Source: Evansella sp. LMS18 (GTDB lineage: Bacteria > Bacillota > Bacilli > Bacillales > Salisediminibacteriaceae). Taken from it: a DNA stretch of 64,000 nucleotides. Positions 1 through 64,000 of the stretch are shown piece after piece. Positions within the stretch are counted from its first letter, which is position 1. The number at the start of each line of letters is the position of its first letter. Both the position numbers and the translations under genes were made by a program. The stretch spans positions 3,348,001-3,412,000 of the forward strand of contig NZ_CP093301.1 in the NCBI RefSeq assembly GCF_024362785.1, written 5' to 3'. The notes beneath the pieces were generated by a model. That model worked only from the letters and a program-made list of their open reading frames with translations, was not told the DNA's origin and ran no database searches.

Positions 1-506
1 AAGTGAAAGTTTGTACTGTAATAGGCTTTCCTTTAGGCGCGTCAACACCGGAGGTTAAGGCATTCGAAACAGAAAATGCCATTGCAAACGGAGCAGGAGA
101 AGTCGATATGGTTATTAATGTCGGCGCTTTAAAGGACCAGGACGATGAGGCGGTACTTAATGACATACAGGCGGTTGTTAAAGCTGCTGAAGGTAAAGCA
201 CTTACTAAAGTTATTATTGAAACATCACTTTTGACGGAAGAGGAAAAGGTCCGTGCCTGTGAACTGGCTGTAAAAGCAGGTGCAGACTACGTCAAAACTT
301 CCACTGGATTTTCCGGCGGAGGAGCAACTATAGAAGATATTGCACTTATGAGAAAAACGGTTGGACCTGAAATTGGAGTGAAAGCCTCCGGTGGTGTCCG
401 GGATAAGGAAGCTGCGGAGGCAATGGTAAAGGCCGGGGCTACCAGAATTGGCGCCAGTGCCGGAATTTCCATCATTCAGGGAGGCACCGGCGAAGGGGAT
501 TATTAA
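1..506 (+). CDS. deoC: deoxyribose-phosphate aldolase, 5'-truncated
   Basis: DeoC cleaves 2-deoxyribose-5-phosphate to glyceraldehyde-3-phosphate and acetaldehyde in deoxynucleoside catabolism (cytosolic TIM barrel). The frame is open from the first base, so the start lies outside the window; the GTG at base 3 is an internal valine codon. About 168 residues are visible of a family length near 220. The Schiff-base lysine is in VKTSTGF (visible residue 98), the proton-relay lysine in VKASGGVR (127), and the catalytic aspartate in EVDMVIN (35). The C-terminal phosphate-binding GASAGISI motif is complete. A strong terminator follows, so it ends its transcription unit. The family assignment is secure. 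Confidence 0.95.
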
Positions 507-546
507 ACCATTCTTTTTCCCCTCCAATTTAAAGAAAAATAGTGTC

Positions 547-581
547 AGGCTGTTGAGATTGCCATCTCAACAGCCTTTTTG
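547..581 (+). terminator. Rho-independent terminator after deoC
   Basis: A perfect 13-bp stem (547-559 with 564-576, loop TGCC) is followed directly by a run of T residues. Confidence 0.9.
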
Positions 582-633
582 TGTTGATTTCGAATACAAG
601 GTATGTCATTTTGTGAAAACATCCCTCAAACAG

Positions 634-820
634 AGATTCAATCAACGAAATCGGCAGTTTAATCGACGAAATAGGATAGTCAATCAACGAAAATCGATGT
701 TCAATCAACGAATAGAGATTCAATCAACGAAAATCGATCTTCAATCAACGAAATCAGGAGGCCAATCAACGAAATACGGTATTTAATCAACGAAACCAGT
801 AGTTTAAATGACGAAAAGGA
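634..820. repeat. nine-unit tandem array with 21-bp period
   Basis: The decamer AATCAACGAA, or a one- to two-base variant, starts at 640, 661, 682, 703, 722, 743, 764, 785 and 806. Spacing is exactly 21 bp except one 19-bp step. The core is constant and the 11-bp spacers differ. The array lies between deoC and the 3' end of the convergent transporter gene. A reading frame runs through part of it, but has no family resemblance and overlaps deoC, so the array is treated as non-coding. Confidence 0.85.
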
Positions 821-842
821 GGAACCGATTAACAAAAGTCAG

Positions 843-1769
843 CTACTCTCGTTTATGCGCCCATTCCACGAACCTTGAAAATTGTTTTATAAACGGCAGG
901 ACAATCAGGGAAGTGAAAATATTAAATAATAATGCAGCGTGTGCAAGCTGCTGGGACGGCGCTGCCGCCGTCATTTCTATCAGCCTGGAGAATTGCATAA
1001 TGAAAGGGAAAAACAGTGCGACACCGGCGATATTCAGCCAAATATGGGCATACGCGGTTAGTTTTGCTTCCCTGGAGCCCCCAATACTTGCAAGCCATGC
1101 TGTTGCACAAGTGCCAATATTAGCCCCAAGCATGATGGCAATTCCCGACGGAAGTGATAAAAAGCCTTCATTCATAAAGCTCATAGCAATAGCGGTAACG
1201 GCGGAACTGGACTGTATTACAGCACTTAAAAGAATTCCGGCAGCCCCGGCTATACTGATAATGTTATTTGCAGACAGCAGCCAGTCATAAACTAAAGTAA
1301 GTGATGATAAAGGGGAAGCCAGTTTTTCAAAACCGTCTACTGCAACCAATATACTGCTGAACCCAAAGAAAAAGCAGCCTGTACAAAATAAAAACTGGTT
1401 CTTCATTATAATAAACAGCACGCCTGTTATCAGAAGCGGGAAAATCAGCCATGATAAATCAAAAGCGATTATCTCAAGTGTTACAACGGTCCCGATATTA
1501 GCTCCAAGAATGATACCGACAGAATTCCGGAAAGTAATTACCCCTGCTGCTACGAGCCCTACCGTGATAATCATAACTGCTGAACTGCTCTGCAGCAGGC
1601 TTGTGACAATGGTGCCGACAATTAAGCTTTTCAGAGGCGTATTTACGGTGTACGCGATCCAGTCTGTGACCCGCTGCCTCTGCAGCTGCAGCAGACCCTG
1701 CCTCATTACTGTCATTCCGAACAAAAATAAAGCTATGTATATAATAAACATTGAAAATAGCTGATTCAT
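843..1769 (-). CDS. yqeW: Na/Pi cotransporter family protein (YqeW-like)
   Basis: A 308-residue integral membrane protein of the NptA/PNaS family, which takes up phosphate with sodium. The family's inverted-repeat signature is visible twice: QSSSA near residues 61 and 187, each followed by a GANIGT motif (near 89 and 215). About eight hydrophobic segments can be counted. It lacks the cytoplasmic PhoU-like domain carried by the second Na/Pi gene at 49.5 kb, which is usual for the YqeW branch. It is divergent from rpsU, the same arrangement as in B. subtilis. The substrate is inferred from the family. Confidence 0.85.
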   Translation of the reverse strand: MNQLFSMFIIYIALFLFGMTVMRQGLLQLQRQRVTDWIAYTVNTPLKSLIVGTIVTSLLQSSSAVMIITVGLVAAGVITFRNSVGIILGANIGTVVTLEIIAFDLSWLIFPLLITGVLFIIMKNQFLFCTGCFFFGFSSILVAVDGFEKLASPLSSLTLVYDWLLSANNIISIAGAAGILLSAVIQSSSAVTAIAMSFMNEGFLSLPSGIAIMLGANIGTCATAWLASIGGSREAKLTAYAHIWLNIAGVALFFPFIMQFSRLIEMTAAAPSQQLAHAALLFNIFTSLIVLPFIKQFSRFVEWAHKRE

Positions 1770-1846
1770 ACGTTCCCACCCCCTTTTTCATATGTATGGC
1801 ATACCTGGGACAAGGATGACATCCAAATGTTTTTTTGCAGAAAAAG

Positions 1847-1875
1847 TTGACCATAATGCCGGATTCGTTTATAAT
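1847..1875 (+). promoter_or_regulatory. SigA promoter for rpsU-yqeY
   Basis: TTGACC (1847-1852), a 17-bp spacer and a perfect TATAAT (1870-1875) precede rpsU by about 60 bp. Confidence 0.8.
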
Positions 1876-1936
1876 CTACAAAGACATGCAAATATGCGTG
1901 TCTTTTGGATTGGTTTTTTGGAGGGAGGGATACAGA

Positions 1937-2110
1937 ATGGCAGAAACACGTGTACGTAAAAATGAATCTATTGATGCTGCTCTTCGTCGCTTCAAGAGAA
2001 CCATGTCTAAGGAAGGCACAATGGCAGAGGTTCGTAAGCGCAAGCATTATGAGAAACCAAGCATTAAGCGTAAGAAAAAGTCCGAAGCGGCTCGTAAGCG
2101 TAAGTTCTAA
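1937..2110 (+). CDS. rpsU: 30S ribosomal protein S21
   Basis: A 57-residue, very basic protein ([13 protein letters not shown] at the N terminus, arginine/lysine-rich tail ending KRKF), the normal length and composition of bS21. It binds the small subunit near the anti-Shine-Dalgarno region and aids initiation. The ATG at 1937 was chosen over an upstream in-frame codon because GGAGGGAGGGA lies just before it and the protein then begins as the family does. It is followed after 18 bp by yqeY, as in B. subtilis. Confidence 0.97.
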
Positions 2111-2128
2111 GGAGAGGGTGTTTTTTCC

Positions 2129-2572
2129 TTGAAACTTCTTGATAAACTGAATCAGGATATGAAGGAAGCGATGAGGAATAAAGAGAAGCAGCGGCTTTCA
2201 GTCATTCGGTCAGTAAAAGCATCCTTGCAGAATGAATCCATTAAGCTCGGTAAAGAAATTACTGATGAAGAAGCACTCAGCGTTCTGAGTCGTGAAATGA
2301 AACAAAGAAAAGAATCCCTCCATGAATTTGAACAAGCCAATCGAAGTGATTTGGTCGAAAAAACAGAGCTTGAAATAGAGCTGTTGGAAGAATATATGCC
2401 CGCCCAATTGTCTGACGAGGAACTGCAGCAGATTGTCGATGAAACGATTCAGGAGACAGGTGCCGACTCTAAGGCTCAGATGGGGAAAGTCATGGGTGCC
2501 ATCATGCCAAAAGTTAAGGGCCGTGCAGACGGTACCCGCGTAAAACAGATGGTGGAACAAAATTTAAGTTAA
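2129..2572 (+). CDS. yqeY: GatB/YqeY domain protein
   Basis: A 147-residue YqeY family protein resembling the C-terminal tRNA-interacting domain of GatB; its exact role is unknown. It starts at TTG, supported by GGAGAGGG ten bases upstream and by the conserved beginning [19 protein letters not shown] central helical region and the C-terminal [17 protein letters not shown] motif are typical. It is probably cotranscribed with rpsU, because a terminator follows only after this gene. Confidence 0.93.
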
Positions 2573-2576
2573 GCAT

Positions 2577-2606
2577 AACGCCTTGTATTTATACAAGGCG
2601 TTTTAA
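2577..2606 (+). terminator. terminator after yqeY
   Basis: An 11-bp perfect stem (2577-2587 with 2592-2602) ends in a T run. Confidence 0.85.
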
Positions 2607-2677
2607 AATTGTTTAAAAGTTTTAAAGATGGCCGTAAGGAAGTATAATAAACATGTACATATTTTTTTATAAACAAC

Positions 2678-2703
2678 TGAAACTTTTCAGGTGGTTATCC
2701 GTA
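2678..2703 (+). promoter_or_regulatory. SigW-type ECF promoter
   Basis: TGAAAC (2678-2683), exactly 16 bp, then CGTA (2700-2703). This is the textbook SigW consensus, with the usual T-rich stretch just after the -35. It lies 50 bp before nfeD. In B. subtilis the equivalent yqeZ-floA operon is SigW-dependent, so the assignment agrees with known biology. Confidence 0.85.
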
Positions 2704-2752
2704 TAGAAAATATGCGATAAAGTCTCAGCAGGAAGGGGGATTTACTTCCACA

Positions 2753-4096
2753 ATGAAAAAAGTAAGGATTACTTTTTTTGGATTTTTAATATGTCTTAGT
2801 TTCTTGCTTGCATTTCTGCCAGCCGCTACAGAAAGCGGCGGGGATGGCGAGATAGTCTATTTCATACCAGTGGAGCAGGCAGTGGAAAGAGGACTTGAAG
2901 CGTTTCTGAACAGATCTGTGGACACCGCGCTTGAAGAGGGAGCAGATCATCTTGTGTTTGAGGTCAATACTCCTGGCGGTTTTGTTGATGCTGCAGGTGA
3001 TATAGCCGGTCTTATCCGTAATTCGCCTATACCGACCACTGCTTTTGTAGTTGGGGAAGCCATGTCCGCAGGAGCTTATATCTCCTTGAACGCGGATGAA
3101 ATTGTTATGGTTCCAGGCTCAGAAATGGGCTCAGCCCAGGTAATTGACGGGTCAGGCACAGCAGCAGACGACAAGGCGCAGTCGGCATGGCTCGCACGAA
3201 TGAGAAGTGCTGCAGAATTGAATGATCGTGATCCACAATTTGCTCTTGCCATGGCAGATCCGAGAATAGACCTGCCGCAATACGGTGCAGCAGAAGGTGA
3301 TCTTCTCACCTTAACTGCAAGTGAGGCACTGGAAACCGAGTACGCAGAAGCGATCGTTTCAGACCGGGATGAGCTTCTTGAATACTTAGGCATGGAAAAT
3401 GCACAAATACGGGAAATGGAAGTCAGCTTCGCAGAACAAATTGCCCGTTTTGTTACTCATCCTATAGTCATACCGATTCTTTTATCAATCGGCAGTATGG
3501 GACTTGTACTCGAATTGTATTCTCCAGGTTTCGGGATACCCGGAATTATGGGGGCCTCAGCGCTGTTCCTTTATTTCTTCGGACATATGGTTGCAGGGTT
3601 TGCAGGCTGGGAGACTTTTATATTATTCGGTGTGGGGGTGGTGCTCCTGCTCATTGAAATATTTGTCCCCGGATTCGGTATATTCGGCATTATAGGAATT
3701 GGGGCGATGGTAGGCAGTATGGTCATGGCTTCCTATTCCACAGTGAATATATTATTGTCTCTGCTTATTGCTGCGGTGCTGACAATAATTATGTCTGTTG
3801 TCGTCTTTAAATATATTGGATACAGGGGGCCTCTGAAACGCGTAATCCTGACTGATTCCACGCGAACAGAGGAAGGTTATATTTCCAGTGTCACCCGCAG
3901 TGAAATCGTGGGCAAAACTGGCGAAGTGCTTACTGCCTTAAGACCTTCCGGAACTGCCTTAGTTGATGGAGAAAGACTTGACGTGGTTTCCGAGGGAGGA
4001 TATATTGAACAGGGCAGCAAAGTTAAAGTGATTACGGCAGCGGGTTCCCGTATTGTGGTCCGCGAAGTAAATGAACAATCAGAAGAGCAGAATTAA
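2753..4096 (+). CDS. nfeD: long-form NfeD membrane serine protease
   Basis: A 447-residue long-form NfeD (YqeZ). Order of parts: signal peptide (about 1-25), ClpP-type protease domain (about 32-225), four to five membrane segments (about 235-365) and a C-terminal soluble OB-fold domain. The nucleophile serine is Ser105 in MSAGAY. Lys141 is the probable general base, by analogy with the Ser-Lys dyad of archaeal 1510-N. NfeD proteins act with flotillins in membrane organisation and envelope stress. Here floA follows after 14 bp, and the SigW-type promoter upstream supports an envelope-stress operon. Confidence 0.92.
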
Positions 4097-4110
4097 AAGG
4101 AGGAAGATGT

Positions 4111-5118
4111 ATGACAGGCGAAATAGGTTTAATTATTATTATTGGTTTAATTATCATTGGGTTAGGTGTTCTTTTCACATTTGTCCCTGTAATGCTATGG
4201 ATTTCAGCATGGGCTGCCGGTGTAAAGGTGGGAATATTTACTTTAGTAGGTATGAGACTCCGCCGTGTTATCCCGCACCGTGTTATTAATCCGTTAATCA
4301 AAGCGGTGAAAGCAGGTCTTGAAATTAACATTAATAAGCTGGAAGGCCATTACCTTGCAGGTGGTAACGTTGACCGTGTAATTAATGCGCTTATCGCGGC
4401 ACAGCGTGCGAACATTGAGTTAAGCTTTGAACGTGCAGCTGCAATCGATCTTGCAGGCCGTGACGTTTTGGAAGCAGTGCAGATGAGTGTTAATCCTAAA
4501 GTTATTGAAACACCGTTTATTGCCGGTGTTGCGATGGATGGGATTGAAGTAAAAGCGAAAGCGCGAATTACTGTACGTGCTAATATCGACCGCCTTGTCG
4601 GTGGTGCTGGTGAAGATACTATCATTGCACGTGTCGGTGAAGGTATTGTATCAACTATCGGTTCAGCTAATACACATAAAGAAGTTCTGGAAAATCCAGA
4701 TATGATTTCTCAGACGGTCCTGAAAAAAGGACTGGATTCAGGTACTGCTTTTGAAATTCTGTCCATTGATATTGCGGATATCGATATCGGTAAAAACATT
4801 GGTGCGGTCCTTCAGACTGACCAGGCTGAAGCAGATAAGAAAATTGCACAGGCGAAGGCAGAAGAACGCCGGGCAATGGCTGTAGCACAAGAACAGGAAA
4901 TGAAAGCCAGAGTCGAAGAAATGCGTGCGAAGGTTGTTGAAGCTGAAGCAGAGGTACCTCTTGCGATGGCAGATGCATTCCGTTCCGGAAACATGGGTGT
5001 CATGGATTATACAAACCTCAAAAACGTGATGGCTGATACTGAAATGCGTGAATCCATCGGAAAAGCAACTGATGATGGTAGCAGTGACAGTAACGATAGC
5101 GGTAAGAAAAAATATTAA
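4111..5118 (+). CDS. floA: flotillin-like protein FloA
   Basis: A 335-residue FloA (YqfA). A membrane hairpin occupies the N-terminal 50 residues, followed by an SPFH-like domain and a coiled coil rich in A, E, K and Q (about residues 235-295), then a charged, serine-rich tail. FloA marks membrane microdomains and affects fluidity and signalling-protein clustering. The start has AAAGGAGGAAG eight bases upstream. It is directly downstream of nfeD, a widely conserved pair, and is probably cotranscribed from the SigW-type promoter. Confidence 0.96.
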
Positions 5119-5255
5119 TCTGAGGCTGCTATAGAAGCCGGGATTTTTAATAAGCCAGCTGGGTGAATCGTCCCGGATAAACTATACAAAGCAAGGGCAC
5201 CGCGTGATTGTTGATGCTGATTTGTAAATTTCACGCAGGAAAGGAGCCAGTAATT

Positions 5256-5819
5256 ATGGAAGGGTTATTCGAAGCTATACTTGGAAACCCGCTCCTTCTC
5301 TTTTTTATCATCGCTGCTCTGTTAAGCTTTTTTCAAGGTCTTGGAGGCAAAAATGAACAAGGCCGGGGCCAGGGTCAGGGCCAGGGTCCGCAGCAGCAGG
5401 AACACCGAAGAGCTGATACTCAGGAGGATGAGATAGACTGGCGGGAGATTTTCAGGCAGGAACAGTTCCCGGACCAGGAACACCCGACAGAGAGACAGCC
5501 GAGGGCAGGTTCTGGTTCCTACCAGACCCAGATTCCGACAGAGGAAAGTGTTGCTGTTGAAACCGAGGTGGAGAAAGAGCGGAACAAGGCGAACAGGGAG
5601 CTGTACGAGAAATACGAAAGAGCGAAACAGAGAAAAGAACAGGTAGCTAAAGATATTGGTGAAATTGGTGATTCGCCTATCATGCATGGTGAAATCAGAG
5701 ATGTTATTAAACCAAAAGTAGCGCTGGATTTTTCGAAAGTTTCAAGGGAAGAAGTCATTAAAGGTGTAGTATGGTCGGAAATATTGAGCAGGCCAAAGTC
5801 CAGCAGAGTAAATAAATAA
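5256..5819 (+). CDS. single-pass membrane protein, YqfB position
   Basis: A 187-residue protein with an N-terminal hydrophobic segment (about residues 10-28), a Gly/Gln repeat (GQGQGQG), an acidic region and a charged coiled coil (about 105-140), ending in VVWSEILSRPKSSR. The ATG at 5256 was chosen because AAGGAG sits nine bases before it and the protein then begins directly with the membrane anchor. It occupies the place of yqfB in the SigW nfeD-floA-yqfB operon, but sequence identity with YqfB cannot be claimed. No enzymatic motif is seen. A strong terminator follows. Confidence 0.75.
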   Translation: MEGLFEAILGNPLLLFFIIAALLSFFQGLGGKNEQGRGQGQGQGPQQQEHRRADTQEDEIDWREIFRQEQFPDQEHPTERQPRAGSGSYQTQIPTEESVAVETEVEKERNKANRELYEKYERAKQRKEQVAKDIGEIGDSPIMHGEIRDVIKPKVALDFSKVSREEVIKGVVWSEILSRPKSSRVNK

Positions 5820-5825
5820 ACATGG

Positions 5826-5858
5826 AGCAAGGGTGTATAATGCACCCTTGCTTTTTTT
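5826..5858 (+). terminator. terminator ending the nfeD-floA unit
   Basis: The stem 5826-5835 pairs with 5843-5852 (AGCAAGGGTG with CACCCTTGCT) and is followed by seven T residues. Confidence 0.88.
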
Positions 5859-5905
5859 ATGCCGGCAATTGTTATATTACTCTTTCGGCTTTCATTATTT
5901 ATGTG

Positions 5906-5932
5906 ATAGCAGGGTCTGGATGAACATACATA
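5906..5932 (+). promoter_or_regulatory. possible SigE promoter for yqfC-yqfD
   Basis: ATA (5906-5908), 16 bp, then CATACATA (5925-5932) resembles the mother-cell SigE pattern (ATA, 16-18 bp, CATACANT) with one mismatch. yqfC and yqfD belong to the SigE regulon in B. subtilis, which supports the reading. Confidence 0.45.
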
Positions 5933-5953
5933 TGATTTGAAGGGAGGTCTATC

Positions 5954-6235
5954 ATGAAAAGAATAAAAAAGCGTGTGCGAAGATGGATGACAGAACAAAT
6001 GGATCTTCCGGCAGATGTCATGATGGATCTTCCGAGGATCACTATGATCGGAAACTTCCACATATATATAGAAAATCACAAAGGAGTTATACGTTTTACC
6101 CGAGAAGAGCTGAGGCTCAGGCTAACGGAGGGGGAACTGCTCGTTTCAGGGAACGCTTTTGTCATCAAAAATATCCTCCCTGAAGAAATACTCCTGGAAG
6201 GAGAGATACAGGATGTGCGATTTATTAAAAAGTAA
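5954..6235 (+). CDS. yqfC: sporulation protein YqfC (YabP family)
   Basis: A 93-residue YabP/YqfC family protein with conserved residues such as LP..VM.DLPRI, the FTREELRLR segment and a hydrophobic beta-rich C terminus. It is made in the mother cell during sporulation and is needed for normal spore formation; the biochemical role is not known. GGGAGG precedes the ATG. yqfD starts 21 bp downstream, the standard neighbour. Confidence 0.92.
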   Translation: MKRIKKRVRRWMTEQMDLPADVMMDLPRITMIGNFHIYIENHKGVIRFTREELRLRLTEGELLVSGNAFVIKNILPEEILLEGEIQDVRFIKK

Positions 6236-6256
6236 TGTTCAGGCAGGTGCTTGTAT

Positions 6257-7465
6257 ATGAAAAACCACTGGGTCCACAAGCTCTCAGGTTATGTGCGAAT
6301 CAAAATTTCCGGCCCCTATCCCGAGTTGTTTGTCAACCGCTGTATTGATTCAGATATTCAAATATGGGATATCGAGCATCAGGGCAATCAGGTGCTTGTT
6401 TGCTCTGTTTTATTGGACGAGATACCGCGGCTGAGAAAACTGGCGAGAATATCCGATTGTAAAATTTCATTTTTGGACAGAAAAGGGCTTCCGTTTGTCA
6501 TGAAGAGACTGTGGAAACGTAACGGGCTGCTTTTTGGTGCCGCTGGTGCATTGCTGCTTCTGTATCTCTTATCTAATATGGTCTGGGAGGTGGAAGTGGA
6601 AGGAGCAACAGCGTCACTGGAGCATGAACTGAGACAGACAGCTGCAGAGCTTGGGGTGAAACGGGGAGCTTTCCAGTTTCTCCTTCCTGCACCGGAAGAT
6701 CTCCAGTCCGTGTTGACAGATGAGATTGAGGATGCTACGTGGATTGGTGTGACCAAAAGAGGAACAACCTATCATTTTCAAATTGTGCAAAAGGAATTTG
6801 CAGAGCGGGAACCTGAAGCAGATGCAGGAAATTTAGTAGCGGTACGTAAAGCTGTTATCCACGATATATTTGTGGAGGAAGGGAAACCTCTCGTTGAAAT
6901 AAATCAGGTTGTTGAAAAAGGGGACGTGCTTGTATCCGGGCTGATCGGCCGGGAAGGGGAAGAGAAAGAGGTGGCAGCAAGAGGGAAGGTGTTCGGTGAG
7001 ATATGGTATAAGGCAGAGGTGGAAGTACCTCTTTCACGGACCCTGTACACTGCCACTGGAAATAAATACAGGGTGCATTATCTCCATGCAGGAGATTTTA
7101 ACATTCCAATTTGGGGATGGAATTCCCCTGAATTTGAAAATATTAAAGAAGAGAGCTTTAAAAGCTCCTGGAGTATATTTGGTTTTGAAATTCCGGTTAA
7201 GTATGGCTATAAGGATATCCTTGAAACGAAAGAGGCGGAAGCCGAGCAGGCTGTCGATAAGGCTATAGATACAGCGAAGGAAAAAGGGGCGGATGCAGTG
7301 CTTTCCAAATTCAGCCCGGAAGCCGTGGTGAAGGGCGAAAAAGTTTTGCACCATCTGGTTGAGAATGGTAAAGTAAAAGTAATCATCCACTACCGTATTG
7401 TGGATGAAATAACAGTAAAACAACCGATAATCAAGGAGACTAAGGAGACTGAGACGATTGACTGA
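6257..7465 (+). CDS. yqfD: sporulation protein YqfD (stage IV type)
   Basis: A 402-residue spore_yqfD family membrane protein with a conserved N-terminal beta-rich segment, one membrane span (about residues 88-107) and a large extracytoplasmic domain. The ATG at 6257 is preferred over a TTG six bases upstream because AGGTG then sits seven bases away and the protein starts MKNHWVHKLSGYV. The 3' end overlaps phoH by eight bases, implying translational coupling. It is expected to act in the mother-cell membrane during sporulation. Confidence 0.92.
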   Translation: MKNHWVHKLSGYVRIKISGPYPELFVNRCIDSDIQIWDIEHQGNQVLVCSVLLDEIPRLRKLARISDCKISFLDRKGLPFVMKRLWKRNGLLFGAAGALLLLYLLSNMVWEVEVEGATASLEHELRQTAAELGVKRGAFQFLLPAPEDLQSVLTDEIEDATWIGVTKRGTTYHFQIVQKEFAEREPEADAGNLVAVRKAVIHDIFVEEGKPLVEINQVVEKGDVLVSGLIGREGEEKEVAARGKVFGEIWYKAEVEVPLSRTLYTATGNKYRVHYLHAGDFNIPIWGWNSPEFENIKEESFKSSWSIFGFEIPVKYGYKDILETKEAEAEQAVDKAIDTAKEKGADAVLSKFSPEAVVKGEKVLHHLVENGKVKVIIHYRIVDEITVKQPIIKETKETETID

Positions 7466-8429
7466 AGACAAAAAACAGACGATTCAACTCCATACTCAGG
7501 ATTCAAACGAAGTCCAGGCTTTGTTTGGGCCGAATGACCGTCATCTTCAGAGACTTGAAGAAGCTTTTAACGCTTCAATTGTCACAAGAGGCGAAGAAGT
7601 TACAATAACAGCGGCTAATGAAAAAGCTGATAATATTAAAGACATTCTTGAGCTGCTCCTCCAGCTTATCAGAAAAGGAACCTCCATACAGGAGAGGGAT
7701 GTAGTATATGCAGCCCAGCTTGCTGAACGGGACATGCTCAGTGAACTGCCTGAATTATTTGAAGACAAAATCACTGTCAGTTCCAAAGGGAAACCGATTC
7801 TTGCTAAAACACTTGGACAGCGGCATTATGTATCGGCCATCAGAAAAAACGATATAGTTTTTGGTATTGGGCCCGCAGGAACCGGTAAAACATACCTGGC
7901 TGTTGTGATGGCTGTCCACGCCCTTAAAGAAGGACAGGTAAAAAGGATTGTTCTTACGAGACCTGCTGTTGAGGCAGGAGAAAGCCTTGGTTTTCTTCCG
8001 GGAGACCTGAAAGAAAAGGTGGATCCGTATTTGCGTCCGTTATATGATGCTCTTCATGATGTTCTTGGGATGGAACAGACAACCAGGCTGATGGAGCGGG
8101 GGACGATAGAGATAGCTCCTCTTGCATATATGAGAGGAAGAACGCTTGACGACAGTTTTGTTATTCTCGACGAAGCCCAGAATACTACTTCTGAACAGAT
8201 TAAAATGTTTTTGACGCGTCTTGGTTTTGGTTCAAAAATGGTCGTCACCGGCGACCTTACACAAATAGACCTGCCTAAAGGCAAGATTTCCGGTTTGAAG
8301 GTTGCCTTGAACATCCTTCAGCATATTGATGGCATGCGGTTTATACATCTGGAGTCAACGGATGTTGTCAGACACACATTAGTCAAGAGAATCATTGACG
8401 CTTATGATAAAGCTGACCGGGAGAAATAA
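7458..8429 (+). CDS. phoH: PhoH-like ATPase
   Basis: A 323-residue PhoH family P-loop ATPase. Walker A is GPAGTGKT (138-145) and Walker B is VILDEAQ (about 234-240). An N-terminal KH-like region precedes the ATPase core. The family is tied to RNA metabolism, and the gene travels with pgpH and ybeY, an endoribonuclease, as it does here. It starts with TTG inside the end of yqfD. Confidence 0.95.
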   Translation: MTEDKKQTIQLHTQDSNEVQALFGPNDRHLQRLEEAFNASIVTRGEEVTITAANEKADNIKDILELLLQLIRKGTSIQERDVVYAAQLAERDMLSELPELFEDKITVSSKGKPILAKTLGQRHYVSAIRKNDIVFGIGPAGTGKTYLAVVMAVHALKEGQVKRIVLTRPAVEAGESLGFLPGDLKEKVDPYLRPLYDALHDVLGMEQTTRLMERGTIEIAPLAYMRGRTLDDSFVILDEAQNTTSEQIKMFLTRLGFGSKMVVTGDLTQIDLPKGKISGLKVALNILQHIDGMRFIHLESTDVVRHTLVKRIIDAYDKADREK

Positions 8430-8464
8430 AAAAAAAGTACCGGCAGCCTCGACGGGGTGAGGAG

Positions 8465-10714
8465 ATGGGGAAACGATCGTCAATTGATCACCAGCAGTGG
8501 TGGCAGAACCTGAAAAACCACCGCTATATTAGATTTTTTTTATTTATCCTACTGGGAGTTATTACGTATGCCCTGATGGTTTCCAATGTTGTTCCTGAAA
8601 CGCTTCAGGCAGAGGTTGGAACGACAGCCGACCAGGATATCCGTTCCCCGCTGACTATTGAATACAGATCGGAAACAGAACGCCTGCAGCAGGAGGCGTA
8701 CGAATCTGTAAACCCTATTTATACAACAAAAACCCGATATGCCGAAAACCAAATTGAGAGAATAAACGATATATTCAATACCGTTCAGACTGTCCGCAGA
8801 GAAGCCAGGGAGCGTGAAAGGGAAATAGCTGAGTTTGAAGAGGAGACGGCGGAGTCCGAGGAAGAGAACGAGAATGGGAACAATGCCGAAATCCAGGAAG
8901 AACCTCCCGAGGAAATTACGACAGAGGAACAAGTTGAAAGAATACGCACTATTTTTTCCGAGCAGCTCAGTGAAGGGCTCTCAGACGATACACTGGTAGC
9001 TTTACTGGAGGCATCGGAAGAAGATCTTGAACTCGCTCAGGAGACTACTGCGAACGCTATACATGAAGTGATGAGCAACGAGATTCACATCGACGAAGTA
9101 GAAGAGGCCAGGAATCAGGCAGAGCGCCGGGTGCTTATTTCCACGATTGACCCGGGGCTGTACCGGTCAATGATTGAAATCGCCAGGCTTGGAGTGACTG
9201 CCAATTATCTCCTTGATGAAGAAGCTACAGAAGAGGCCAGGGAAGCTGCTGTTGAAGCAGTAGAACCGGTCATGATCCGGGAAGGGCAGCTGATTGCAGA
9301 AGAAGGACAGATGGTTACTTCGGAAATTTATAACCAGCTTTCTCTTGTAGGGCTGCTGGATGATCATTCAAACGCATATCCTTTCATTGGGCTGGCTCTG
9401 CTCGTCTTCCTTATAGTGGGAGTACTTGCTTATTATTTGAGTGATGCGCATACTTCGCTGAAAACAAATAATACCCATCTTCTAATGTATGTGATTATCT
9501 ATACTCTGACATTGATTATCATTAAGGTGGTGAGCCTGACCCACCAGCTTGAATTGTACGGGCTTACTTTCATGGTCCCTGCTGCTATGGGTACAATGCT
9601 GATCACTATACTGCTTCATTCCCGTGCAGCTCTGTTTACAGCAATGATTTTTGCAATAACATCGAGCGTTATATTTAACGCGGAAGCTTCGGGAGCGTTT
9701 AGCGCCACACATGGTATATATGTCTTCTTCAGTTCCGTTGCAGGCGTTTTCTTTCTGTCTCATTCCCAGAGAGTGATGAGAATCCTTCAGGCAGGATTGT
9801 TTGTGGGTACATTAAACGTTTTAGTTATACTTTCCCTGATGCTGTTAAAAAACGGCCAGTACAGCCTTGCTGAGTTTGGGCTCCATATTGGATTTTCAGC
9901 CTTAGCGGGTATTCTGGCAGCAGTGCTCACATTGGGTGTCCTTCCGTTTTTTGAAGCAGGTTTTGGAGTGCTTTCAACCACTAAGCTAATCGAGTTGTCT
10001 AATCCTAACCATCCACTTTTAAGAAAAATCCTTCTGGAAGCTCCAGGTACTTACCATCACAGTGTAATGGTAGCTAACCTGGCTGAAGGTGCCTGTGAGG
10101 CGGTAGGAGCGAACGGTTTATTAGCGAGAGTAGGGGCATACTATCACGACCTGGGAAAGACAAGGCGCCCGCATTTCTTTATAGAAAACCAAATGAAAAT
10201 AGAAAATCCCCATGATAAGATATCTCCTCAGCTCAGTAAAACGATTATTATCTCACATCCTTATGATGGAGCCGAAACGCTGAGGGAATATAAGATGCCG
10301 AAAGAAATTACCGGCATTGCTGAACAGCACCATGGGACAACCTTACTGAAGTTTTTTTACCATAAAGCACAGCAGGAAACGGAAAAAGATATTCCCGAAG
10401 AGGAGTTCAGGTATCCTGGCCCTAAAGCGCAATCCAGGGAGGCCGCCATCGTCGGGATAGCCGATTGTGTGGAGGCTGCTGTACGTTCCATGCAGAAGCC
10501 CACTATCGATAAGATCGAAAAGCTTGTGAAAAAAATCATAACAGAACGTCTTGAAGACGGTCAGTTTGATGAATGTGATTTGACGTTAAAAGAACTTAAT
10601 ACGGTAGCAGTATCAATTGTTGAAACATTACAGGGAACTTTTCACACCAGAATTGAATATCCCGAAGATGTTTCGGATAAAAGAACAGAAAAGAAAGAAG
10701 GTGACCAATCGTAA
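8465..10714 (+). CDS. pgpH: cyclic-di-AMP phosphodiesterase PgpH (7TMR-HD)
   Basis: A 749-residue protein with one N-terminal membrane span (about 25-42), an extracytoplasmic 7TMR-HDED domain (about 45-300), seven membrane spans (about 300-475) and a cytoplasmic HD domain. The HD pair is His561-Asp562 in YYHDLGK. PgpH hydrolyses c-di-AMP to pApA and so helps control potassium and osmolyte balance. An unusually acidic insert (about 120-155, rich in E and N) sits in the extracytoplasmic domain, possibly a salt or alkali adaptation. It overlaps ybeY by one base. Confidence 0.94.
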   Translation: MGKRSSIDHQQWWQNLKNHRYIRFFLFILLGVITYALMVSNVVPETLQAEVGTTADQDIRSPLTIEYRSETERLQQEAYESVNPIYTTKTRYAENQIERINDIFNTVQTVRREAREREREIAEFEEETAESEEENENGNNAEIQEEPPEEITTEEQVERIRTIFSEQLSEGLSDDTLVALLEASEEDLELAQETTANAIHEVMSNEIHIDEVEEARNQAERRVLISTIDPGLYRSMIEIARLGVTANYLLDEEATEEAREAAVEAVEPVMIREGQLIAEEGQMVTSEIYNQLSLVGLLDDHSNAYPFIGLALLVFLIVGVLAYYLSDAHTSLKTNNTHLLMYVIIYTLTLIIIKVVSLTHQLELYGLTFMVPAAMGTMLITILLHSRAALFTAMIFAITSSVIFNAEASGAFSATHGIYVFFSSVAGVFFLSHSQRVMRILQAGLFVGTLNVLVILSLMLLKNGQYSLAEFGLHIGFSALAGILAAVLTLGVLPFFEAGFGVLSTTKLIELSNPNHPLLRKILLEAPGTYHHSVMVANLAEGACEAVGANGLLARVGAYYHDLGKTRRPHFFIENQMKIENPHDKISPQLSKTIIISHPYDGAETLREYKMPKEITGIAEQHHGTTLLKFFYHKAQQETEKDIPEEEFRYPGPKAQSREAAIVGIADCVEAAVRSMQKPTIDKIEKLVKKIITERLEDGQFDECDLTLKELNTVAVSIVETLQGTFHTRIEYPEDVSDKRTEKKEGDQS

Positions 10715-11184
10715 TGGATTATAAACAAACAGGCCTTATCGATGAAACAGGGGAGCTTCATGAGGATATGCTGAATCTTGTCGCAGATGTTCTTGATACA
10801 GCAATGGAGATGGAAGGTATTAACGAGAATTCCGAGCTTTCCGTTACATTTGTGAATAACGAACAAATACGTGAGCTTAACCGTGATTACCGTGGCAAGG
10901 ATGAACCTACCGATGTGCTGTCATTTGCACTTAATGAGGGCGAAGATGATGAAGTGGAAGTCGAAGGTATGCCCGATTTACTTGGTGATATTGTTATATC
11001 CGTACCCAGGGCTGAACAGCAGGCAGAAGAATATGGCCACGATATAAAACGTGAACTTTGCTTCCTGGCGGTTCATGGATTTCTCCACCTGCTCGGATAT
11101 GACCACGGAGATGAAACACAGGAAAAAGCCATGTTCAGCCGCCAAGAGGAAATACTAGAAAAACATGGACTCAAAAAAAGATAA
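10714..11184 (+). CDS. ybeY: endoribonuclease YbeY
   Basis: A 156-residue UPF0054 family metalloprotein with the zinc motif HGFLHLLGYDH near the C terminus (three histidines). YbeY acts in 16S rRNA 3'-end maturation and late 30S quality control. It shares one base with the pgpH stop and overlaps dgkA by 20 bases, so the operon is tightly packed. Era, another 30S maturation factor, lies three genes downstream. Confidence 0.96.
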   Translation: MDYKQTGLIDETGELHEDMLNLVADVLDTAMEMEGINENSELSVTFVNNEQIRELNRDYRGKDEPTDVLSFALNEGEDDEVEVEGMPDLLGDIVISVPRAEQQAEEYGHDIKRELCFLAVHGFLHLLGYDHGDETQEKAMFSRQEEILEKHGLKKR

Positions 11185-11557
11185 ACAGCCGTTCATTTTA
11201 TGGAGCAGGCTCACGAAGAGTTTTGTCTATGCGTGGCAAGGGATTAAAAAGGCCTGGAAATATGAACAGAATTTCAGGATTCACTCTGTCGTTACTGGCT
11301 TAGTATTTATTTTCGCCCAGGTGCTAAATGTGCCGTTAACAGAACAGGCCATACTTGCGGTTATGGCAGGAGGAGTGCTCGCTCTTGAGCTTATCAATAC
11401 TGCGATTGAACGGACTGTCGATCTGATGGTTCAGCAATACGATACGAGAGCGAAGGTGATAAAGGATACAGCTGCCGGAGCAGTATTTGTATTTTCCTTA
11501 GCTGCGGCTCTGGTGGGTGTACTCATCTTTCTTCCTAAAATAATCGCCCTGTTTTAA
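11165..11557 (+). CDS. dgkA: undecaprenol/diacylglycerol kinase
   Basis: A 130-residue DgkA-type kinase with three predicted membrane helices and the family core ELINTAIERTVDL. In Gram-positive bacteria this enzyme phosphorylates undecaprenol to recycle the wall-lipid carrier. The start lies inside ybeY. The position between ybeY and cdd matches B. subtilis. Confidence 0.94.
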   Translation: MDSKKDKQPFILWSRLTKSFVYAWQGIKKAWKYEQNFRIHSVVTGLVFIFAQVLNVPLTEQAILAVMAGGVLALELINTAIERTVDLMVQQYDTRAKVIKDTAAGAVFVFSLAAALVGVLIFLPKIIALF

Positions 11558-11576
11558 GGAGGGGGGAGCCTCATCC

Positions 11577-12739
<1,163 letters not shown>

Positions 12740-12746
12740 ATGCATC

Positions 12747-13646
12747 ATGACAAAAAAATCAGGATTCGCAGCGTTAATAGGACGGCCAAATGTAGGGAAG
12801 TCAACGCTGTTGAACGAAATGCTCGGCCAGAAAATTGCTATTATGAGTGATAAACCCCAGACAACAAGGAACAGAATTCAGGGTGTTTATACGGAAGAAC
12901 GGGGACAGGTGGTCTTTATTGATACACCTGGGATCCATAAACCAAAACACCGTCTTGGTGATTTTATGACAAAAGTGGCCCAGACCACTTTGAGGGAAGT
13001 AGACGTAGTGCTGTTTCTTGTGGACGCCAAAGAAGGCCGGGGCCGAGGGGACGACTTTATTATAGAACGTCTGAAAAACCTGGAAACACCAGTTTTTCTT
13101 GTAGTGAATAAAATTGATGAAATACACCCGGACAAATTGTTTGAAATTATTGATGATTACCGGAAGCTGTTTGATTTTACGGAGGTAATCCCTATTTCTG
13201 CCTTAAAAGGGAATAATATTTCCACCCTGATTGAGCAGGTCTTTAAGTATATGGAGGAAGGCCCGCAATATTATCCTGAGGATCAGGTGACCGACCATCC
13301 AGAAAGGTTCTTAATGTCAGAAATGATCCGGGAGAAAGTGCTGCATCTTACACATGAAGAAGTCCCGCATTCGATAGCCGTGGACATTGAGCAGATTAAC
13401 AGGCGGAAGGAAAATGCTGCTGTCCATGTTGGTGCGGTAATAATTGTGGAGAGAAGTTCCCAAAAGGGCATTATTATCGGAAAGCAAGGCAAGATGCTGA
13501 AGGAAATCGGCAGGAAGGCGCGGGAAGACATAGAAGCGCTGCTTGGCTCCAAGGTTTTTCTGGAACTTTGGGTTAAAGTAGAAAAGGACTGGCGCAACAA
13601 AGGGAAGTACCTGAAAGAGTTCGGTTACCGGGAAGATGAGTATTAA
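12747..13646 (+). CDS. era: GTPase Era
   Basis: A 299-residue GTPase with G1 GRPNVGKS (about 12-19), DTPG and NKID motifs, and a C-terminal KH domain with the [11 protein letters not shown] segment. Era binds the 3' end of 16S rRNA and supports 30S assembly. The ATG at 12747 gives the standard length; the open frame upstream overlaps cdd and is not part of the protein. It ends the compact operon that begins with yqfC. Confidence 0.97.
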
Positions 13647-13685
13647 GTGGGAATGCGGCTGCATACAGCTGCATTCCTGAAATTT

Positions 13686-13752
13686 ATTCCGATCGGGTTC
13701 AGCTGACAATCGGTGGGGGATGCCTCACCCCTCCTGATTGAAGTTTTCCTTA
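13686..13752 (+). repeat. degenerate fragment of repeat family A
   Basis: It matches the second half of family A: CCGATCGG, a TTCAGCTGACAATC segment, a GGTGGGGG/CACCCCTCC hairpin and TGATTGAAG. It is clearly diverged from the three fuller copies. Confidence 0.6.
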
Positions 13753-13762
13753 GTAACCAGGA

Positions 13763-13782
13763 CTTCAGGTAATTACCTGAAG
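13763..13782. other. perfect 20-bp palindrome
   Basis: CTTCAGGTAATTACCTGAAG is fully self-complementary and has no T tract, so it could be an operator or a small cruciform-forming site rather than a terminator. Confidence 0.5.
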
Positions 13783-14061
13783 CAGCCGCAGTCGAAAGTA
13801 ATACCTGGGACATAGTAATATTTTCGGAAAATTTTAAAAAATCATAATATTAGATGTCCGCCCCGTTGTTTTTTCTTTTAAAAAATACTATCATTGTTTT
13901 ATACAGTTTTTTTATATGTCTGGCAGTTTAAAATGGCGCGCATGTTTGTATATACAACAGTCGATTGACAATTATTCCATAACATTAATTATGCTGCAGT
14001 GGTCAAGATAACAAATAACGTCAGGAAAATAAAGTCTGTGCTGAAAGGTGGAGTTAAATTC

Positions 14062-14208
14062 ATGATCAACTTAACTTGGAAAGTATTCTCCCTGACAGGC
14101 AATATTGATTCGTATTTGTTATTCAAGGAAGTTGAACGAGACGGTTCTTTATTTGATGAGAAGGATAATGAATTTGAATTTGAAGAATTAGACCCTCCTG
14201 CCCACTAA
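14062..14208 (+). CDS. yqzL: YqzL family small protein
   Basis: A 48-residue protein beginning MINLTWKVFSLTGNIDSYLLFKE, the highly conserved YqzL signature. The function is unknown, but the gene is almost always between era and recO. The ATG at 14062 is preferred to an in-frame upstream start because AAAGGTGGAG precedes it and the length then equals the family's 47-48 residues. Confidence 0.9.
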   Translation: MINLTWKVFSLTGNIDSYLLFKEVERDGSLFDEKDNEFEFEELDPPAH

Positions 14209-14241
14209 AGACCCTGCATGCTGCCAACAGGTGGTGCTAAC

Positions 14242-14991
14242 ATGCTTCAGAAGGTTGAAGGGATTATTATCAGGACAAATGATTATGGCGAGACGAATAA
14301 AATTCTAACTTTATATACTAGGGAGAATGGAAAAATTGCACTGATGGCACGGGGAGCGAAAAGGCCAAAGAGCCGGCACGCTTCAAGTGCCCAGCTTTTT
14401 GTATACGGAATTTTTATTTACCAGAGTTCCAGAGGGATCGGTACGCTTAACCAGGCTGACGTTATCAGCTCTTTCCGGGATGTGAGGAGTGATTTAAGAC
14501 TGACGACTCATGCAGCTTATATAGTTGAATTAATTGATAAGCTGACTGAAGACAACTCACGCAATCCCTATCTGTTTGAACTTCTTTATCAAACCATGAA
14601 CTATCTTGATGAAGGCAGTGATCCGGATATTTTAACCAGGATTTTTGAAACAAAAATGCTTGAAGTTGCCGGGACCTCTCCTGTGCTTGACAGATGTATC
14701 TTATGCGGAAATCCTGAAGGAGGAGCTTCTTTTTCACTGAAGCACTCAGGTCTGCTCTGCCGGCGGTGCGAGATGGAGGATGAACACCGGCTTTCCGTTT
14801 CCCCTTCGGTTATAAAGCTGCTCAGGCTCTTTCAGTACATAGATATAAAACGTATCGGAAATATTAACGTCAAAGAAGAAACAAAGAAGCAGCTTAAGAC
14901 CCTTTTGAATTATTATTATGACGAATATGTAGGCGTCAGGCTTAAATCCAAAAAGTTTCTTGACCAGGTAGATCAACTATATGAGAGTTAA
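14242..14991 (+). CDS. recO: DNA repair protein RecO
   Basis: A 249-residue RecO with an N-terminal OB fold (VEGIIIRTNDYGETNKIL), a helical middle and a C-terminal zinc finger (CILCGNPEGG, then CRRCE). RecO mediates RecA loading and annealing in RecF-pathway repair. The ATG at 14242 with AGGTGGTG upstream gives the family start. The T-box glyQS promoter begins two bases after its stop. Confidence 0.96.
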   Translation: MLQKVEGIIIRTNDYGETNKILTLYTRENGKIALMARGAKRPKSRHASSAQLFVYGIFIYQSSRGIGTLNQADVISSFRDVRSDLRLTTHAAYIVELIDKLTEDNSRNPYLFELLYQTMNYLDEGSDPDILTRIFETKMLEVAGTSPVLDRCILCGNPEGGASFSLKHSGLLCRRCEMEDEHRLSVSPSVIKLLRLFQYIDIKRIGNINVKEETKKQLKTLLNYYYDEYVGVRLKSKKFLDQVDQLYES

Positions 14992-14992
14992 G

Positions 14993-15021
14993 TTGACAGG
15001 GAGATTTTTTTTAAGTAATAT
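14993..15021 (+). promoter_or_regulatory. SigA promoter of glyQS
   Basis: A perfect TTGACA (14993-14998), 17 bp and TAATAT (15016-15021). The -35 touches the recO stop codon. Confidence 0.88.
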
Positions 15022-15027
15022 GTGTAT

Positions 15028-15247
15028 AAATTAATATCGGTGCGCAGATGGAAAAGAGTATCTGCTCAATCTGTACAAAGCGAACCTGGGATGGTGGAAG
15101 CCAGGGGTACAGAAAGCAGTGAAGGCACTCCAGAGCACAGTGTTTCAGAAAGAGGCTTATAAGAAACCACGATTTCTTTAAGCAATTAGGGTGGAACCGC
15201 GGGTAACTCTCGTCCCTATGTCCAATGACATAGACGAGGGTTTTTTT
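15028..15247 (+). promoter_or_regulatory. T-box riboswitch, glycine-specific
   Basis: The leader carries the canonical T-box sequence AGGGTGGAACCGCG (15188-15201), followed by a terminator hairpin (15209-15222 with 15227-15238) and seven T residues. In Stem I, GAAGGCA at 15121-15127 places GGC (15124-15126) at the specifier position, matching tRNA-Gly(GCC). Uncharged tRNA-Gly should pair with it and stabilise the antiterminator, turning on glyQS. The downstream genes confirm the amino acid. Confidence 0.95.
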
Positions 15248-15294
15248 AATGGAGAGCTTTTTGTACTCGCACCGAAAACAATGGAGGGAACGCC

Positions 15295-16182
15295 ATGAAT
15301 CTTCAAGAAATGATTTTGACATTACAGAAATTCTGGGCTGAGCAAAACTGTTTAATCTTGCAGGCTTATGATGTAGAAAAGGGAGCAGGAACGATGAATC
15401 CGATGACTTTCCTGCGCAGTATCGGTCCGGAACCGTGGAATGTGGCTTATGTAGAGCCTTCAAGACGGCCGGCAGACGGCAGGTATGGAGAGAACCCAAA
15501 CCGTTTGTACCAGCATCATCAGTTCCAGGTAATTATGAAACCATCGCCTGATAATATTCAGGAATTATATTTAGAAAGCTTGAAAAAGCTCGGAATTAAC
15601 CCTGAAGAGCATGATATTCGCTTTGTGGAGGATAACTGGGAAGCTCCTACCCTCGCAGCCTGGGGACTTGGCTGGGAAGTGTGGCTTGATGGTATGGAAA
15701 TTACTCAGTTTACTTATTTCCAGCAGGTTGGAGGACTTGAAGCGAGCCCTGTAGCAGTGGAGATTACATACGGACTTGAGCGCCTTGCCTCCTATATTCA
15801 GGATAAGGAAAATGTTTATGATTTAGAATGGGTGAACGGCTTTACGTATGGTGATGTATTCCTGCAAAATGAGTTCGAGCAGTCTAAATACTCTTTTGAA
15901 GTGGCTGACAGTAATATGCTCTTCAATCTTTTCTCCACTTATGAAAGAGAAGCGGAAAGGGCACTGGAAGCGGAACTTGTTATCCCTGCTTACGATTACG
16001 TATTAAAATGCTCCCATGTCTTTAACCTGCTCGACGCTCAGGGGGCTATCTCCGTTACAGAACGTACCGGTTATATCGGGAGAGTGCGCAGCCTGGCTAG
16101 GAAATGTGCCGGGAAGTATTATGACATCAGGGAGAACTTAGGTTTCCCAATGCTGAAAAAGGAGGGTGGAAACGATGAGTAA
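15295..16182 (+). CDS. glyQ: glycyl-tRNA synthetase alpha subunit
   Basis: A 295-residue alpha subunit of the tetrameric bacterial glycyl-tRNA synthetase, carrying the class II catalytic core ([29 protein letters not shown]). It starts [18 protein letters not shown], as in the family. GGAGGGAACGCC precedes the ATG. It overlaps glyS by eight bases and is controlled by the T-box upstream. Confidence 0.98.
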
Positions 16183-18268
16183 TCGTAATTTTCTGCTTGA
16201 GATAGGCTTAGAAGAAATGCCTGCCCGCTTTGTGACGGATGCGATGAATCAGCTTGCTGAGAAGGCTGAAAAGTGGCTGGAAGAACAGCGGCTGTCATAT
16301 AAGAATATTGAAAAATTCTCCACTCCAAGGAGGCTGGCTATCATTATCCACGGCCTCGCGGCAAAGCAGACTGATAAAGAGGAAGAGGCAAAAGGTCCGG
16401 CGAAAAAAATAGCACTGGACCAGGAAGGAAACTGGACAAAAGCAGCGCAAGGGTTTGCCAGAGGCCAGAAAGTATCAGTGGACGACCTTTTCTTCAGGGA
16501 ATTAAAAGGGGAAGAGTACGTATTCGTAAAGAAATTTACAGAGGGACAGCCAGCAGAAGACCTGCTCAGCGGATTTAAAGATGTTCTGCTTAACCTTCAG
16601 TTTCCGAAGAATATGAAGTGGGCTGATTACAACCTCAAATACATCCGTCCAGTTAAATGGCTGATTGCTTTATACGGAAATGAAGTAATTAATTTTGATA
16701 TTGCTGAAGTAGAAACAGGAAATATATCATATGGCCACCGTTTTCTTGGCGGTGAAGTTGTAATTGATAATGCAGACAGCTATCGTGAGATCTTACTGGG
16801 GCAATTTGTACTTGCGGAACCACAGGAGAGGAAGGATGCAATTCGCTCGCAGCTAATGCGTCTTTCAGAATCAGAAGGATGGGACATTCCTGTGGATGAA
16901 AATCTGCTGGAAGAAGTTAATAATCTCGTTGAGTATCCTACTGCATTATTTGGAGAATTCGATGAAAGGTTTTTGCAGCTCCCTGATGAAGTTCTGATTA
17001 CATCCATGAGAGAGCACCAGAGATACTTCCCTGTAAAAAACACAGAAGGAAAGCTTCTTCCTTATTTTGTTACAGTAAGAAATGGCGATCACAGACATCT
17101 TGAGAATGTCCAGAAAGGTAATGAGAAGGTTCTTCGGGCAAGGCTGGCAGATGCCGAGTTTTTCTACGAAGAAGATAAAAAACAGCCCCTGGAAAACAGG
17201 CTGAAACGTCTGGAATCCATCGTGTACCATGAAGAGCTTGGCTCTATGGGTGATAAAGTCAGGAGAATTAAAGAGCTGGCTTTACAGATTGGGGAAAGGG
17301 CAGGATTCGATGCTGAGGAATTAAAAAAAGCAGAACGGGCTGCCTCTCTCAGTAAAGCGGACCTGGTTACGAATATGGTCAATGAGTTTCCTGAGCTGGA
17401 AGGGCTTATGGGGCAGGAATATGCTGTGCTGTCAGGGGAAGAGGAAGAAGTGGCAGCGGCGATTTATGAACATTATCTCCCAAAACAGTCTGGTGACAGA
17501 CTGCCGGTAACAAGAACAGGCGCCCTTATCAGTGTTGCAGATAAGGCTGATACTGTTGTGAGCAGTTTTGGCATTGGTCTGAAGCCTACTGGTTCTCAGG
17601 ATCCCCACGGTCTGAGAAGGCAGACAGCAGGTGTTGTGCAGGTTATTCTTTCCCAAAACTGGGATCTTAATATTTTTGATGTGCTAGAGGATGCCATTAA
17701 CCTCGCTGAAAAAAGGGGTCATTTAAAACGCAGCCCGGAATTAGTCATGGATGAACTAAAAGACTTTCTTGAGCTCAGGATAAAAAGTCTGCTTCAGGAA
17801 CAAGGTGTACGTTACGATGTAATAGACTCTGTTTTAAAAACCAATACAGGGGACTTGGAGCTTCTGTTCACTAAGGCGAGCTTCCTGATGAACAAGCTGG
17901 CTGAACCGGATTTCAAAAATGCTGTTGAAGCATTCAGCCGTGTAACAAACATTGCTAAAAAAGCCAGCGATAATCAGGGAACGACGAATACGGCTTTACT
18001 CAAGGAAGATGAAGAAAAACAACTGCATGAGTTAAGGCTTAAAATCGGGGATAAAGTTAGTGATCTGTTAAAACAGGGGAATGTGGAAGGTGCTTATGAG
18101 GAACTGAGAAGCCTTGAGCCTGTTATCCATAAATATTTTGATAACATTATGGTAATGGCGGACAATCCGGAGATTAAACGGAACAGGCTTGCTCAAATGA
18201 ATGAAACAGCCGATTTAATTACAAGGTTTGCTGACTTCCAGTCAATAGTTTTTCATGGAGAAGAATAG
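16175..18268 (+). CDS. glyS: glycyl-tRNA synthetase beta subunit
   Basis: A 697-residue beta subunit responsible for tRNA binding, with the usual N terminus ([16 protein letters not shown]), an HD-like central region and a C-terminal anticodon-binding domain (about residues 580-690). The start at 16175 is preferred because GGAGGG sits eight bases upstream, inside glyQ. Overlap with glyQ favours coupled translation of equal subunit amounts. Confidence 0.98.
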
Positions 18269-18380
18269 AAGCTGTTATTAAGCAAGCAGTGGAATAAACT
18301 GTTCTGCGTGGCGAAAAAAGTGAAAGAATCAGAAGCGCTGGCTAACTTGATAATTGCCTCTGGCAGAGGGCGGTGAAGAT

Positions 18381-19022
18381 ATGGAATTAAATAACAGACA
18401 GGAAACGATTCTGCAAATAGTAAAAGATAACGGACCTATTACCGGGGACAAGATCGCTGAGAGATTGTCACTGACAAGAGCGACGTTAAGACCTGATCTG
18501 GCTATTTTGACAATGGCTGGCTACCTGGATGCCAGACCGAGAGTAGGTTATTTTTATACCGGTAAAACTGGGTCCCAGCTATTGACGGAAAGAATAAAGA
18601 AGTTGACAGTGAAAGATTTTCAATCTATGCCGGTGGTCGTTAATGAATCAGCTTCAGTATATGACGCCATAGTGAATATGTTTTTGGAAGATGTAGGAAC
18701 ATTATTTGTTGTAGACGGACAGTCCAGCCTTACCGGCATTCTTTCCAGGAAAGACCTGTTGAGGGCAAGTATGGGGAAGCAGGATTTAGAGTCAGTCCCG
18801 GTCAGTATCATCATGACGCGAATGCCCAATATCACCAGCTGCAGCCCTGACGATCTCCTGATTGATGTGGCAACCAAACTAATCAGTAAGCAAATAGACA
18901 GCGTTCCTGTTGTGAAGGAAGTAAAAAAGGACGGGATTCAGAAACTTGAAGTCGTCGGCAGGATTACAAAAACGAACATAACAAAAGCTTTTGTCAGTAT
19001 CGCTAACGATGAAATTCAATAA
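18381..19022 (+). CDS. ccpN: CcpN transcriptional repressor
   Basis: A 213-residue protein with an N-terminal winged helix ([20 protein letters not shown]) and a pair of CBS domains (about residues 75-205). CcpN represses gluconeogenic genes such as gapB and pckA in glucose and senses ATP/ADP through the CBS pair. The ATG at 18381 gives the family length. The partner yqfL follows after 23 bp, the usual arrangement. Confidence 0.93.
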
Positions 19023-19045
19023 AATTCAGCGGCGGGGAGAAGGGT

Positions 19046-19870
19046 GTGAATGATCCTGTGAGTGAAAAATCAATCGTTTATGTTGTATCTGACTCCGTAG
19101 GTGAAACGGCAGAGCTGGTTGTCAGAGCTGCTGCAAGCCAGTTTAATGGATCCAATACCGAGATCAGAAGAGTACCTTATGTGGAAGAAAAAGTTACTAT
19201 TGATGAAGTGATCGTACAGGCAGAAGAAAATAACGGGGTTATTGCTTTTACTCTTGTTTTACCAGAATTAATCGAGCATCTGACAAGGAAAGCAGGAGAA
19301 AAAAATATACCTGTATATGATATTCTGAGCCCGATGATTAACATTCTTCAGACAAGGGTAGACGAAGCCCCAAGGAACGAGCCAGGTTTAGTCCATGCAC
19401 TGGATGAGGAATACTTCAGGAAAGTTGAAGCGATAGAATTCGCAGTAAAATACGATGATGGGCGGGACCCGCGGGGAGTGCTCAGAGCGGATGTTGTACT
19501 AGTGGGGGTTTCCAGAACATCCAAAACCCCGCTGTCCCAGTATCTGGCCCATAAACGGCTGAAAGTGGCGAATATCCCTCTTGTACCGGAAGTCGAGCCG
19601 CCTGATGAGCTTTTTGCAATCCCGAAAGAAAAAGTCATCGGATTGAATATAACAGCTGAGAAGTTAAACAGTATCAGGACAGAACGTCTGAAAGCACTGG
19701 GACTGAAAGCAGAAGCGAATTATGCTAATGTGAAGAGAATCCAGGAAGAGCTTGAATACTCCAAGAAAATTATGGATCGAATCGGCTGTGATGTTATTGA
19801 TGTTTCAAATAAAGCTGTGGAAGAAACAGCTAACCTTATTTATCACATGATTCAGAATAATAAAGAATGA
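19046..19870 (+). CDS. yqfL: pyruvate phosphate dikinase regulatory protein
   Basis: A 274-residue PSRP family protein, a bifunctional ADP-dependent kinase and phosphate-dependent pyrophosphorylase. The P-loop-like [15 protein letters not shown] lies at about residues 152-166 and the N terminus [16 protein letters not shown] is conserved. In B. subtilis YqfL modulates CcpN activity, which fits the pairing here. It starts at GTG, with a GGCGGGGAGAAGG ribosome-binding region. A terminator follows. Confidence 0.93.
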
Positions 19871-19875
19871 GATAT

Positions 19876-19918
19876 AAAAAACAGCACACTTCATATAATG
19901 AATTGTGCTGTTTTTTTA
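19876..19918 (+). terminator. terminator after yqfL
   Basis: AAACAGCACA pairs with TGTGCTGTTT around an AT-rich loop and is followed by a T tract. Confidence 0.85.
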
Positions 19919-19974
19919 TTAGCTCTTTTTATGGTGAATGCTGATTTTTTATAAGTAGTTGAACCGATTTCAAA

Positions 19975-20640
19975 ATTCAGGATTTTCAACTTTGATTAGG
20001 CAATTACATTAAAAAATGTTACTATGTTGTTCGATTTACGCTTCAGACGGACGCGTTCTGTGGGCACGGCTTCAACTAATTTTTGCCGGCTGAACGCCGT
20101 CGAAAATGGATTTTCAGCTCGCGCTTTTCCCGCCAGAGTCGCCGTCTTACGCTGCAATCGAAAAGTCATGTTCGGCCTTTTGTAAAATGCTTATAGATTT
20201 AATTCATTCAAATAATCCATTTCATAACATGGATTTTCAACTTTGACGAGGACATTATCTTAAAAAGTTACTTGGTTGTTCGATTTACGCTTCAGACGGA
20301 CGCGTTCTGCGGGCACGGCTTCAACTAATTTTTGCCGGCTGACGCCGTCAAAAATGGATTTTCAGCTCGCGCTTTTCCTGCCAGAGTCGCCGTCTTACGC
20401 TGCAATCGAAAAGTCATGTTCGGCCTTTTGTAAAACTGCTTATAGATTTAATCATTCAGGTAATCCATTTCATAACATGTATTTTCAACTTTGACGAGGA
20501 CATTATCTTAAAAAGTTACTTGGTTGTTCGATTTACGCTTCAGACGGACGCGTTCTGCGGGCACGGCTTCAACTAATTTTTGCCGGCTGAACGCCGTCGA
20601 AAATGGATTTTCAGCATCTCATGCTTTTCCTGCCTATCGA
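19975..20640 (+). repeat. repeat family B, 2.6 tandem copies of about 248 bp
   Basis: The anchor TTCGATTTACGCTTCAGACG recurs with its C at 20032, 20281 and 20529, giving periods of 249 and 248 bp. Copies one and two are complete; the third stops near 20630. Each unit has an AT-rich lead (GGATTTTCAACTTTGA), a GC-rich block with the inverted ends TTCGATT...AATCGAA, and an internal near-palindrome around GCCGGCTGAACGCCGTC. Two more copies occur at 28.0 kb and 59.0 kb. No coding capacity is convincing. Confidence 0.9.
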
Positions 20641-20922
20641 TGCAGTCTTTTAAAGAAATCAAAGGCATATTTAATTAATTTATAAGTGAATTTATAAAAA
20701 TTGTGAGCAAAATTATAGCGTATACCCAATTGTTACTATATAATGAAATATTGTGATTTCATATATTTTTCATTGAAATTGGGCATAAAGAGAAGTAGAA
20801 CAAATAAAATGTAAATGTCAAGACTTTTTCTCGTTTTTTTGGTAAAGATAGTAAATGAGTTTTATTCTTATAAGAAGAAGCGGGAAAGAAGGAATATTTA
20901 AAAGGATGTAGAATAGAAAGGT

Positions 20923-21390
20923 ATGCAAAAGAATAAACCAAAGATTTTTGTCGATGGAGATTCCTGCCCTGTTGTTCCCGAAGTATTAAAAACAGCGAAA
21001 GATTATGGGGCTGCTGTAGTTTTTGTTTCTTCCTATGCTCATATCCGGAAAGGAGAATTTCCTGATTTTGTAGTTCAGCTGACAGTTGACCAGGATAAGG
21101 AAGCTGCTGACCTGAAGATCGCGAATGAAATCAAAAGAGATGAAATTGCTGTGACTGATGATCTTGGACTTTCCAGTCTGCTCCTTGGAAAAGGTGTAAC
21201 AGTTCTCAATTCACGAGGCAGACAGGTCACAAATCAGCAAATCGATTATCTGCTTGACTCAAGGTACCAGTCAGCCAAACTCCGCCGGGCGGGAAAAAAG
21301 ACAAAAGGTCCAAAAAAGCTTACTTCAGAAGACAGGGAAACTTTTATTAAAGAATTGAAAAAAGTTTTGTCAAATTGGCAGGAATTTTGA
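20923..21390 (+). CDS. yqxD: YaiI/YqxD family (DUF188) protein
   Basis: A 155-residue UPF0178 protein with the conserved IFVDGDSCPV start, an aspartate-rich PIN-like arrangement (VDGD, DQDKEAADLKIA, AVTDDLGLSS) and a basic C terminus. Function unproven; a nuclease-like fold is inferred from the family. It stands directly before dnaG, as in B. subtilis. Confidence 0.93.
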   Translation: MQKNKPKIFVDGDSCPVVPEVLKTAKDYGAAVVFVSSYAHIRKGEFPDFVVQLTVDQDKEAADLKIANEIKRDEIAVTDDLGLSSLLLGKGVTVLNSRGRQVTNQQIDYLLDSRYQSAKLRRAGKKTKGPKKLTSEDRETFIKELKKVLSNWQEF

Positions 21391-21454
21391 CGGAGAGGGC
21401 GAAACTATATACGCCATCCTTTCATTTTATTGAAAAAAGGCTGGTGATTTAACA

Positions 21455-23266
21455 TTGAGTCCACGAATTCCCGAAGAGAAGATCGAAGAGATAAGAAAAT
21501 CCGTGGACATTGTGGATATTATCAGCGAATATGTTCAATTGAAAAAGCAAGGCAGAAACCTTACAGGTCTTTGCCCTTTTCATGGAGAGAAAACCCCTTC
21601 TTTTTCGGTCTCACCTGATAAACAGCTCTATCACTGCTTTGGATGCGGAGCGGGAGGGAATGTCTTTTCTTTTCTCATGGAAACAGACGGCCTTTCCTTT
21701 AGTGAATCGGTCGCAAAGATTGCCCGCCGAGTGAATATATCGGTTCCGGAAGCAGAAGAGGCTGCAGGAAATTCAGGCATTAAAGACGAAACCTTTCAAC
21801 CCTGGATTGAAGGCCATTCGCTGGCTGCTAAGCTATACCATCACATTCTTACAGCCACTGATGAAGGAAGGGATGCACGGGAATACTTGCGAAAAAGAGG
21901 GTTCACTAGAGAGGCAATTGATACTTTTCAAATTGGATATGCACCTGATTCGTGGGATTTGCTGACTAATTTCCTTGAAAAGCGGAATTTTTCACTAAAA
22001 GATATGGCAGAATCCGGTCTCCTGGCAGTCCGTGATTTTGACAAGAAATCCTTTGACCGTTTCAGGGACAGAATCATGTTCCCGATATGGAATAAAAATG
22101 GGGAAGCAGTTGCCTTTGGCGGAAGGATACTAGGTGAAGGCAACCCTAAGTATTTGAACAGCCCTGAATCTGCTCTCTTTAAAAAAAGCGAGATTCTGTA
22201 TAATTTTCATCAGGCGCGAAAGGCGATAAAAAAAAAGGGCGAGGCAGTACTTTTTGAAGGTTATGTGGATGTTATCTCAGCATGGAGAGCGGGTATACAT
22301 CATGGAGTGGCTGCCCTGGGCACAGCGCTTACAGAAAACCACGCCAGGATGCTCCGGCGGAATGCTGATAAAGTCATCATCTGCTATGACGGTGATGATG
22401 CGGGTCAGAACGCGACATTTAAAAATGCTGTGCTTCTGGAAGAGTCCGGACTTCAGGTCAGGGTGGCAAGGCTTCCTGAAGGATATGATCCGGATGATTA
22501 TATTCAACAAAACGGACCTGAGCAATTTAGCAGCCAGGTGATTTCACAAAGTATGACTTTAATGGCTTTTAAGTTCCAGTATTTTCGCCGGGGCAGAAAT
22601 CTGCTTGATGAAGGCGAAAGAATGGACTATATCCATACTGTACTAAAAGAAATCAGCCTGCTTGAGAGAGCGGTCGAGCGGGATCATTATATCCGTCAGC
22701 TTGCTGAGGAATTTAATATATCCCTTGAAGCGCTAAAGCAGGAACAGCACCAGATTTTTAAATCCCAGAAAAAGAAAGAAAAACGGGAAATCAGGTCAGC
22801 TGCAGGAACTTATGCGATGAAACCGCAAAAAAAATTAAAGCTGGCCCATGAAAATGCAGAACGGCTTCTGCTTGCCCATATGCTGCATAGTGACAGTGTG
22901 GCTGTCCAGGTGCAGGATCAGGTTGGCGGAACCTTTAATATAGATGAGTATCAGGCGATAGCCGCTCACCTGTACAGCTTTTACGGAGAAGGCCATTCTC
23001 CCGACCCGTCTCTGTTCATTGAACGGATGGAGGATGAAAAACTGAAAAGGATCACCACAGAACTTGCGATGATGACGATAAATACTGAAATGTCTGAGCA
23101 GGAACTGGACGATTATATAAGACAAATTAAGAAATATCCAAAGCGCCTTGAAATCGAACAGCTGAAAACAGCAAGAAAAGAGGCTGAAGAAGCCGGGGAT
23201 TTTAACAAAGCAGCATCGATAGCTATGGATATAATTAAAATGGAACAAGCATTAAAAAAGATATAA
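21455..23266 (+). CDS. dnaG: DNA primase
   Basis: A 603-residue DnaG: zinc-binding domain with C40, H43, C61 and C64, TOPRIM catalytic domain (EGYVDVISAW and the DGDDAGQ motif in the middle) and a C-terminal DnaB-interacting helical domain. It starts at TTG with GGTGAT six bases before it and the expected MSPRIPEEKIEEIR beginning. It is in the classic macromolecular-synthesis order with sigA. Confidence 0.98.
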   Translation: MSPRIPEEKIEEIRKSVDIVDIISEYVQLKKQGRNLTGLCPFHGEKTPSFSVSPDKQLYHCFGCGAGGNVFSFLMETDGLSFSESVAKIARRVNISVPEAEEAAGNSGIKDETFQPWIEGHSLAAKLYHHILTATDEGRDAREYLRKRGFTREAIDTFQIGYAPDSWDLLTNFLEKRNFSLKDMAESGLLAVRDFDKKSFDRFRDRIMFPIWNKNGEAVAFGGRILGEGNPKYLNSPESALFKKSEILYNFHQARKAIKKKGEAVLFEGYVDVISAWRAGIHHGVAALGTALTENHARMLRRNADKVIICYDGDDAGQNATFKNAVLLEESGLQVRVARLPEGYDPDDYIQQNGPEQFSSQVISQSMTLMAFKFQYFRRGRNLLDEGERMDYIHTVLKEISLLERAVERDHYIRQLAEEFNISLEALKQEQHQIFKSQKKKEKREIRSAAGTYAMKPQKKLKLAHENAERLLLAHMLHSDSVAVQVQDQVGGTFNIDEYQAIAAHLYSFYGEGHSPDPSLFIERMEDEKLKRITTELAMMTINTEMSEQELDDYIRQIKKYPKRLEIEQLKTARKEAEEAGDFNKAASIAMDIIKMEQALKKI

Positions 23267-23313
23267 AGCGAAAATTGTGGAAGTTGTCTTGAATTTCAGG
23301 AAGGAGGGGTCGC

Positions 23314-24432
23314 ATGGCAGACAAACCATTGCGTCCGATGGCGGAAGGTGACATCACCATCGATCAGGTAAAAGAACAGTTAGTGGAACTGGGTAAAAAA
23401 CGGGGGGTCTTATCATATACCGATATTACCGAACGCCTTGCCGCTTTTGATCAGGATTCAGAACAAATGGATGAATTTTTTGAGTATCTTGGTGAGCAGG
23501 GAGTAGAGATTTTAAATGAAACAGAAGCTGTGCCAAGTCTCCAGCAAGTGGAAAAGGAAGAGGAAGAATTCGATCTGAACGATTTAAGCGTTCCTCCGGG
23601 AATTAAAATAAATGACCCTGTACGTATGTATTTAAAAGAAATCGGGCGTGTGCCTTTATTATCTGCCACGGAAGAAATTGAACTGGCTAAGAAAATTGAA
23701 GACGGTGACGAGGAGGCTAAGCGGCGTCTTGCCGAAGCAAACCTGCGTCTTGTAGTCAGTATCGCAAAAAGATATGTAGGAAGAGGCATGCTTTTCCTTG
23801 ATTTAATTCAGGAAGGGAATATGGGCCTGATTAAAGCTGTGGAAAAATTTGATTATAATAAAGGATACAAATTCAGTACGTATGCGACATGGTGGATTCG
23901 CCAGGCAATAACCCGGGCAATCGCAGACCAGGCAAGGACTATACGGATTCCGGTTCATATGGTTGAGACAATCAATAAGCTCATCAGGGTACAGCGGCAG
24001 CTGCTTCAGGATCTCGGGCGTGAACCAACACCTGAAGAGGTTTCGAAAGAAATGGATCTGACTCCTGATAAGGTAAGGGAGATTCTTAAAATTGCCCAGG
24101 AACCTGTTTCACTTGAGACGCCAATCGGTGAAGAAGACGATTCCCACCTTGGTGACTTTATCGAAGACCAGGAAGCTCTTGCACCATCCGATGCTGCGGC
24201 TTATGAGTTGTTGAAAGAACAGCTTGAAGATGTTCTCGATACTCTTACAGACCGTGAAGAAAATGTGCTTCGCTTACGATTTGGCCTTGATGACGGCCGA
24301 ACTCGGACTCTCGAAGAAGTAGGTAAAGTATTCGGAGTAACGAGGGAACGAATCCGTCAAATCGAAGCAAAAGCGTTACGTAAGCTGCGGCACCCAAGCC
24401 GAAGCAAGCGCCTGAAAGACTTCCTTGAATAA
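23314..24432 (+). CDS. sigA: RNA polymerase primary sigma factor SigA
   Basis: A 372-residue RpoD/SigA with region 1.1 (first 80 residues), 1.2 ([12 protein letters not shown]), region 2 ([30 protein letters not shown]), region 3 and region 4 with the HTH ([19 protein letters not shown]). It directs transcription of housekeeping promoters such as those noted for rpsU and glyQS. AGGAGGGG precedes the ATG. Confidence 0.99.
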
Positions 24433-24440
24433 AAATCCAC

Positions 24441-24475
24441 GGGGCCTGTCATTTGTCAGGCTCCTTGTTTTTTTA
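24441..24475 (+). terminator. terminator after sigA
   Basis: An eight-pair stem GGGGCCTG with CAGGCTCC (one G-T pair) is followed by TTGTTTTTTT. Confidence 0.82.
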
Positions 24476-24497
24476 ACAGAATAACATTTGGCATCTT

Positions 24498-24511
24498 TGT
24501 AAGCGCTGACA
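24498..24511 (+). promoter_or_regulatory. cre-like CcpA site
   Basis: TGTAAGCGCTGACA fits the catabolite-responsive-element consensus (TGNAANCGNNNNCA) with a palindromic AGCGCT core. It lies about 240 bp before the glycerophosphodiesterase gene. The rest of the 315-bp spacer is AT-rich, with no gene seen. Confidence 0.5.
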
Positions 24512-24747
24512 TTGTTGTAACTAATTGTACTCATTTTCCCCAGTTAATGCAAACTGCTTAAAAAGCATAGAAAATTAAAATATGTTTTCAATACTTAAGT
24601 ATGGGGAACAGATTCAGTCAGGGAAGAAGTATATAAATCGAAGGCAGCTATTAAAAAATAGGTCCTTATTTTTTTCTTATGATACGAGGGATAGCTGTAG
24701 AACTAAAAAAAGAATATAGTAACAATCGACGTAAAGGGTGCAGTGGA

Positions 24748-25464
24748 ATGAAAATAATTGCCCATCGGGGGAATAAGCGTTACAGACCTGAAAATACTAT
24801 GGCAGCGTTTATTTCTGCTGCAGAATATTCAATAGATGGCATCGAACTGGACGTTCAGGTTACGAGGGATCACATCCCTGTCGTTATTCATGACAGCAAA
24901 ATAGACCGGACCACAAATGGAAGAGGGAATGTAAATTCTTTTACTTTTAAAGAGCTGCGTAATTACGATGCAGGAAGCTGGTTTAGCGAAGAATACCGCG
25001 GTGAAAAGATTCCATCACTGGAAGAAGTATTATTGTGGGCAAGAGAGAGAAATATAACTATGCATGTGGAATTAAAAGAGCAGAAAGGTAATCACGAGAA
25101 GTTTTTAGATAGCTGCCTTGCTGTGATTCACGGAACTGGAACCGAAAACAAAGTGGTCATCTCTACTTTTGCCCATTCATACCTCCCTTATATTAAAGAC
25201 CGCAACTCTTCTATGGAGACGGCGCTGTTGACAAAAACACCCATTATCCGTATCAGTGGATACAGGAAGGCTGTAAATGCAGATTCCATCCATATCAGGC
25301 ATTCTTATTATTCAGCTAAATTTTACAGAGCATGGGTCAGAAACGGCCTTACAGTAAGAACCTACAATGTGAACAGGACGAGGGATGCGCTCCGCTGTAA
25401 GGCGGCGGGAGTGGAGGGAATTATTTCAGATGATCCGAAAAAGATGAGCAGTCTGTTAGGGTAA
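24748..25464 (+). CDS. glycerophosphodiester phosphodiesterase
   Basis: A 238-residue GDPD family enzyme that hydrolyses glycerophosphodiesters to glycerol-3-phosphate and an alcohol. The signature IIAHRGN..RPENTMAAF and the acidic pair in GIELDVQVTRDHIPVVIHD are present. It has no signal peptide, so it is probably cytosolic. The ATG at 24748 was taken because AAAGGGTG precedes it and upstream residues are not conserved. The cre-like site suggests carbon-catabolite control. Confidence 0.9.
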   Translation: MKIIAHRGNKRYRPENTMAAFISAAEYSIDGIELDVQVTRDHIPVVIHDSKIDRTTNGRGNVNSFTFKELRNYDAGSWFSEEYRGEKIPSLEEVLLWARERNITMHVELKEQKGNHEKFLDSCLAVIHGTGTENKVVISTFAHSYLPYIKDRNSSMETALLTKTPIIRISGYRKAVNADSIHIRHSYYSAKFYRAWVRNGLTVRTYNVNRTRDALRCKAAGVEGIISDDPKKMSSLLG

Positions 25465-25635
25465 AGGCAGGACCGCGACAATAAATGACAATAATAAGCA
25501 ATGCTTTTCGGATTTTCTTTATTTTACTTTTCTAAAAGAGGAATTTGAAGTACAATATACATTAGCTTGACTTCTTACAAGCTCAAAACATTTAAGCAAC
25601 AGTAATTTCTTAAAGTCAGAAGGAGGTACATAGTT

Positions 25636-26004
25636 ATGAAAGGGAAACCCCTTTATCCATTTGGTATCACAGCGGTACTGGGCATTGGTCTCATAATCAT
25701 TCTTTCCTTTATCGGCCTTAATGTCGGCGATGATATGGCTGGCGAGAACGGTGAGAACAATGAAGCTGCCGAGAACTTTGACAGCCCGTATGAACTAGGT
25801 GAACACGTATATATCGGGAACTGTGCCGCATGCCACGGAGAAAACCTTGATGGGAATCCGGCATTAACTGGCGCTGCAGACAGATTTTCTCAGGAAGATA
25901 TCGTGAATATCATTGCTGAAGGCCCAGGTGCAATGCCAGCTGGTCTTGTTTCCGGAGAAGAAGCAGAGGCAGTTGCGGAGTATCTTATTACAGAAACAGA
26001 ATAA
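25636..26004 (+). CDS. cccA: membrane-anchored cytochrome c550
   Basis: A 122-residue protein: one N-terminal membrane anchor (about 10-30), an acidic linker (GENGENNEAAEN) and a class I cytochrome c domain. The heme attachment site is CAACH and the axial methionine is in GAMPAG. It transfers electrons on the outer membrane face. cccA follows sigA in B. subtilis too, here with the GDPD gene between. AGAAGGAGG precedes the ATG. Confidence 0.93.
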   Translation: MKGKPLYPFGITAVLGIGLIIILSFIGLNVGDDMAGENGENNEAAENFDSPYELGEHVYIGNCAACHGENLDGNPALTGAADRFSQEDIVNIIAEGPGAMPAGLVSGEEAEAVAEYLITETE

Positions 26005-26018
26005 ATACCAGGACAAAG

Positions 26019-26043
26019 AGAAGGATGCTAATCCTTCTTTTTT
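26019..26043 (+). terminator. terminator after cccA
   Basis: AGAAGGAT pairs with ATCCTTCT (26019-26026 with 26031-26038), followed by six T residues. Confidence 0.85.
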
Positions 26044-26170
26044 GCTATATTATTTTTCAAAAAAAGTTTTTCAGGATTATCCTGGAAAAATGGCATGAAG
26101 TGAAGCAATAATTATCAAGATATAAAGGGTACATAAGGAAAAGACAAACTTAAAACCAAAGGTGAATAAA

Positions 26171-26878
26171 ATGACCGACATTAAAATATCAAAGAGACTG
26201 GAAAAAGTTGCTTCATTTGTTGATAAAGAGGCCTATGTTGCCGATATTGGATCTGATCACGCGTATCTTCCGGTTTATCTTATTAAAAATGAAATTGCCA
26301 AAAAAGCGATTGCAGGGGAGGTAAATGAAGGCCCGCTGCAATCAGCAATCAAACAGGTCAGGAAACACGGACTGGAAAATAAAATACAGCCACGACTTGG
26401 AAGCGGCCTTTCTGTCATAAAGGGAGAGGCACCCGACACGGTAGTTATCGCTGGGATGGGAGGACCGCTTATAAGCCAGATCCTTGAAGAAGGTAAAGAT
26501 AATCTTGCATCTGTCAGGAAACTCATTTTACAGCCTAATGTAGCAGCTGATTCTGTACGCCAGTGGCTGATTGCGAATGAGTGGATGCTTACGCAGGAAG
26601 CGATCATGGAAGAGGACGGGCATATTTATGAAATATTAACAGCGGAAAAGGGAGACCCTCTTGCTCTGTACAGTGAAAATACAGAAAAGGAAATATGGCT
26701 TGGCCCGCTGCTCATGAAAGAAAAGAATCCCGCTTTTATAAAGAAATGGAACAGGGAATTAAGACAGCTGGAGAATATCCGCATACAGCTGGACAAAGCT
26801 TCGGACTCGGGTGAACTTCTGGAAAGAAAAAAGGAAGTTGAAAAAAAAGCAGGCTGGATAAAGGAGGAGTTAACATGA
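26171..26878 (+). CDS. trmK: tRNA (adenine22-N1)-methyltransferase TrmK
   Basis: A 235-residue Rossmann methyltransferase with the SAM motif VADIGSDHAYLP and a C-terminal coiled coil. TrmK methylates A22 in several Gram-positive tRNAs. The ATG at 26171 has AAAGGTG seven bases upstream and is preferred over the GTG nine bases earlier. It overlaps yqfO by four bases (ATGA). Confidence 0.94.
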   Translation: MTDIKISKRLEKVASFVDKEAYVADIGSDHAYLPVYLIKNEIAKKAIAGEVNEGPLQSAIKQVRKHGLENKIQPRLGSGLSVIKGEAPDTVVIAGMGGPLISQILEEGKDNLASVRKLILQPNVAADSVRQWLIANEWMLTQEAIMEEDGHIYEILTAEKGDPLALYSENTEKEIWLGPLLMKEKNPAFIKKWNRELRQLENIRIQLDKASDSGELLERKKEVEKKAGWIKEELT

Positions 26879-27993
26879 AAATCGCAAACGCACAGACATT
26901 AATCCAGGCTTTTGAAAGTTTTTCTCCTAAGGCTTATGCTGTTGAAGGGGACAAAATAGGTCTGCAGATAGGTACGCTAAACAAAAAGGTGAAAAAAGTA
27001 ATGATTGCTCTCGATGTGATTGAACCTGTGGTTGATGAGGCTGTCGAAGAAGGAGTGGATTTAATCATCGCACATCACCCAATCATTTTTAAGCCGATAA
27101 AAGCATTGCGTACCGACCAGACTTACGGCCGGACTATTGAAAAACTGATTAAAAATGATATTACCGTTTATGCTGCCCATACAAACCTGGATGTTGCCCC
27201 GGGGGGCGTTAATGATTTAATGGCAGAAGCTCTCGGTCTTGAAGACACCGAAGTACTGGTAGAAACTTTTGAGGACACCCTTAAGAAACTTGTCGTTTTT
27301 GTACCGGAAAACGAAGCTGGCAAGGTGAGAGACGCGCTGGGGAATGCAGGTGCGGGCTATATTGGTAACTACAGCCACTGCTCTTTTAATACGAAGGGGA
27401 CAGGCACGTTTAAGCCAGGGGAAGGAACAGATCCATTTATCGGGGAACAAGGGAAAATGGAATATGTGGATGAAGTGAAAATTGAAACGGTTTTCCCTGC
27501 TTCCATTGAAAAAAAAGTCATCCGGGCAGTAATGGATTCCCATCCATACGAAGAAGTGGCTTATGATATTTATGAGCTTGCTGTTCCGGGAGAGAAGTAT
27601 GGCCTGGGGCGAATTGGCCGTCTGAAAGAGGAAATGAGCCTCAAGGAATTTGCCGGCCATGTAAAGGCTGCTTATGGAGTAGACGGGGTAAGAGTCACGG
27701 GAGATTTGGGTAAATCGATAAAGAAAGTTGCCGTTCTGGGCGGAGACGGGAATAAGTATGTATCCGCAGCTCTTTTTAAAGGAGCGGATGCTTTTGTAAC
27801 AGGGGACGTGTATTACCACGTTGCCCATGATGCTATGCTCGAAGGACTGGCAATGGTAGATCCTGGCCATAATGTCGAAAAAATAATGAAGGATGGAGTA
27901 AAGCAGATTCTCGATGGCTTTATAAAGGAAAATAACTATGGGACAGAAGTTATCAGCTCAAAAATAAATACAGATCCATTTAGATTCTTATAA
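26875..27993 (+). CDS. yqfO: Nif3-like dinuclear metal-center protein YqfO
   Basis: A 372-residue NIF3/DUF34 family protein. N- and C-terminal halves form the conserved metal-binding fold (IAHHPIIFKP; AHTNLDV; GDVYYHVAHDA), with a central inserted PII-like domain (about residues 130-230) typical of the Bacillus form. The physiological role is not settled, although the family is often labelled GTP cyclohydrolase I type 2. It is coupled to trmK, as is usual. Confidence 0.93.
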   Translation: MKIANAQTLIQAFESFSPKAYAVEGDKIGLQIGTLNKKVKKVMIALDVIEPVVDEAVEEGVDLIIAHHPIIFKPIKALRTDQTYGRTIEKLIKNDITVYAAHTNLDVAPGGVNDLMAEALGLEDTEVLVETFEDTLKKLVVFVPENEAGKVRDALGNAGAGYIGNYSHCSFNTKGTGTFKPGEGTDPFIGEQGKMEYVDEVKIETVFPASIEKKVIRAVMDSHPYEEVAYDIYELAVPGEKYGLGRIGRLKEEMSLKEFAGHVKAAYGVDGVRVTGDLGKSIKKVAVLGGDGNKYVSAALFKGADAFVTGDVYYHVAHDAMLEGLAMVDPGHNVEKIMKDGVKQILDGFIKENNYGTEVISSKINTDPFRFL

Positions 27994-27995
27994 AT

Positions 27996-28233
27996 ATGAA
28001 TGAATTTCATATAGGCTTAGAATAAAAATAGGCGAACATTACTTGTCGTTTCTAGCGTAAGACGGCGACTCTGGCGGGAATAGCGCGAGCTGGAAATCCA
28101 TTTTTGACGGCATTCAGCCGTCAAAAATTAGCTGAAGCCGTGCCCGCAGAACGCGTCCGTCTGAAGCGTAAATCGAATAACACAGTACTATTTTCAGGAA
28201 AAGTATGATCATCTTGAATTATGAAATTGGTTC
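27996..28233 (-). repeat. repeat family B, single inverted copy
   Basis: Read on the minus strand it shows the same blocks as the tandem copies at 20 kb: the AT-rich lead, TTCGATTTACGCTTCAGACG and the reverse of CGCCGTCTTACGC. Its internal palindrome is more perfect here (TTTTTGACGGC / GCCGTCAAAAA). It fills the spacer between yqfO and the ispH terminator. Confidence 0.85.
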
Positions 28234-28239
28234 ATATAT

Positions 28240-28280
28240 TAATAAAAACCAGCCAGATTATATCTGGCTGGTTTTTATTA
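28240..28280. terminator. bidirectional terminator between yqfO and ispH
   Basis: A 19-bp perfect stem (28240-28258 with 28262-28280) has A and T tracts at both ends and includes the ispH stop codon. Confidence 0.9.
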
Positions 28281-29243
28281 ATTCACCGCTTTTTTATCGG
28301 TGCTTTTCTTCTTTACTTTAGGCAGTATTTTTGTAAGCTTGACTGTGCTGGTTGCATCCCACGTATGCGGGTCGTCTTCATCAAATTGTTCAAGGAATTT
28401 AATGAGCTCCCTTGTGATGATTGTAGGCGTGCTGGCTCCTGCTGTAACAGCCACTTTATTGACACCTTTCAGCCACTCCAGATTGAGTTCGTTTAAGTTT
28501 GCGATCCGATATGCTTCTGTGCCGGCAATTTCTTTGGAAACCTGTGCAAGGCGGTTCGAGTTGTTGCTTTTAGGATCCCCGACAACGAGAAGGAGATCAG
28601 CCTCTTTGGCTTGCTCAGCTACAGCTTCCTGCCTTACCTGAGTCGCAAGGCAGATCTCGTTGTGTACTTCAGCGTGAGGATATTTTTTTATGGAGCTGTT
28701 AATCAGATGTGACACGTCCCATTGGCTCATTGTCGTCTGATTTGTTACAAGTATTTTATCAGATTTAATATTAAGCGCACTCACATCTTCTTCCTTTTCC
28801 ACGAGATGAACGATATCGGGAGCTACTCCAACAGCTCCTTCTGGTTCAGGATGGCCTTTTTTGCCGATATAAATAATTTCATAGCCTTCCGCTTTTTTTT
28901 CACGAATAAGGTCATGGGTTCTTGTTACATCGGGACAAGTAGCGTCAACCGTTGTAAGCCCTTTTTCCTTAGCGAGCTTCCTGACTTCCGGAGAAACCCC
29001 GTGAGCTGTAAAAATGACAGTTCCTTTATCGACTTTCTTTAATATATCCAGCCGGTTAGGACCGTCAAGGGTAATAATTCCTTCTTCTGTGAATGCATCG
29101 GTTACATGTTTATTATGAACGATCATACCCAGTATATAGATCGGTCTTGGCAAATCAAGATTTTCCGCCGCCTGTCTGGCAAGTACCATGGCATCAACGA
29201 CACCGTAGCAGTAACCGCGGGGAGAAATTTTAATGACTTCCAC
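28278..29243 (-). CDS. ispH: 4-hydroxy-3-methylbut-2-enyl diphosphate reductase
   Basis: A 321-residue IspH, the last enzyme of the MEP isoprenoid pathway. The cluster cysteines are in [13 protein letters not shown] and NEICLATQ; the substrate-binding residues include SNNSNRL. The start was set to the GTG at 29243 because AGGAGG lies seven bases before it and the family begins with [13 protein letters not shown]. The pathway partner ispG is on the same strand at 43 kb. Confidence 0.95.
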
Positions 29244-29330
29244 TATGATTCCTCCTAACAAAACACTATTTATAGTACAGGTCCATTATAAAGCTTAAAC
29301 ATCTGTTTTTACAATCCAGACAACAAAACA

Positions 29331-29354
29331 GTCTTTCGCAGGAATGCGAAAGAC
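29331..29354 (-). terminator. hairpin terminator downstream of the CarD-like gene
   Basis: A 10-bp perfect stem, GTCTTTCGCA with TGCGAAAGAC, loop GGAA. On the minus strand it is followed by TGTTTTGTT. Confidence 0.75.
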
Positions 29355-29381
29355 CACTTTTTATATACCTATATCCAGAAG

Positions 29382-29876
29382 TCAGGCGCCTTTTGAATTG
29401 TCGCTTATGAATCTGTATGCCTCTTCTTCGGTAATGTTTTTAACGAGCATAAGTTCACTCACAATAAATTGTTTTGCGCGATCAAGGTTTTTGCGGTCCT
29501 CCATATGCAGGCCGTTTGTTCTCTCGCCTTCTTTTGATGTCAGGTTTGAAATTACTGCTGCTGCATCGAGAATACACCCTGATTTCAATAAAGTTTCATT
29601 TTCTTTGGAGTAGGGTCTCGCTGCATCCTTCTTGGAGGCATTATCTTCCGCCGGCTTCAATGCTGTAGCCAGTTCCTCTATTTCTTTGGACTGTATAATT
29701 TTTCGAAGCCCTGATGAGTCAATTCTGTTTTCCGGAAGCATTAATGTAACATGGTTAAGAGGAAAGTATACAACAAAGTAATTTAACTTTTGGCCTAAGA
29801 TATCCTTTTCCTCAATATCCTGAATCGTTCCTGCTCCGTGGTAAGGGTAAACTACGTGATCACCGACATTAAACAT
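29382..29876 (-). CDS. CarD family transcription regulator
   Basis: A 164-residue protein starting MFNVGDHVVYPYHGAGTIQ, the CarD/CdnL RNA-polymerase-interacting Tudor-like domain, followed by a helical C-terminal domain. CarD proteins bind the RNAP beta subunit and stabilise open complexes. The second of two nearby ATG codons was taken because GGAGG is seven bases away from it. It is monocistronic with its own terminator. Confidence 0.9.
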   Translation of the reverse strand: MFNVGDHVVYPYHGAGTIQDIEEKDILGQKLNYFVVYFPLNHVTLMLPENRIDSSGLRKIIQSKEIEELATALKPAEDNASKKDAARPYSKENETLLKSGCILDAAAVISNLTSKEGERTNGLHMEDRKNLDRAKQFIVSELMLVKNITEEEAYRFISDNSKGA

Positions 29877-30053
29877 GAGCATTCCTCCAAATACAATAAT
29901 ATCTATATTGTATCATAAAATGAATTAAATTTAAAATTTTACTATGTAATCCCCTTTTAGTCAATGAAAAATAGAGAAAAAAACCGTGTCGGACTAGATG
30001 AAAAATAAAAGAAAAAGCAGGGAAATCCAGCCGGCAAAAATGGGGAGGCTGGA

Positions 30054-30863
30054 TTAAATATAAAGTTTCGGCGCAGGAGAATTCCCTATACTCCTGTTAT
30101 ACTTCTTTGGATGATTTTTTTGAGGTCGTTTCCGGCTTTGTTTCTTCGCAGAAGTTTCAGGTTTTTTATCGCTTATGTTATTTTTATTTTTAGTTTTGGT
30201 GGTAATATCTTCTTTTTTTTCTCTTCCAGCAGCTTTCTTTTTTGCAGCGTTTTGCTTAGTGTGCTTACTTTTTTTTCTGGCATCAGATGACGCGTTTTTT
30301 TTCTTTGGTGGCTGTTTACTCTTACTCTTCTTGTCTTCTCCGTCGTTTCCTTCTTCACTTAAATCTTCGTCTTCTGCATCATCTTCACTCAGATTGTCTA
30401 AAGTGTTTTCTTCCGCTTCTTCCTCGTCCGGCGCAGTTTCCTCTTCGTTTATTTCTTCATCCTGTTCCTCTGCCTCTTCATCATCAGAAGAGCTCATGGA
30501 AGCGAGCAGCTGAGGCAATGATTTTACAAGAGGACCATATTGCTGGACCATCGGGGCAAATTGCTGTACAACCTGGATTGCTTTTTGGGTGTTCTCCACG
30601 AAACCCATCAATCCGGTTAACCCGCCGCCAGCTGCTCCTGCACTTCCAACCGCACTTGAAGCAGCAGAGCCTGCTGGCCCGGCAGCTCCCAGTGAGGATC
30701 CGCCGCCTAATAAGCGGGACAGCAGCCCTGCTCCCTGTCCGGCCTGCTGCACAGGGGCCATTGTCTGAGGAAGCATAGAGGCCTGCGGGCCAAGGAAGGA
30801 ACCACCGCCAAACATTCCGCCTGGAGGAGCTGGGCCGGGAGGAAAGGGTCTTGGTCCGAACAT
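30054..30863 (-). CDS. yqfQ: VrrA/YqfQ-like protein
   Basis: A 269-residue low-complexity protein. The Pro/Gly/Phe-rich N terminus (MFGPRPFPPGPAPPG) and the short conserved block around LMGFVENTQKAIQVVQQFAP and YGPLVKSLPQLLAS identify YqfQ. An acidic stretch (about 128-175) and a very lysine-rich tail follow. The role is unknown; such proteins have been associated with spores. The second ATG was chosen, with AAAGG eight bases upstream. Position between ispH and cshB is as in B. subtilis. Confidence 0.85.
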   Translation of the reverse strand: MFGPRPFPPGPAPPGGMFGGGSFLGPQASMLPQTMAPVQQAGQGAGLLSRLLGGGSSLGAAGPAGSAASSAVGSAGAAGGGLTGLMGFVENTQKAIQVVQQFAPMVQQYGPLVKSLPQLLASMSSSDDEEAEEQDEEINEEETAPDEEEAEENTLDNLSEDDAEDEDLSEEGNDGEDKKSKSKQPPKKKNASSDARKKSKHTKQNAAKKKAAGREKKEDITTKTKNKNNISDKKPETSAKKQSRKRPQKNHPKKYNRSIGNSPAPKLYI

Positions 30864-31066
30864 GAGAAACATCCTTTCGATTTACAAGATCTCTCATGAT
30901 AGGTATATGCAATAGTAGATAATATGTATGGGCAAAAGCAAAATTTTCAAAAAACAAACCACATATGAACAGCCAGTAGCTATATCTTCCCAATTCATGC
31001 TAAAATATATAATTAGTGCAATAATATGTACGGACGAGTTATTTAAGAAAAGGATGATGAAATAAG

Positions 31067-32362
31067 ATGGAGCATAACTTTAATCGTTTTGAATTGCAGC
31101 CATTTTTAATTCAAGCTTTAATGGAGCAAAACATAGACCTTCCTACGGAAATTCAGGAACGTTTAATCCCGGCTATTAAAAACGGCCTGGATGTGATCGG
31201 GCAGTCCCAGACTGGAACCGGGAAGACATATGCATTTATGATTCCGGCGGTCCACAGAATAAACCCTGACAGAAAAGAGACGCAGGCTGTCATTACAGCT
31301 CCTACAAGGGAGCTTGCAACTCAGCTATATGACGAACTGACAAAACTCACCAGTTTTTCAGAGAAGGCAATTAATTCACAACTGGTAACCGGTGGGACTG
31401 ACAGGCAAAGGATGATCGAAAAGCTGAAACAGAAGCCTCATGTTATTGTAGGCACACCAGGACGTATTGCAGATATGATCGATGAGAAAGCGCTCGATGT
31501 GTTCCAAGTGGATATGCTTGTGGTAGACGAAGCAGATCAGATGCTGGACATGGGATTTCTTGAAGACGTAGACCGGGCTGCGTCAAAAATGAAAAAAGAA
31601 GTTCAGATGATGGTTTTTTCCGCTACGATACCGGAAAAGCTGAAACCATTTCTGCGTAAATATATGAAAAACCCCCGTCATGTGGAAGTGCAGCCGGAAA
31701 ATGTCTCTCCTAAGCAAATTGACCACTGGCTTATCCCTGACAGAGATAAGGACAGAAAACAGCTGTTGATACCAGTTCTCGAGAAACTTAACCCGTTTCT
31801 TGCAGTAATTTTTACAAATACAAAAGAGACTGCTGACGAAGTGTTTGATGCACTCCAGGCTGCCGGTCTTAATGCTGATGTTCTCCACGGAGGAGTCAGT
31901 CCGAGACAGCGGAAGAAAGTAATGAAACGTCTTCAGGAGGCGGAGGTACAGTACCTCGTGGCTACGGATCTTGTAGCAAGAGGGATCGATGTAAAAGGCA
32001 TCAGCCATATTATTAACTATGAACTGCCTAAAGAGCTTGAATATTATATTCATCGTGTAGGAAGAACCGCCCGAGCAGGATGGGACGGTATTGCAGTTAC
32101 TTTTGTTGGCCGGGAAGACCAGCATCCTGTCAGTAAGCTTGAAAAACAGGGAATCAAATTTGTGTATAGAGAATTAAAGAAAGGTGAATGGGTTGAGCTG
32201 GAAAAGCGAAAGCGGCCTCAGCCGAAAAAGGAAACTGGAGAAGCAGCCAGGGCGATAGCGAAACCAAAGAAAGTAAAACCAGGTTACAAAAAGAAAGCCC
32301 GATTTAAACAGGAAAAGGAAGAAAGAAGAAAAAGAAGAATTGAGCGGAACAACAAGAAGTAA
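31067..32362 (+). CDS. cshB: DEAD-box RNA helicase CshB
   Basis: A 431-residue ATP-dependent RNA helicase: Q motif, motif I SQTGTGKT, motif Ia PTRELA, motif II VDEADQ (a DEAD variant reading DEAD), motif III SAT and motif [12 protein letters not shown], with a lysine/arginine-rich C-terminal tail typical of CshB. It acts in RNA unwinding, especially in the cold. It is divergent from yqfQ and is followed by nfo. Confidence 0.94.
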
Positions 32363-32393
32363 GGTTTGTTTCGATGGGGAAGGAGAAAGAAAA

Positions 32394-33287
32394 ATGTTAT
32401 TAGGTTCACATGTATCTATGAGCGGAAAGAAAATGCTCCTTGCAGCGAGTGAAGAGGCAGCTTCATACGGCGCAACAACATTTATGATATATACAGGAGC
32501 ACCGCAGAATACGAGAAGAAAAGCGATTGAGGATTTGAACATTGAGCTTGGCCAGAAACATATGGGAGAAAACGGAATCTCACAAATAATGGTGCATGCG
32601 CCATATATCATTAATATTGCTAACACGACAAAGAAAGAAACTTTCGAACTTGGAGTAAACTTTCTGAGAAGTGAAATTGACCGCACGGAAGCTCTTGGAG
32701 CTAAGCAGATTGTTCTGCACCCTGGCGCTCATGTTGGTGCAGGGGCTGATAAAGGGATTGAGAAAATAATTGAAGGGCTGAATGAGGTGCTTGACCCTGG
32801 CCAGGATGTGCAAATTGCTCTCGAAACAATGGCAGGGAAGGGATCGGAATGCGGCCGTTCTTTTGATGAAATTGCAAAAATAATCGATGGGGTCACACAT
32901 AACGAAAAGCTTTCCGTATGCTTTGACACATGCCACGTCCATGATGCAGGCTATGACATCGTTAACGATCTGGACAGTGTGGTAAAGGAATTTGATGAAA
33001 CGATAGGGCTTGACCGCCTGAAAGTTCTTCATATCAATGACAGTAAAAATGAACGGGGTGCCCGTAAAGACCGCCATGAAAATATTGGCTTTGGCCATAT
33101 TGGTTTCGAGGCGTTAGAGCGGATTCTGTATCATGAAGCTTTCAGCGATGTTCCTAAGATTCTTGAAACGCCATATATAGGCACGGATAAGAAAAACAAA
33201 AAAGCCCCGTACAAACATGAAATTGAAATGATCCGCAACAGGGAATTTGATACTGCATTAAAAGACCGATTACTGCAGCTTGTATAG
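32394..33287 (+). CDS. nfo: endonuclease IV
   Basis: A 297-residue AP endonuclease of the TIM-barrel Nfo family. Metal-ligand motifs are visible: [40 protein letters not shown] and GFGHIGFE. It incises at abasic sites in base-excision repair. The ATG at 32394 with AAGGAGAAAG upstream gives the canonical start [11 protein letters not shown]. Confidence 0.97.
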
Positions 33288-33294
33288 TTCTAAT

Positions 33295-33350
33295 GAAAAA
33301 GCAAGGATGAAACTCAGCGTAAGGCTGGCTTCACCTTGCTTTTTCGTTTT
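33295..33350. terminator. bidirectional terminator between nfo and yqfT
   Basis: GAAAAAGCAAGG (33295-33306) pairs with CCTTGCTTTTTC (33334-33345), with A and T tracts on the two sides. Confidence 0.85.
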
Positions 33351-33351
33351 C

Positions 33352-33627
33352 TTAGTCCAGAGAGTAATCAAGGTAAGCTTCATAAGGTTTTAACAGCTTT
33401 CTCGCTTTTTTATATAAGGACGGATCAAGCTGTTTTAAGCGTCTGTTCACCTTTAAAACTGTACTTTTATTCCCTATGTCAAAAGGTTGTTCCTGTATGG
33501 CGGCAAGTATTTCTTTTGCCTGCTTGACTGTAATCGTCAGATTGTTTTCCCTGGCAAGTCGGATAATCTCTTTTACGTTCAGTTCTCTTATTTTCTGATT
33601 AACAATTTTACGAATAACCGGATTCAA
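33352..33627 (-). CDS. yqfT: DUF2624 family protein YqfT
   Basis: A 91-residue, mostly helical, basic protein (IRKIVNQKIRELNVKEIIRLARENN; VNRRLKQLDPSLYKKARKLL) with the pattern of the DUF2624/YqfT family found beside nfo. Function unknown. It starts at TTG, with a GGAGGGGGG ribosome-binding site nine bases upstream. Confidence 0.82.
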   Translation of the reverse strand: MNPVIRKIVNQKIRELNVKEIIRLARENNLTITVKQAKEILAAIQEQPFDIGNKSTVLKVNRRLKQLDPSLYKKARKLLKPYEAYLDYSLD

Positions 33628-33759
33628 AAAAGTTCCCCCCTCCCGGTGAAAATTTATTTTCCTCTAATCTGGGCATCCACTTTATAAATATGGGGAAACA
33701 GAAAATTTGTTACACGTCCCAATTTAGGTGGAAATAAAAGTATCTGTCGTTCCTCCTTA

Positions 33760-33788
33760 TTGAAAAATACAAGGAAGAGTTTTATAAT
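33760..33788 (+). promoter_or_regulatory. SigA promoter of the manganese ABC operon
   Basis: TTGAAA (33760-33765), 17 bp, then a perfect TATAAT (33783-33788). Transcription would begin near 33795, leaving a leader of about 250 nt. No known riboswitch fold was recognised in the leader. Confidence 0.75.
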
Positions 33789-33802
33789 GGAATAAAGGGT
33801 AG

Positions 33803-33838
33803 TTTTGCCTTAGGTCAACTTTTTGATTCGAGGGAAAA
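33803..33838 (+). promoter_or_regulatory. two adjacent MntR-like operator candidates
   Basis: TTTTGCCTTAGGTCAACT (33803-33820) and TTTTGATTCGAGGGAAAA (about 33821-33838) both resemble known MntR sites (TTTTGCNTNAGGGAAAC type). They sit just downstream of the predicted transcription start, where a bound repressor would block the polymerase. Confidence 0.45.
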
Positions 33839-34044
33839 ATTTTCGAATTTATGCACAATCATTGAGCTTGCGACATATATTAAACACGATCAATTGTTTA
33901 GATAATGGTTTTGGGGCATGCGGCATCAGGCCTTCCAAGGCTCGCGGAGCATTGATAGCAGCTGTCCGACTGATTTTTGCAGAGAGATTAAATGAAAGAT
34001 GAATAGCAGGATGAGAGAGCTGAACAGGGAGGAGTGAAGAAACA

Positions 34045-34803
34045 GTGGATATTCCAAGTACTATTGAGGTAAAAGATCTTTCGGTAAATTACCATGGAAA
34101 CACGGCTTTGAAAAATGTAAGCTTTTCAGTAGATAAAGGCTCTATTGTCGGGGTAATCGGGCCAAACGGAGCGGGAAAATCAACGTTAATGAAGGCGATG
34201 CTCGGCCTTGAGAGAAGCAGCGGATCCGTCAGTTTTTTCGGAAAACCTGTAAAAAATATGAGGAAAAATATAGCGTATGTGCCACAGAGGAGTATGATTG
34301 ACTGGGATTTCCCTGTCCGGGTGGAAGACGTGGTGCTTATGGGCAGGTATATGCATATCCCATGGTACAAATTAGCAAGCAAGAAAGATAAAGCCAGAGC
34401 AGCAGAAGCCTTGAGAAAGGTCGGAATGGAAGAATTTTCAGGACGGCAGATTGGCGAACTTTCGGGCGGACAGCAGCAGCGTGTCTTTATCGCACGTGCT
34501 CTTACCCAAAATGCCGATTTATTTTTCCTGGATGAACCATTTGTAGGCATCGATGTAAAATCTGAGGAGATTATCATTAACCTGCTAAGAAGTTTAAGCA
34601 GTGAAGGAAAAACTATTTTTGTCATTCACCATGACTTAAGTAAAGTGGAGAAGTACTTTGATCAGCTCGTTCTTCTTAATCAGGAATTAATACATGCAGG
34701 AAAAGTTGACGAAGTATATTCCTCCTCAAATATACAGAGAGCGTACAAAGGAAACACAGCTGTTATCAAAGAGGGTAAAGAGATGGTGGTGGTGAACCCT
34801 TGA
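34045..34803 (+). CDS. mntB: metal (probably manganese) ABC transporter ATPase
   Basis: A 252-residue ABC ATPase with Walker A GPNGAGKS, signature LSGGQQQR and Walker B LFFLDEP. The DWDFPVRVEDVV segment is characteristic of the Mn/Fe/Zn (MntB/SitB/PsaB) branch. It starts at GTG, with GGGAGGAG upstream. It overlaps the permease start by four bases. Manganese is inferred from the branch and the MntR-like sites. No substrate-binding protein gene follows. Confidence 0.82.
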   Translation: MDIPSTIEVKDLSVNYHGNTALKNVSFSVDKGSIVGVIGPNGAGKSTLMKAMLGLERSSGSVSFFGKPVKNMRKNIAYVPQRSMIDWDFPVRVEDVVLMGRYMHIPWYKLASKKDKARAAEALRKVGMEEFSGRQIGELSGGQQQRVFIARALTQNADLFFLDEPFVGIDVKSEEIIINLLRSLSSEGKTIFVIHHDLSKVEKYFDQLVLLNQELIHAGKVDEVYSSSNIQRAYKGNTAVIKEGKEMVVVNP

Positions 34804-35666
34804 TAGATCAGATTTTACTCTTTATTGATCAGCTGATTCGTTATCCGTATCTCCAGAATGCGTTATTTGCTGCTATTCTTGTGGGCGTGATTTGCGGAGT
34901 AATCGGCTGTTTCATTATTTTAAGAGGGATGGCGTTGATGGGGGATGCTATATCCCATGCTGTTCTTCCCGGAGTGGTAATCGCTTATATGCTTGGAGCC
35001 AGCTTCTTCATTGGTGCAGTTATCACAGGCGTATTGACTGCCCTTTCCATAGGTTACATTACCCGGAACAGCAAGGTTAAGGAAGATTCAGCGATTGGAA
35101 TAATGTTTACAGCCATGTTTGCTCTGGGGATAGCTATGATTACCGGGCTTCAGGGGACGAGTGTTGATTTATGGCATATTCTGTTCGGGAATGTCCTGGC
35201 TGTTTCAAGGGCTGATTTATGGATTACTTTAGGAATCGGTATATTTGTCATTTTGATGGTGATTTTATTTTACCGTCCTTTGTTATTAAGCACTTTTGAT
35301 GAAACGATGGCAAAAGCAAGCGGACTTCCTGTAAGGTTCATTCATTACATGCTTATGCTGCTTTTGTCTCTCGTAACAGTCGCTTCGTTGCAGACTGTTG
35401 GTATTATTCTGGTTGTAGCTATGCTGATTACCCCAGGGGCAACAGCATATCTCCTTACGGAAAGGTTTTCTGTAATGCTCGTCCTTTCGGCTTTCATAGG
35501 CGTTATTTCAGCCGTTTCCGGGCTGTTTTTCTCGGTTATCTATGATATCTCATCCGGAGCAGCGATTGTTCTTGTAGCTTCCGCCCTTTTCGCGGCAGCA
35601 TTCTTTTTCTCTCCAAAACAAGGTATCATTCCGAGGTATTTCAAGTCTGTGCAGCATAGCAGCTAA
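34800..35666 (+). CDS. mntC: metal (probably manganese) ABC transporter permease
   Basis: A 288-residue ABC-3 family permease with eight to nine membrane helices and conserved motifs (LMGDAISHAVLPGVV; TVGIILVVAMLITPGATAYL). It pairs with the upstream ATPase. It starts at TTG overlapping the ATPase stop. With no MntA-type lipoprotein here, the binding protein must be encoded elsewhere, or the locus is incomplete. A terminator follows at 35751. Confidence 0.82.
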   Translation: MIDQILLFIDQLIRYPYLQNALFAAILVGVICGVIGCFIILRGMALMGDAISHAVLPGVVIAYMLGASFFIGAVITGVLTALSIGYITRNSKVKEDSAIGIMFTAMFALGIAMITGLQGTSVDLWHILFGNVLAVSRADLWITLGIGIFVILMVILFYRPLLLSTFDETMAKASGLPVRFIHYMLMLLLSLVTVASLQTVGIILVVAMLITPGATAYLLTERFSVMLVLSAFIGVISAVSGLFFSVIYDISSGAAIVLVASALFAAAFFFSPKQGIIPRYFKSVQHSS

Positions 35667-35750
35667 AGTTGAGCAGCAAGGTTCTCTTAATGCTGAATGG
35701 AATAAAATACCGTCTTGCCGCATGTTTTGTTTTTATATAAAAGGGTAAAT

Positions 35751-35781
35751 GGGTAATCGTGTGAAGCGATTGCCCTTTTTT
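35751..35781 (+). terminator. terminator after the manganese ABC genes
   Basis: GGGTAATCG pairs with CGATTGCCC (one G-T pair), followed by six T residues. Confidence 0.82.
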
Positions 35782-35866
35782 ATTTGCTCATACAGAGTAA
35801 GGGCATAGGAAAAGCTTTACTTGTAAGGCTGAATGGAACCTTACAGCGGACGGAGGAGGAAAAGAC

Positions 35867-36589
35867 TTGAAAACGATGGTCTATATACTGTCATTTATTT
35901 TAGTGGTTTTAGGTATATATTCTTTCCAGCTGGGAAATGATTACGCTGAATTACAGGAAGAGCTGGAAATGACAGAAGTGAGAAAAGAAGAATTGAAGGC
36001 AGAAACTAAACAGGCACTGGAAATGGAAAGAATTAAAGGATACGCAAGGTCCCTTCCGGAAGAGTATAAGCAGGCCGGGTATAATGCCTGGATGAATGCT
36101 AAATATGTCGCGGAATACCTCTATGAGGACAGTGAGGGGAGGTTTCAGCAGGATTGGGGCATCTTTTTGGCATTAGAAGCGGAACGAAACGGAATTGACC
36201 CGCTCATCGTGTATGAGCTTCTCAAGGTTGAAACTGGAGGCACCTTTGATCCTGAAGCTGTGGGACCGGAAACCAAATATGGACATGCCTATGGGATGGC
36301 TCAGTTTATGGAGAATACTGGCCCCTGGATAGCTGATATGGCTGGCCTTCATTATGAGCATGAAATGTTATTTGACCCGTATTACTCCATTCAGCTCTCT
36401 GTTGTGTACCTTGATTTTTTATATGATCAGTTTGGCGACTGGGACCATGCATTAACAGCGTACCATCGGGGCATATACGGAATGAAAGAATATATCGAAG
36501 AAAATGGTGATGCGAAAAGCTGGTATGCTGTGGAAATACAGGAGAATGCCAAAGATAATTCCCTAGTTGTATCTGGAGGCGGATCATAG
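35867..36589 (+). CDS. membrane-anchored lytic transglycosylase-like protein
   Basis: A 240-residue protein with an N-terminal membrane anchor (about 5-22), a short coiled coil and an SLT-type lysozyme-like domain. The catalytic glutamate is probably in LLKVETGGTFDPEAVG; the GMAQFM motif and the YLDFLYDQFGDWDHALTAYH segment are typical. It should cleave peptidoglycan glycan strands on the outer membrane face. It starts at TTG with GGAGGAGG six bases upstream. Confidence 0.85.
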   Translation: MKTMVYILSFILVVLGIYSFQLGNDYAELQEELEMTEVRKEELKAETKQALEMERIKGYARSLPEEYKQAGYNAWMNAKYVAEYLYEDSEGRFQQDWGIFLALEAERNGIDPLIVYELLKVETGGTFDPEAVGPETKYGHAYGMAQFMENTGPWIADMAGLHYEHEMLFDPYYSIQLSVVYLDFLYDQFGDWDHALTAYHRGIYGMKEYIEENGDAKSWYAVEIQENAKDNSLVVSGGGS

Positions 36590-36625
36590 AAGTAAAAATG
36601 AATTCATGGTCCAGGGTCCCTGGTC

Positions 36626-36667
36626 AGCGCATTTTCAGGAAATATAAATGGAAATGCGCTTTTTTTC
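36626..36667. terminator. terminator between the transglycosylase and GppA-like genes
   Basis: AGCGCATTTTC pairs with GAAATGCGCT around a 14-base loop, followed by seven T residues. Confidence 0.83.
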
Positions 36668-37598
36668 ATGCTTTATATCCTGGGTACCTGGCCAGCTCTT
36701 CATACATCATGCCCTCTCTAAGTCCATTTTCACTGACGATGAAAGAAGGTCCCCCGGAGAGGTTAACAAGCTCCTCAAAAACCGTTAAAGCAGGGATAAT
36801 TGTGGCAGCTCTTTTTTTCGGCAGCCCGTTTATCTTTCTGCGTTCTTTTAAGGAAAGAGGAAGCAGCAGGGCATTCAGCTGCTGAATCTCATTTTTTGAT
36901 ATCGTACATAAATGGAGTCCTGGAGCTGAATCCAGTCTGTTCTTTAGTGTTATATTCCCGGCTGCTTTTGCGCTCCCTCCTATTCCAACTACAGGAAGGT
37001 TTATGTTTTTGAGCCATGAAAGCTGGCAAAACTGCTCGAGGATCCAGTTTCTCATTTCCTCCATGTTTGTTTCCCCTGATGTACTGCAGGTGAATTTTCG
37101 CTGTAAGGTCAAGGTGCCGAAAGGGAAACTGTGAAAACGGAAAAAATCCCCGCTCTTCATTAAACTGACTTCTGTACTTCCTCCTCCAAGGTCGGCAATA
37201 ATACAATCCCTGACAGGAACAGTATGTTTAACTGCCAAATAACCATAATAAGCTTCCAATCTCTCATTCAGCACCTCAAAGGGAAGCTGAATCAGCTCTT
37301 CGGCTGAGGATTTAATTTCCTTCCAGTTACGCGCATTACGTACAGCGGCAGTTGCTGTTATTCTTAATACGGCAAGATCGGTCCTTGAAGCAGTGCCTGC
37401 TAACTCCTGAAGGCTTCTCAGAAGCACAGAAATCCCTTCTTCTGTCATGGCTCCATTATTGTTTATGTAACTTCCTATTTGTGCATTAATTTTATATTTC
37501 TCTGTCAGAAAAAAACGTTCTTCATCACTAGCATGAAATATAACCAGCTTTATTGAATTGGAACCTGCATCTATTATTCCGATATTCTTTCCATGCAT
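36666..37598 (-). CDS. Ppx/GppA family phosphatase
   Basis: A 310-residue ASKHA-fold protein with the N-terminal IIDAGSNSIKLVI and the IADLGGGSTEVSL phosphate-binding motif, plus GIGGSAKAAGN. The family hydrolyses polyphosphate or pppGpp. It is the short single-core type without a C-terminal HD domain. The start was set to the ATG at 37598, with GAGGTGA upstream. Which of the two substrates is used cannot be decided from the sequence. Confidence 0.85.
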   Translation of the reverse strand: MHGKNIGIIDAGSNSIKLVIFHASDEERFFLTEKYKINAQIGSYINNNGAMTEEGISVLLRSLQELAGTASRTDLAVLRITATAAVRNARNWKEIKSSAEELIQLPFEVLNERLEAYYGYLAVKHTVPVRDCIIADLGGGSTEVSLMKSGDFFRFHSFPFGTLTLQRKFTCSTSGETNMEEMRNWILEQFCQLSWLKNINLPVVGIGGSAKAAGNITLKNRLDSAPGLHLCTISKNEIQQLNALLLPLSLKERRKINGLPKKRAATIIPALTVFEELVNLSGGPSFIVSENGLREGMMYEELARYPGYKA

Positions 37599-37696
37599 AT
37601 TTTTCACCTCTGGCATCTTTCATGAACACAGGCAGAACCTAAAAGAATCCTGTTTTAATAGTACACTATACTTCGCAAAATAAAACGCAAGCCTGT

Positions 37697-37857
37697 TTAT
37701 CCCGATGTAACCGTCCGTAAAACTCCCGTCTCAAAACAGGAGTGGAAGCGAAGATGTTCTTTATGCGTGAGTTAACGGACGCTATCATCCCGATTGGTTC
37801 AACTAACAATCAGTGGGGATGAATAAAACCCCCACTGATTGAAGGTTCACTTTATTT
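37697..37857 (+). repeat. repeat family A, copy 1
   Basis: About 160 bp from TTATCCCGATGTAACCGTCC to GATTGAAGGTTCACTTTA. It has two inverted-repeat modules: CGTCCGTAAAACTCCCG with CGTGAGTTAACGGACG, and CAATCAGTGGGG with CCCCACTGATTG. Other copies are at 49113 and 58748, with fragments at 13686 and 60230. It occupies most of the spacer before the zinc transporter genes. Confidence 0.88.
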
Positions 37858-37896
37858 ACAAAAGGAAAGCTGTAAGTTATACTACGATGAGACAAT

Positions 37897-37916
37897 AAAT
37901 CGTAATCATTCTTATT
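37897..37916 (+). promoter_or_regulatory. Zur-like operator
   Basis: AAATCGTAATCATTCTTATT matches the Bacillus Zur box (TCGTAAT-N-ATTACGA) perfectly in the left half and at four of seven positions in the right. It precedes znuC by about 65 bp, and zur is the last gene of the same cluster. Confidence 0.6.
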
Positions 37917-37980
37917 ATAAAAAAGTGGTTCTTAGTCCGGACAGAAATGGGCCACTGAAAAATTAATGACGGAGGAACAA

Positions 37981-38793
37981 ATGGAGAGAACGAAGGAAAG
38001 TCCGTACGTTTTGGAAATAGAAAATTTATCTTATTCCTATGGCCGCCGGAACGCTATTGAAAACATTAATCTGAAGATACGTGAAGGGTCATTCTTAGGC
38101 CTGGTAGGGCCGAATGGATCCGGAAAATCCACATTAATCAAAAGTATTCTCGGTTTACTTACCCCGCAGAAGGGGACGGTTAAAATCTTCGGAAAATCAT
38201 TAAATAAATTCAGGGACTGGAGCCGGATCGGTTTTGTATCACAAAAGGCAAACAGTTTTAACAGCGGCTTTCCCGCTACTGTTTACGAAGTGGTTTCCAT
38301 GGGGCTCTACGGGAAAATAGGAATGTTCCGTTTCCTTACTAAGAAACATAAAGAAAAAATAATTGAAGCAATAGAACAGGTAGGGATGGAAGACTATGTT
38401 AACCAGAATATCGGCCAGCTCTCCGGTGGCCAGCAGCAGCGGGTCTTCATTGCCCGGGCACTGGTCAGTGAGCCCAGCCTGCTTATCCTTGATGAACCTA
38501 CTGTAGGGGTGGATGCCCGCTCCGTGAATAACTTTTACACCATGCTTAAACAGCTTAATGAGGAAAAGGGGATAACACTCATACTCGTCACTCATGATAT
38601 CGGAGCTATGTCTGAGTATGTCACAGATGTCGCGTGTATTAATAAGTTCTTACACTTCCATGGGGGAGCACAGGAGTTTGAGTTTCAGCAGGAGGAAATG
38701 ATGTCTGCACTGTACGGGCATGACGTGCAGGTTCTTACTCATAATCATGACCACCACCATCAACACGAGTATGATGGAGGCGCACCTCAATGA
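37981..38793 (+). CDS. znuC: zinc ABC transporter ATPase
   Basis: A 270-residue ATPase with Walker A GPNGSGKS, signature LSGGQQQR and Walker B LLILDEP. The C terminus ends in a histidine-rich tail ([12 protein letters not shown]), as in zinc-specific ZnuC/AdcC. The ATG at 37981 is preferred to the one at 37966 because GGAGG sits between them. It overlaps the permease by four bases. A Zur-like box upstream supports zinc as the substrate. Confidence 0.88.
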
Positions 38794-39620
38794 TCCAGGT
38801 TTTCTTTCAGTATGACTTTTTAACCTATTCCTTGTATACAGGTCTGATGATTGGCTTTCTGGCACCTTTTCTGGGTGTCTTTCTCGTTGTCAGACGTCTT
38901 TCTCTTATCTCTGATGCTCTCTCTCATATAACATTGTCAGGCATTGCATTCAGTCTTCTGCTAGGAAGGTATTATCCTTTTTTTGCCGGATTGAATCCAT
39001 TATATATGGGAATGGCCTTTTCAGTTAGCGGTGCTTTATTTATTGAAAGGCTCCGTAATGTATACAGATATTATAAAGAGCTGGCAATACCTGTAATTAT
39101 GTCTGCTGGTATCGGTGCAGGGGTGGTTTTTATATCTCTCGCAGACGGTTTTAACAATGATTTGTTTAATTATTTATTTGGAAGTGTGATTGCCATACGT
39201 CAGTCGGATTTCCAGTTAATTGGTATACTGACAATTATAGTCAGCATTATGATTATACTTTTTTATAAAGAATGGTTTTTCCTTAGTTTTGACGAAGACC
39301 AGGCGGTTGTCTCAGGCATACCTAAACGTGTGCTTCATACTTTGTTTATTGTCATGGTCGCTCTTGTTATTGCCGCTTCCATGAGGGTTGTGGGAATTCT
39401 TCTTGTGTCTTCATTAATGACACTCCCGGTTGCTGCAGCAATACGGTGGGCTAAAGGTTTCAGGCAGATGTTCGTTTATGCGGTAATATTTGGAGAAATA
39501 TCTGTCGTCACAGGGCTTGTGAGCGCCTTCCATCTGGATGTGGCTCCCGGGGGAATGATCGTGATGGTAAATATTCTTATCCTGCTTATTTCCCTTGCTT
39601 TAACAAAGGGAAAGCAATGA
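38790..39620 (+). CDS. znuB: zinc ABC transporter permease 1
   Basis: A 276-residue ABC-3 permease with about eight helices; conserved LISDALSHITLSGIAF and RVVGILLVSSLMTLPVAAAI motifs. It starts within the end of znuC and is followed after 40 bp by a paralogous permease, so the transporter may use a heterodimeric membrane unit. Confidence 0.87.
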   Translation: MIQVFFQYDFLTYSLYTGLMIGFLAPFLGVFLVVRRLSLISDALSHITLSGIAFSLLLGRYYPFFAGLNPLYMGMAFSVSGALFIERLRNVYRYYKELAIPVIMSAGIGAGVVFISLADGFNNDLFNYLFGSVIAIRQSDFQLIGILTIIVSIMIILFYKEWFFLSFDEDQAVVSGIPKRVLHTLFIVMVALVIAASMRVVGILLVSSLMTLPVAAAIRWAKGFRQMFVYAVIFGEISVVTGLVSAFHLDVAPGGMIVMVNILILLISLALTKGKQ

Positions 39621-39660
39621 TAAAGAGGGATGGTAAAAATAATTAACACAGGTGGTAATT

Positions 39661-40506
39661 ATGGAGATTCTCCAGCAGCTTACTTTTTTAGAAAGAGGAA
39701 TCATAGCAGGATTGATTATTGGGTTTATCTGCCCTCTCGTGGGAGCCTTCCTGCTTGTCCGCAGGATAACGATAATTTCTGAAGCATTATCTCATATAAC
39801 CTTAACAGGCATTACTGCTGGTGTTTTTCTGAGCCAGGCGGTAATATGGCTTAACTTTGTTAACCCTCTGTACACAGGTTTTTTATTTTCTCTTGCAGGT
39901 TCTCTGTTAGTGGAAAAGCTCCGGCAAGTATACCGGCATTTTCAGGAGCTGGCTGTTCCGATAATCTTATCTGCGGGTATCGGGCTGAGCGCAGTACTTA
40001 TCAGTCTTGCCCAAAGCAGTTATAATGAATGGTACAGCTATCTTTTTGGAAGTATCGTAACGGTCAAGCTGAATGATCTCTTTTTTATCATGTTTACCGG
40101 ACTTGCAGCACTACTGATTCTGGGTGCTTTTTATAAGGAGTTATTATCTATATCATTTGACCAGGAGTTTGCGGAAACCACAGGTATTTCAGTTAACAGG
40201 CTCAATTTCTTTTTCGCTGTATTAGTCGCACTTGTGATCTCGATGTCCATGAAAGTTGTAGGTATCCTGCTCGTGGGCGCGATGGTAACACTTCCGGTTG
40301 CCGCGAGCATACAGGTAGCAAAGAGCTTTAAACAAGTTATAATATTCGGGATTATTTTTGGGGAAACAGCAATGATTGCCGGGATTGCTATATCATATTA
40401 CTTGAATATTGCAACCGGAGGAGTAATCGTAGTTGCAGGTGTAGTTATTCTGATAATCACAAATTTAGTGAAGCGGCTAATCCAGGCCAGAACTGCCGCT
40501 TCCTGA
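39661..40506 (+). CDS. zinc ABC transporter permease 2
   Basis: A 281-residue permease clearly homologous to the preceding one (LVRRITIISEALSHITLTGI; KVVGILLVGAMVTLPVAASIQVAKSFKQ). The ATG at 39661 with AGGTGG seven bases upstream is preferred over a GTG nine bases earlier. The tandem duplication suggests either a two-permease complex or alternative pairing with the single ATPase. zur starts 28 bp downstream. Confidence 0.87.
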   Translation: MEILQQLTFLERGIIAGLIIGFICPLVGAFLLVRRITIISEALSHITLTGITAGVFLSQAVIWLNFVNPLYTGFLFSLAGSLLVEKLRQVYRHFQELAVPIILSAGIGLSAVLISLAQSSYNEWYSYLFGSIVTVKLNDLFFIMFTGLAALLILGAFYKELLSISFDQEFAETTGISVNRLNFFFAVLVALVISMSMKVVGILLVGAMVTLPVAASIQVAKSFKQVIIFGIIFGETAMIAGIAISYYLNIATGGVIVVAGVVILIITNLVKRLIQARTAAS

Positions 40507-40534
40507 GTTGTGTGCATAAAAGGTGGGGTAAGAA

Positions 40535-40945
40535 ATGGACCTTAGAGAAGCGATGATTCTTTTAAAGGAAAATGGATACAAGCATACGGATAAACGGGAG
40601 GATATCCTCCAGCTTTTTTCAGATGAAAAAAGATACCTGGCTGCCAAAGATGTCCTTGAACATTTGCAGAAAAAATATAACGGTTTAAGTTTTGATACGA
40701 TATACAGGAATTTATCTTTGTTTGCGGATCTGGGAATTCTTGAGTCCACAGAGCTGGACGGCGAAAAGAAATTCCGTTTCATGTGTTCTACCGAGCATCA
40801 TCACCATCATATTATTTGTCTTGATTGCGGAAAAACGAAGCATATCCATACATGCCCTATGGATACTCTTTCTGTACCGGAAGAGAAATTCAGAGTGGTT
40901 GGCCATAAGTTCGAAATATACGGATATTGTGAAGAATGCAGTTAA
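40535..40945 (+). CDS. zur: zinc uptake regulator Zur (Fur family)
   Basis: A 136-residue Fur family repressor: N-terminal winged helix, HHHHH regulatory metal site, and structural zinc cysteines CLDCGK and CEEC. The location beside zinc transporter genes and yqfW, as in B. subtilis yqfV (zur), supports Zur rather than Fur or PerR. With zinc bound it should repress the upstream operon through the Zur-like box, an autoregulatory loop. Confidence 0.9.
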   Translation: MDLREAMILLKENGYKHTDKREDILQLFSDEKRYLAAKDVLEHLQKKYNGLSFDTIYRNLSLFADLGILESTELDGEKKFRFMCSTEHHHHHIICLDCGKTKHIHTCPMDTLSVPEEKFRVVGHKFEIYGYCEECS

Positions 40946-40972
40946 AAGCCCCTGGTTGCCAGGGGCTTTTAC
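40944..40972. terminator. terminator between zur and yqfW
   Basis: AAAAGCCCCTGG pairs perfectly with CCAGGGGCTTTT around TTG. It can serve both converging genes. Confidence 0.9.
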
Positions 40973-40987
40973 TTTTTAAACAGTTAT

Positions 40988-41563
40988 TCATTTGATAGCT
41001 TTTCCAAGAAGGTCTTCCGCTGTTTGCTTTGCTTCAGTCCAGTTATTCACCCGGTAGACGAATGGATGGACAGGGTCACGGTTATATGGTGTATCCATCA
41101 GAATTACCGGGATATGGCAATCTTCAGCAATATTACATGCATTATCATGTTTATCCTCAAAAAACAGTTCAATGTTGTGCTCCTTTACTGAAGCCAGTTT
41201 GTCATGTTTGCCTATAAGCTCTATAAAATCATATGGGATTTCGTATTTGTGAAACCATTCTTTAGTAATTTCCCCGTATTCCGTCGGCCGTGCACTTATA
41301 TAATAAAGTTCATGTTCTTTCTTCCATTGAGTCAATGTAATTTTTGCATTTATGGCAAGCTCAGCTGCCTGATAAATTTTCCCTTCGTGCTGCTCCATCC
41401 ATTTCCAGAACTCTTCTTTATTTATGCCGAGAGCTGCAGATAATTCATATTCGGTTATATCATCTATTGTAAGGTTTTTATTGAAATGCTTATTTAAATA
41501 CGGAAGAAAAGCGGACGGGCTTGTTACCGTGCCGTCTATATCGATTCCTAAACGACGTTTCAT
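40988..41563 (-). CDS. yqfW: putative HAD nucleotidase YqfW
   Basis: A 191-residue HAD-superfamily protein of the 5'-nucleotidase (NT5C/YqfW) type with motif I GIDIDGTVT, motif II in YYISARPTE and motif III/IV in FFEDKHDNA. The substrate is unknown. It lies convergent to zur, as in B. subtilis. Confidence 0.88.
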   Translation of the reverse strand: MKRRLGIDIDGTVTSPSAFLPYLNKHFNKNLTIDDITEYELSAALGINKEEFWKWMEQHEGKIYQAAELAINAKITLTQWKKEHELYYISARPTEYGEITKEWFHKYEIPYDFIELIGKHDKLASVKEHNIELFFEDKHDNACNIAEDCHIPVILMDTPYNRDPVHPFVYRVNNWTEAKQTAEDLLGKAIK

Positions 41564-41760
41564 ATGATCACCATCTTAATTAATATTTTGAATTCATTAT
41601 CAGCCATGGCCGTTACACCACGATGAGGAATGAATTGCCTCTGCGTATGAAGTAAGGCTGGAAGGTATAGCTTTCGTTAATTTGAAATCATTGTCATAGA
41701 TAATCCATTATACCATTGGAATAATAAAGGTGTATCAACTGGTAAAGGAGTGAAAAAGAT

Positions 41761-42840
41761 ATGCCTCAGAATGGCAATAAAAATCCGTACAATTTCCATT
41801 TAGTAAAAAGTGGGCAGAATCCCCAAAATTCTAATACTGGGCAAAGTATGAATAAACAGTCTTTAATGAATCAGCAGAACACTTTTAATCAGCAGGGCTC
41901 TGCAAAACAGCAAAGTTCAATAAACCAGCAATACAGAATGATGACACAGCAGGCGGGCGCTATGGCTGGCCAGAATAACAGCCAGCAAAATTTTAATCAG
42001 CAGCAGTCATCCAGCCAGCCATTCAAACAACAAAATAGTTCAAGCCAGAACCAAGGGTCAGCTGGCAGTATAAACCAACAATATAAAATGTCGTTGCAGC
42101 AGCAAGCTGGCTCGCAGTCACAGACACAGTCGTCTCCTCAAAGCAGCATGAATCAGCAGTATAAAAAATCGCTGCAGCAGACGACAGGACAGCAGAATAA
42201 CGTGCAGCAAACGACAGGTGTCCAGCAGGCTCAGACAGGTGCTCAAAGCAGTATAAACCAGCAGTATAAAAAATCCCTGCAGCAGCTGCCAGGGCAGCAA
42301 AATACAACGCTGCAGCCCGCTGCCAGCAGCCAGCAGGCACAATTAACTGCACAGAGCAGCATGAATCAGCAGTATGAAAAATCCCTGCAGCAGCCGGCGA
42401 ACCAGCAGAACTATACTGCTGCAGAGGAAAGCGAAGAAATTCATAATGCTCGACAGGAAGAATATGAAGAAGTTTTCGGTGCTGCAGCAGAACCAGAAGA
42501 AACAATTGAAAGCAGCATTGAAAATGATGACTACCTTGAAGAAACAGCTGCGGAAATTGCCCCGGCCCCAGCTGCAGTTACAGCGGACAGAGTGGAAGAG
42601 GAACCAGCAACCCGGGCAGAAGCAGAGACAGAAACTGCAGAAGGAAAAGGTGTAGGTACTTTTGCGGTTGCTTTATCTATTGTCTCCTTATTTTTCATGC
42701 CAGTAATTTTTGGAGCAGCAGGTTTGGTGCTCGGTTTTATTACCGTTAACAGAAACAGTAAAGGGCTGGGTTACACCGCCATTGCTATAAGTGCATTTTC
42801 TATTATTATGAGCGTATTCTTTGCTCCATTTGTTACCTGA
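41761..42840 (+). CDS. Q/N-rich repeat protein with C-terminal membrane hairpin
   Basis: A 359-residue protein. The first 220 residues are extremely rich in Q, N and S and contain five copies of a unit like SSMNQQYKKSLQQ at intervals of about 25-40 residues. An acidic, alanine-rich linker (about 222-295) follows, then two membrane helices separated by a short loop (GFITVNRNSKGLGYTAI), typical of DUF4190. The N-terminal region should be disordered and prion-like. GGAGTG precedes the ATG. I know no assigned function; only the C-terminal hairpin has a recognisable family. Confidence 0.8.
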   Translation: MPQNGNKNPYNFHLVKSGQNPQNSNTGQSMNKQSLMNQQNTFNQQGSAKQQSSINQQYRMMTQQAGAMAGQNNSQQNFNQQQSSSQPFKQQNSSSQNQGSAGSINQQYKMSLQQQAGSQSQTQSSPQSSMNQQYKKSLQQTTGQQNNVQQTTGVQQAQTGAQSSINQQYKKSLQQLPGQQNTTLQPAASSQQAQLTAQSSMNQQYEKSLQQPANQQNYTAAEESEEIHNARQEEYEEVFGAAAEPEETIESSIENDDYLEETAAEIAPAPAAVTADRVEEEPATRAEAETETAEGKGVGTFAVALSIVSLFFMPVIFGAAGLVLGFITVNRNSKGLGYTAIAISAFSIIMSVFFAPFVT

Positions 42841-42859
42841 ATGAAGCAAATACAGAAAC

Positions 42860-42886
42860 GGCGCACGATTAATCGTGCGCCATTCT
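42860..42886. terminator. bidirectional terminator before ispG
   Basis: GGCGCACGATT is directly followed by its complement AATCGTGCGCC, a 22-bp perfect palindrome, with ATTCTTTT after it. Confidence 0.8.
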
Positions 42887-42887
42887 T

Positions 42888-43997
42888 TTATTCCTGGCTG
42901 CTTAGTTCAGCTTTTTGCTTCTCTTCATGCTCTTTTGCCAGTTTATCAATTTCCTTCTTCAGTTCTTCCACCATTTCAGCTTCCGGTACTTTACGGATGG
43001 TTTTTCCTTTACGGAAGAGCAATCCTTCTCCCCTGGCTCCGGCAATACCGATATCGGCTTCTTTTGCTTCACCAGGTCCGTTTACGGCACATCCAAGTAC
43101 AGAAACTTTAATCGGTGCATTGATTTTTTGTATATATTCTTCAACTTCATTCGCAATGCTTATAAGGTCTATTTCAATTCTCCCGCAAGTAGGGCAGGAG
43201 ACCAATGTAGCAGCGTTGGCGGCGAGCCCGAAAGATTTAAGAAGCTCCTTGGCAACTTTAACCTCTTCCACAGGGTCGGCACTTAATGAAATCCTGACAG
43301 TGCTTCCGATGCCCTGGTTTAATAAAATCCCGAGACCAGCAGCACTTTTTATCGTGCCGGAAAATAAGGTCCCTGATTCTGTAATACCAAGATGCAGAGG
43401 ATAATCAAAGGTTTTTGCCGCCTTTTCATATGCTTCTATCGCAAGCCTTACATCAGAAGCTTTCATGGAGACAATAATATCGTGAAAATCAAGGTCTTCC
43501 AGGATTTTTATATGATGAAGTGCGCTTTCCACCATTCCGTCTGCTGTTGGATAGCCATATTTATCTAGAATTCGTTTTTCAAGGGATCCAGCGTTAACTC
43601 CGATTCGGATCGGAATCCCTTTTTCTTTGGCTGCTTTTACAACTGCTTCAACTTTTTCCCGGCGCCCTATATTCCCCGGGTTAAGCCTGATTTTGTCAGC
43701 TCCCCCTTCGATTGCTTTTAAGGCGAGCTTATAATCAAAATGTATATCCACGACAAGTGGGATATTAATTCGTTTTTTAATCTCCGGGATAGCCTCTGCA
43801 GCCCTCATATCCGGGCAGGCAACACGGACAATCTGGCAGCCCGCTTCTTCCAGGCGCTTAATTTCGGCTACGGTAGCTTCTACATCATGAGTTTTGGTCA
43901 TTGTCATACTTTGAATGATTACTTCGTCACTGCCGCCTATAGTAATTGGACCTACTTTGACAGGACGTGTGTTCTTTCTGTGAATAATCTGGGTCAA
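42888..43997 (-). CDS. ispG: (E)-4-hydroxy-3-methylbut-2-enyl diphosphate synthase
   Basis: A 369-residue IspG (GcpE), the penultimate MEP-pathway enzyme, with a TIM-barrel N-terminal part and cluster cysteines in [12 protein letters not shown] and [10 protein letters not shown]. The start was set to TTG at 43997, with AAAGGGG about nine bases before it and the expected [15 protein letters not shown] beginning. It works with IspH encoded at 28 kb. Confidence 0.95.
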
Positions 43998-44080
43998 GCT
44001 AATCGCCCCTTTATAATAAATCATAATTATATACAAATATCCTTGTATATTGTATCAGCGAGTTAACCCAGAGGCAAGGA

Positions 44081-44449
44081 CTATGACTGATTATCTGATT
44101 CTGAACTATTATATACAGGAAAGCGGTATGCTTGTCCGGTTTGAATCCTGTGGGCTTCCGTCCCGGGATTCAGAAGCTCAAAATCCTCCGTTACAATATA
44201 TGGGGGAATAGTAAGCTCCGTATCATGCAAGGCCCGCACTATGCCATAAACAGTATGGCCTGGTTCCACAATGACTTCCAGGTAATCCTGGCCGCTGGTA
44301 TTTTCAGGATGCTCATCCTTTTTTTCTTCTGTATTTTCCGTTGTATTATTGCTCTCATAATGATTATCAGGTATAGTTCCGTTATTCAGGTCATAGTAAG
44401 CGCTTATTATGAAAAGAATAATGATTGCAAGCACCAAAACAGGCCGCAT
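44081..44449 (-). CDS. yqfZ: small membrane-anchored LysM-like protein
   Basis: A 122-residue protein with an N-terminal hydrophobic anchor (about 4-20), an N/E-rich linker and a C-terminal segment YLEVIVEPGHTVYGIVRAL...NPGTEAHRIQTGQAYRFPVY that resembles a single LysM domain. A wall-binding role is inferred. It is directly upstream of ispG on the same strand, the place of yqfZ in B. subtilis, another LysM protein. Confidence 0.7.
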   Translation of the reverse strand: MRPVLVLAIIILFIISAYYDLNNGTIPDNHYESNNTTENTEEKKDEHPENTSGQDYLEVIVEPGHTVYGIVRALHDTELTIPPYIVTEDFELLNPGTEAHRIQTGQAYRFPVYNSSESDNQS

Positions 44450-44793
44450 TATAATTGCTCCTTCCTGAAGGTTTTATACAGCCTATGCTTGTCCATCTGG
44501 TGATATTACGGATTTTATGGATGAGTCTGATTAATTTTTGGTTTGGGAACCTTCTGCCGGGGACGCCGTATATTCATATACAGAAATAATTACTCTGTTT
44601 AATGAAGGTTTTACAGGGAGGGTGGAATCATTTGACCTTTGTAACTTTTTTATTTCATGAACCGTCTTAATTAAGGAGAGGCGTATTTAGCGCTCAATGC
44701 TCTTCGTTTTTTACAGATGACTGAAGAGCCGTTAAATTAAAACACAGCATATAAAAACCATGTATGGTTTAGAAAGAGAGAGGGGTTCATCAG
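44450..44793. other. 344-bp divergent spacer before the DUF1002 gene
   Basis: It contains an ECF-like promoter (44545-44570), a GGAGGGTGG-preceded 12-codon micro-frame starting TTG near 44632 (not supported as a gene), and an imperfect GCTCTTC/GAAGAGC hairpin near 44700-44730. Nothing else is recognised. Confidence 0.5.
44545..44570 (+). promoter_or_regulatory. possible ECF sigma promoter
   Basis: GGGAAC (44545-44550), 16 bp, then CGTA (44567-44570), followed by TAT. It deviates from the SigW -35 at two positions but keeps the GAAC core. It lies 224 bp before the DUF1002 gene. The B. subtilis relative ypuA is under ECF control. Confidence 0.4.
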
Positions 44794-45735
44794 ATGAAAA
44801 ACAGATTGTGGACGGGTGTTATTGCTTTCTTTTCCGTCTGGTTTCTATTCGCATCGGTTATTTCTGCCGATGCGGTGCCAGGTGAGGTAGTCGTGACATT
44901 AGGTGAGGATTTGAATGCAGAACAGAGAGGGAATTTACTGAATGAAATGGGAGTTGAAGAGGAAGGCACAGAAATTATTTTTGTAAGTAATGAAGAAGAA
45001 CATCATTACCTGGGTGATTATATTAGCGCAAATATTATTGGAACCAGGGCTTTATCTTCATCAAAGATTACTCTGCTTTCTTCCGGAGAAGGCATTAATG
45101 TAGAGACAAACAGAATTACCTGGGTTTCTGAAGGCATGTACGCGAATGCTCTTGTTACAGCAGGTGTCCAGGATGCTGACGTCTATGTCACAGCACCATT
45201 TGATGTTTCAGGCACCGGAGCCCTTACTGGACTGATTAAAGCATATGAAGCATCCGCAGATGTGGAAATTCCCGAGGAACAAAAACAAGTCGCCAATGAA
45301 GAACTCGTAAAAACAGCAGATTTAGGAGAAAAGCACGGAGTTGAACAGGCTTCTGAACTAATGGCAAGGATAAAAGAAGCGATCGCTGAAGAGGATGTGG
45401 AAACCGAGGAAGATCTGCGGGCTTTGATTCAGCGTCTTGCAAATGAACTGGGTATGGAATTAACCGAAAGTGAACTTGACGGTCTTGTATCATTATTTAA
45501 CAGGATGAAGGATTTAAATATCGACTGGGATCAGGTTCGTTCTCAGCTTAACAGCATCCGGGATAACTTAAGTGAATTTGTAAACAGTGAGGAAGGACAG
45601 GGGCTTATTCAGTCAATACTGGACTTCTTCAGCAGACTCATTGATGCAATCAGAGGCTGGTTAAGCTCGTCAGAAGCCATACTGCCAGGGAATATAGATG
45701 CAGCAAAAGGGACCGAGGAACGGATAAAGCTATAA
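44794..45735 (+). CDS. secreted DUF1002 protein (YpuA-like)
   Basis: A 313-residue exported protein: signal peptide with likely cleavage after about residue 26 (VISADA), a DUF1002 domain (VPGEVVVTLGEDLNAEQRGNLLNEM; NALVTAGVQDADVYVTAPFDVSGTGALTGLIKAYE) and a helical acidic C-terminal region. B. subtilis YpuA is the related protein and belongs to envelope-stress regulons. Function unknown. GAGAGGGG precedes the ATG. Confidence 0.85.
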   Translation: MKNRLWTGVIAFFSVWFLFASVISADAVPGEVVVTLGEDLNAEQRGNLLNEMGVEEEGTEIIFVSNEEEHHYLGDYISANIIGTRALSSSKITLLSSGEGINVETNRITWVSEGMYANALVTAGVQDADVYVTAPFDVSGTGALTGLIKAYEASADVEIPEEQKQVANEELVKTADLGEKHGVEQASELMARIKEAIAEEDVETEEDLRALIQRLANELGMELTESELDGLVSLFNRMKDLNIDWDQVRSQLNSIRDNLSEFVNSEEGQGLIQSILDFFSRLIDAIRGWLSSSEAILPGNIDAAKGTEERIKL

Positions 45736-45741
45736 CTGTGC

Positions 45742-45769
45742 TGGCTGCTTCATTACATTGAAGCAGCCA
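45742..45769 (+). terminator. hairpin after the DUF1002 gene
   Basis: TGGCTGCTTCA pairs with TGAAGCAGCCA around a six-base loop. The T tract is weak, so termination may be partial. Confidence 0.6.
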
Positions 45770-45784
45770 ATTTCTATAAACTGC

Positions 45785-45810
45785 TGAAACTTTTTCTCGA
45801 TATGTACGTA
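45785..45810 (+). promoter_or_regulatory. second SigW-type ECF promoter
   Basis: TGAAAC (45785-45790), exactly 16 bp, CGTA (45807-45810). Both boxes are perfect and the T-rich segment after the -35 is present. It lies 71 bp before the short nfeD gene. Confidence 0.85.
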
Positions 45811-45881
45811 AATAAACATAACAATAATTTTCTGGTAAAATAAAGTTATACTATTATTGGTACTGAAAGGGGGACTTTTTT

Positions 45882-46514
45882 ATGGAATTGCTCGATATCG
45901 CCTCCTTTGGCTTCTTCGTAGTTTTTATTGGGACTCTGTTTATTTTTGCGGAGCTGTTTGTGAGAGCTAAGGGATTGTTCGGAGTTATTGGGATTGTAAT
46001 TATGGCGATTTATTTTTCGTACCATCTTTCTGCGGCCGATAGTCTGTGGGTCGTCCTCTTGTATCTTGTAGGGCTTGGGCTGATTATCTTTGATGGAAAG
46101 GTGACAACAGATGGTACAATCGCTTTACTGGGACTGCTTCTCATGGTCCTCGGCCTGGCGCTGCCTGCTCCAGGGGTTATATATGGAATATTAGTTGCAA
46201 TGGCGCTTATTTTAGCGGCTCCTGCTTCTTACCTGTTTACCAAAGTCTTTCCATCAAGAAATATGTGGGCAAAGATGACACTGGCAGATAAACTGACAAG
46301 TGATCTTGGCTATAATTCCATGAATGAAACCTACAAGGATCTTATAGGAAAAACTGGTGTAACCAAAACGCCTTTCCGTCCTACGGGTACAGTAGAGCTT
46401 GAAGGGAAACTATACAGTGCTACTGCAGATAACCAGTGGGTACAGGCGGACCAGAAAGTAAAAGTCATTTCTGTTGATGGCACCCGCATTGTTGTAGTCC
46501 CTGAGACAGATTGA
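45882..46514 (+). CDS. short-form NfeD family protein
   Basis: A 210-residue protein with four to five membrane helices (first 130 residues) and a C-terminal OB-fold NfeD domain (LIGKTGVTKTPFRPTGTVELEGKLYSA). It lacks the ClpP-type protease domain of the long form at 2.7 kb. Short NfeD proteins stabilise or modify flotillin-type assemblies. A perfect SigW-type promoter precedes it, so both NfeD paralogues appear to belong to the same envelope-stress regulon. Confidence 0.88.
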   Translation: MELLDIASFGFFVVFIGTLFIFAELFVRAKGLFGVIGIVIMAIYFSYHLSAADSLWVVLLYLVGLGLIIFDGKVTTDGTIALLGLLLMVLGLALPAPGVIYGILVAMALILAAPASYLFTKVFPSRNMWAKMTLADKLTSDLGYNSMNETYKDLIGKTGVTKTPFRPTGTVELEGKLYSATADNQWVQADQKVKVISVDGTRIVVVPETD

Positions 46515-46527
46515 CGACAAGATTAGC

Positions 46528-46556
46528 AAAAACCGGCCCATGAGCCGGTTTTTTTT
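46528..46556 (+). terminator. terminator after the short nfeD
   Basis: AAAAACCGGC pairs with GCCGGTTTTT around CCATGA, followed by T residues. Confidence 0.87.
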
Positions 46557-46774
46557 CGTCTAAATGTCGAAAATCTCTTAATGGAGTGTATAAATGAAAA
46601 TAAAACGAAACGAATATCAAGAATTATCATAAAAGGAACATTTAAATCCAAGATATTTGTCAGTTTATTTAATTTTCCGGGACTATAAGCCTATTTTTAT
46701 TTTCCTGACAAGTTTCCCTAAAATTTATATTTGGATACTAATATAATCTTAGTAAGTTAAGAATTAATAGCCAG

Positions 46775-46894
46775 TCTTCTCTAGAACAGGGCAAACCTAT
46801 TGAAAAGTAGAGACGCAAAGCTTCGGGTCTAAGGATGTAACCGTCTATGACAGCCGGGCTGCCTAGCAGGGCATAAGAGGAGGAGCGGGGGGTA
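46775..46894 (+). promoter_or_regulatory. c-di-GMP-I (GEMM) riboswitch leader
   Basis: The aptamer core spans about 46789-46864. Diagnostic pieces in order are GGGCAAACC (46789-46797), a GAAA-capped hairpin, GACGCAAAGC (46812-46821), GGGTCTAAGG, and the closing TATGACAGCCGGGCTGCC. GGCA (46790-46793) and TGCC (46860-46863) form P1. These are the signature elements of Firmicute class I c-di-GMP riboswitches. No intrinsic terminator lies between the aptamer and the gene. TCTTCTCT (46775-46782) just before the aptamer can pair with AGAGGAGG (46876-46883), the likely Shine-Dalgarno region, so control of translation is the probable output; its direction is not certain. A TATAAT at 46742-46747 is the likely -10 of its promoter, with a weak -35. 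Confidence 0.93.
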
Positions 46895-47026
46895 ATGGAA
46901 AAATCAGAGAACCAAAATCTTGAAGCGGAATGGACGAGGTTATTAGAGGAGGCGAAAGAAATAGGCTTGACTCCTGAACAGGTCAGGGTGTTTTTAACAA
47001 GTAAGAGAAATTTAACCAAAGTTTAA
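46895..47026 (+). CDS. SinI-like anti-repressor peptide
   Basis: A 43-residue peptide starting at ATG 46895, with a purine-rich ribosome-binding region just upstream. Residues 12-34 (EWTRLLEEAKEIGLTPEQV plus RVFL) match the SinI helical hook that binds SinR, and resemble the C-terminal EWSKLVKEAMDSGISKEEF segment of the SinR encoded 0.6 kb downstream. SinI sequesters SinR as a heterodimer and relieves repression of biofilm matrix genes. It is the only gene between the riboswitch and a terminator, so c-di-GMP should directly set its level. AGAGAAC (46906-46912), the complement of a SinR box, lies inside the gene. Confidence 0.85.
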   Translation: MEKSENQNLEAEWTRLLEEAKEIGLTPEQVRVFLTSKRNLTKV

Positions 47027-47081
47027 TATTTTTTTAGTCTGTTTTTTTACATAATCGCATCTGCCAGCACAGGACAGAGAG

Positions 47082-47109
47082 AAACCTTTTAACAGCTGTT
47101 AAAAGGTTT
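47082..47109. terminator. bidirectional terminator between sinI-like and HTH genes
   Basis: AAACCTTTTAACAG is followed directly by its perfect complement, a 28-bp palindrome, with AATCTTTT after it. Confidence 0.82.
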
Positions 47110-47137
47110 TAATCTTTTGGATATTAAAAGGTTCCTG

Positions 47138-47365
47138 CTAATGATGATATTCCTTAAAAGGTTTTTTTTCTTCCAGAGAAGCAAGCAGTGTGATTGGCAA
47201 ATCAAGTGTCCTGAAGATTTTTTTAGTTACATCAATAGAAGGGTTTTTCTTTAAGCCTCTTTCTATATAGCTTAAATATGATTTAGATACACCGGTCATT
47301 CGTGAGAGTTCTGACAGGGAAATCCCTTTTTCTTTTCTTTTCTGTCTAATCACTTTTCCAATCAA
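47138..47365 (-). CDS. HTH-only SinR-like regulator
   Basis: A 75-residue XRE-type protein very similar to the DNA-binding half of SinR (IGKVIRQKRKEKGISLSEL; SKSYLSYIERGLKKNPSIDV). It ends soon after the HTH domain and lacks the SinI-like dimerisation/multimerisation domain. The start was set to TTG at 47365, with AAAGGAGG seven bases upstream. It might compete for SinR operators without responding to SinI, or act as a monomeric modulator. This is an inference. Confidence 0.82.
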   Translation of the reverse strand: MIGKVIRQKRKEKGISLSELSRMTGVSKSYLSYIERGLKKNPSIDVTKKIFRTLDLPITLLASLEEKKPFKEYHH

Positions 47366-47489
47366 AGACAAACCTCCTTTATAAAAAACAAAACAGTCCT
47401 TTTGTTCATTATATAGCACAAAGAGATTTAATTAAAGAGGAAAAAAGAAGAAATAATTAAAGAAAAATGGAGGGATGATGATCTATTTT

Positions 47490-47496
47490 GTTCTCT
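47490..47496 (+). promoter_or_regulatory. SinR-box-like heptamer GTTCTCT
   Basis: GTTCTCT equals the SinR operator consensus GTTCTYT. It lies about 125 bp upstream of the HTH-only gene in the 296-bp spacer before sinR. A single heptamer occurs easily by chance, so this is only suggestive. Confidence 0.35.
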
Positions 47497-47661
47497 ATAA
47501 CGAATTATAACTTTTTTTGAAGCTTTTCAGAATCACCTCAATAAAGTATAATTAAATGCTATTTCAATAAAAATCGTATGTTACGGGTTTTGGGCCATAA
47601 AAAAATGAGCCGGTATTAATCAGCTCATTTTAATGGAATCACATTAATTCATTTCCATTGT

Positions 47662-48000
47662 TTATTTTTGATTCATTTTCCACTTAGTAAACTCCAGGAA
47701 TTGCCGGAATTCTTCTTTAGAAATCCCGGAATCCATTGCTTCTTTAACCAGTTTGCTCCATTCATTGTCAAGGCCGGATTTTACATTCCCAGTATTCCGG
47801 TTTTCCTCGTCGTATAGAAGCTGATCCATCGAGACATCCAGTACTGAAGCTATTTTTTCTAAAAACTGAATGGACGGGTTTGTCTGGATGTTTCGCTCTA
47901 AAGCACTTAAGTACGATTTAGCGACTCCGGCTCTGTCGGCCAGTTCGGTTAAAGTCATACCTGCTTCAGAACGGTACTTTTTTACTCGTTCTCCTATCAT
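47662..48000 (-). CDS. sinR: biofilm master repressor SinR
   Basis: A 112-residue protein with the full SinR architecture: N-terminal HTH (MIGERVKKYRSEAGMTLTEL; VAKSYLSALERNIQTNPSI) and C-terminal SinI-like dimerisation domain (LDNEWSKLVKEAMDSGISK; FRQFLEF). Length equals B. subtilis SinR (111). SinR represses matrix operons and affects motility and sporulation. The ATG at 48000 has AAAGGAGAT upstream; the longer upstream frame is not conserved. It is not in a sinI-sinR operon as in B. subtilis but on the opposite strand to the SinI-like gene. Confidence 0.92.
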   Translation of the reverse strand: MIGERVKKYRSEAGMTLTELADRAGVAKSYLSALERNIQTNPSIQFLEKIASVLDVSMDQLLYDEENRNTGNVKSGLDNEWSKLVKEAMDSGISKEEFRQFLEFTKWKMNQK

Positions 48001-48288
48001 ATTCCCATATCTCCTTTTATCCTGTATGTTTATACACTGAGTAATTGTATTATTAACTATATATTCGATAAAGGTCCTGTCAGTATGACCAGCTTCTGAA
48101 CAAATACTTATGAAATACACATTAATATGAATAATATACCATACTTTCATCTCAAAAACGCAATAATAATTCAACGTGCAAAAAGAGAGCAGAAATCATG
48201 CAAAAAAGCTCCAGAACTAAAGTAGCGTTTGAAATAAATGAGAGAAGCATCCTTCAGTTATACAGTCATTCTTGGCCATAAAATAAGA

Positions 48289-49083
48289 TTAAGGAGTTCT
48301 GAGATCTTCTCCGTCTGTTCTTCTGTTTGCTGCAGGTATTTCTTTAAGCACAAAATACATCATTGCGATTGCGGTTATCCAGTATAGGGTAAAAGAAAAC
48401 GGAATGAAAATCTGCATTGCTTCCAGAAGTGCAAAAAGTATGGTCGGTAATGTGACGGTATAGGCTGCCAAAACCCAGCAATGACGGTATTTAAGCTGCG
48501 GTGCCATACTGTTTTTCATCAGCAGTGCAATAAAAGATAAGGAAAAAATACCGATAAATTTCATCCCAGTAGAAAATATATACATAAGTACTATTATGAA
48601 ACCAATAATAAGTGGTAATACACCGCCTATACTTTCAAGTAAATCAGCTAACTCGTTACTTGTTATATTAATGTTAATTTCATTATATGCTGCTGATTGT
48701 GGTATACCGTCCGTTACGATAGCTGCTTCCCGTTCAAAAAGGCCAATAGCAGTCCGGGCTTCTGCCAGGTCATTAGGATTCAGTTCGCCTGTTGGATCGA
48801 ATATGATCAACTCGCCGTCCTCTTCAATTATTATCGGCTCATCTGTTTCAGCAGTTAATACTCCATTTTGAATTTCAAAATCAGGGAATGTTTCAGTGAG
48901 ATGTCTCTCTGCAGAGTTATAAACAGAAGTGAGACTCACTCCAAGTACAACAGCTGCCGGAATAGTAGCTATGAGCATGAGGAAAAATACATACAGGATT
49001 GATTTACCTATTTTTTGAAATCGAAATTTTGAGATGGTGGACGGAGAATACAAGCTCTTATAAAATTGCTGGAATATATTCAT
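48289..49083 (-). CDS. yqgB: DUF1189 family membrane protein (YqgB-like)
   Basis: A 264-residue membrane protein: N-terminal IFQQFYKSLYSPSTISKFRFQKIGKSILYVFF motif typical of DUF1189, one membrane helix (about 28-52), a soluble loop (about 55-150) and four further helices. Function unknown. The position before sodA corresponds to yqgB in B. subtilis. Confidence 0.85.
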   Translation of the reverse strand: MNIFQQFYKSLYSPSTISKFRFQKIGKSILYVFFLMLIATIPAAVVLGVSLTSVYNSAERHLTETFPDFEIQNGVLTAETDEPIIIEEDGELIIFDPTGELNPNDLAEARTAIGLFEREAAIVTDGIPQSAAYNEININITSNELADLLESIGGVLPLIIGFIIVLMYIFSTGMKFIGIFSLSFIALLMKNSMAPQLKYRHCWVLAAYTVTLPTILFALLEAMQIFIPFSFTLYWITAIAMMYFVLKEIPAANRRTDGEDLRTP

Positions 49084-49112
49084 TTCTGCACTCCTTGTTT
49101 ATTGATGCCAGC

Positions 49113-49271
49113 TTTATCCCGATGTAACCGTCCGTAAAACTCCCGCCTCAAAACAGAGTGGAAGCCAAGAGGTTCTTTATGCGTGAGATAACGGACGTTA
49201 ACATCCCGATTGGTTCAACTAACAATCATTGGGGGATGAATAACCCCCTTGTGATTGAAGGTTCACTTTAT
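49113..49271 (+). repeat. repeat family A, copy 2
   Basis: It has the same two hairpin modules and flanks as the copy at 37.7 kb, with a few substitutions (for example CCTCAAAACAGAGTGGAAGC and CAATCATTGGGG). It fills the first half of the 410-bp spacer before the Na/Pi-PhoU gene; the remainder is AT-rich without a recognised feature. Confidence 0.87.
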
Positions 49272-49495
49272 ATCTTCTTTTATAACGTAGGACAAAGCCT
49301 GGTTTTTCAGTTATTATTTTATATGATAGAAAACTTTCAAACAAGCATTGGCTTTTTTGTCGAAACAGTGTAGGATTGTCTATGGCAAAAACTTAATATA
49401 ATCTTTACAATTGGTTAACAAAAAGTTAATAATTTGCAAGTATGATTTGTAAGGTATTGAAAAAACGTGTCATATGCTGAAATAAGGGGATGAGG

Positions 49496-51127
49496 TTGTT
49501 GGATGTAGCGTTAAGAGATCTTCTATTTATGTTTTTTGGTGGACTGGCTATTTTCCTGTTCGGAATTAAATATATGGGTGATGGTCTCCAAAAAACAGCA
49601 GGGGACAGGCTGCGGGATGTTCTTGATAAATTTACAAGCAATCCAATAATGGGTGTTATAGCAGGTATTATAGTTACAATATTATTACAAACGAGTACTG
49701 GTACCACCGTTCTTGCCATAGGATTGGTTAATGCCGGATTCATGACTCTGCGTCAGTCAATCGGGGTCATAATGGGAGCGAACATTGGTACTACAGTGAC
49801 AGCATTTATCATCGGTCTTAAAATTTCCGATTATGCATTACCTATTATTGCGGTAGGGACTTTCCTGATCTTTTTCCTTAAAAATAAAAAAGCGAATAAT
49901 ATTGGTCAGGTATTCTTTGGTTTTGGAGCGTTATTCTATGGACTTAACCTGATGGGCCAGGGTTTATACCCGCTGCGGGAACTTGATGTTTTTGCAGAGC
50001 TCACTGTAACGATGAGTGAGAATCCCCTTCTTGGTGTGCTTATTGGTACTATCTTTACTGTCGCTGTTCAAAGCTCATCAGCAGCAATTGGTCTGCTGCA
50101 GCAGCTTTATGCCCAGGGAGCTATGGAACTCAGTGCGGCACTTCCGGTTTTATTCGGGGATAATATTGGTACGACGATCACAGCTGTGCTTGCAGCATTA
50201 GGAGCTTCTCTCGCAGCTAAGCGCGCAGCTTTAACCCACGTTATTTTTAATTTGGTTGGTACAATTCTCGTTCTGATTGTTATTAATCCATACATCAGTA
50301 TGATGGAATACATTCAGGGAGCATGGCAGTTAAATGCAGAAATGACCATTGCCGTAGCTCATGGTATATTTAACGTTTCTAACGTTATCATTCAGCTTCC
50401 GTTTGTAGCCGTGCTCGCACTGATAGTAACAAAGCTGATACCAGGGAAGGAAAATGTTATCGAGTATAAGGCGCAGCACCTTGATCCTGTTCTAATCCAG
50501 CAATCGTCCTCCATTGCCTTAGGCCAGGCGAAGAAAGAAACGTTACGTATGGCTGAGTTGTCTGAACAGGGGCTTACTGAAGCTTCTCAATTCGTCCAGA
50601 CAAAACAAAAGCGTCACGCTGAACTTGCGTACCAGTTTGAAGATGCTATCAATAACCTGGACAGAAAAATTACGGATTACCTTGTTAAGATATCCGCTAA
50701 CTCTCTGTCAGACCACGACTCTGCTATCCACTCCACATTAATGGGTACTGTCCGGGATGTGGAACGAATTGGGGATCACATGGAAAACATTATTGAGCTT
50801 GCTGAATATCAGGTGGCTAATAAAGTGAAGATGTCTCCCGATGCCATGCAAGATCTCGACGAAATGTTCAATTTAACAATTGAGACTGTAGGACAGGCAA
50901 TAAAATCTCTTGAAAACGAGGATCTTGGTGAAGCTCGTGCAGTAGTTCTCAAAGAAGAGAAGATAGATAAGATGGAAAGGCAGCTTCGTAAAGAGCATAT
51001 TCTCAGACTGAACGAAGGCCGTTGTGAACCATCAGCAGGAATCATTTTTGCCGATATGATCAGTAACCTGGAAAGAATCGGCGACCATGCAGTTAATATT
51101 GCGGAAGCAGTAATTGGTGAAGAATAA
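49496..51127 (+). CDS. Na/Pi cotransporter with C-terminal PhoU-like domain
   Basis: A protein of about 543 residues with a PNaS transporter core (QTSTGTTVLAIG and QSSSAAIGLLQQ repeats; GANIGTT and GDNIGTT) and a cytoplasmic PhoU-like helical domain (about residues 340-540; SNLERIGDHAVNIAEAV). It should import phosphate with sodium, with the PhoU domain as a regulator. The TTG at 49496 is six bases from AAGGGG. An ATG at 49490 lies immediately after that sequence and a TTG at 49499 is also possible, so the exact start is uncertain. Confidence 0.9.
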   Translation: MLDVALRDLLFMFFGGLAIFLFGIKYMGDGLQKTAGDRLRDVLDKFTSNPIMGVIAGIIVTILLQTSTGTTVLAIGLVNAGFMTLRQSIGVIMGANIGTTVTAFIIGLKISDYALPIIAVGTFLIFFLKNKKANNIGQVFFGFGALFYGLNLMGQGLYPLRELDVFAELTVTMSENPLLGVLIGTIFTVAVQSSSAAIGLLQQLYAQGAMELSAALPVLFGDNIGTTITAVLAALGASLAAKRAALTHVIFNLVGTILVLIVINPYISMMEYIQGAWQLNAEMTIAVAHGIFNVSNVIIQLPFVAVLALIVTKLIPGKENVIEYKAQHLDPVLIQQSSSIALGQAKKETLRMAELSEQGLTEASQFVQTKQKRHAELAYQFEDAINNLDRKITDYLVKISANSLSDHDSAIHSTLMGTVRDVERIGDHMENIIELAEYQVANKVKMSPDAMQDLDEMFNLTIETVGQAIKSLENEDLGEARAVVLKEEKIDKMERQLRKEHILRLNEGRCEPSAGIIFADMISNLERIGDHAVNIAEAVIGEE

Positions 51128-51134
51128 ATAGTTA

Positions 51135-51178
51135 AGCCGGACAGTAACTATTAAAAATGGTATACTGTCCGGCTGTTT
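51135..51178 (+). terminator. terminator after the Na/Pi-PhoU gene
   Basis: AGCCGGACAGTA pairs perfectly with TACTGTCCGGCT, followed by GTTTTGTT. Confidence 0.85.
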
Positions 51179-51303
51179 TGTTATCCAGATGATTTTTCTG
51201 AATGGAAATACGCTGAATTTTTAGCCGAAGGACGATTTATTAAAAAACATTGACAGTAAAATGACTGACATGCTATTATATTCATTGTCTCTGAATAAAA
51301 TAT

Positions 51304-51380
51304 GGCGGTGTAGCTCAGCTGGCTAGAGCGTACGGTTCATACCCGTGAGGTCGGGGGTTCGATCCCCTCCGCCGCTACCA
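51304..51380 (+). tRNA. tRNA-Met(CAT), elongator
   Basis: A 77-nt cloverleaf with encoded CCA, anticodon CAT in GGTTCATACC, D-loop GGCTAGAGC and T-loop GGTTCGATCC. The first base pair is G-U, not the C-A mismatch of the initiator, so this is the elongator. Confidence 0.95.
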
Positions 51381-51386
51381 AAACAA

Positions 51387-51545
51387 TTATGCTTTAGCTT
51401 TTATAATGGACCCTTAGCTCAGTTGGTTAGAGCACAATGAGAAATCATCGTGAATCCTCATCCCGCTGCCCCGACGTATAAAACATCGGAGCATAGCTTG
51501 GAGAGGAAGGGCCAATCCCCTTATGCAGGGAAAAGTAACTTTAGA
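51387..51545 (+). repeat. 159-bp unit with 48-bp direct repeat around a tRNA 5' half
   Basis: Bases 51387-51434 are repeated at 51546-51593 with one mismatch. The repeat covers 21 bp of leader and the first 27 nt of tRNA-Ile2. After 51434 the first copy runs into 111 bp of unrelated sequence containing small hairpins instead of the tRNA 3' half. Confidence 0.85.
51408..51434 (+). pseudogene. truncated tRNA-Ile2 (5' 27 nt)
   Basis: Identical to the acceptor 5' strand and D arm of the complete tRNA at 51567, but lacking anticodon, T arm and acceptor 3' strand. It cannot fold into a tRNA. Confidence 0.85.
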
Positions 51546-51566
51546 TTATGCTATAGCTTTTATAAT

Positions 51567-51643
51567 GGACCCTTAGCTCAGTTGGTTAGAGCAACCGGCT
51601 CATAACCGGTTGGTCGTAGGTTCGAGTCCTACAGGGTCCACCA
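51567..51643 (+). tRNA. tRNA-Ile2(CAT, lysidine type)
   Basis: A 77-nt cloverleaf with CCA and anticodon CAT in GGCTCATAACC. The body (GGACCCTTAGCTCAG; GGTCGTAGGTTCGAGTCC) resembles the Bacillus tRNA whose C34 is modified to lysidine by TilS to read AUA. Software that reads only the anticodon will call it Met. Confidence 0.85.
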
Positions 51644-51655
51644 TCTATATTCCAC

Positions 51656-51748
51656 GGAGGAATACCCAAGTCTGGCTGAAGGGATCGGTCTTGAAAACCG
51701 ACAGGGGTGTCAAAGCCCGCGGGGGTTCGAATCCCTCTTCCTCCGCCA
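51656..51748 (+). tRNA. tRNA-Ser(TGA)
   Basis: A 93-nt tRNA with long variable arm (AGGGGTGTCAAAGCCCGC), anticodon TGA in GTCTTGAAAAC and encoded CCA. Confidence 0.95.
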
Positions 51749-52046
51749 TAACTAAAACCATTGAACCAGCGGTGTGTATGCTTAGAGCGTACAGATCGTT
51801 TTTTTTTTTGTTCATTAGAAGGAATTTAATGATGTTCTGGTTGATCCAGGGTTTAGCAGTAGCAAATCTGACAGGGTGAATGAGAATATACCAGTTACCC
51901 GCCAGGAAGCAAAACACTTCCTTAAGGCAGATAAGAATGTTACGATCAGTAACTGCGGCAGGTAATGGTGCTTCGTTCAGGCAAGAATTCAAAATTTCAT
52001 TTTTGGTATAAAATAATAAATTAATAACTATACAGGAGTGAGACAT
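51749..52046. other. 298-bp spacer between tRNA-Ser and the HesB-like gene
   Basis: A poly-T run near 51800 may end tRNA transcription. A frame of about 45 codons between 51825 and 51965 (ending SNCGR) has no good start and no recognised family; it may be a gene remnant. TATAAA near 52010 could be the -10 of the HesB-like gene. Confidence 0.4.
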
Positions 52047-52373
52047 GTGTTTATAGAAGTCACTGACAATGCTTTGGAAGAGCTTCAGAAGAGATGCACT
52101 TCCCTTTCAGAAAACAGTATACTGATTCATTATGATACAGAGGATGGCTGAACAGTTAACGGGATTCCTGTTCTGTTGGAAACAGAACAAACAGATGAAA
52201 GCCACCTGATTGCTGAAACTGACAGAAATAATCTAACTCTTGCTGTTGAAAAACAATATGAGTGGGCTTATGACGATAAAATGAAAATTGATTTTAACAG
52301 TAAAGCGCAAAGTTTCCTGCTGAAAAGTGATAATCAGATTTTTAATCCTAGGATGAAGCTGAAATCACTTTAA
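52047..52373 (+). CDS. HesB-like iron-sulfur biosynthesis protein with in-frame TGA (selenoprotein candidate or pseudogene)
   Basis: The frame starts at GTG 52047 with AGGAG eight bases upstream, and runs 108 codons to TAA, interrupted only by TGA at codon 35 (52149-52151). The product (FIEVTDNALEELQKRC; ILIHYDTEDG-TGA-TVNGIPVLL; LTLAVEKQYEWAYDDKMKIDF) matches the full length of the HesB/YqkB family. The TGA falls in the short loop where relatives carry conserved cysteines (DTEGCGC type). A 9-bp hairpin with a GGA loop starts 17 bases after the TGA. HesB-like selenoproteins are known in prokaryotes, so UGA recoding as selenocysteine is possible. A nonsense mutation is the simpler alternative. 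Confidence 0.7.
52169..52189 (+). other. SECIS-like hairpin after the in-frame TGA
   Basis: TGTTCTGTT (52169-52177) pairs with AACAGAACA (52181-52189) around a GGA loop. The loop begins 27 nt after the TGA and has G at its first position, as bacterial SECIS elements require (loop 16-37 nt from the UGA, G among the first two loop bases). Confidence 0.5.
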
Positions 52374-52406
52374 TGATTAAAGAAGTCCCGTGCAAGAATC
52401 TTGCAG

Positions 52407-52431
52407 ATTTAAATTGGAGCGATACGGGTAT
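52407..52431 (+). promoter_or_regulatory. SigB-like promoter upstream of sodA
   Basis: ATTTAA (52407-52412), 13 bp, GGGTAT (52426-52431). It matches the general-stress SigB consensus (GTTTAA, 12-14 bp, GGGTAT) except for the first base. Confidence 0.55.
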
Positions 52432-52604
52432 ACTTTTTTATGGCTGTTATTTCACGCTTTTGCAGGTTCAAATATTTGAAAGGCAGATAAATATTTGATA
52501 TGGTTTAGATTGAAACGGGTAATATTTAACTATTTTAATTAAATATTGCCAGTACGGTGCGGATAAGCTCTGTACCTACATACTACTAAAGGAGGAGATA
52601 TGAA

Positions 52605-53213
52605 ATGGCTTTTACTTTACCAGAACTACCTTATTCAGCAGATGCATTAACACCTTATATTGATGAAGAAACAATGAAAATCCACCACGGAAAGCATCAT
52701 AACACTTATGTAACAAAGTTAAATGATGCTCTTGAAGGTCACAGTGATTTACAGGAGAAGAGTTTAGAGGATTTACTTGGTAACCTTGACGCAGTTCCTG
52801 AAAACATTCGTGGTGCTGTACGTAACAACGGCGGTGGACACTACAACCATACATTATTCTGGCAGATCATGTCTCCAGACGGCGGCGGAGAGCCTTCTGG
52901 CGATCTTGCAGACGCAATTAACAATGCTTTCGGAAGCTTAGATAAGTTCAAGGAAGAATTTAAAAATGCTGCTTTAACTCGTTTTGGTTCCGGCTGGGCA
53001 TGGCTTGTTGTTAAAGACGGAAAAGTGGAAGTTACAAGCACTCCAAACCAGGATTCTCCAATTATGGAAGGTGTTACACCAATCCTTGGAGTGGATGTTT
53101 GGGAGCATGCTTACTACTTAAAATACCAAAACAAGCGTCCTGATTATGTGGATGCGTTCTTCAACGTAATTAACTGGGAAGAAGTTTCCAAGCGTTACAA
53201 CGAAGCAAAATAA
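52605..53213 (+). CDS. sodA: manganese superoxide dismutase
   Basis: A 202-residue Fe/Mn SOD. Metal ligands: His in [12 protein letters not shown], His in GHYNHTLFW, Asp and His in [22 protein letters not shown] and DSPIMEG support the manganese form. It removes superoxide in the cytosol. AAAGGAGGAGAT precedes the ATG. Position before yqgE and pbpA matches B. subtilis. Expression under general stress is suggested by the SigB-like promoter. Confidence 0.97.
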
Positions 53214-53220
53214 TTACTGA

Positions 53221-53250
53221 AGCTGTCCTTAGCCGGGCAGCTTTTTTTAA
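53221..53250 (+). terminator. terminator after sodA
   Basis: AGCTGTCC pairs with GGGCAGCT (one G-T pair), followed by seven T residues. Confidence 0.85.
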
Positions 53251-53276
53251 TTTTTTAAAGAGATAAGAATTTCCGA

Positions 53277-53340
53277 AGACAGTTGTCTCGAGGGATATGC
53301 ATCGAAGCTCTGCTGGAAGAGGAAGAGACAGCTACTCTAG
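53277..53340 (+). repeat. repeat family C, copy 1
   Basis: A block from AGTTGTCTCGAGGGATAT to GCTGGAAGAGGAAGAGACAG resembles 59139-59197, where a second copy is embedded in a family B repeat. The ends TTGTCTC and GAGACAG are inverted. The rest of the spacer to 53521 contains GATTCAGGAATTGAG twice (53398-53412 and 53451-53465) and no gene. Confidence 0.55.
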
Positions 53341-53521
53341 GTCACCCCAGGCAGGCTCCTGCCCCCTCCGGATCACTCAAAGGGGTGAATTGAAGCTGAT
53401 TCAGGAATTGAGAAGGCTGAACAACGCTCCTCCACGTAGGAAGGAGGTCGATTCAGGAATTGAGGTGATTGAATAACACTACAGTCCAGTGGTATATGCA
53501 GCAATTAGCTCAACAATACTC

Positions 53522-53803
53522 CTACAACACCATATAATCGTGGAGTAAGAGACAGTGTATGGAGAAACGGTTACTCGTTTCAGATATAGAGTGCCGCTCG
53601 TGACCTAGGCGCTTGAGCTTTTCTTTAATTGGATATGTAAAAGGCAGAAGTTGTGCGCCTATACCTGTGGTGCAAGCGAGAGTCCTGTATAGAAAATCAA
53701 CATTGAAAGTGTATTTTATTATGATTTGTCCGTAAAACAGACCGGCGGAATGAACACAGGCTGTTTTTACAGTTACCGCATATCCTTTCATCCTAAGTGA
53801 CAC
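53522..53803 (-). CDS. uncertain small ORF of 93 codons
   Basis: An open frame with mixed hydrophobic and basic composition (LFYGQIIIKYTFNVDFLY; PIKEKLKRLGHERHS) in the 626-bp spacer between sodA and yqgE. No family is recognised and the ribosome-binding site is poor (the frame starts near a TGTGTCACTT region). It may be a chance frame or a remnant. Confidence 0.25.
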   Translation of the reverse strand: MSLRMKGYAVTVKTACVHSAGLFYGQIIIKYTFNVDFLYRTLACTTGIGAQLLPFTYPIKEKLKRLGHERHSISETSNRFSIHCLLLHDYMVL

Positions 53804-53839
53804 AATAGTTAGTGTTACTGCAAAAGGAGTGCGGTTCTA

Positions 53840-55096
53840 ATGAAGAAATTATTACAGACGGTTACAGGCGGACCGGAGATCTCTAGAGATTTGATCCTGC
53901 TTCTCGTAATCGGTGGATTATATTCATTAAGTGTGGCCCTTTCCAATACTTTTGTGAACGTATATCTGTGGAAACAATCAGGACAATTTATGGACCTTGC
54001 AGCATACAATCTGGCGGTCGTAGTCCTTCAGCTGCTGACATTTATTCTGGCGGGGCGGTGGGCCAAAAAAATTGACCGGGTAGTTGTGCTGCGGCTGGGT
54101 GTGATATTCTTATCCATATTTTTCTTTACTGTTTTGTTTCTTGGCGAAAATGCCGGCAGCTATTTATTGATACTTGGTTCACTGCTTGGTATCGGGTACG
54201 GATTTTACTGGCTGTCTTTCAATATTTTAACGTTCGAAATTACCGAACCGGAAACGAGGGATATATTTAATGGTTTTCTCGGTCTGTTAACATCATTTTC
54301 CGGAATGATAGGCCCTTTCAGTGCTGGGTTTCTTATCACTCATATGGAAAAGCTTACAGGATACCGGCTTATTTTTGGTGTTTCACTTGGCATGTTTCTG
54401 CTTGCTGTTATATTAAGTTTTTTCATTAAACGTAGAGCTGCTGATGGTCAGTATCACCTGCGGGAAATCATAAAGCTGAGAAAAAAGTACAAAAACTGGG
54501 GCAGAATCTTAAAGGCAAACTTTTTACAGGGACTGCGGGAAGGAAGTTTTATCTTTGTAATAGTCCTGTGGGTATATGTGACAACCGGAAGTGAGCTAGC
54601 GATCGGTACATATGGACTGATTGCCTCGGGAGTTTCTTTCGTCGTTTATTACTGCGTAGGCAGATTCCTGAAGCCCCTCTACCGGAAAAAGGCGATTCTG
54701 ATTGGTGGTATAATGCTGTACGCAGCTATTTTCATCATATTATTTGAACTGTCGTTTACCCGTTTAATCATTTACGGAGTTATTGTCTCAGCAGCTTATC
54801 CTCTGCTCCTTGTACCCTACGTATCGCTTACTTACGATGTAATCGGTAAGGGCTGGAAAGCAGCAGAAATGCGGGTGGAGTATATAGTGGTAAGAGAACT
54901 GTTTATTAACAGCGGGAGGATCATATCTATCGCCATATTAATGGCGTTTATCCTTCTTTTCGGGGAAAAGACAGGAATTCCGTTCGCCCTCGCAATTCTG
55001 GGGTCCGGCCATATGCTGATTTACTGGTTCATTCGTGACATAGATTTACTGCCTGGTGTCAAAAAAGGGTCGGTTAATGTCCAAAAAGAAAGATAA
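53840..55096 (+). CDS. yqgE: MFS transporter YqgE
   Basis: A 418-residue major facilitator protein with twelve predicted helices in two halves and a cytoplasmic loop around residues 195-220 (IKRRAADGQYHLREIIKLRKK). GRWAKKIDRVVVLRLG is the MFS loop 2-3 signature region. The substrate is unknown. The gene order sodA-yqgE-pbpA is as in B. subtilis. AAAGGAGTGCGG precedes the ATG. Confidence 0.9.
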   Translation: MKKLLQTVTGGPEISRDLILLLVIGGLYSLSVALSNTFVNVYLWKQSGQFMDLAAYNLAVVVLQLLTFILAGRWAKKIDRVVVLRLGVIFLSIFFFTVLFLGENAGSYLLILGSLLGIGYGFYWLSFNILTFEITEPETRDIFNGFLGLLTSFSGMIGPFSAGFLITHMEKLTGYRLIFGVSLGMFLLAVILSFFIKRRAADGQYHLREIIKLRKKYKNWGRILKANFLQGLREGSFIFVIVLWVYVTTGSELAIGTYGLIASGVSFVVYYCVGRFLKPLYRKKAILIGGIMLYAAIFIILFELSFTRLIIYGVIVSAAYPLLLVPYVSLTYDVIGKGWKAAEMRVEYIVVRELFINSGRIISIAILMAFILLFGEKTGIPFALAILGSGHMLIYWFIRDIDLLPGVKKGSVNVQKER

Positions 55097-55115
55097 AGCA
55101 GGACTATTGTATTGA

Positions 55116-55143
55116 TTGAAAAAAACGATGAATATGATATAAT
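55116..55143 (+). promoter_or_regulatory. strong SigA promoter for the ncRNA
   Basis: TTGAAA (55116-55121), 16 bp, TATAAT (55138-55143), with an extended -10 TG dinucleotide (55135-55136). Confidence 0.82.
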
Positions 55144-55149
55144 ACAGTT

Positions 55150-55412
55150 AAATTAATTAAGAGAAAACATTTACTGCCTGCGGTGTTGGTGAACTTCGAG
55201 TTTAATTCGAACCGAACACCAATTCACATTGGGAGCCTAAAATTAGAACACGTACAGCATGCCTGGTTAATGGTACGTTCAGTACTTCGGCAGGAAGCTG
55301 GAAATGTTTTTGAAGGCACCCACCTGCCTAGTGCGGGTTCGTGAAATCTGGAAGATAACCGCATTGCGGGCAAACCATGAATAGACACCTTTCAGAGGTG
55401 TCTATTGTTGCG
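55150..55412 (+). ncRNA. ssrS: probable 6S RNA
   Basis: A structured, apparently non-coding transcript between yqgE and pbpA with its own strong promoter and a terminator (ATAGACACCT with AGGTGTCTAT, near 55381-55404). Ends pair: TGCGGT near 55178 with ACCGCA near 55358. The segment ACCGAACACC (55211-55220) would template a product RNA starting GUUCGGU, the same start as the B. subtilis 6S-1 product RNA, and ATTGGGAGCCTAA is also 6S-like. 6S RNA binds SigA-RNA polymerase and mimics an open promoter. The mature 5' end is set by inference from the promoter. Confidence 0.6.
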
Positions 55413-55553
55413 CATAGATACTTTTTCGCTGATAATGATTATGGAGCGGAGACTGTTGTTATATCTGGAGTTTTGCCAAGTTTATATGCTGTCTTTGTTA
55501 TAACAGGAGCTGCCAGAGTATAGTTAACTGCTGAGAAAGGAATTAGTGGATAT

Positions 55554-57575
55554 ATGAATGAAAAGAAAGTAAAGAAGAATCATCTGCCTGTCCGTCTTAA
55601 TATTTTGTTTTTCCTTGTTTTTGTATTGTTTTCAGCGCTGATTCTTCGCCTTGGAGTAGTACAGATTGTTCAGGGAGAAGATTTTGAAGAACAGCTTGAA
55701 AGAACTATAAATATAAGCTCTCCTGTCGAGGCGCCGAGAGGATTAATGTATGACAGGTTTGGAAATTTACTTGTGGATAATGAGCTTTTGTTTACAGTTA
55801 CTTACACCAATCGGCGGACTTCGCAGGACGAAATGATTGAAACTGCAGAAAAGCTGAATAAATATATTACTGTAGAAAACGATAATCCAGGGGACAGGGA
55901 CCTGAGGGAATACTGGAGCATTTTAAATCCAGATGAATACTTAGAGAAACTAAGTGTGGAAGAAGCAGCTTCCGAGGGGCTCAGTGATAGTGAGGCTCAT
56001 CAGGAAAGGCTCGCCTTGATTACAGACAGAGAGCTTGACTCGTTTACCAGGGAGGAGATGGAGATTTTCGCCCTCTGGAGAGAGTTTAACGCCGGGTATA
56101 ATAATTTGCCGCATAAAGTAAAACAAGGCATTACTTATGAAGAGGCTGCGCAGATTATGGAAAATATGGAAGACCTTCCAGGAGTGGATATTATCCGTGA
56201 TTCTGAAAGGAAATATGTTTATGGAGATTCTCTGACTGGTGTCTTCGGCAGTGTTGGGTCTATTCGCCGGGATGATCTGGATTATTTCCTTGCAAATGGG
56301 TATGAAAGAAATGAAGAGGTTGGACGAAGCTACCTTGAAGCACAGTATGAATCGGTCTTAAGAGGCCGTAAAGGTGAACTTGAAAACTATATGAACCAGG
56401 ATGGGGACTTCCTGCGGAACCCAGAGGAAAGGCTTGGCAGCCGTGGGAATGACCTGGTTCTTTCTATCGATATGGAATTACAGCAAATGGTGGAAGAAAT
56501 TCTTGAAGACGAGATGAATGATGCAAGAAGTGATATTCTTCTTGATAGCCCTGAAGCATACGTAGTTATGATGGAGCCGGAGACTGGGGATATTCTCGCA
56601 ATGGCGGGTTATAACGAACACATGTCTCCCCTTCCTATCATCAACAGTGCTTATGAGATGGGATCTACTATAAAGGGAGCTACTGTGCTTGCCGGCTATG
56701 ACTCGGGCGTTATGCCGCCTGGGACTACAATTATTGACAGAACTGTTCAGCTTCCGGACACCCCGGATATAAGTTCACACAGGCCTTTAGGAAGAATAAA
56801 CGACCTTCAGGCACTTGAGCAGTCATCCAATATTTATATGATTGAAGTTCCTATGAGGAAGATTGGCTATATACCTGGTGTATCTGGCAGGAATTGGGGC
56901 AACTACTTTGCGGGGTATGATTTTTTGAGGGATTATTTTGCCCAGTTTGGTCTTGGTGTGCAAACAGGAATCGACCTGCCAAGTGAGACATCAGGCCTTA
57001 ACGGAGGCAGGGCTGAACCAGGGCGTTTACTGTATTTGTCATTCGGCCAGTTTGACACTTATACTCCTATGCAGCTTTCCCAGTATATTTCAACCATAGC
57101 AAACGGTGGTTACCGTATCGCACCTCGTCTTGTTCAGGAAATCCGTGAACCAGGCACCTCAAAAGACGAACTTGGGAGGCTGTCACAACAAATGGCACCT
57201 AAGGTCCTGAATAAAATTGATGTGGACGAAAGCTATATCAGCAGAGTACAGGAAGGGTTTTACAGAGTGAATAATGGCTCTAACGGTACAGCAACCAGAT
57301 TCTTTGGTGATGCTCCATACAGTTCTGCTGGAAAGACAGGTACAGCGCAGGTATTTGTTGACGGTGAGAGAGCTAATAACCAGACTTATGTAGGGTACGC
57401 TCCTTATGAAAACCCGGAAGTTACTATTACTGTTGTCGTCCCTGGTGTGGACCGGGAAAGATCCGGGGTAGCTAACGGGATTGCAAGAGCTTCTCTTGAC
57501 GCTTATTTTGATTTAAAAGAAGAAAGAAACGGACCGCAGGAGAGGGAAGTAAGCGAAGAGAATGATGAAGAATAA
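55554..57575 (+). CDS. pbpA: class B penicillin-binding protein (PbpA)
   Basis: A 673-residue transpeptidase: short cytoplasmic tail, one membrane anchor (about 17-38), dimerisation domain and transpeptidase domain. The catalytic Ser371 is in GSTIKG (SxxK with Lys374), the SxN motif is SSN in LEQSSNIYM, and KTG is at 594-596 in AGKTGTAQV. It cross-links peptidoglycan during side-wall elongation. An 18-bp-stem terminator ends the gene. It has a glutamate-rich C terminus. Confidence 0.96.
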   Translation: MNEKKVKKNHLPVRLNILFFLVFVLFSALILRLGVVQIVQGEDFEEQLERTINISSPVEAPRGLMYDRFGNLLVDNELLFTVTYTNRRTSQDEMIETAEKLNKYITVENDNPGDRDLREYWSILNPDEYLEKLSVEEAASEGLSDSEAHQERLALITDRELDSFTREEMEIFALWREFNAGYNNLPHKVKQGITYEEAAQIMENMEDLPGVDIIRDSERKYVYGDSLTGVFGSVGSIRRDDLDYFLANGYERNEEVGRSYLEAQYESVLRGRKGELENYMNQDGDFLRNPEERLGSRGNDLVLSIDMELQQMVEEILEDEMNDARSDILLDSPEAYVVMMEPETGDILAMAGYNEHMSPLPIINSAYEMGSTIKGATVLAGYDSGVMPPGTTIIDRTVQLPDTPDISSHRPLGRINDLQALEQSSNIYMIEVPMRKIGYIPGVSGRNWGNYFAGYDFLRDYFAQFGLGVQTGIDLPSETSGLNGGRAEPGRLLYLSFGQFDTYTPMQLSQYISTIANGGYRIAPRLVQEIREPGTSKDELGRLSQQMAPKVLNKIDVDESYISRVQEGFYRVNNGSNGTATRFFGDAPYSSAGKTGTAQVFVDGERANNQTYVGYAPYENPEVTITVVVPGVDRERSGVANGIARASLDAYFDLKEERNGPQEREVSEENDEE

Positions 57576-57580
57576 AAATT

Positions 57581-57624
57581 AACCCAAAAAAGGAACCCGT
57601 TAGTGTGGGTTCCTTTTTTGGGTT
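57581..57624. terminator. strong bidirectional terminator after pbpA
   Basis: An 18-bp perfect stem (57581-57598 with 57607-57624) contains internal A6 and T6 tracts. It separates the convergent genes. Confidence 0.92.
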
Positions 57625-57627
57625 CTG

Positions 57628-58155
57628 TTAATTCGTTAAAACCGTGACGATCTCCTGGAAATCCATCCCGCTATCCAGGCGGTAACGCCCTGTTCTTAAA
57701 TAGCGGTCCACTTCCTGATCAAGCAAATATCGTTCGAATTCTCTTTCGTCCTCAATGATTTCCAGGACTTTCAGTTCAGCAGCAATATCTTTGGAGTTCA
57801 TTCCTGCTTCAATGCTGAAGATCGTCTGGTTCACGACTGCCGGTGTTTCCTCATCCGCTTCTTCAGAGGTATCTTCTTCTGCAGCTTCCGCTTCTCTTTC
57901 TTCTATTAATGCTTCGAGCTCCAGCTCAGTTTGAGCAAGGGTATTTGTAATCTCATTGTATTTATTTTCCGGTATAACGAAGTATTCGGTATGGTCTTCC
58001 ACCAGGGCCAGAGCTTCCTCAATATTTAATTCAGACGCCTGGGCTCCTGTCTCTAAATCTGCTTCTGTGATTCCCATATATTGAATTCCGGCAATGACGG
58101 CTCCTGCTGCAACCAATCCAATACCGGTACCTCTTAAAGTATATTTAAAAGACAC
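57628..58155 (-). CDS. YceG/MltG-like protein lacking the catalytic domain
   Basis: A 175-residue protein with an N-terminal hydrophobic anchor (about 10-27), an acidic coiled-coil linker (E/A-rich, about 75-108) and a C-terminal segment (FSIEAGMNSKDIAAELKVLEIIEDEREFERYL; GRYRLDSGMDFQEIVTVL) that resembles the LysM-like N-terminal part of endolytic transglycosylase MltG. The catalytic YceG domain is absent. A regulatory or wall-binding role is inferred. It lies next to pbpA. Confidence 0.75.
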   Translation of the reverse strand: MSFKYTLRGTGIGLVAAGAVIAGIQYMGITEADLETGAQASELNIEEALALVEDHTEYFVIPENKYNEITNTLAQTELELEALIEEREAEAAEEDTSEEADEETPAVVNQTIFSIEAGMNSKDIAAELKVLEIIEDEREFERYLLDQEVDRYLRTGRYRLDSGMDFQEIVTVLTN

Positions 58156-58170
58156 ATTCCTTCTTCCCTT

Positions 58171-58509
58171 CTAATCATTTGCAAGGATATTTTCAATTTC
58201 TTCCTCGCTGTATTGTGTCATCCCTGCTATGTCAGCGACAGACAGACCTTCTTCATGAAGAGATAAGACATAATCTCTCGACATGGACTGTTCATCCATT
58301 GTATCTTCAGCTTTATGTACAGGTGTACTAAGCATGTGTTCCTCTTCAAGTAAACTAACTTTCTTACGAAGCTGGTACATCTCCTGCATCAGCTGAATAG
58401 ATACATTTTCTACTTGTTTTTCCACTTCTTTTGCCGAATCCTTCTGAAGCAGGGAAACGAGGATCAACAAACAGCCGGCTCCTAATAAACTAACAATCAT
58501 CCATTCCAT
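58171..58509 (-). CDS. membrane-anchored coiled-coil protein with HTH-like C terminus
   Basis: A 112-residue protein: N-terminal membrane anchor (EWMIVSLLGAGCLLILVSLL), coiled coil (about 25-60) and a C-terminal DYVLSLHEEGLSVADIAGMTQYSEEEIENIL segment that resembles a small HTH. The ATG at 58509 has GGAGGAAAG upstream. It is 15 bp upstream of the MltG-like gene and probably cotranscribed. No function is assigned. Confidence 0.78.
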   Translation of the reverse strand: MEWMIVSLLGAGCLLILVSLLQKDSAKEVEKQVENVSIQLMQEMYQLRKKVSLLEEEHMLSTPVHKAEDTMDEQSMSRDYVLSLHEEGLSVADIAGMTQYSEEEIENILAND

Positions 58510-58747
58510 TATCTTTCCTCCGATAAAAATTAATCTCAGCAAACATTTATAATTATAGCACATTAGTATTCCTGTTGGAGAAAAAATAAAAGCTATATAA
58601 CCAGCTGTACACCCCGGGGATAATAGTACAAATTATGACAAAAATACCTTCTTGTTCAAGTCCCGGAGAGTGGGTAAGATGGTAAATACAGAATTCTTTA
58701 AGACTTCATTGTTACACATACTGGATTCCATATATTTATATCCGAAT

Positions 58748-58904
58748 ATAAGTGAACCTTCAATCAGTGGGGGTTTATTCAACCCCACTGATTGTTAGTT
58801 GAACCAATCGGGATGTTAGCGTCCGTTATCTCCCGCATAAAGAACATCTTCGCTTCCACCCATGTTTTGAGGCGGAAGTTTTACGGACGGTTACATCGGG
58901 ATAA
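58748..58904 (-). repeat. repeat family A, copy 3 (inverted)
   Basis: Read on the minus strand it runs from TTATCCCGATGTAACCGTCC to TGATTGAAGGTTCACTTATA. Both hairpin modules are conserved. Confidence 0.87.
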
Positions 58905-58931
58905 AAAGGACGAGCCAGGCATTTTACCCTA

Positions 58932-59278
58932 TATTTGAATCAATTTCATAATTTAAGATTTTCATCGTTAATATGAACACTATCTTATAGTGTTACTTTA
59001 TTGTTCGATTTACGCTTCAGACGGACGTGTTCTGCGGACACGGCTTCAACTAATTTTTGACGGCGTTCAGCCGTCAAAAATGGATTTTCAGCTCGCACTG
59101 TTCCCGCAGGAACGAGCATCTTCTTCACCGCAAATGCCTCGAATTGTCTCGACGGATATTCTACGGAGCTAAAGCTGGCAGAGGAAGAGACAGTCACCGC
59201 CGTCTTACGCTGCAATCGAAAAATAATGTTCGTCTGTTCTTATGCAAAGTCTATAGATGAAATTCATTCATTTTAAAA
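58932..59278 (+). repeat. repeat family B copy with embedded family C segment
   Basis: It has the full family B frame: AT-rich lead, TTCGATTTACGCTTCAGACG (about 59004-59023), TTTTTGACGGC / GCCGTCAAAAA palindrome, CGCCGTCTTACGCTGCAATC and the CTATAGATGAAATTCATTCA tail. About 90 bp (about 59112-59198) are inserted, including a family C block (TTGTCTCGACGGATAT to GAGGAAGAGACAG). Confidence 0.85.
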
Positions 59279-59297
59279 ATAATAAGGAGTGGTGATA

Positions 59298-59897
59298 ATG
59301 GCAATTCAGCCCCCGGATATAAAGGCCGGATTTACTAAAGAATATATAATTAAAATGGACTCGGGAGAAACAATCAGCATTACACCTGCGGAGCTTAATC
59401 ATTTTCAGGAAGGCGGCAGCGGGAAGCTGGCCTGGAAGTGGCTTGAATTGCCCGTTAAACCTGCCCAAAATCAGTTGAATAAACTTGTATTTGTAAACAG
59501 GTCTGGCAAGGATCTCAATTTCTCGATTTTAGTGGCTTACCAGGCGGAAACGGAAAGTGATATCCCATTTGTTTATTATTCTTCTACGCGAAATGCAATT
59601 GTTACATATGATGATATTTATTATCGGCTGTTTGGAGGTGTGGGAAGCGCCGGGACCGGAAACCAGTTCAGTACAGTACAAGTAGAAACCAGTGATTGGC
59701 TGAGAGGAAAACCTTTCAATATGCAGCCTCTTTCTAAGCAAAGCAGCGGCTGGGGAACCGAGTATTGTTTCTCTATGAAAAAAGACAGTTCAGGTTATTT
59801 ATATGAATGGTCTTTTTCAGGAGAGGATCTCCAGGAAATAGAAGAAGTACATCTGCAATATCAGTGCCTGTTAAGAAGAAGAGAAGTGCCGGTTTAA
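59298..59897 (+). CDS. unrecognised 199-residue protein
   Basis: A soluble-looking protein without signal peptide or membrane span, rich in aromatic residues and beta-strand-like segments (KLVFVNRSGKDLNFSILVAYQ; SDIPFVYYSSTRNAIVTYDDIYYRLFGG; GTEYCFSMKKDSSGYLYEWSFSGEDLQ). The ATG at 59298 has AAGGAG eight bases upstream. I do not recognise the family. It lies between a repeat block and rpmGA, where B. subtilis has no equivalent I can name, so it may be accessory. It has a normal codon appearance. Confidence 0.75.
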   Translation: MAIQPPDIKAGFTKEYIIKMDSGETISITPAELNHFQEGGSGKLAWKWLELPVKPAQNQLNKLVFVNRSGKDLNFSILVAYQAETESDIPFVYYSSTRNAIVTYDDIYYRLFGGVGSAGTGNQFSTVQVETSDWLRGKPFNMQPLSKQSSGWGTEYCFSMKKDSSGYLYEWSFSGEDLQEIEEVHLQYQCLLRRREVPV

Positions 59898-59988
59898 ATC
59901 ACAGAATTTTCTTTCTCTTGAATCTCTCCGCTGATTTTGTTATTATTTTAAAGTATGAGTAAGAACAGACAGAGTTGGAGGGATAAAC

Positions 59989-60138
59989 ATGCGCGTACAA
60001 GTAACGTTAGCTTGCACAGAGACAGGCGACCGCAACTACATTACTACTAAAAATAAACGTCAAAATCCGGAACGTCTAGAGCTTAAAAAATACAGCCCGA
60101 GATTGAAGCGTCACACGTTGCACCGTGAAACAAAATAA
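59989..60138 (+). CDS. rpmGA: 50S ribosomal protein L33, zinc-independent form
   Basis: A 49-residue bL33 ([44 protein letters not shown]). Of the four zinc cysteines of the C+ form only Cys9 remains; the others are T, S and a basic/hydrophobic residue, so this is the zinc-free paralogue. Such copies can replace zinc-binding L33 when zinc is short. It is followed by yqgN, as in B. subtilis rpmGA. GGAGGGATAAAC precedes the ATG. Confidence 0.95.
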
Positions 60139-60142
60139 GTTG

Positions 60143-60196
60143 CAAAAAGAGAGCGGAAGGAATCTTACCAAAGATTTTAGCCGCTCTTTTTTATTT
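60143..60196 (+). terminator. probable terminator after rpmGA
   Basis: GAGCGG pairs with CCGCTC across an AT-rich loop, with outer A/T pairs and a final T tract. Confidence 0.7.
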
Positions 60197-60229
60197 TTTC
60201 CGTATATATATGAACCTGCTGCCGGGCAG

Positions 60230-60254
60230 ACTCACTGATTGAAGGTTCACTTTA
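60230..60254 (+). repeat. 3' end fragment of repeat family A
   Basis: CACTGATTGAAGGTTCACTT plus TATG matches the terminal 25 bp of family A copies. It lies 45 bp before the yqgN start. Confidence 0.6.
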
Positions 60255-60298
60255 TGTTAAACTATTTAGGAGACAAATCAGGAAACAGGGTGAGTGAG

Positions 60299-60859
60299 AT
60301 GGACAAGAGCCAGTGGCGGAAAGAAATTAAAAAAGTGATGAACGGACTCTCTCAGGCGGAAATGCAGGAACAGGCAAAAACGGTACAGGAAAAACTGTTT
60401 ACCTCCGAATTATGGAAAAAAGCAAATACCATAGGTATAACGATTTCTGTTGGCAATGAATTAGATACTTTCAGCATCATTAAACAGGCCTGGGAAGAAA
60501 ATAAACGAATCGCTGCACCGAGATGCAATCCTGAAAACAAACAGCTTATTTTTTATGAAATTTCCTCTTTTGAAGACCTAGAAGACAGTTTTTACGGTCT
60601 AAAGGAACCAGTCCCTACCCAAACCTTGAAAATGGACCCTGTAGATATGGAGTTATTGCTTGTGCCGGGTCTTGTGTTTGATGAGGAAGGCTACAGGATA
60701 GGATACGGCGGAGGCTACTACGACCGATTTCTGGAAGGCAGGGAGATGAAGACATGTTCTCTTTGCTATGACTTCCAGCTTGTCCGGAACCTTCCTCATG
60801 ATTCCTTTGACATCCCTGTAAACTATATTATTTCCCCGCTCAAAACGATAAAGAAATGA
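60299..60859 (+). CDS. yqgN: 5-formyltetrahydrofolate cyclo-ligase
   Basis: A 186-residue enzyme converting 5-formyl-THF to 5,10-methenyl-THF with ATP. The family motif GYGGGYYDRFLEG and LLLVPGLVFDEEGYRIG are present. The ATG at 60299 gives the B. subtilis YqgN length; the longer upstream frame begins inside the repeat fragment. It overlaps the next gene by four bases. Confidence 0.94.
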   Translation: MDKSQWRKEIKKVMNGLSQAEMQEQAKTVQEKLFTSELWKKANTIGITISVGNELDTFSIIKQAWEENKRIAAPRCNPENKQLIFYEISSFEDLEDSFYGLKEPVPTQTLKMDPVDMELLLVPGLVFDEEGYRIGYGGGYYDRFLEGREMKTCSLCYDFQLVRNLPHDSFDIPVNYIISPLKTIKK

Positions 60860-61656
60860 TTTATGTTATAGCGGTTATCCTCTTTGCGTTCCTGGCGTAC
60901 AGAAAGAATGCACTATCTGGAAGCGGTGCCATAGCTGCCATAGCTGCCGGGCTTTTTGTTCTTTTCGGACTGTCTCTGTTTGGGCTGGCTGTTCTGGCTG
61001 TCTTCTTTGTTTCCTCTACTCTGCTGGGCAGGGTGTTAAAAAGCAGTGATGATAGTATGATGGAAGAAAAAGGAGGAAGAAGGGATGCTGGCCAGGTCGG
61101 AGCGAATGGAGGAGTGGCAGCCGCCTGCGCTGTTTTATATGGATATACCGGGCATATTTTGTGGGCTGTTTCCTTCGTTGCTGCCCTGGCTGCCGCAGCA
61201 AGTGACACCTGGGCAACCGAAGCAGGGAAGAAAAGTAAAAAACAGCCTGTGCAGATTTTTACACTCCGGCCAGTGCCGGCAGGGCAGTCAGGAGGCATAA
61301 CCGCGCTAGGAACAGGAGCGGCGTTCTTTGGCAGTGTATTCGTCACAGGTGCTGCATGTTTATTGTTAGCTGCCGGCGCGGGCCCTGATGAGCTGTCCGT
61401 TCCTCCTGCATTATTTGTTCTGGCTGCATTGGCTGGTTTTGCAGGCCAGTGGGCAGACAGTATTGCCGGCGCTTTATACCAGGGCTTATACAAATGCAGG
61501 GAATGCAGTGAAATTACAGAGAGAAGAAAGCATTGCGGGAAAGATACAAGACTGATTAAAGGATCGCGAAACATTACAAACGATGCAGTTAATTATATAT
61601 GCACAGCTTCAGCTGTTGTGTTCGTATGGCTGGCAGGCCTGGCAATATTCACATAA
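60856..61656 (+). CDS. DUF92 family membrane protein (VTE6-like kinase family)
   Basis: A 266-residue protein with six to seven membrane helices and the DUF92 signature (ALSGSGAIAAIAAG; ASDTWATEAGKKSKK; QWADSIAGALYQ). Plant and cyanobacterial relatives phosphorylate phytyl phosphate; the substrate in bacilli is unknown, possibly an isoprenoid alcohol phosphate. It carries two C-terminal cysteines (KCRECSE). It begins within the yqgN stop (ATGA), implying coupling. Confidence 0.82.
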   Translation: MIYVIAVILFAFLAYRKNALSGSGAIAAIAAGLFVLFGLSLFGLAVLAVFFVSSTLLGRVLKSSDDSMMEEKGGRRDAGQVGANGGVAAACAVLYGYTGHILWAVSFVAALAAAASDTWATEAGKKSKKQPVQIFTLRPVPAGQSGGITALGTGAAFFGSVFVTGAACLLLAAGAGPDELSVPPALFVLAALAGFAGQWADSIAGALYQGLYKCRECSEITERRKHCGKDTRLIKGSRNITNDAVNYICTASAVVFVWLAGLAIFT

Positions 61657-61670
61657 GGCAGGTGTTACAT

Positions 61671-62690
61671 ATGGAAGACTGGACAAGGTATTCGAGACAG
61701 ATGCTGTTTAAGCCGATAGGTGAAAACGGACAGAAAAAACTTAAGGACTCAAAAGTCCTGATTATCGGGATGGGAGCTCTTGGAACTGTGATTGCGAACC
61801 ATCTGGTAAGAGCGGGGATCGGCCATGTGGTTTTCTGTGACCGGGACTATGTAGAAAAAAGCAACCTGCAAAGGCAAATGTTATTTGACGAAGAAGATGT
61901 TGAGAAATATATGCCAAAAGCAGCTGCAGCAGAATTGAAACTTAAAAAACTGAACAGTGAAGTAAGAATCGAAGGCCATGTCACAGATATAAATGCGGAC
62001 AATGTGGAAGAATTTATTGATGGCGTGGATATAATCATGGATGGTACGGATAATTTTCAGACAAGATACTTAATAAATGATGTGGCGTACAAGTATAATA
62101 TTCCTTTTGTATATGGAGGGGCGGTGAGCTCAAGAGGAATGAGCGCACTTTTGATCCCGGGAGTAACGCCATGTCTTCGCTGCCTTTTTCCTGATGGAGG
62201 CAGCGGTGGCCAGACATGCGATACTATCGGAGTGCTGGCACCCGTTGTTGATATCTCTGCCAGCATGCAGACAATTGAAGCTCTGAAATATTTAACAGGC
62301 AACACGGAGAAGCTGCGTGGGGAACTCGCTACCTTTGATATCTGGAATAACCATAGCTATAATCTGCAGTTAGGAAAAAGGCGGGATGAGTGCGACACAT
62401 GCGGCAAGGAAATTTTTCCGGCGCTGACAAAAAGAGAAGATGACGGGGTAACAACTCTTTGCGGCAGAGAGACAGTGCAAATACTCCTGAAACAAAAACT
62501 GGACTTAACTGAATGGGATGGACGGCTTTCCCCTGTTGCTGAAACGAAAAAGACGCCATTCCTTTTAAGGGCCAGGCTCAAAGAGGAAGAAATAACCCTT
62601 GTTATTTTCCCTGACGGAAGAGTGCTTGTTCAGGGGACAGAAGACATCAGCCGTGCCAAAACAGTTTTTTCAAAATATATAGGAATGTAA
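61671..62690 (+). CDS. MoeB/ThiF family adenylyltransferase
   Basis: A 339-residue E1-like enzyme. The nucleotide-binding motif GMGALGTV follows RYSRQMLFKPIG; the zinc CxxC pairs are CLRC and CDTC; the probable catalytic cysteine is in GQTCDTIGVLAP. It adenylates the C terminus of a ThiS/MoaD-type sulfur carrier for thiamine, molybdopterin or related synthesis. A C-terminal extension of about 85 residues resembles a degenerate carrier- or rhodanese-like domain. No carrier gene is nearby, so the pathway cannot be assigned. Confidence 0.87.
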   Translation: MEDWTRYSRQMLFKPIGENGQKKLKDSKVLIIGMGALGTVIANHLVRAGIGHVVFCDRDYVEKSNLQRQMLFDEEDVEKYMPKAAAAELKLKKLNSEVRIEGHVTDINADNVEEFIDGVDIIMDGTDNFQTRYLINDVAYKYNIPFVYGGAVSSRGMSALLIPGVTPCLRCLFPDGGSGGQTCDTIGVLAPVVDISASMQTIEALKYLTGNTEKLRGELATFDIWNNHSYNLQLGKRRDECDTCGKEIFPALTKREDDGVTTLCGRETVQILLKQKLDLTEWDGRLSPVAETKKTPFLLRARLKEEEITLVIFPDGRVLVQGTEDISRAKTVFSKYIGM

Positions 62691-62696
62691 ATCAAG

Positions 62697-62727
62697 CGGC
62701 TGTCCCCCGGGGCACAGCCGTTTTTTG
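62697..62727 (+). terminator. terminator after the MoeB/ThiF gene
   Basis: CGGCTGTCCC pairs with GGGCACAGCCG (one bulge), followed by six T residues. Confidence 0.85.
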
Positions 62728-62807
62728 ATCTGGCTCAGATAAAAGACAAATTTTGTCATCAATAAAAATCTCCGTTTTAAAAATGATAATACAGAGGAGG
62801 TCATACT

Positions 62808-62984
62808 ATGGCAAGGATTCTGTTTTTTATCGGTTTAGTAATCAGTTTAAGCAGCTTATACCGGAACAAATACAAGTTACTCAACATCTTTTTATCAAAA
62901 AAGTGGCTCAGACGTCTGTCGGTTGCCATGATCATGCGAATACCGGCTGTGAGAGAAAAAATGCTTTTTCAAGCCCTTCGTTAA
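62808..62984 (+). CDS. yqgO: small membrane protein, YqgO position
   Basis: A 58-residue protein (MARILFFIGLVISLSSLYRN; FLSKKWLRRLSVAMIMRIPA) with one N-terminal membrane helix and a basic amphipathic second half. AGAGGAGG lies eight bases before the ATG and a terminator follows at once, so it is a real gene. It stands where B. subtilis has the small gene yqgO; identity with YqgO is inferred from position and size only. Confidence 0.7.
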   Translation: MARILFFIGLVISLSSLYRNKYKLLNIFLSKKWLRRLSVAMIMRIPAVREKMLFQALR

Positions 62985-63008
62985 AATCCCGGTCCGCCGG
63001 GATTTTTC
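62983..63008 (+). terminator. terminator after the small membrane protein
   Basis: AAAATCCCGG pairs with CCGGGATTTT around TCCG, followed by T residues. The group II intron starts 12 bp after it. Confidence 0.85.
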
Positions 63009-63019
63009 CAATTTAAGGC

Positions 63020-64000
63020 GTGCCCAGCACGCTATTAATTGCTTACTGGTGAAAGTCCAGTCTGAGTAAGTGCCAAGACGCTCAGTAGCTGACAGGCAAC
63101 TGGTGGAGAAATCCTAAGGTTGAAGCCCTGTGACAAAGTAACTCCACTTGGAGTGCGAGCAACTTAACAGGTTGTAACATAAAGTGAATCTTGCAGCCTC
63201 GTCAATTAAAACCCTCTTCGGAGGAACAAGGGAAGTCGAGCCTCTCTTAAATGGGCGAAGACCACGGAAGGTGTGTAGAACTTGGAGGGCAGCACCGAAG
63301 TATCCCTCGGGGTATGGAGAGCGACATGTTAAGACAGTAGTTAATGGAACTGGGGATACCCTCCTCGGTCACTTCAAAAGAAGTAAAACAGACACCTATA
63401 AGCCACCGGTGAAATGGTTGACGGACTGAGAGGGAGTCGGAGGGGGTCATAGTACCAATGATGGCAATGACAACACAACATTGTCTAGGGAAGGACGGCA
63501 CAAGCCAATACCCTACTTCGTTCATATGTTCAAAGGAGGTAAGAGTCAGTGAATGCCAGGAAAACGGCTAACTACGCCAATAATGCAAAAGCTCAAGAAC
63601 TCTGGAAAACATTATACCTTTGTGCCAAGGAAAGTGATACTCGTCGGTTTCATGCACTATATGATAAGATTTATCGCCCAGATATCTTATGGGATGCATG
63701 GCAACGTGTGAAACGGAGAAAAGGAAGTGGAGGTGTAGATGAACAAACCTTGGAAGATATCATGACTCATGGCGAGAAGAACTTTCTCAATGAGCTGTAC
63801 TTGGAATTAAAAGAGAAGAGATATCATCCGCAACCAGTTCTTCGAACCTACATTCCTAAAGGTGATGGTAAGAAACAAAGACCATTAGGAATCCCAACAA
63901 TTAAGGACCGAGTAGTTCAAATGGCAACAAAGCTTGTGATTGAACCAATATTTGAGGCTGACTTCCAGGAATGTTCCTATGGCTTTCGCCCAAAACGGAA
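63020..64000 (+). mobile_element. group II intron, 5' part
   Basis: The 5' splice boundary is placed at GTGCCC (63020). About 530 nt of structured, mostly stop-rich RNA with domain I-like blocks (CTGGTGAAAGTCCAG; GGAGAGCGACATG; GGTCATAGTACC) precede an intron-encoded protein. The 3' end, with domains V and VI, lies beyond the window. It inserted 12 bp downstream of a Rho-independent terminator, a site that does no damage to flanking genes. Confidence 0.85.
63549..64000 (+). CDS. ltrA: group II intron reverse transcriptase/maturase, 3'-truncated
   Basis: A frame starting GTG at 63549, with AAAGGAGG nine bases upstream, and open to the window edge (about 150 codons). It reads RT domain 0 and 1 motifs: KGSGGVDEQT, ELKEKRYHPQPVLRTYIPKG, KKQRPLGIPTIKDRVVQMA, PIFEADFQECSYGFRPKR. 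This is the LtrA-type maturase that aids intron splicing and retrohoming. The catalytic YADD, maturase and any endonuclease domains lie outside. Confidence 0.93.
   Translation, partial: MNARKTANYANNAKAQELWKTLYLCAKESDTRRFHALYDKIYRPDILWDAWQRVKRRKGSGGVDEQTLEDIMTHGEKNFLNELYLELKEKRYHPQPVLRTYIPKGDGKKQRPLGIPTIKDRVVQMATKLVIEPIFEADFQECSYGFRPKR

Follow-up and report, generated by a model that had tools for sequence, protein, structure and literature searches.

A c-di-GMP-I aptamer in the sinI leader of Evansella sp. LMS18 recurs across the Bacilli and probably acts as a translational ON switch for SinI

We know of no action of c-di-GMP on SinI or SinR in Bacillus subtilis. In this bacterium, SinI antagonises SinR, and transcription of sinI is activated by Spo0A (PMC8876208). 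In the B. cereus group, c-di-GMP riboswitches have been described for cbpA (ON) and mcpA (OFF) (PMC7793685, PMC7423583), while in B. thuringiensis sinI expression was higher at high c-di-GMP, by a route left unstated in the relevant passage (PMC7793685). Two further reports bring such an RNA close to the Sin proteins, i.e., a 2015 annotation of RNA-seq leaders that lists "(c-di-GMP)-sinI" for Bacillus methanolicus MGA3 (BMMGA3_08510; PMC4342826, Table 4), and a 2023 paper on Paenibacillus, in which a c-di-GMP-I riboswitch is proposed to act in antisense on a SinR homologue (PMC9943018).

The locus described here lies in a stretch of 64,000 nucleotides of Evansella sp. LMS18 (contig NZ_CP093301.1, positions 3,348,001 to 3,412,000; referred to as the window), and consists of the following features:

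46565..46571, + strand: candidate Spo0A box TGTCGAA, 215 nt 5′ of the aptamer (exact heptamer, also at –215 in Evansella clarkii)
46742..46747, + strand: candidate –10 element TATAAT in a conserved promoter block (46700–46773)
46775..46782, + strand: anti-Shine-Dalgarno strand UCUUCUCU, overlapping the P1 5′ strand and pairing with 46876–46883 in the minimum-energy fold
46780..46866, + strand: c-di-GMP-I (GEMM-I) riboswitch aptamer (RF01051, 82.4 bits, gathering threshold 35, full length)
46781..46784, + strand: P1 5′ strand (CUAG), complementary to 46863–46866, P1 being positioned by the helix rule
46863..46866, + strand: P1 3′ strand (CUAG), from the minimum-energy fold
46878..46883, + strand: Shine-Dalgarno (SD) site AGGAGG, 11 nt 5′ of the ATG, read from the sequence
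46895..47026, + strand: sinI-like gene of 43 codons (PF08671, 38.5 bits, above 31.4; 1b0n_B, E 6.7e-5)
47081..47110, no strand assigned: terminator-like inverted repeat between the convergent genes (13-pair stem with a + strand tail)
47138..47371, – strand: gene for an HTH-only SinR/SlrR-like protein, start codon uncertain (PF01381, 59 bits, no SinI domain)
47662..48000, – strand: sinR (HTH_3, 60.7 bits; SinI domain, 54.9 bits)

The window has a sinI-sinR pair as in B. subtilis, but no aptamer was seen at the sinI-sinR locus of the latter; RF01051 had no match in 14 control genomes, B. subtilis included, and at a surveyed locus with a B. subtilis-like SinR (L082) sinI precedes sinR without an aptamer. 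Like the riboswitches of cbpA and mcpA, the window unit points to c-di-GMP control of surface life, but its predicted target is a repressor antagonist instead of an adhesin or a chemotaxis receptor (PMC7793685, PMC7423583). The Paenibacillus case concerns the same aptamer class, likewise opposed to a SinR homologue, but section 20 of that paper names no SinI, whereas the window unit has one (PMC9943018). In five class-level genomes of ~6.4–6.9 Mb (L255–L259), aptamer-SinI and SinR are convergent, with a sense-strand SinI frame 3′ of the aptamer; this may account for the published Paenibacillus layout without antisense action (PMC9943018). B. methanolicus MGA3 is likewise listed with a c-di-GMP riboswitch before sinI, of a class unstated in Table 4, so that the initial annotation erred in supposing that no such case had been described; this precedent amounts to one table row and one sentence, and that entry offers no platform, direction, test or survey (PMC4342826). 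The breadth of the arrangement was not found in the open PMC literature, which omits most subscription papers and preprints. All parts belong to known families, and the conserved circuit they form is, in the literature covered, undescribed beyond that one table row.

The initial annotation had recognized the aptamer by its motifs, all of which were found in the sequence, and had proposed a covariance search with RF01051. This search returned a match at 46780–46866 on the + strand with 82.4 bits (E 1.1e-14), well above the gathering threshold and over the full length of the model (1–87 of 87), in agreement with the c-di-GMP-I class originally named. The aptamer ends 28 nt before the sinI ATG, and a hairpin of 46861–46864 with 46869–46872 offers an alternative to P1 in the minimum-energy fold, as it takes the first two bases of the P1 3′ strand. 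With six RF01051 matches in the 4.9 Mb window genome, two of them directly before a SinI gene, chance does not explain the proximity: at this density ~0.01 of 144 genes would be expected to have an aptamer in front, compared with the 88 observed among relatives (see below). A third short SinI gene of the window genome (L065) lacks an aptamer. Elsewhere in the window, a 6S RNA (55172–55376, + strand; RF00013, 85.5 bits) and a group II catalytic intron D1–D4 region (63043–63182, + strand; RF02003, 109.8 bits) were found.

The 43-codon gene encodes a stand-alone protein with a SinI domain above the curated cut-off (PF08671, E 9.3e-10, profile positions 1–27 of 28), the composition of SinI anti-repressors. 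Residues 3–36 align with residues 5–38 of the SinI chain of the solved B. subtilis structure (1b0n_B), in a comparison in which four PPR repeat proteins rank higher without any individually significant stretch. The NCBIfam SinI equivalog NF046031 was missed (35.2 bits vs. a cut-off of 80); since its model name suggests a Bacillus-specific equivalog, the window protein is assigned, by sequence, to the Pfam SinI family and not to NF046031. The SinI identity proposed at the outset therefore stands, and the 13-pair stem downstream closes the unit as a single-gene one, as had also been proposed. Similarly, the neighbour on the opposite strand, ending at 47662 and convergent with the aptamer-sinI unit, is the full-length SinR it had been taken for: it matches B. 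subtilis SinR (1b0n_A) with 136.7 bits over residues 2–113 and has the SinR domain plan, i.e., an N-terminal HTH and a C-terminal SinI-type dimer domain. The gene at 47138–47371, correctly described as HTH-only, has no SinI domain, which leaves the full-length SinR as the one neighbour that SinI could plausibly bind directly. By homology to 1b0n_B, SinI would bind and inhibit SinR in the window species. Sited between sinI and sinR, the HTH-only protein might compete with SinR for operators.

The locus is closely conserved in E. clarkii DSM 8720, whose SinR is 96% and SinI 84% identical to those of the window, and which has the HTH-only gene as well (L168, 3085–3363). The sinI loci of both species align with the promoter block, anti-SD strand, aptamer and SD all kept, and the stretch 46700–46773 differs at the single position 46713.

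A survey of related genomes for aptamer-sinI synteny, as suggested in the initial annotation, found the pairing at 88 of 144 short SinI frames of relatives, at 60 of 80 SinR loci and in 19 of 25 genomes with a short SinI outside the window's order. The first of these counts comes from 150 relatives (RF01051 matched in 138, PF08671 in 110 and the window SinI in 96), in which short SinI loci (open frame of at most 100 aa) were drawn from the PF08671 and window-SinI matches listed and scanned with a covariance model, R1, built from the window aptamer and the 30 best RF01051 loci of relatives. None of these 30 loci has a SinI gene nearby, so that R1, the window copy apart, was not trained on the pairing that it was used to count; it also follows that c-di-GMP-I aptamers have targets besides sinI. 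The 88 aptamers stand directly upstream on the same strand, at a tight 35–80 nt from aptamer end to SinI domain, and come from 63 of 82 genomes and 25 of 31 family-level groups, with a share of 49/66 short frames in the window's family and 39/78 outside it; the remaining 56 of the 144 frames lack an aptamer. Three loci fetched for an already known aptamer (L165, L166 and L167) were excluded from the 144. At least 12 units coincide by coordinates with RF01051 matches above Rfam's own cut-off. Weak aptamers were included in the survey counts (L138, 30.5 bits; L117, 48.9; L221, 38.4; L280, 36.2; and four others of up to 50 bits). Among long SinR-type frames of relatives, 2 of 59 have an aptamer, and these two are probably extended frames of short SinI. 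At L051 and L131, two SinI-type frames lie in tandem next to sinR, and a separate aptamer precedes each of them.

The SinR-based survey took the best 80 of at least 436 loci, picked regardless of aptamers, and is therefore biased to window-like SinRs; its loci partly overlap the SinI survey (L168 is the same place as L032, and others likewise repeat places). A short SinI lay within 2.5 kb at 67 of the 80 loci (13 had none), and 60 of these 67 had the aptamer, one of them weak (L221). In 43 of the 60 the unit is convergent with sinR, and in 17 it lies upstream on the sinR strand. The genera in this survey include Evansella, Salipaludibacillus, Alteribacter, Metabacillus, Peribacillus, Sutcliffiella, Mesobacillus, Cytobacillus, Rossellomorea, Neobacillus and Salinibacillus, and the seven loci with a short SinI and no aptamer belong to Niallia (two), Halalkalibacter (two), Alkalihalobacillus, Evansella and an uncultured Bacillus. 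On a tree of the 80 SinR proteins, presence of the aptamer changed 9 times compared with 17.8 times for shuffled labels; with few columns and many open forks, the tree speaks for inherited clustering and for no ancestral state. Two records, labelled Chryseobacterium sp. ISL-80 (L217) and Paenibacillus bovis DE0126 (L237), have Bacillaceae-like SinR loci and are probably misnamed.

In a class-level sample of 250 genomes, PF08671 matched 45, of which 31 lie outside the window's order. The set taken from the latter comprised 43 regions in 25 genomes, with every short frame listed except one (in G288). An aptamer stands in front of 23 of 50 short-frame domain matches (a total in which the L297 frame enters three times and the domain threshold is looser, 0.05 vs. 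0.01), representing 8 of 9 families. All 23 aptamers found in this set precede a short SinI, five of them scoring at most 50 bits. A single 3.3 Mb genome of the sample (G182) has ten SinI-domain matches. The window unit is one instance of a class-wide arrangement.

To see how such an aptamer could act on sinI, the sequence between aptamer and gene was considered. A transcription terminator platform was rejected, as none of 126 units has a terminator-like element within 45 nt 3′ of the aptamer; the comparison set (18 of 30) was scanned over a wider, 120-nt stretch, so that these counts are not on equal terms, and two of the four other aptamers of the window genome pass the same rule. Instead, the flanks follow two designs that would hide the SD site. 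The window's family has a 5′ anti-SD element, mostly pyrimidine and usually continuing into the P1 5′ strand, and in 39 of 41 units the SD lies within the best duplex that the 5′ flank can form with the linker (no shuffle control; four duplexes are weak, at –3.5 to –4.7 kcal/mol). In contrast, many units outside the family have an SD hairpin immediately 3′ of the aptamer (CCUGAAAUAC-loop-GUAUUUUAGG or a variant close to it) that comprises the P1 3′ strand and the first part of the SD site, so that hairpin and P1 are mutually exclusive. Across a set of 43 sequences (A5), picked by the pattern of the hairpin 5′ half and hence partly selected for pairing, 97.7% of the hairpin cells are paired, compared with at most 53.4% when the hairpin is slid. 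Compensatory change is limited to 2 of the 10 pairs and to 4 cells, a modest amount (levels reached in 43/500 and 18/500 shuffles of these related, non-independent sequences), and P1 itself pairs weakly on A5 (11, 33, 38 and 42 of 43 for its four pairs, the outer positions being poorest). On the – strand of L025, a similar SD hairpin (GAAAAUACU...AGUAUUUUAGGAGG) follows an aptamer at 1501–1585, where a SinI ORF was not found.

The effect of P1 on the SD site was modelled as the mean unpaired probability of the SD, folded freely or with P1 forced. L117, L138 and L166 were left out, as were 14 more units without a P1 by the helix rule, and 74 of the 88 units remained. With P1 forced, the SD became more accessible by over 0.1 in 56 of the 74 and less accessible by over 0.1 in two (L036 and L161). 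The mean rose from 0.246 to 0.467 in the 41 units of the window's family (a rise of 0.220) and from 0.322 to 0.635 in the other 33 (a rise of 0.313), compared with a mean rise of 0.086 in both groups for 25 sets of shuffled flanks (maxima 0.155 and 0.147, respectively), although the underlying sequences are related and not independent. In the window's family, the bound state resembles the shuffles (0.467 vs. 0.473) and the free state lies below every shuffled set (0.246 vs. a minimum of 0.329), so that the difference arises because the free state is more hidden and not because the bound state is more open, which favours an ON switch. While the group rise thus exceeds that of shuffled flanks, the shift of the window's own copy is small: its SD stays mostly paired (0.13 free, 0.21 with P1 forced), its anti-SD strand can still form a 6-bp helix across a bulge when P1 is forced, and its leader is no more stable than its own shuffles in a single-sequence fold (z 1.07). 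The SD of E. clarkii is static as well (0.36 to 0.37). Since these two copies barely move, their direction is carried by kinship and not by their own fold.

Upstream of the aptamer, the heptamer TGTCGAA, which we take to be the Spo0A box consensus, occurs within 300 nt of 43 of 125 aptamer-sinI units, compared with 6 of 124 stretches downstream of sinI. Markov-1 resamples gave a mean of 3.8 and a maximum of 9, and among 200 permuted heptamers no sequence other than the box reached 43, these sequences again being related and not independent. Box positions vary widely among units, and in the window the box lies far from the candidate –10. The latter, at 46742, has a poor –35, and no sigma-70-type site was called on the + strand between 46500 and the aptamer. 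The Spo0A-type boxes fit a joint control by Spo0A and c-di-GMP.

All in all, we consider it probable that the sinI leader contains a c-di-GMP-I riboswitch that switches SinI translation ON via P1 and acts jointly with Spo0A. Without ligand, P1 would be open and the SD site locked in a helix. In the window, the pyrimidine element that immediately precedes P1 would provide this helix, and many other genera would use the hairpin that borrows the P1 3′ strand. Binding of c-di-GMP would close P1 and withdraw these strands from the SD-hiding helices, freeing the ribosome site; SinI synthesis would then rise, SinI would bind SinR, and SinR-repressed genes would switch on. As Spo0A probably gates sinI transcription too, SinI would need both signals. 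We consider the ON direction likely for the window copy and very likely for the hairpin type.

The reverse direction, in which closing of P1 by c-di-GMP would let the anti-SD strand stack on P1, hide the SD and lower SinI, draws on the window itself, where P1 and the 6-bp anti-SD helix can coexist and the SD is poorly accessible in both states. We nevertheless regard such an OFF switch as unlikely, as the 41 units of the family show the opposite design, with only the free state set apart from the shuffles, and as the hairpin type outside the family excludes P1 by sharing its 3′ strand. The limited shift of the window SD could also mean that the aptamer is a mere leader remnant that has lost its switching, but the core is intact, full-length and high-scoring, and the site retains an aptamer in 33 family-level groups (25 among relatives and 8 others in the class sample), which makes this reading highly improbable.

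Equally improbable is that the aptamer targets sinR, either in antisense or in the form of a small RNA that is released, rather than sinI in cis. The Paenibacillus proposal (PMC9943018) and the 43 convergent units of the SinR survey would accord with this, yet all 60 aptamers near SinR directly precede a short SinI frame on the same strand, and 17 of them lie upstream of sinR on its own strand, where antisense action is impossible. The same pattern in the relatives and class surveys says less on this point, since those loci were chosen by SinI. Moreover, a terminator-like stem parts the window sinI from the next gene, and the SD-hiding flanks point to translation of the ORF that follows. A translational ON switch of sinI remains the most likely reading.

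The window genome has 10 GGDEF matches, one weak and one with an internal stop. Judging by position, the targets of the other aptamers would be the frames behind them. Among these are a MotA-like protein and an Flp-like pilin, each narrowly missing its Pfam cut-off, as well as a DUF192 protein, a GAF-domain protein beside a GGDEF match, a Cache-domain protein and a frame without a family. PF12389, which we take to cover TasA, had no match in the window genome, while the family does match in B. subtilis; EpsG (PF14897) is present with 190.5 bits. The initial annotation had proposed that c-di-GMP itself sets the dose of SinI and thereby matrix repression. Its first part, a direct input, is strongly backed by conservation, whereas matrix repression would be a putative output, PF12389 being missing though EpsG is present.

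Finally, because the aptamer-sinI pairing recurs in many related bacteria, c-di-GMP probably feeds directly into their biofilm switch. A wider view, which we put forward tentatively and rate slightly below an even chance, is that a two-input Sin gate, with Spo0A acting on transcription and c-di-GMP turning on translation, is common and perhaps usual in Bacilli, that B. subtilis is an exception without the riboswitch, and that the Paenibacillus antisense case is the same unit with its sinI ORF overlooked. A tiny overlooked ORF may make a sense riboswitch appear antisense. If the unit works as read here, a single RNA would link c-di-GMP signalling with the master repressor of biofilm formation across many genera. 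The textbook Sin circuit rests on the B. subtilis arrangement and, if the two-input reading is true, that arrangement would be the exception.
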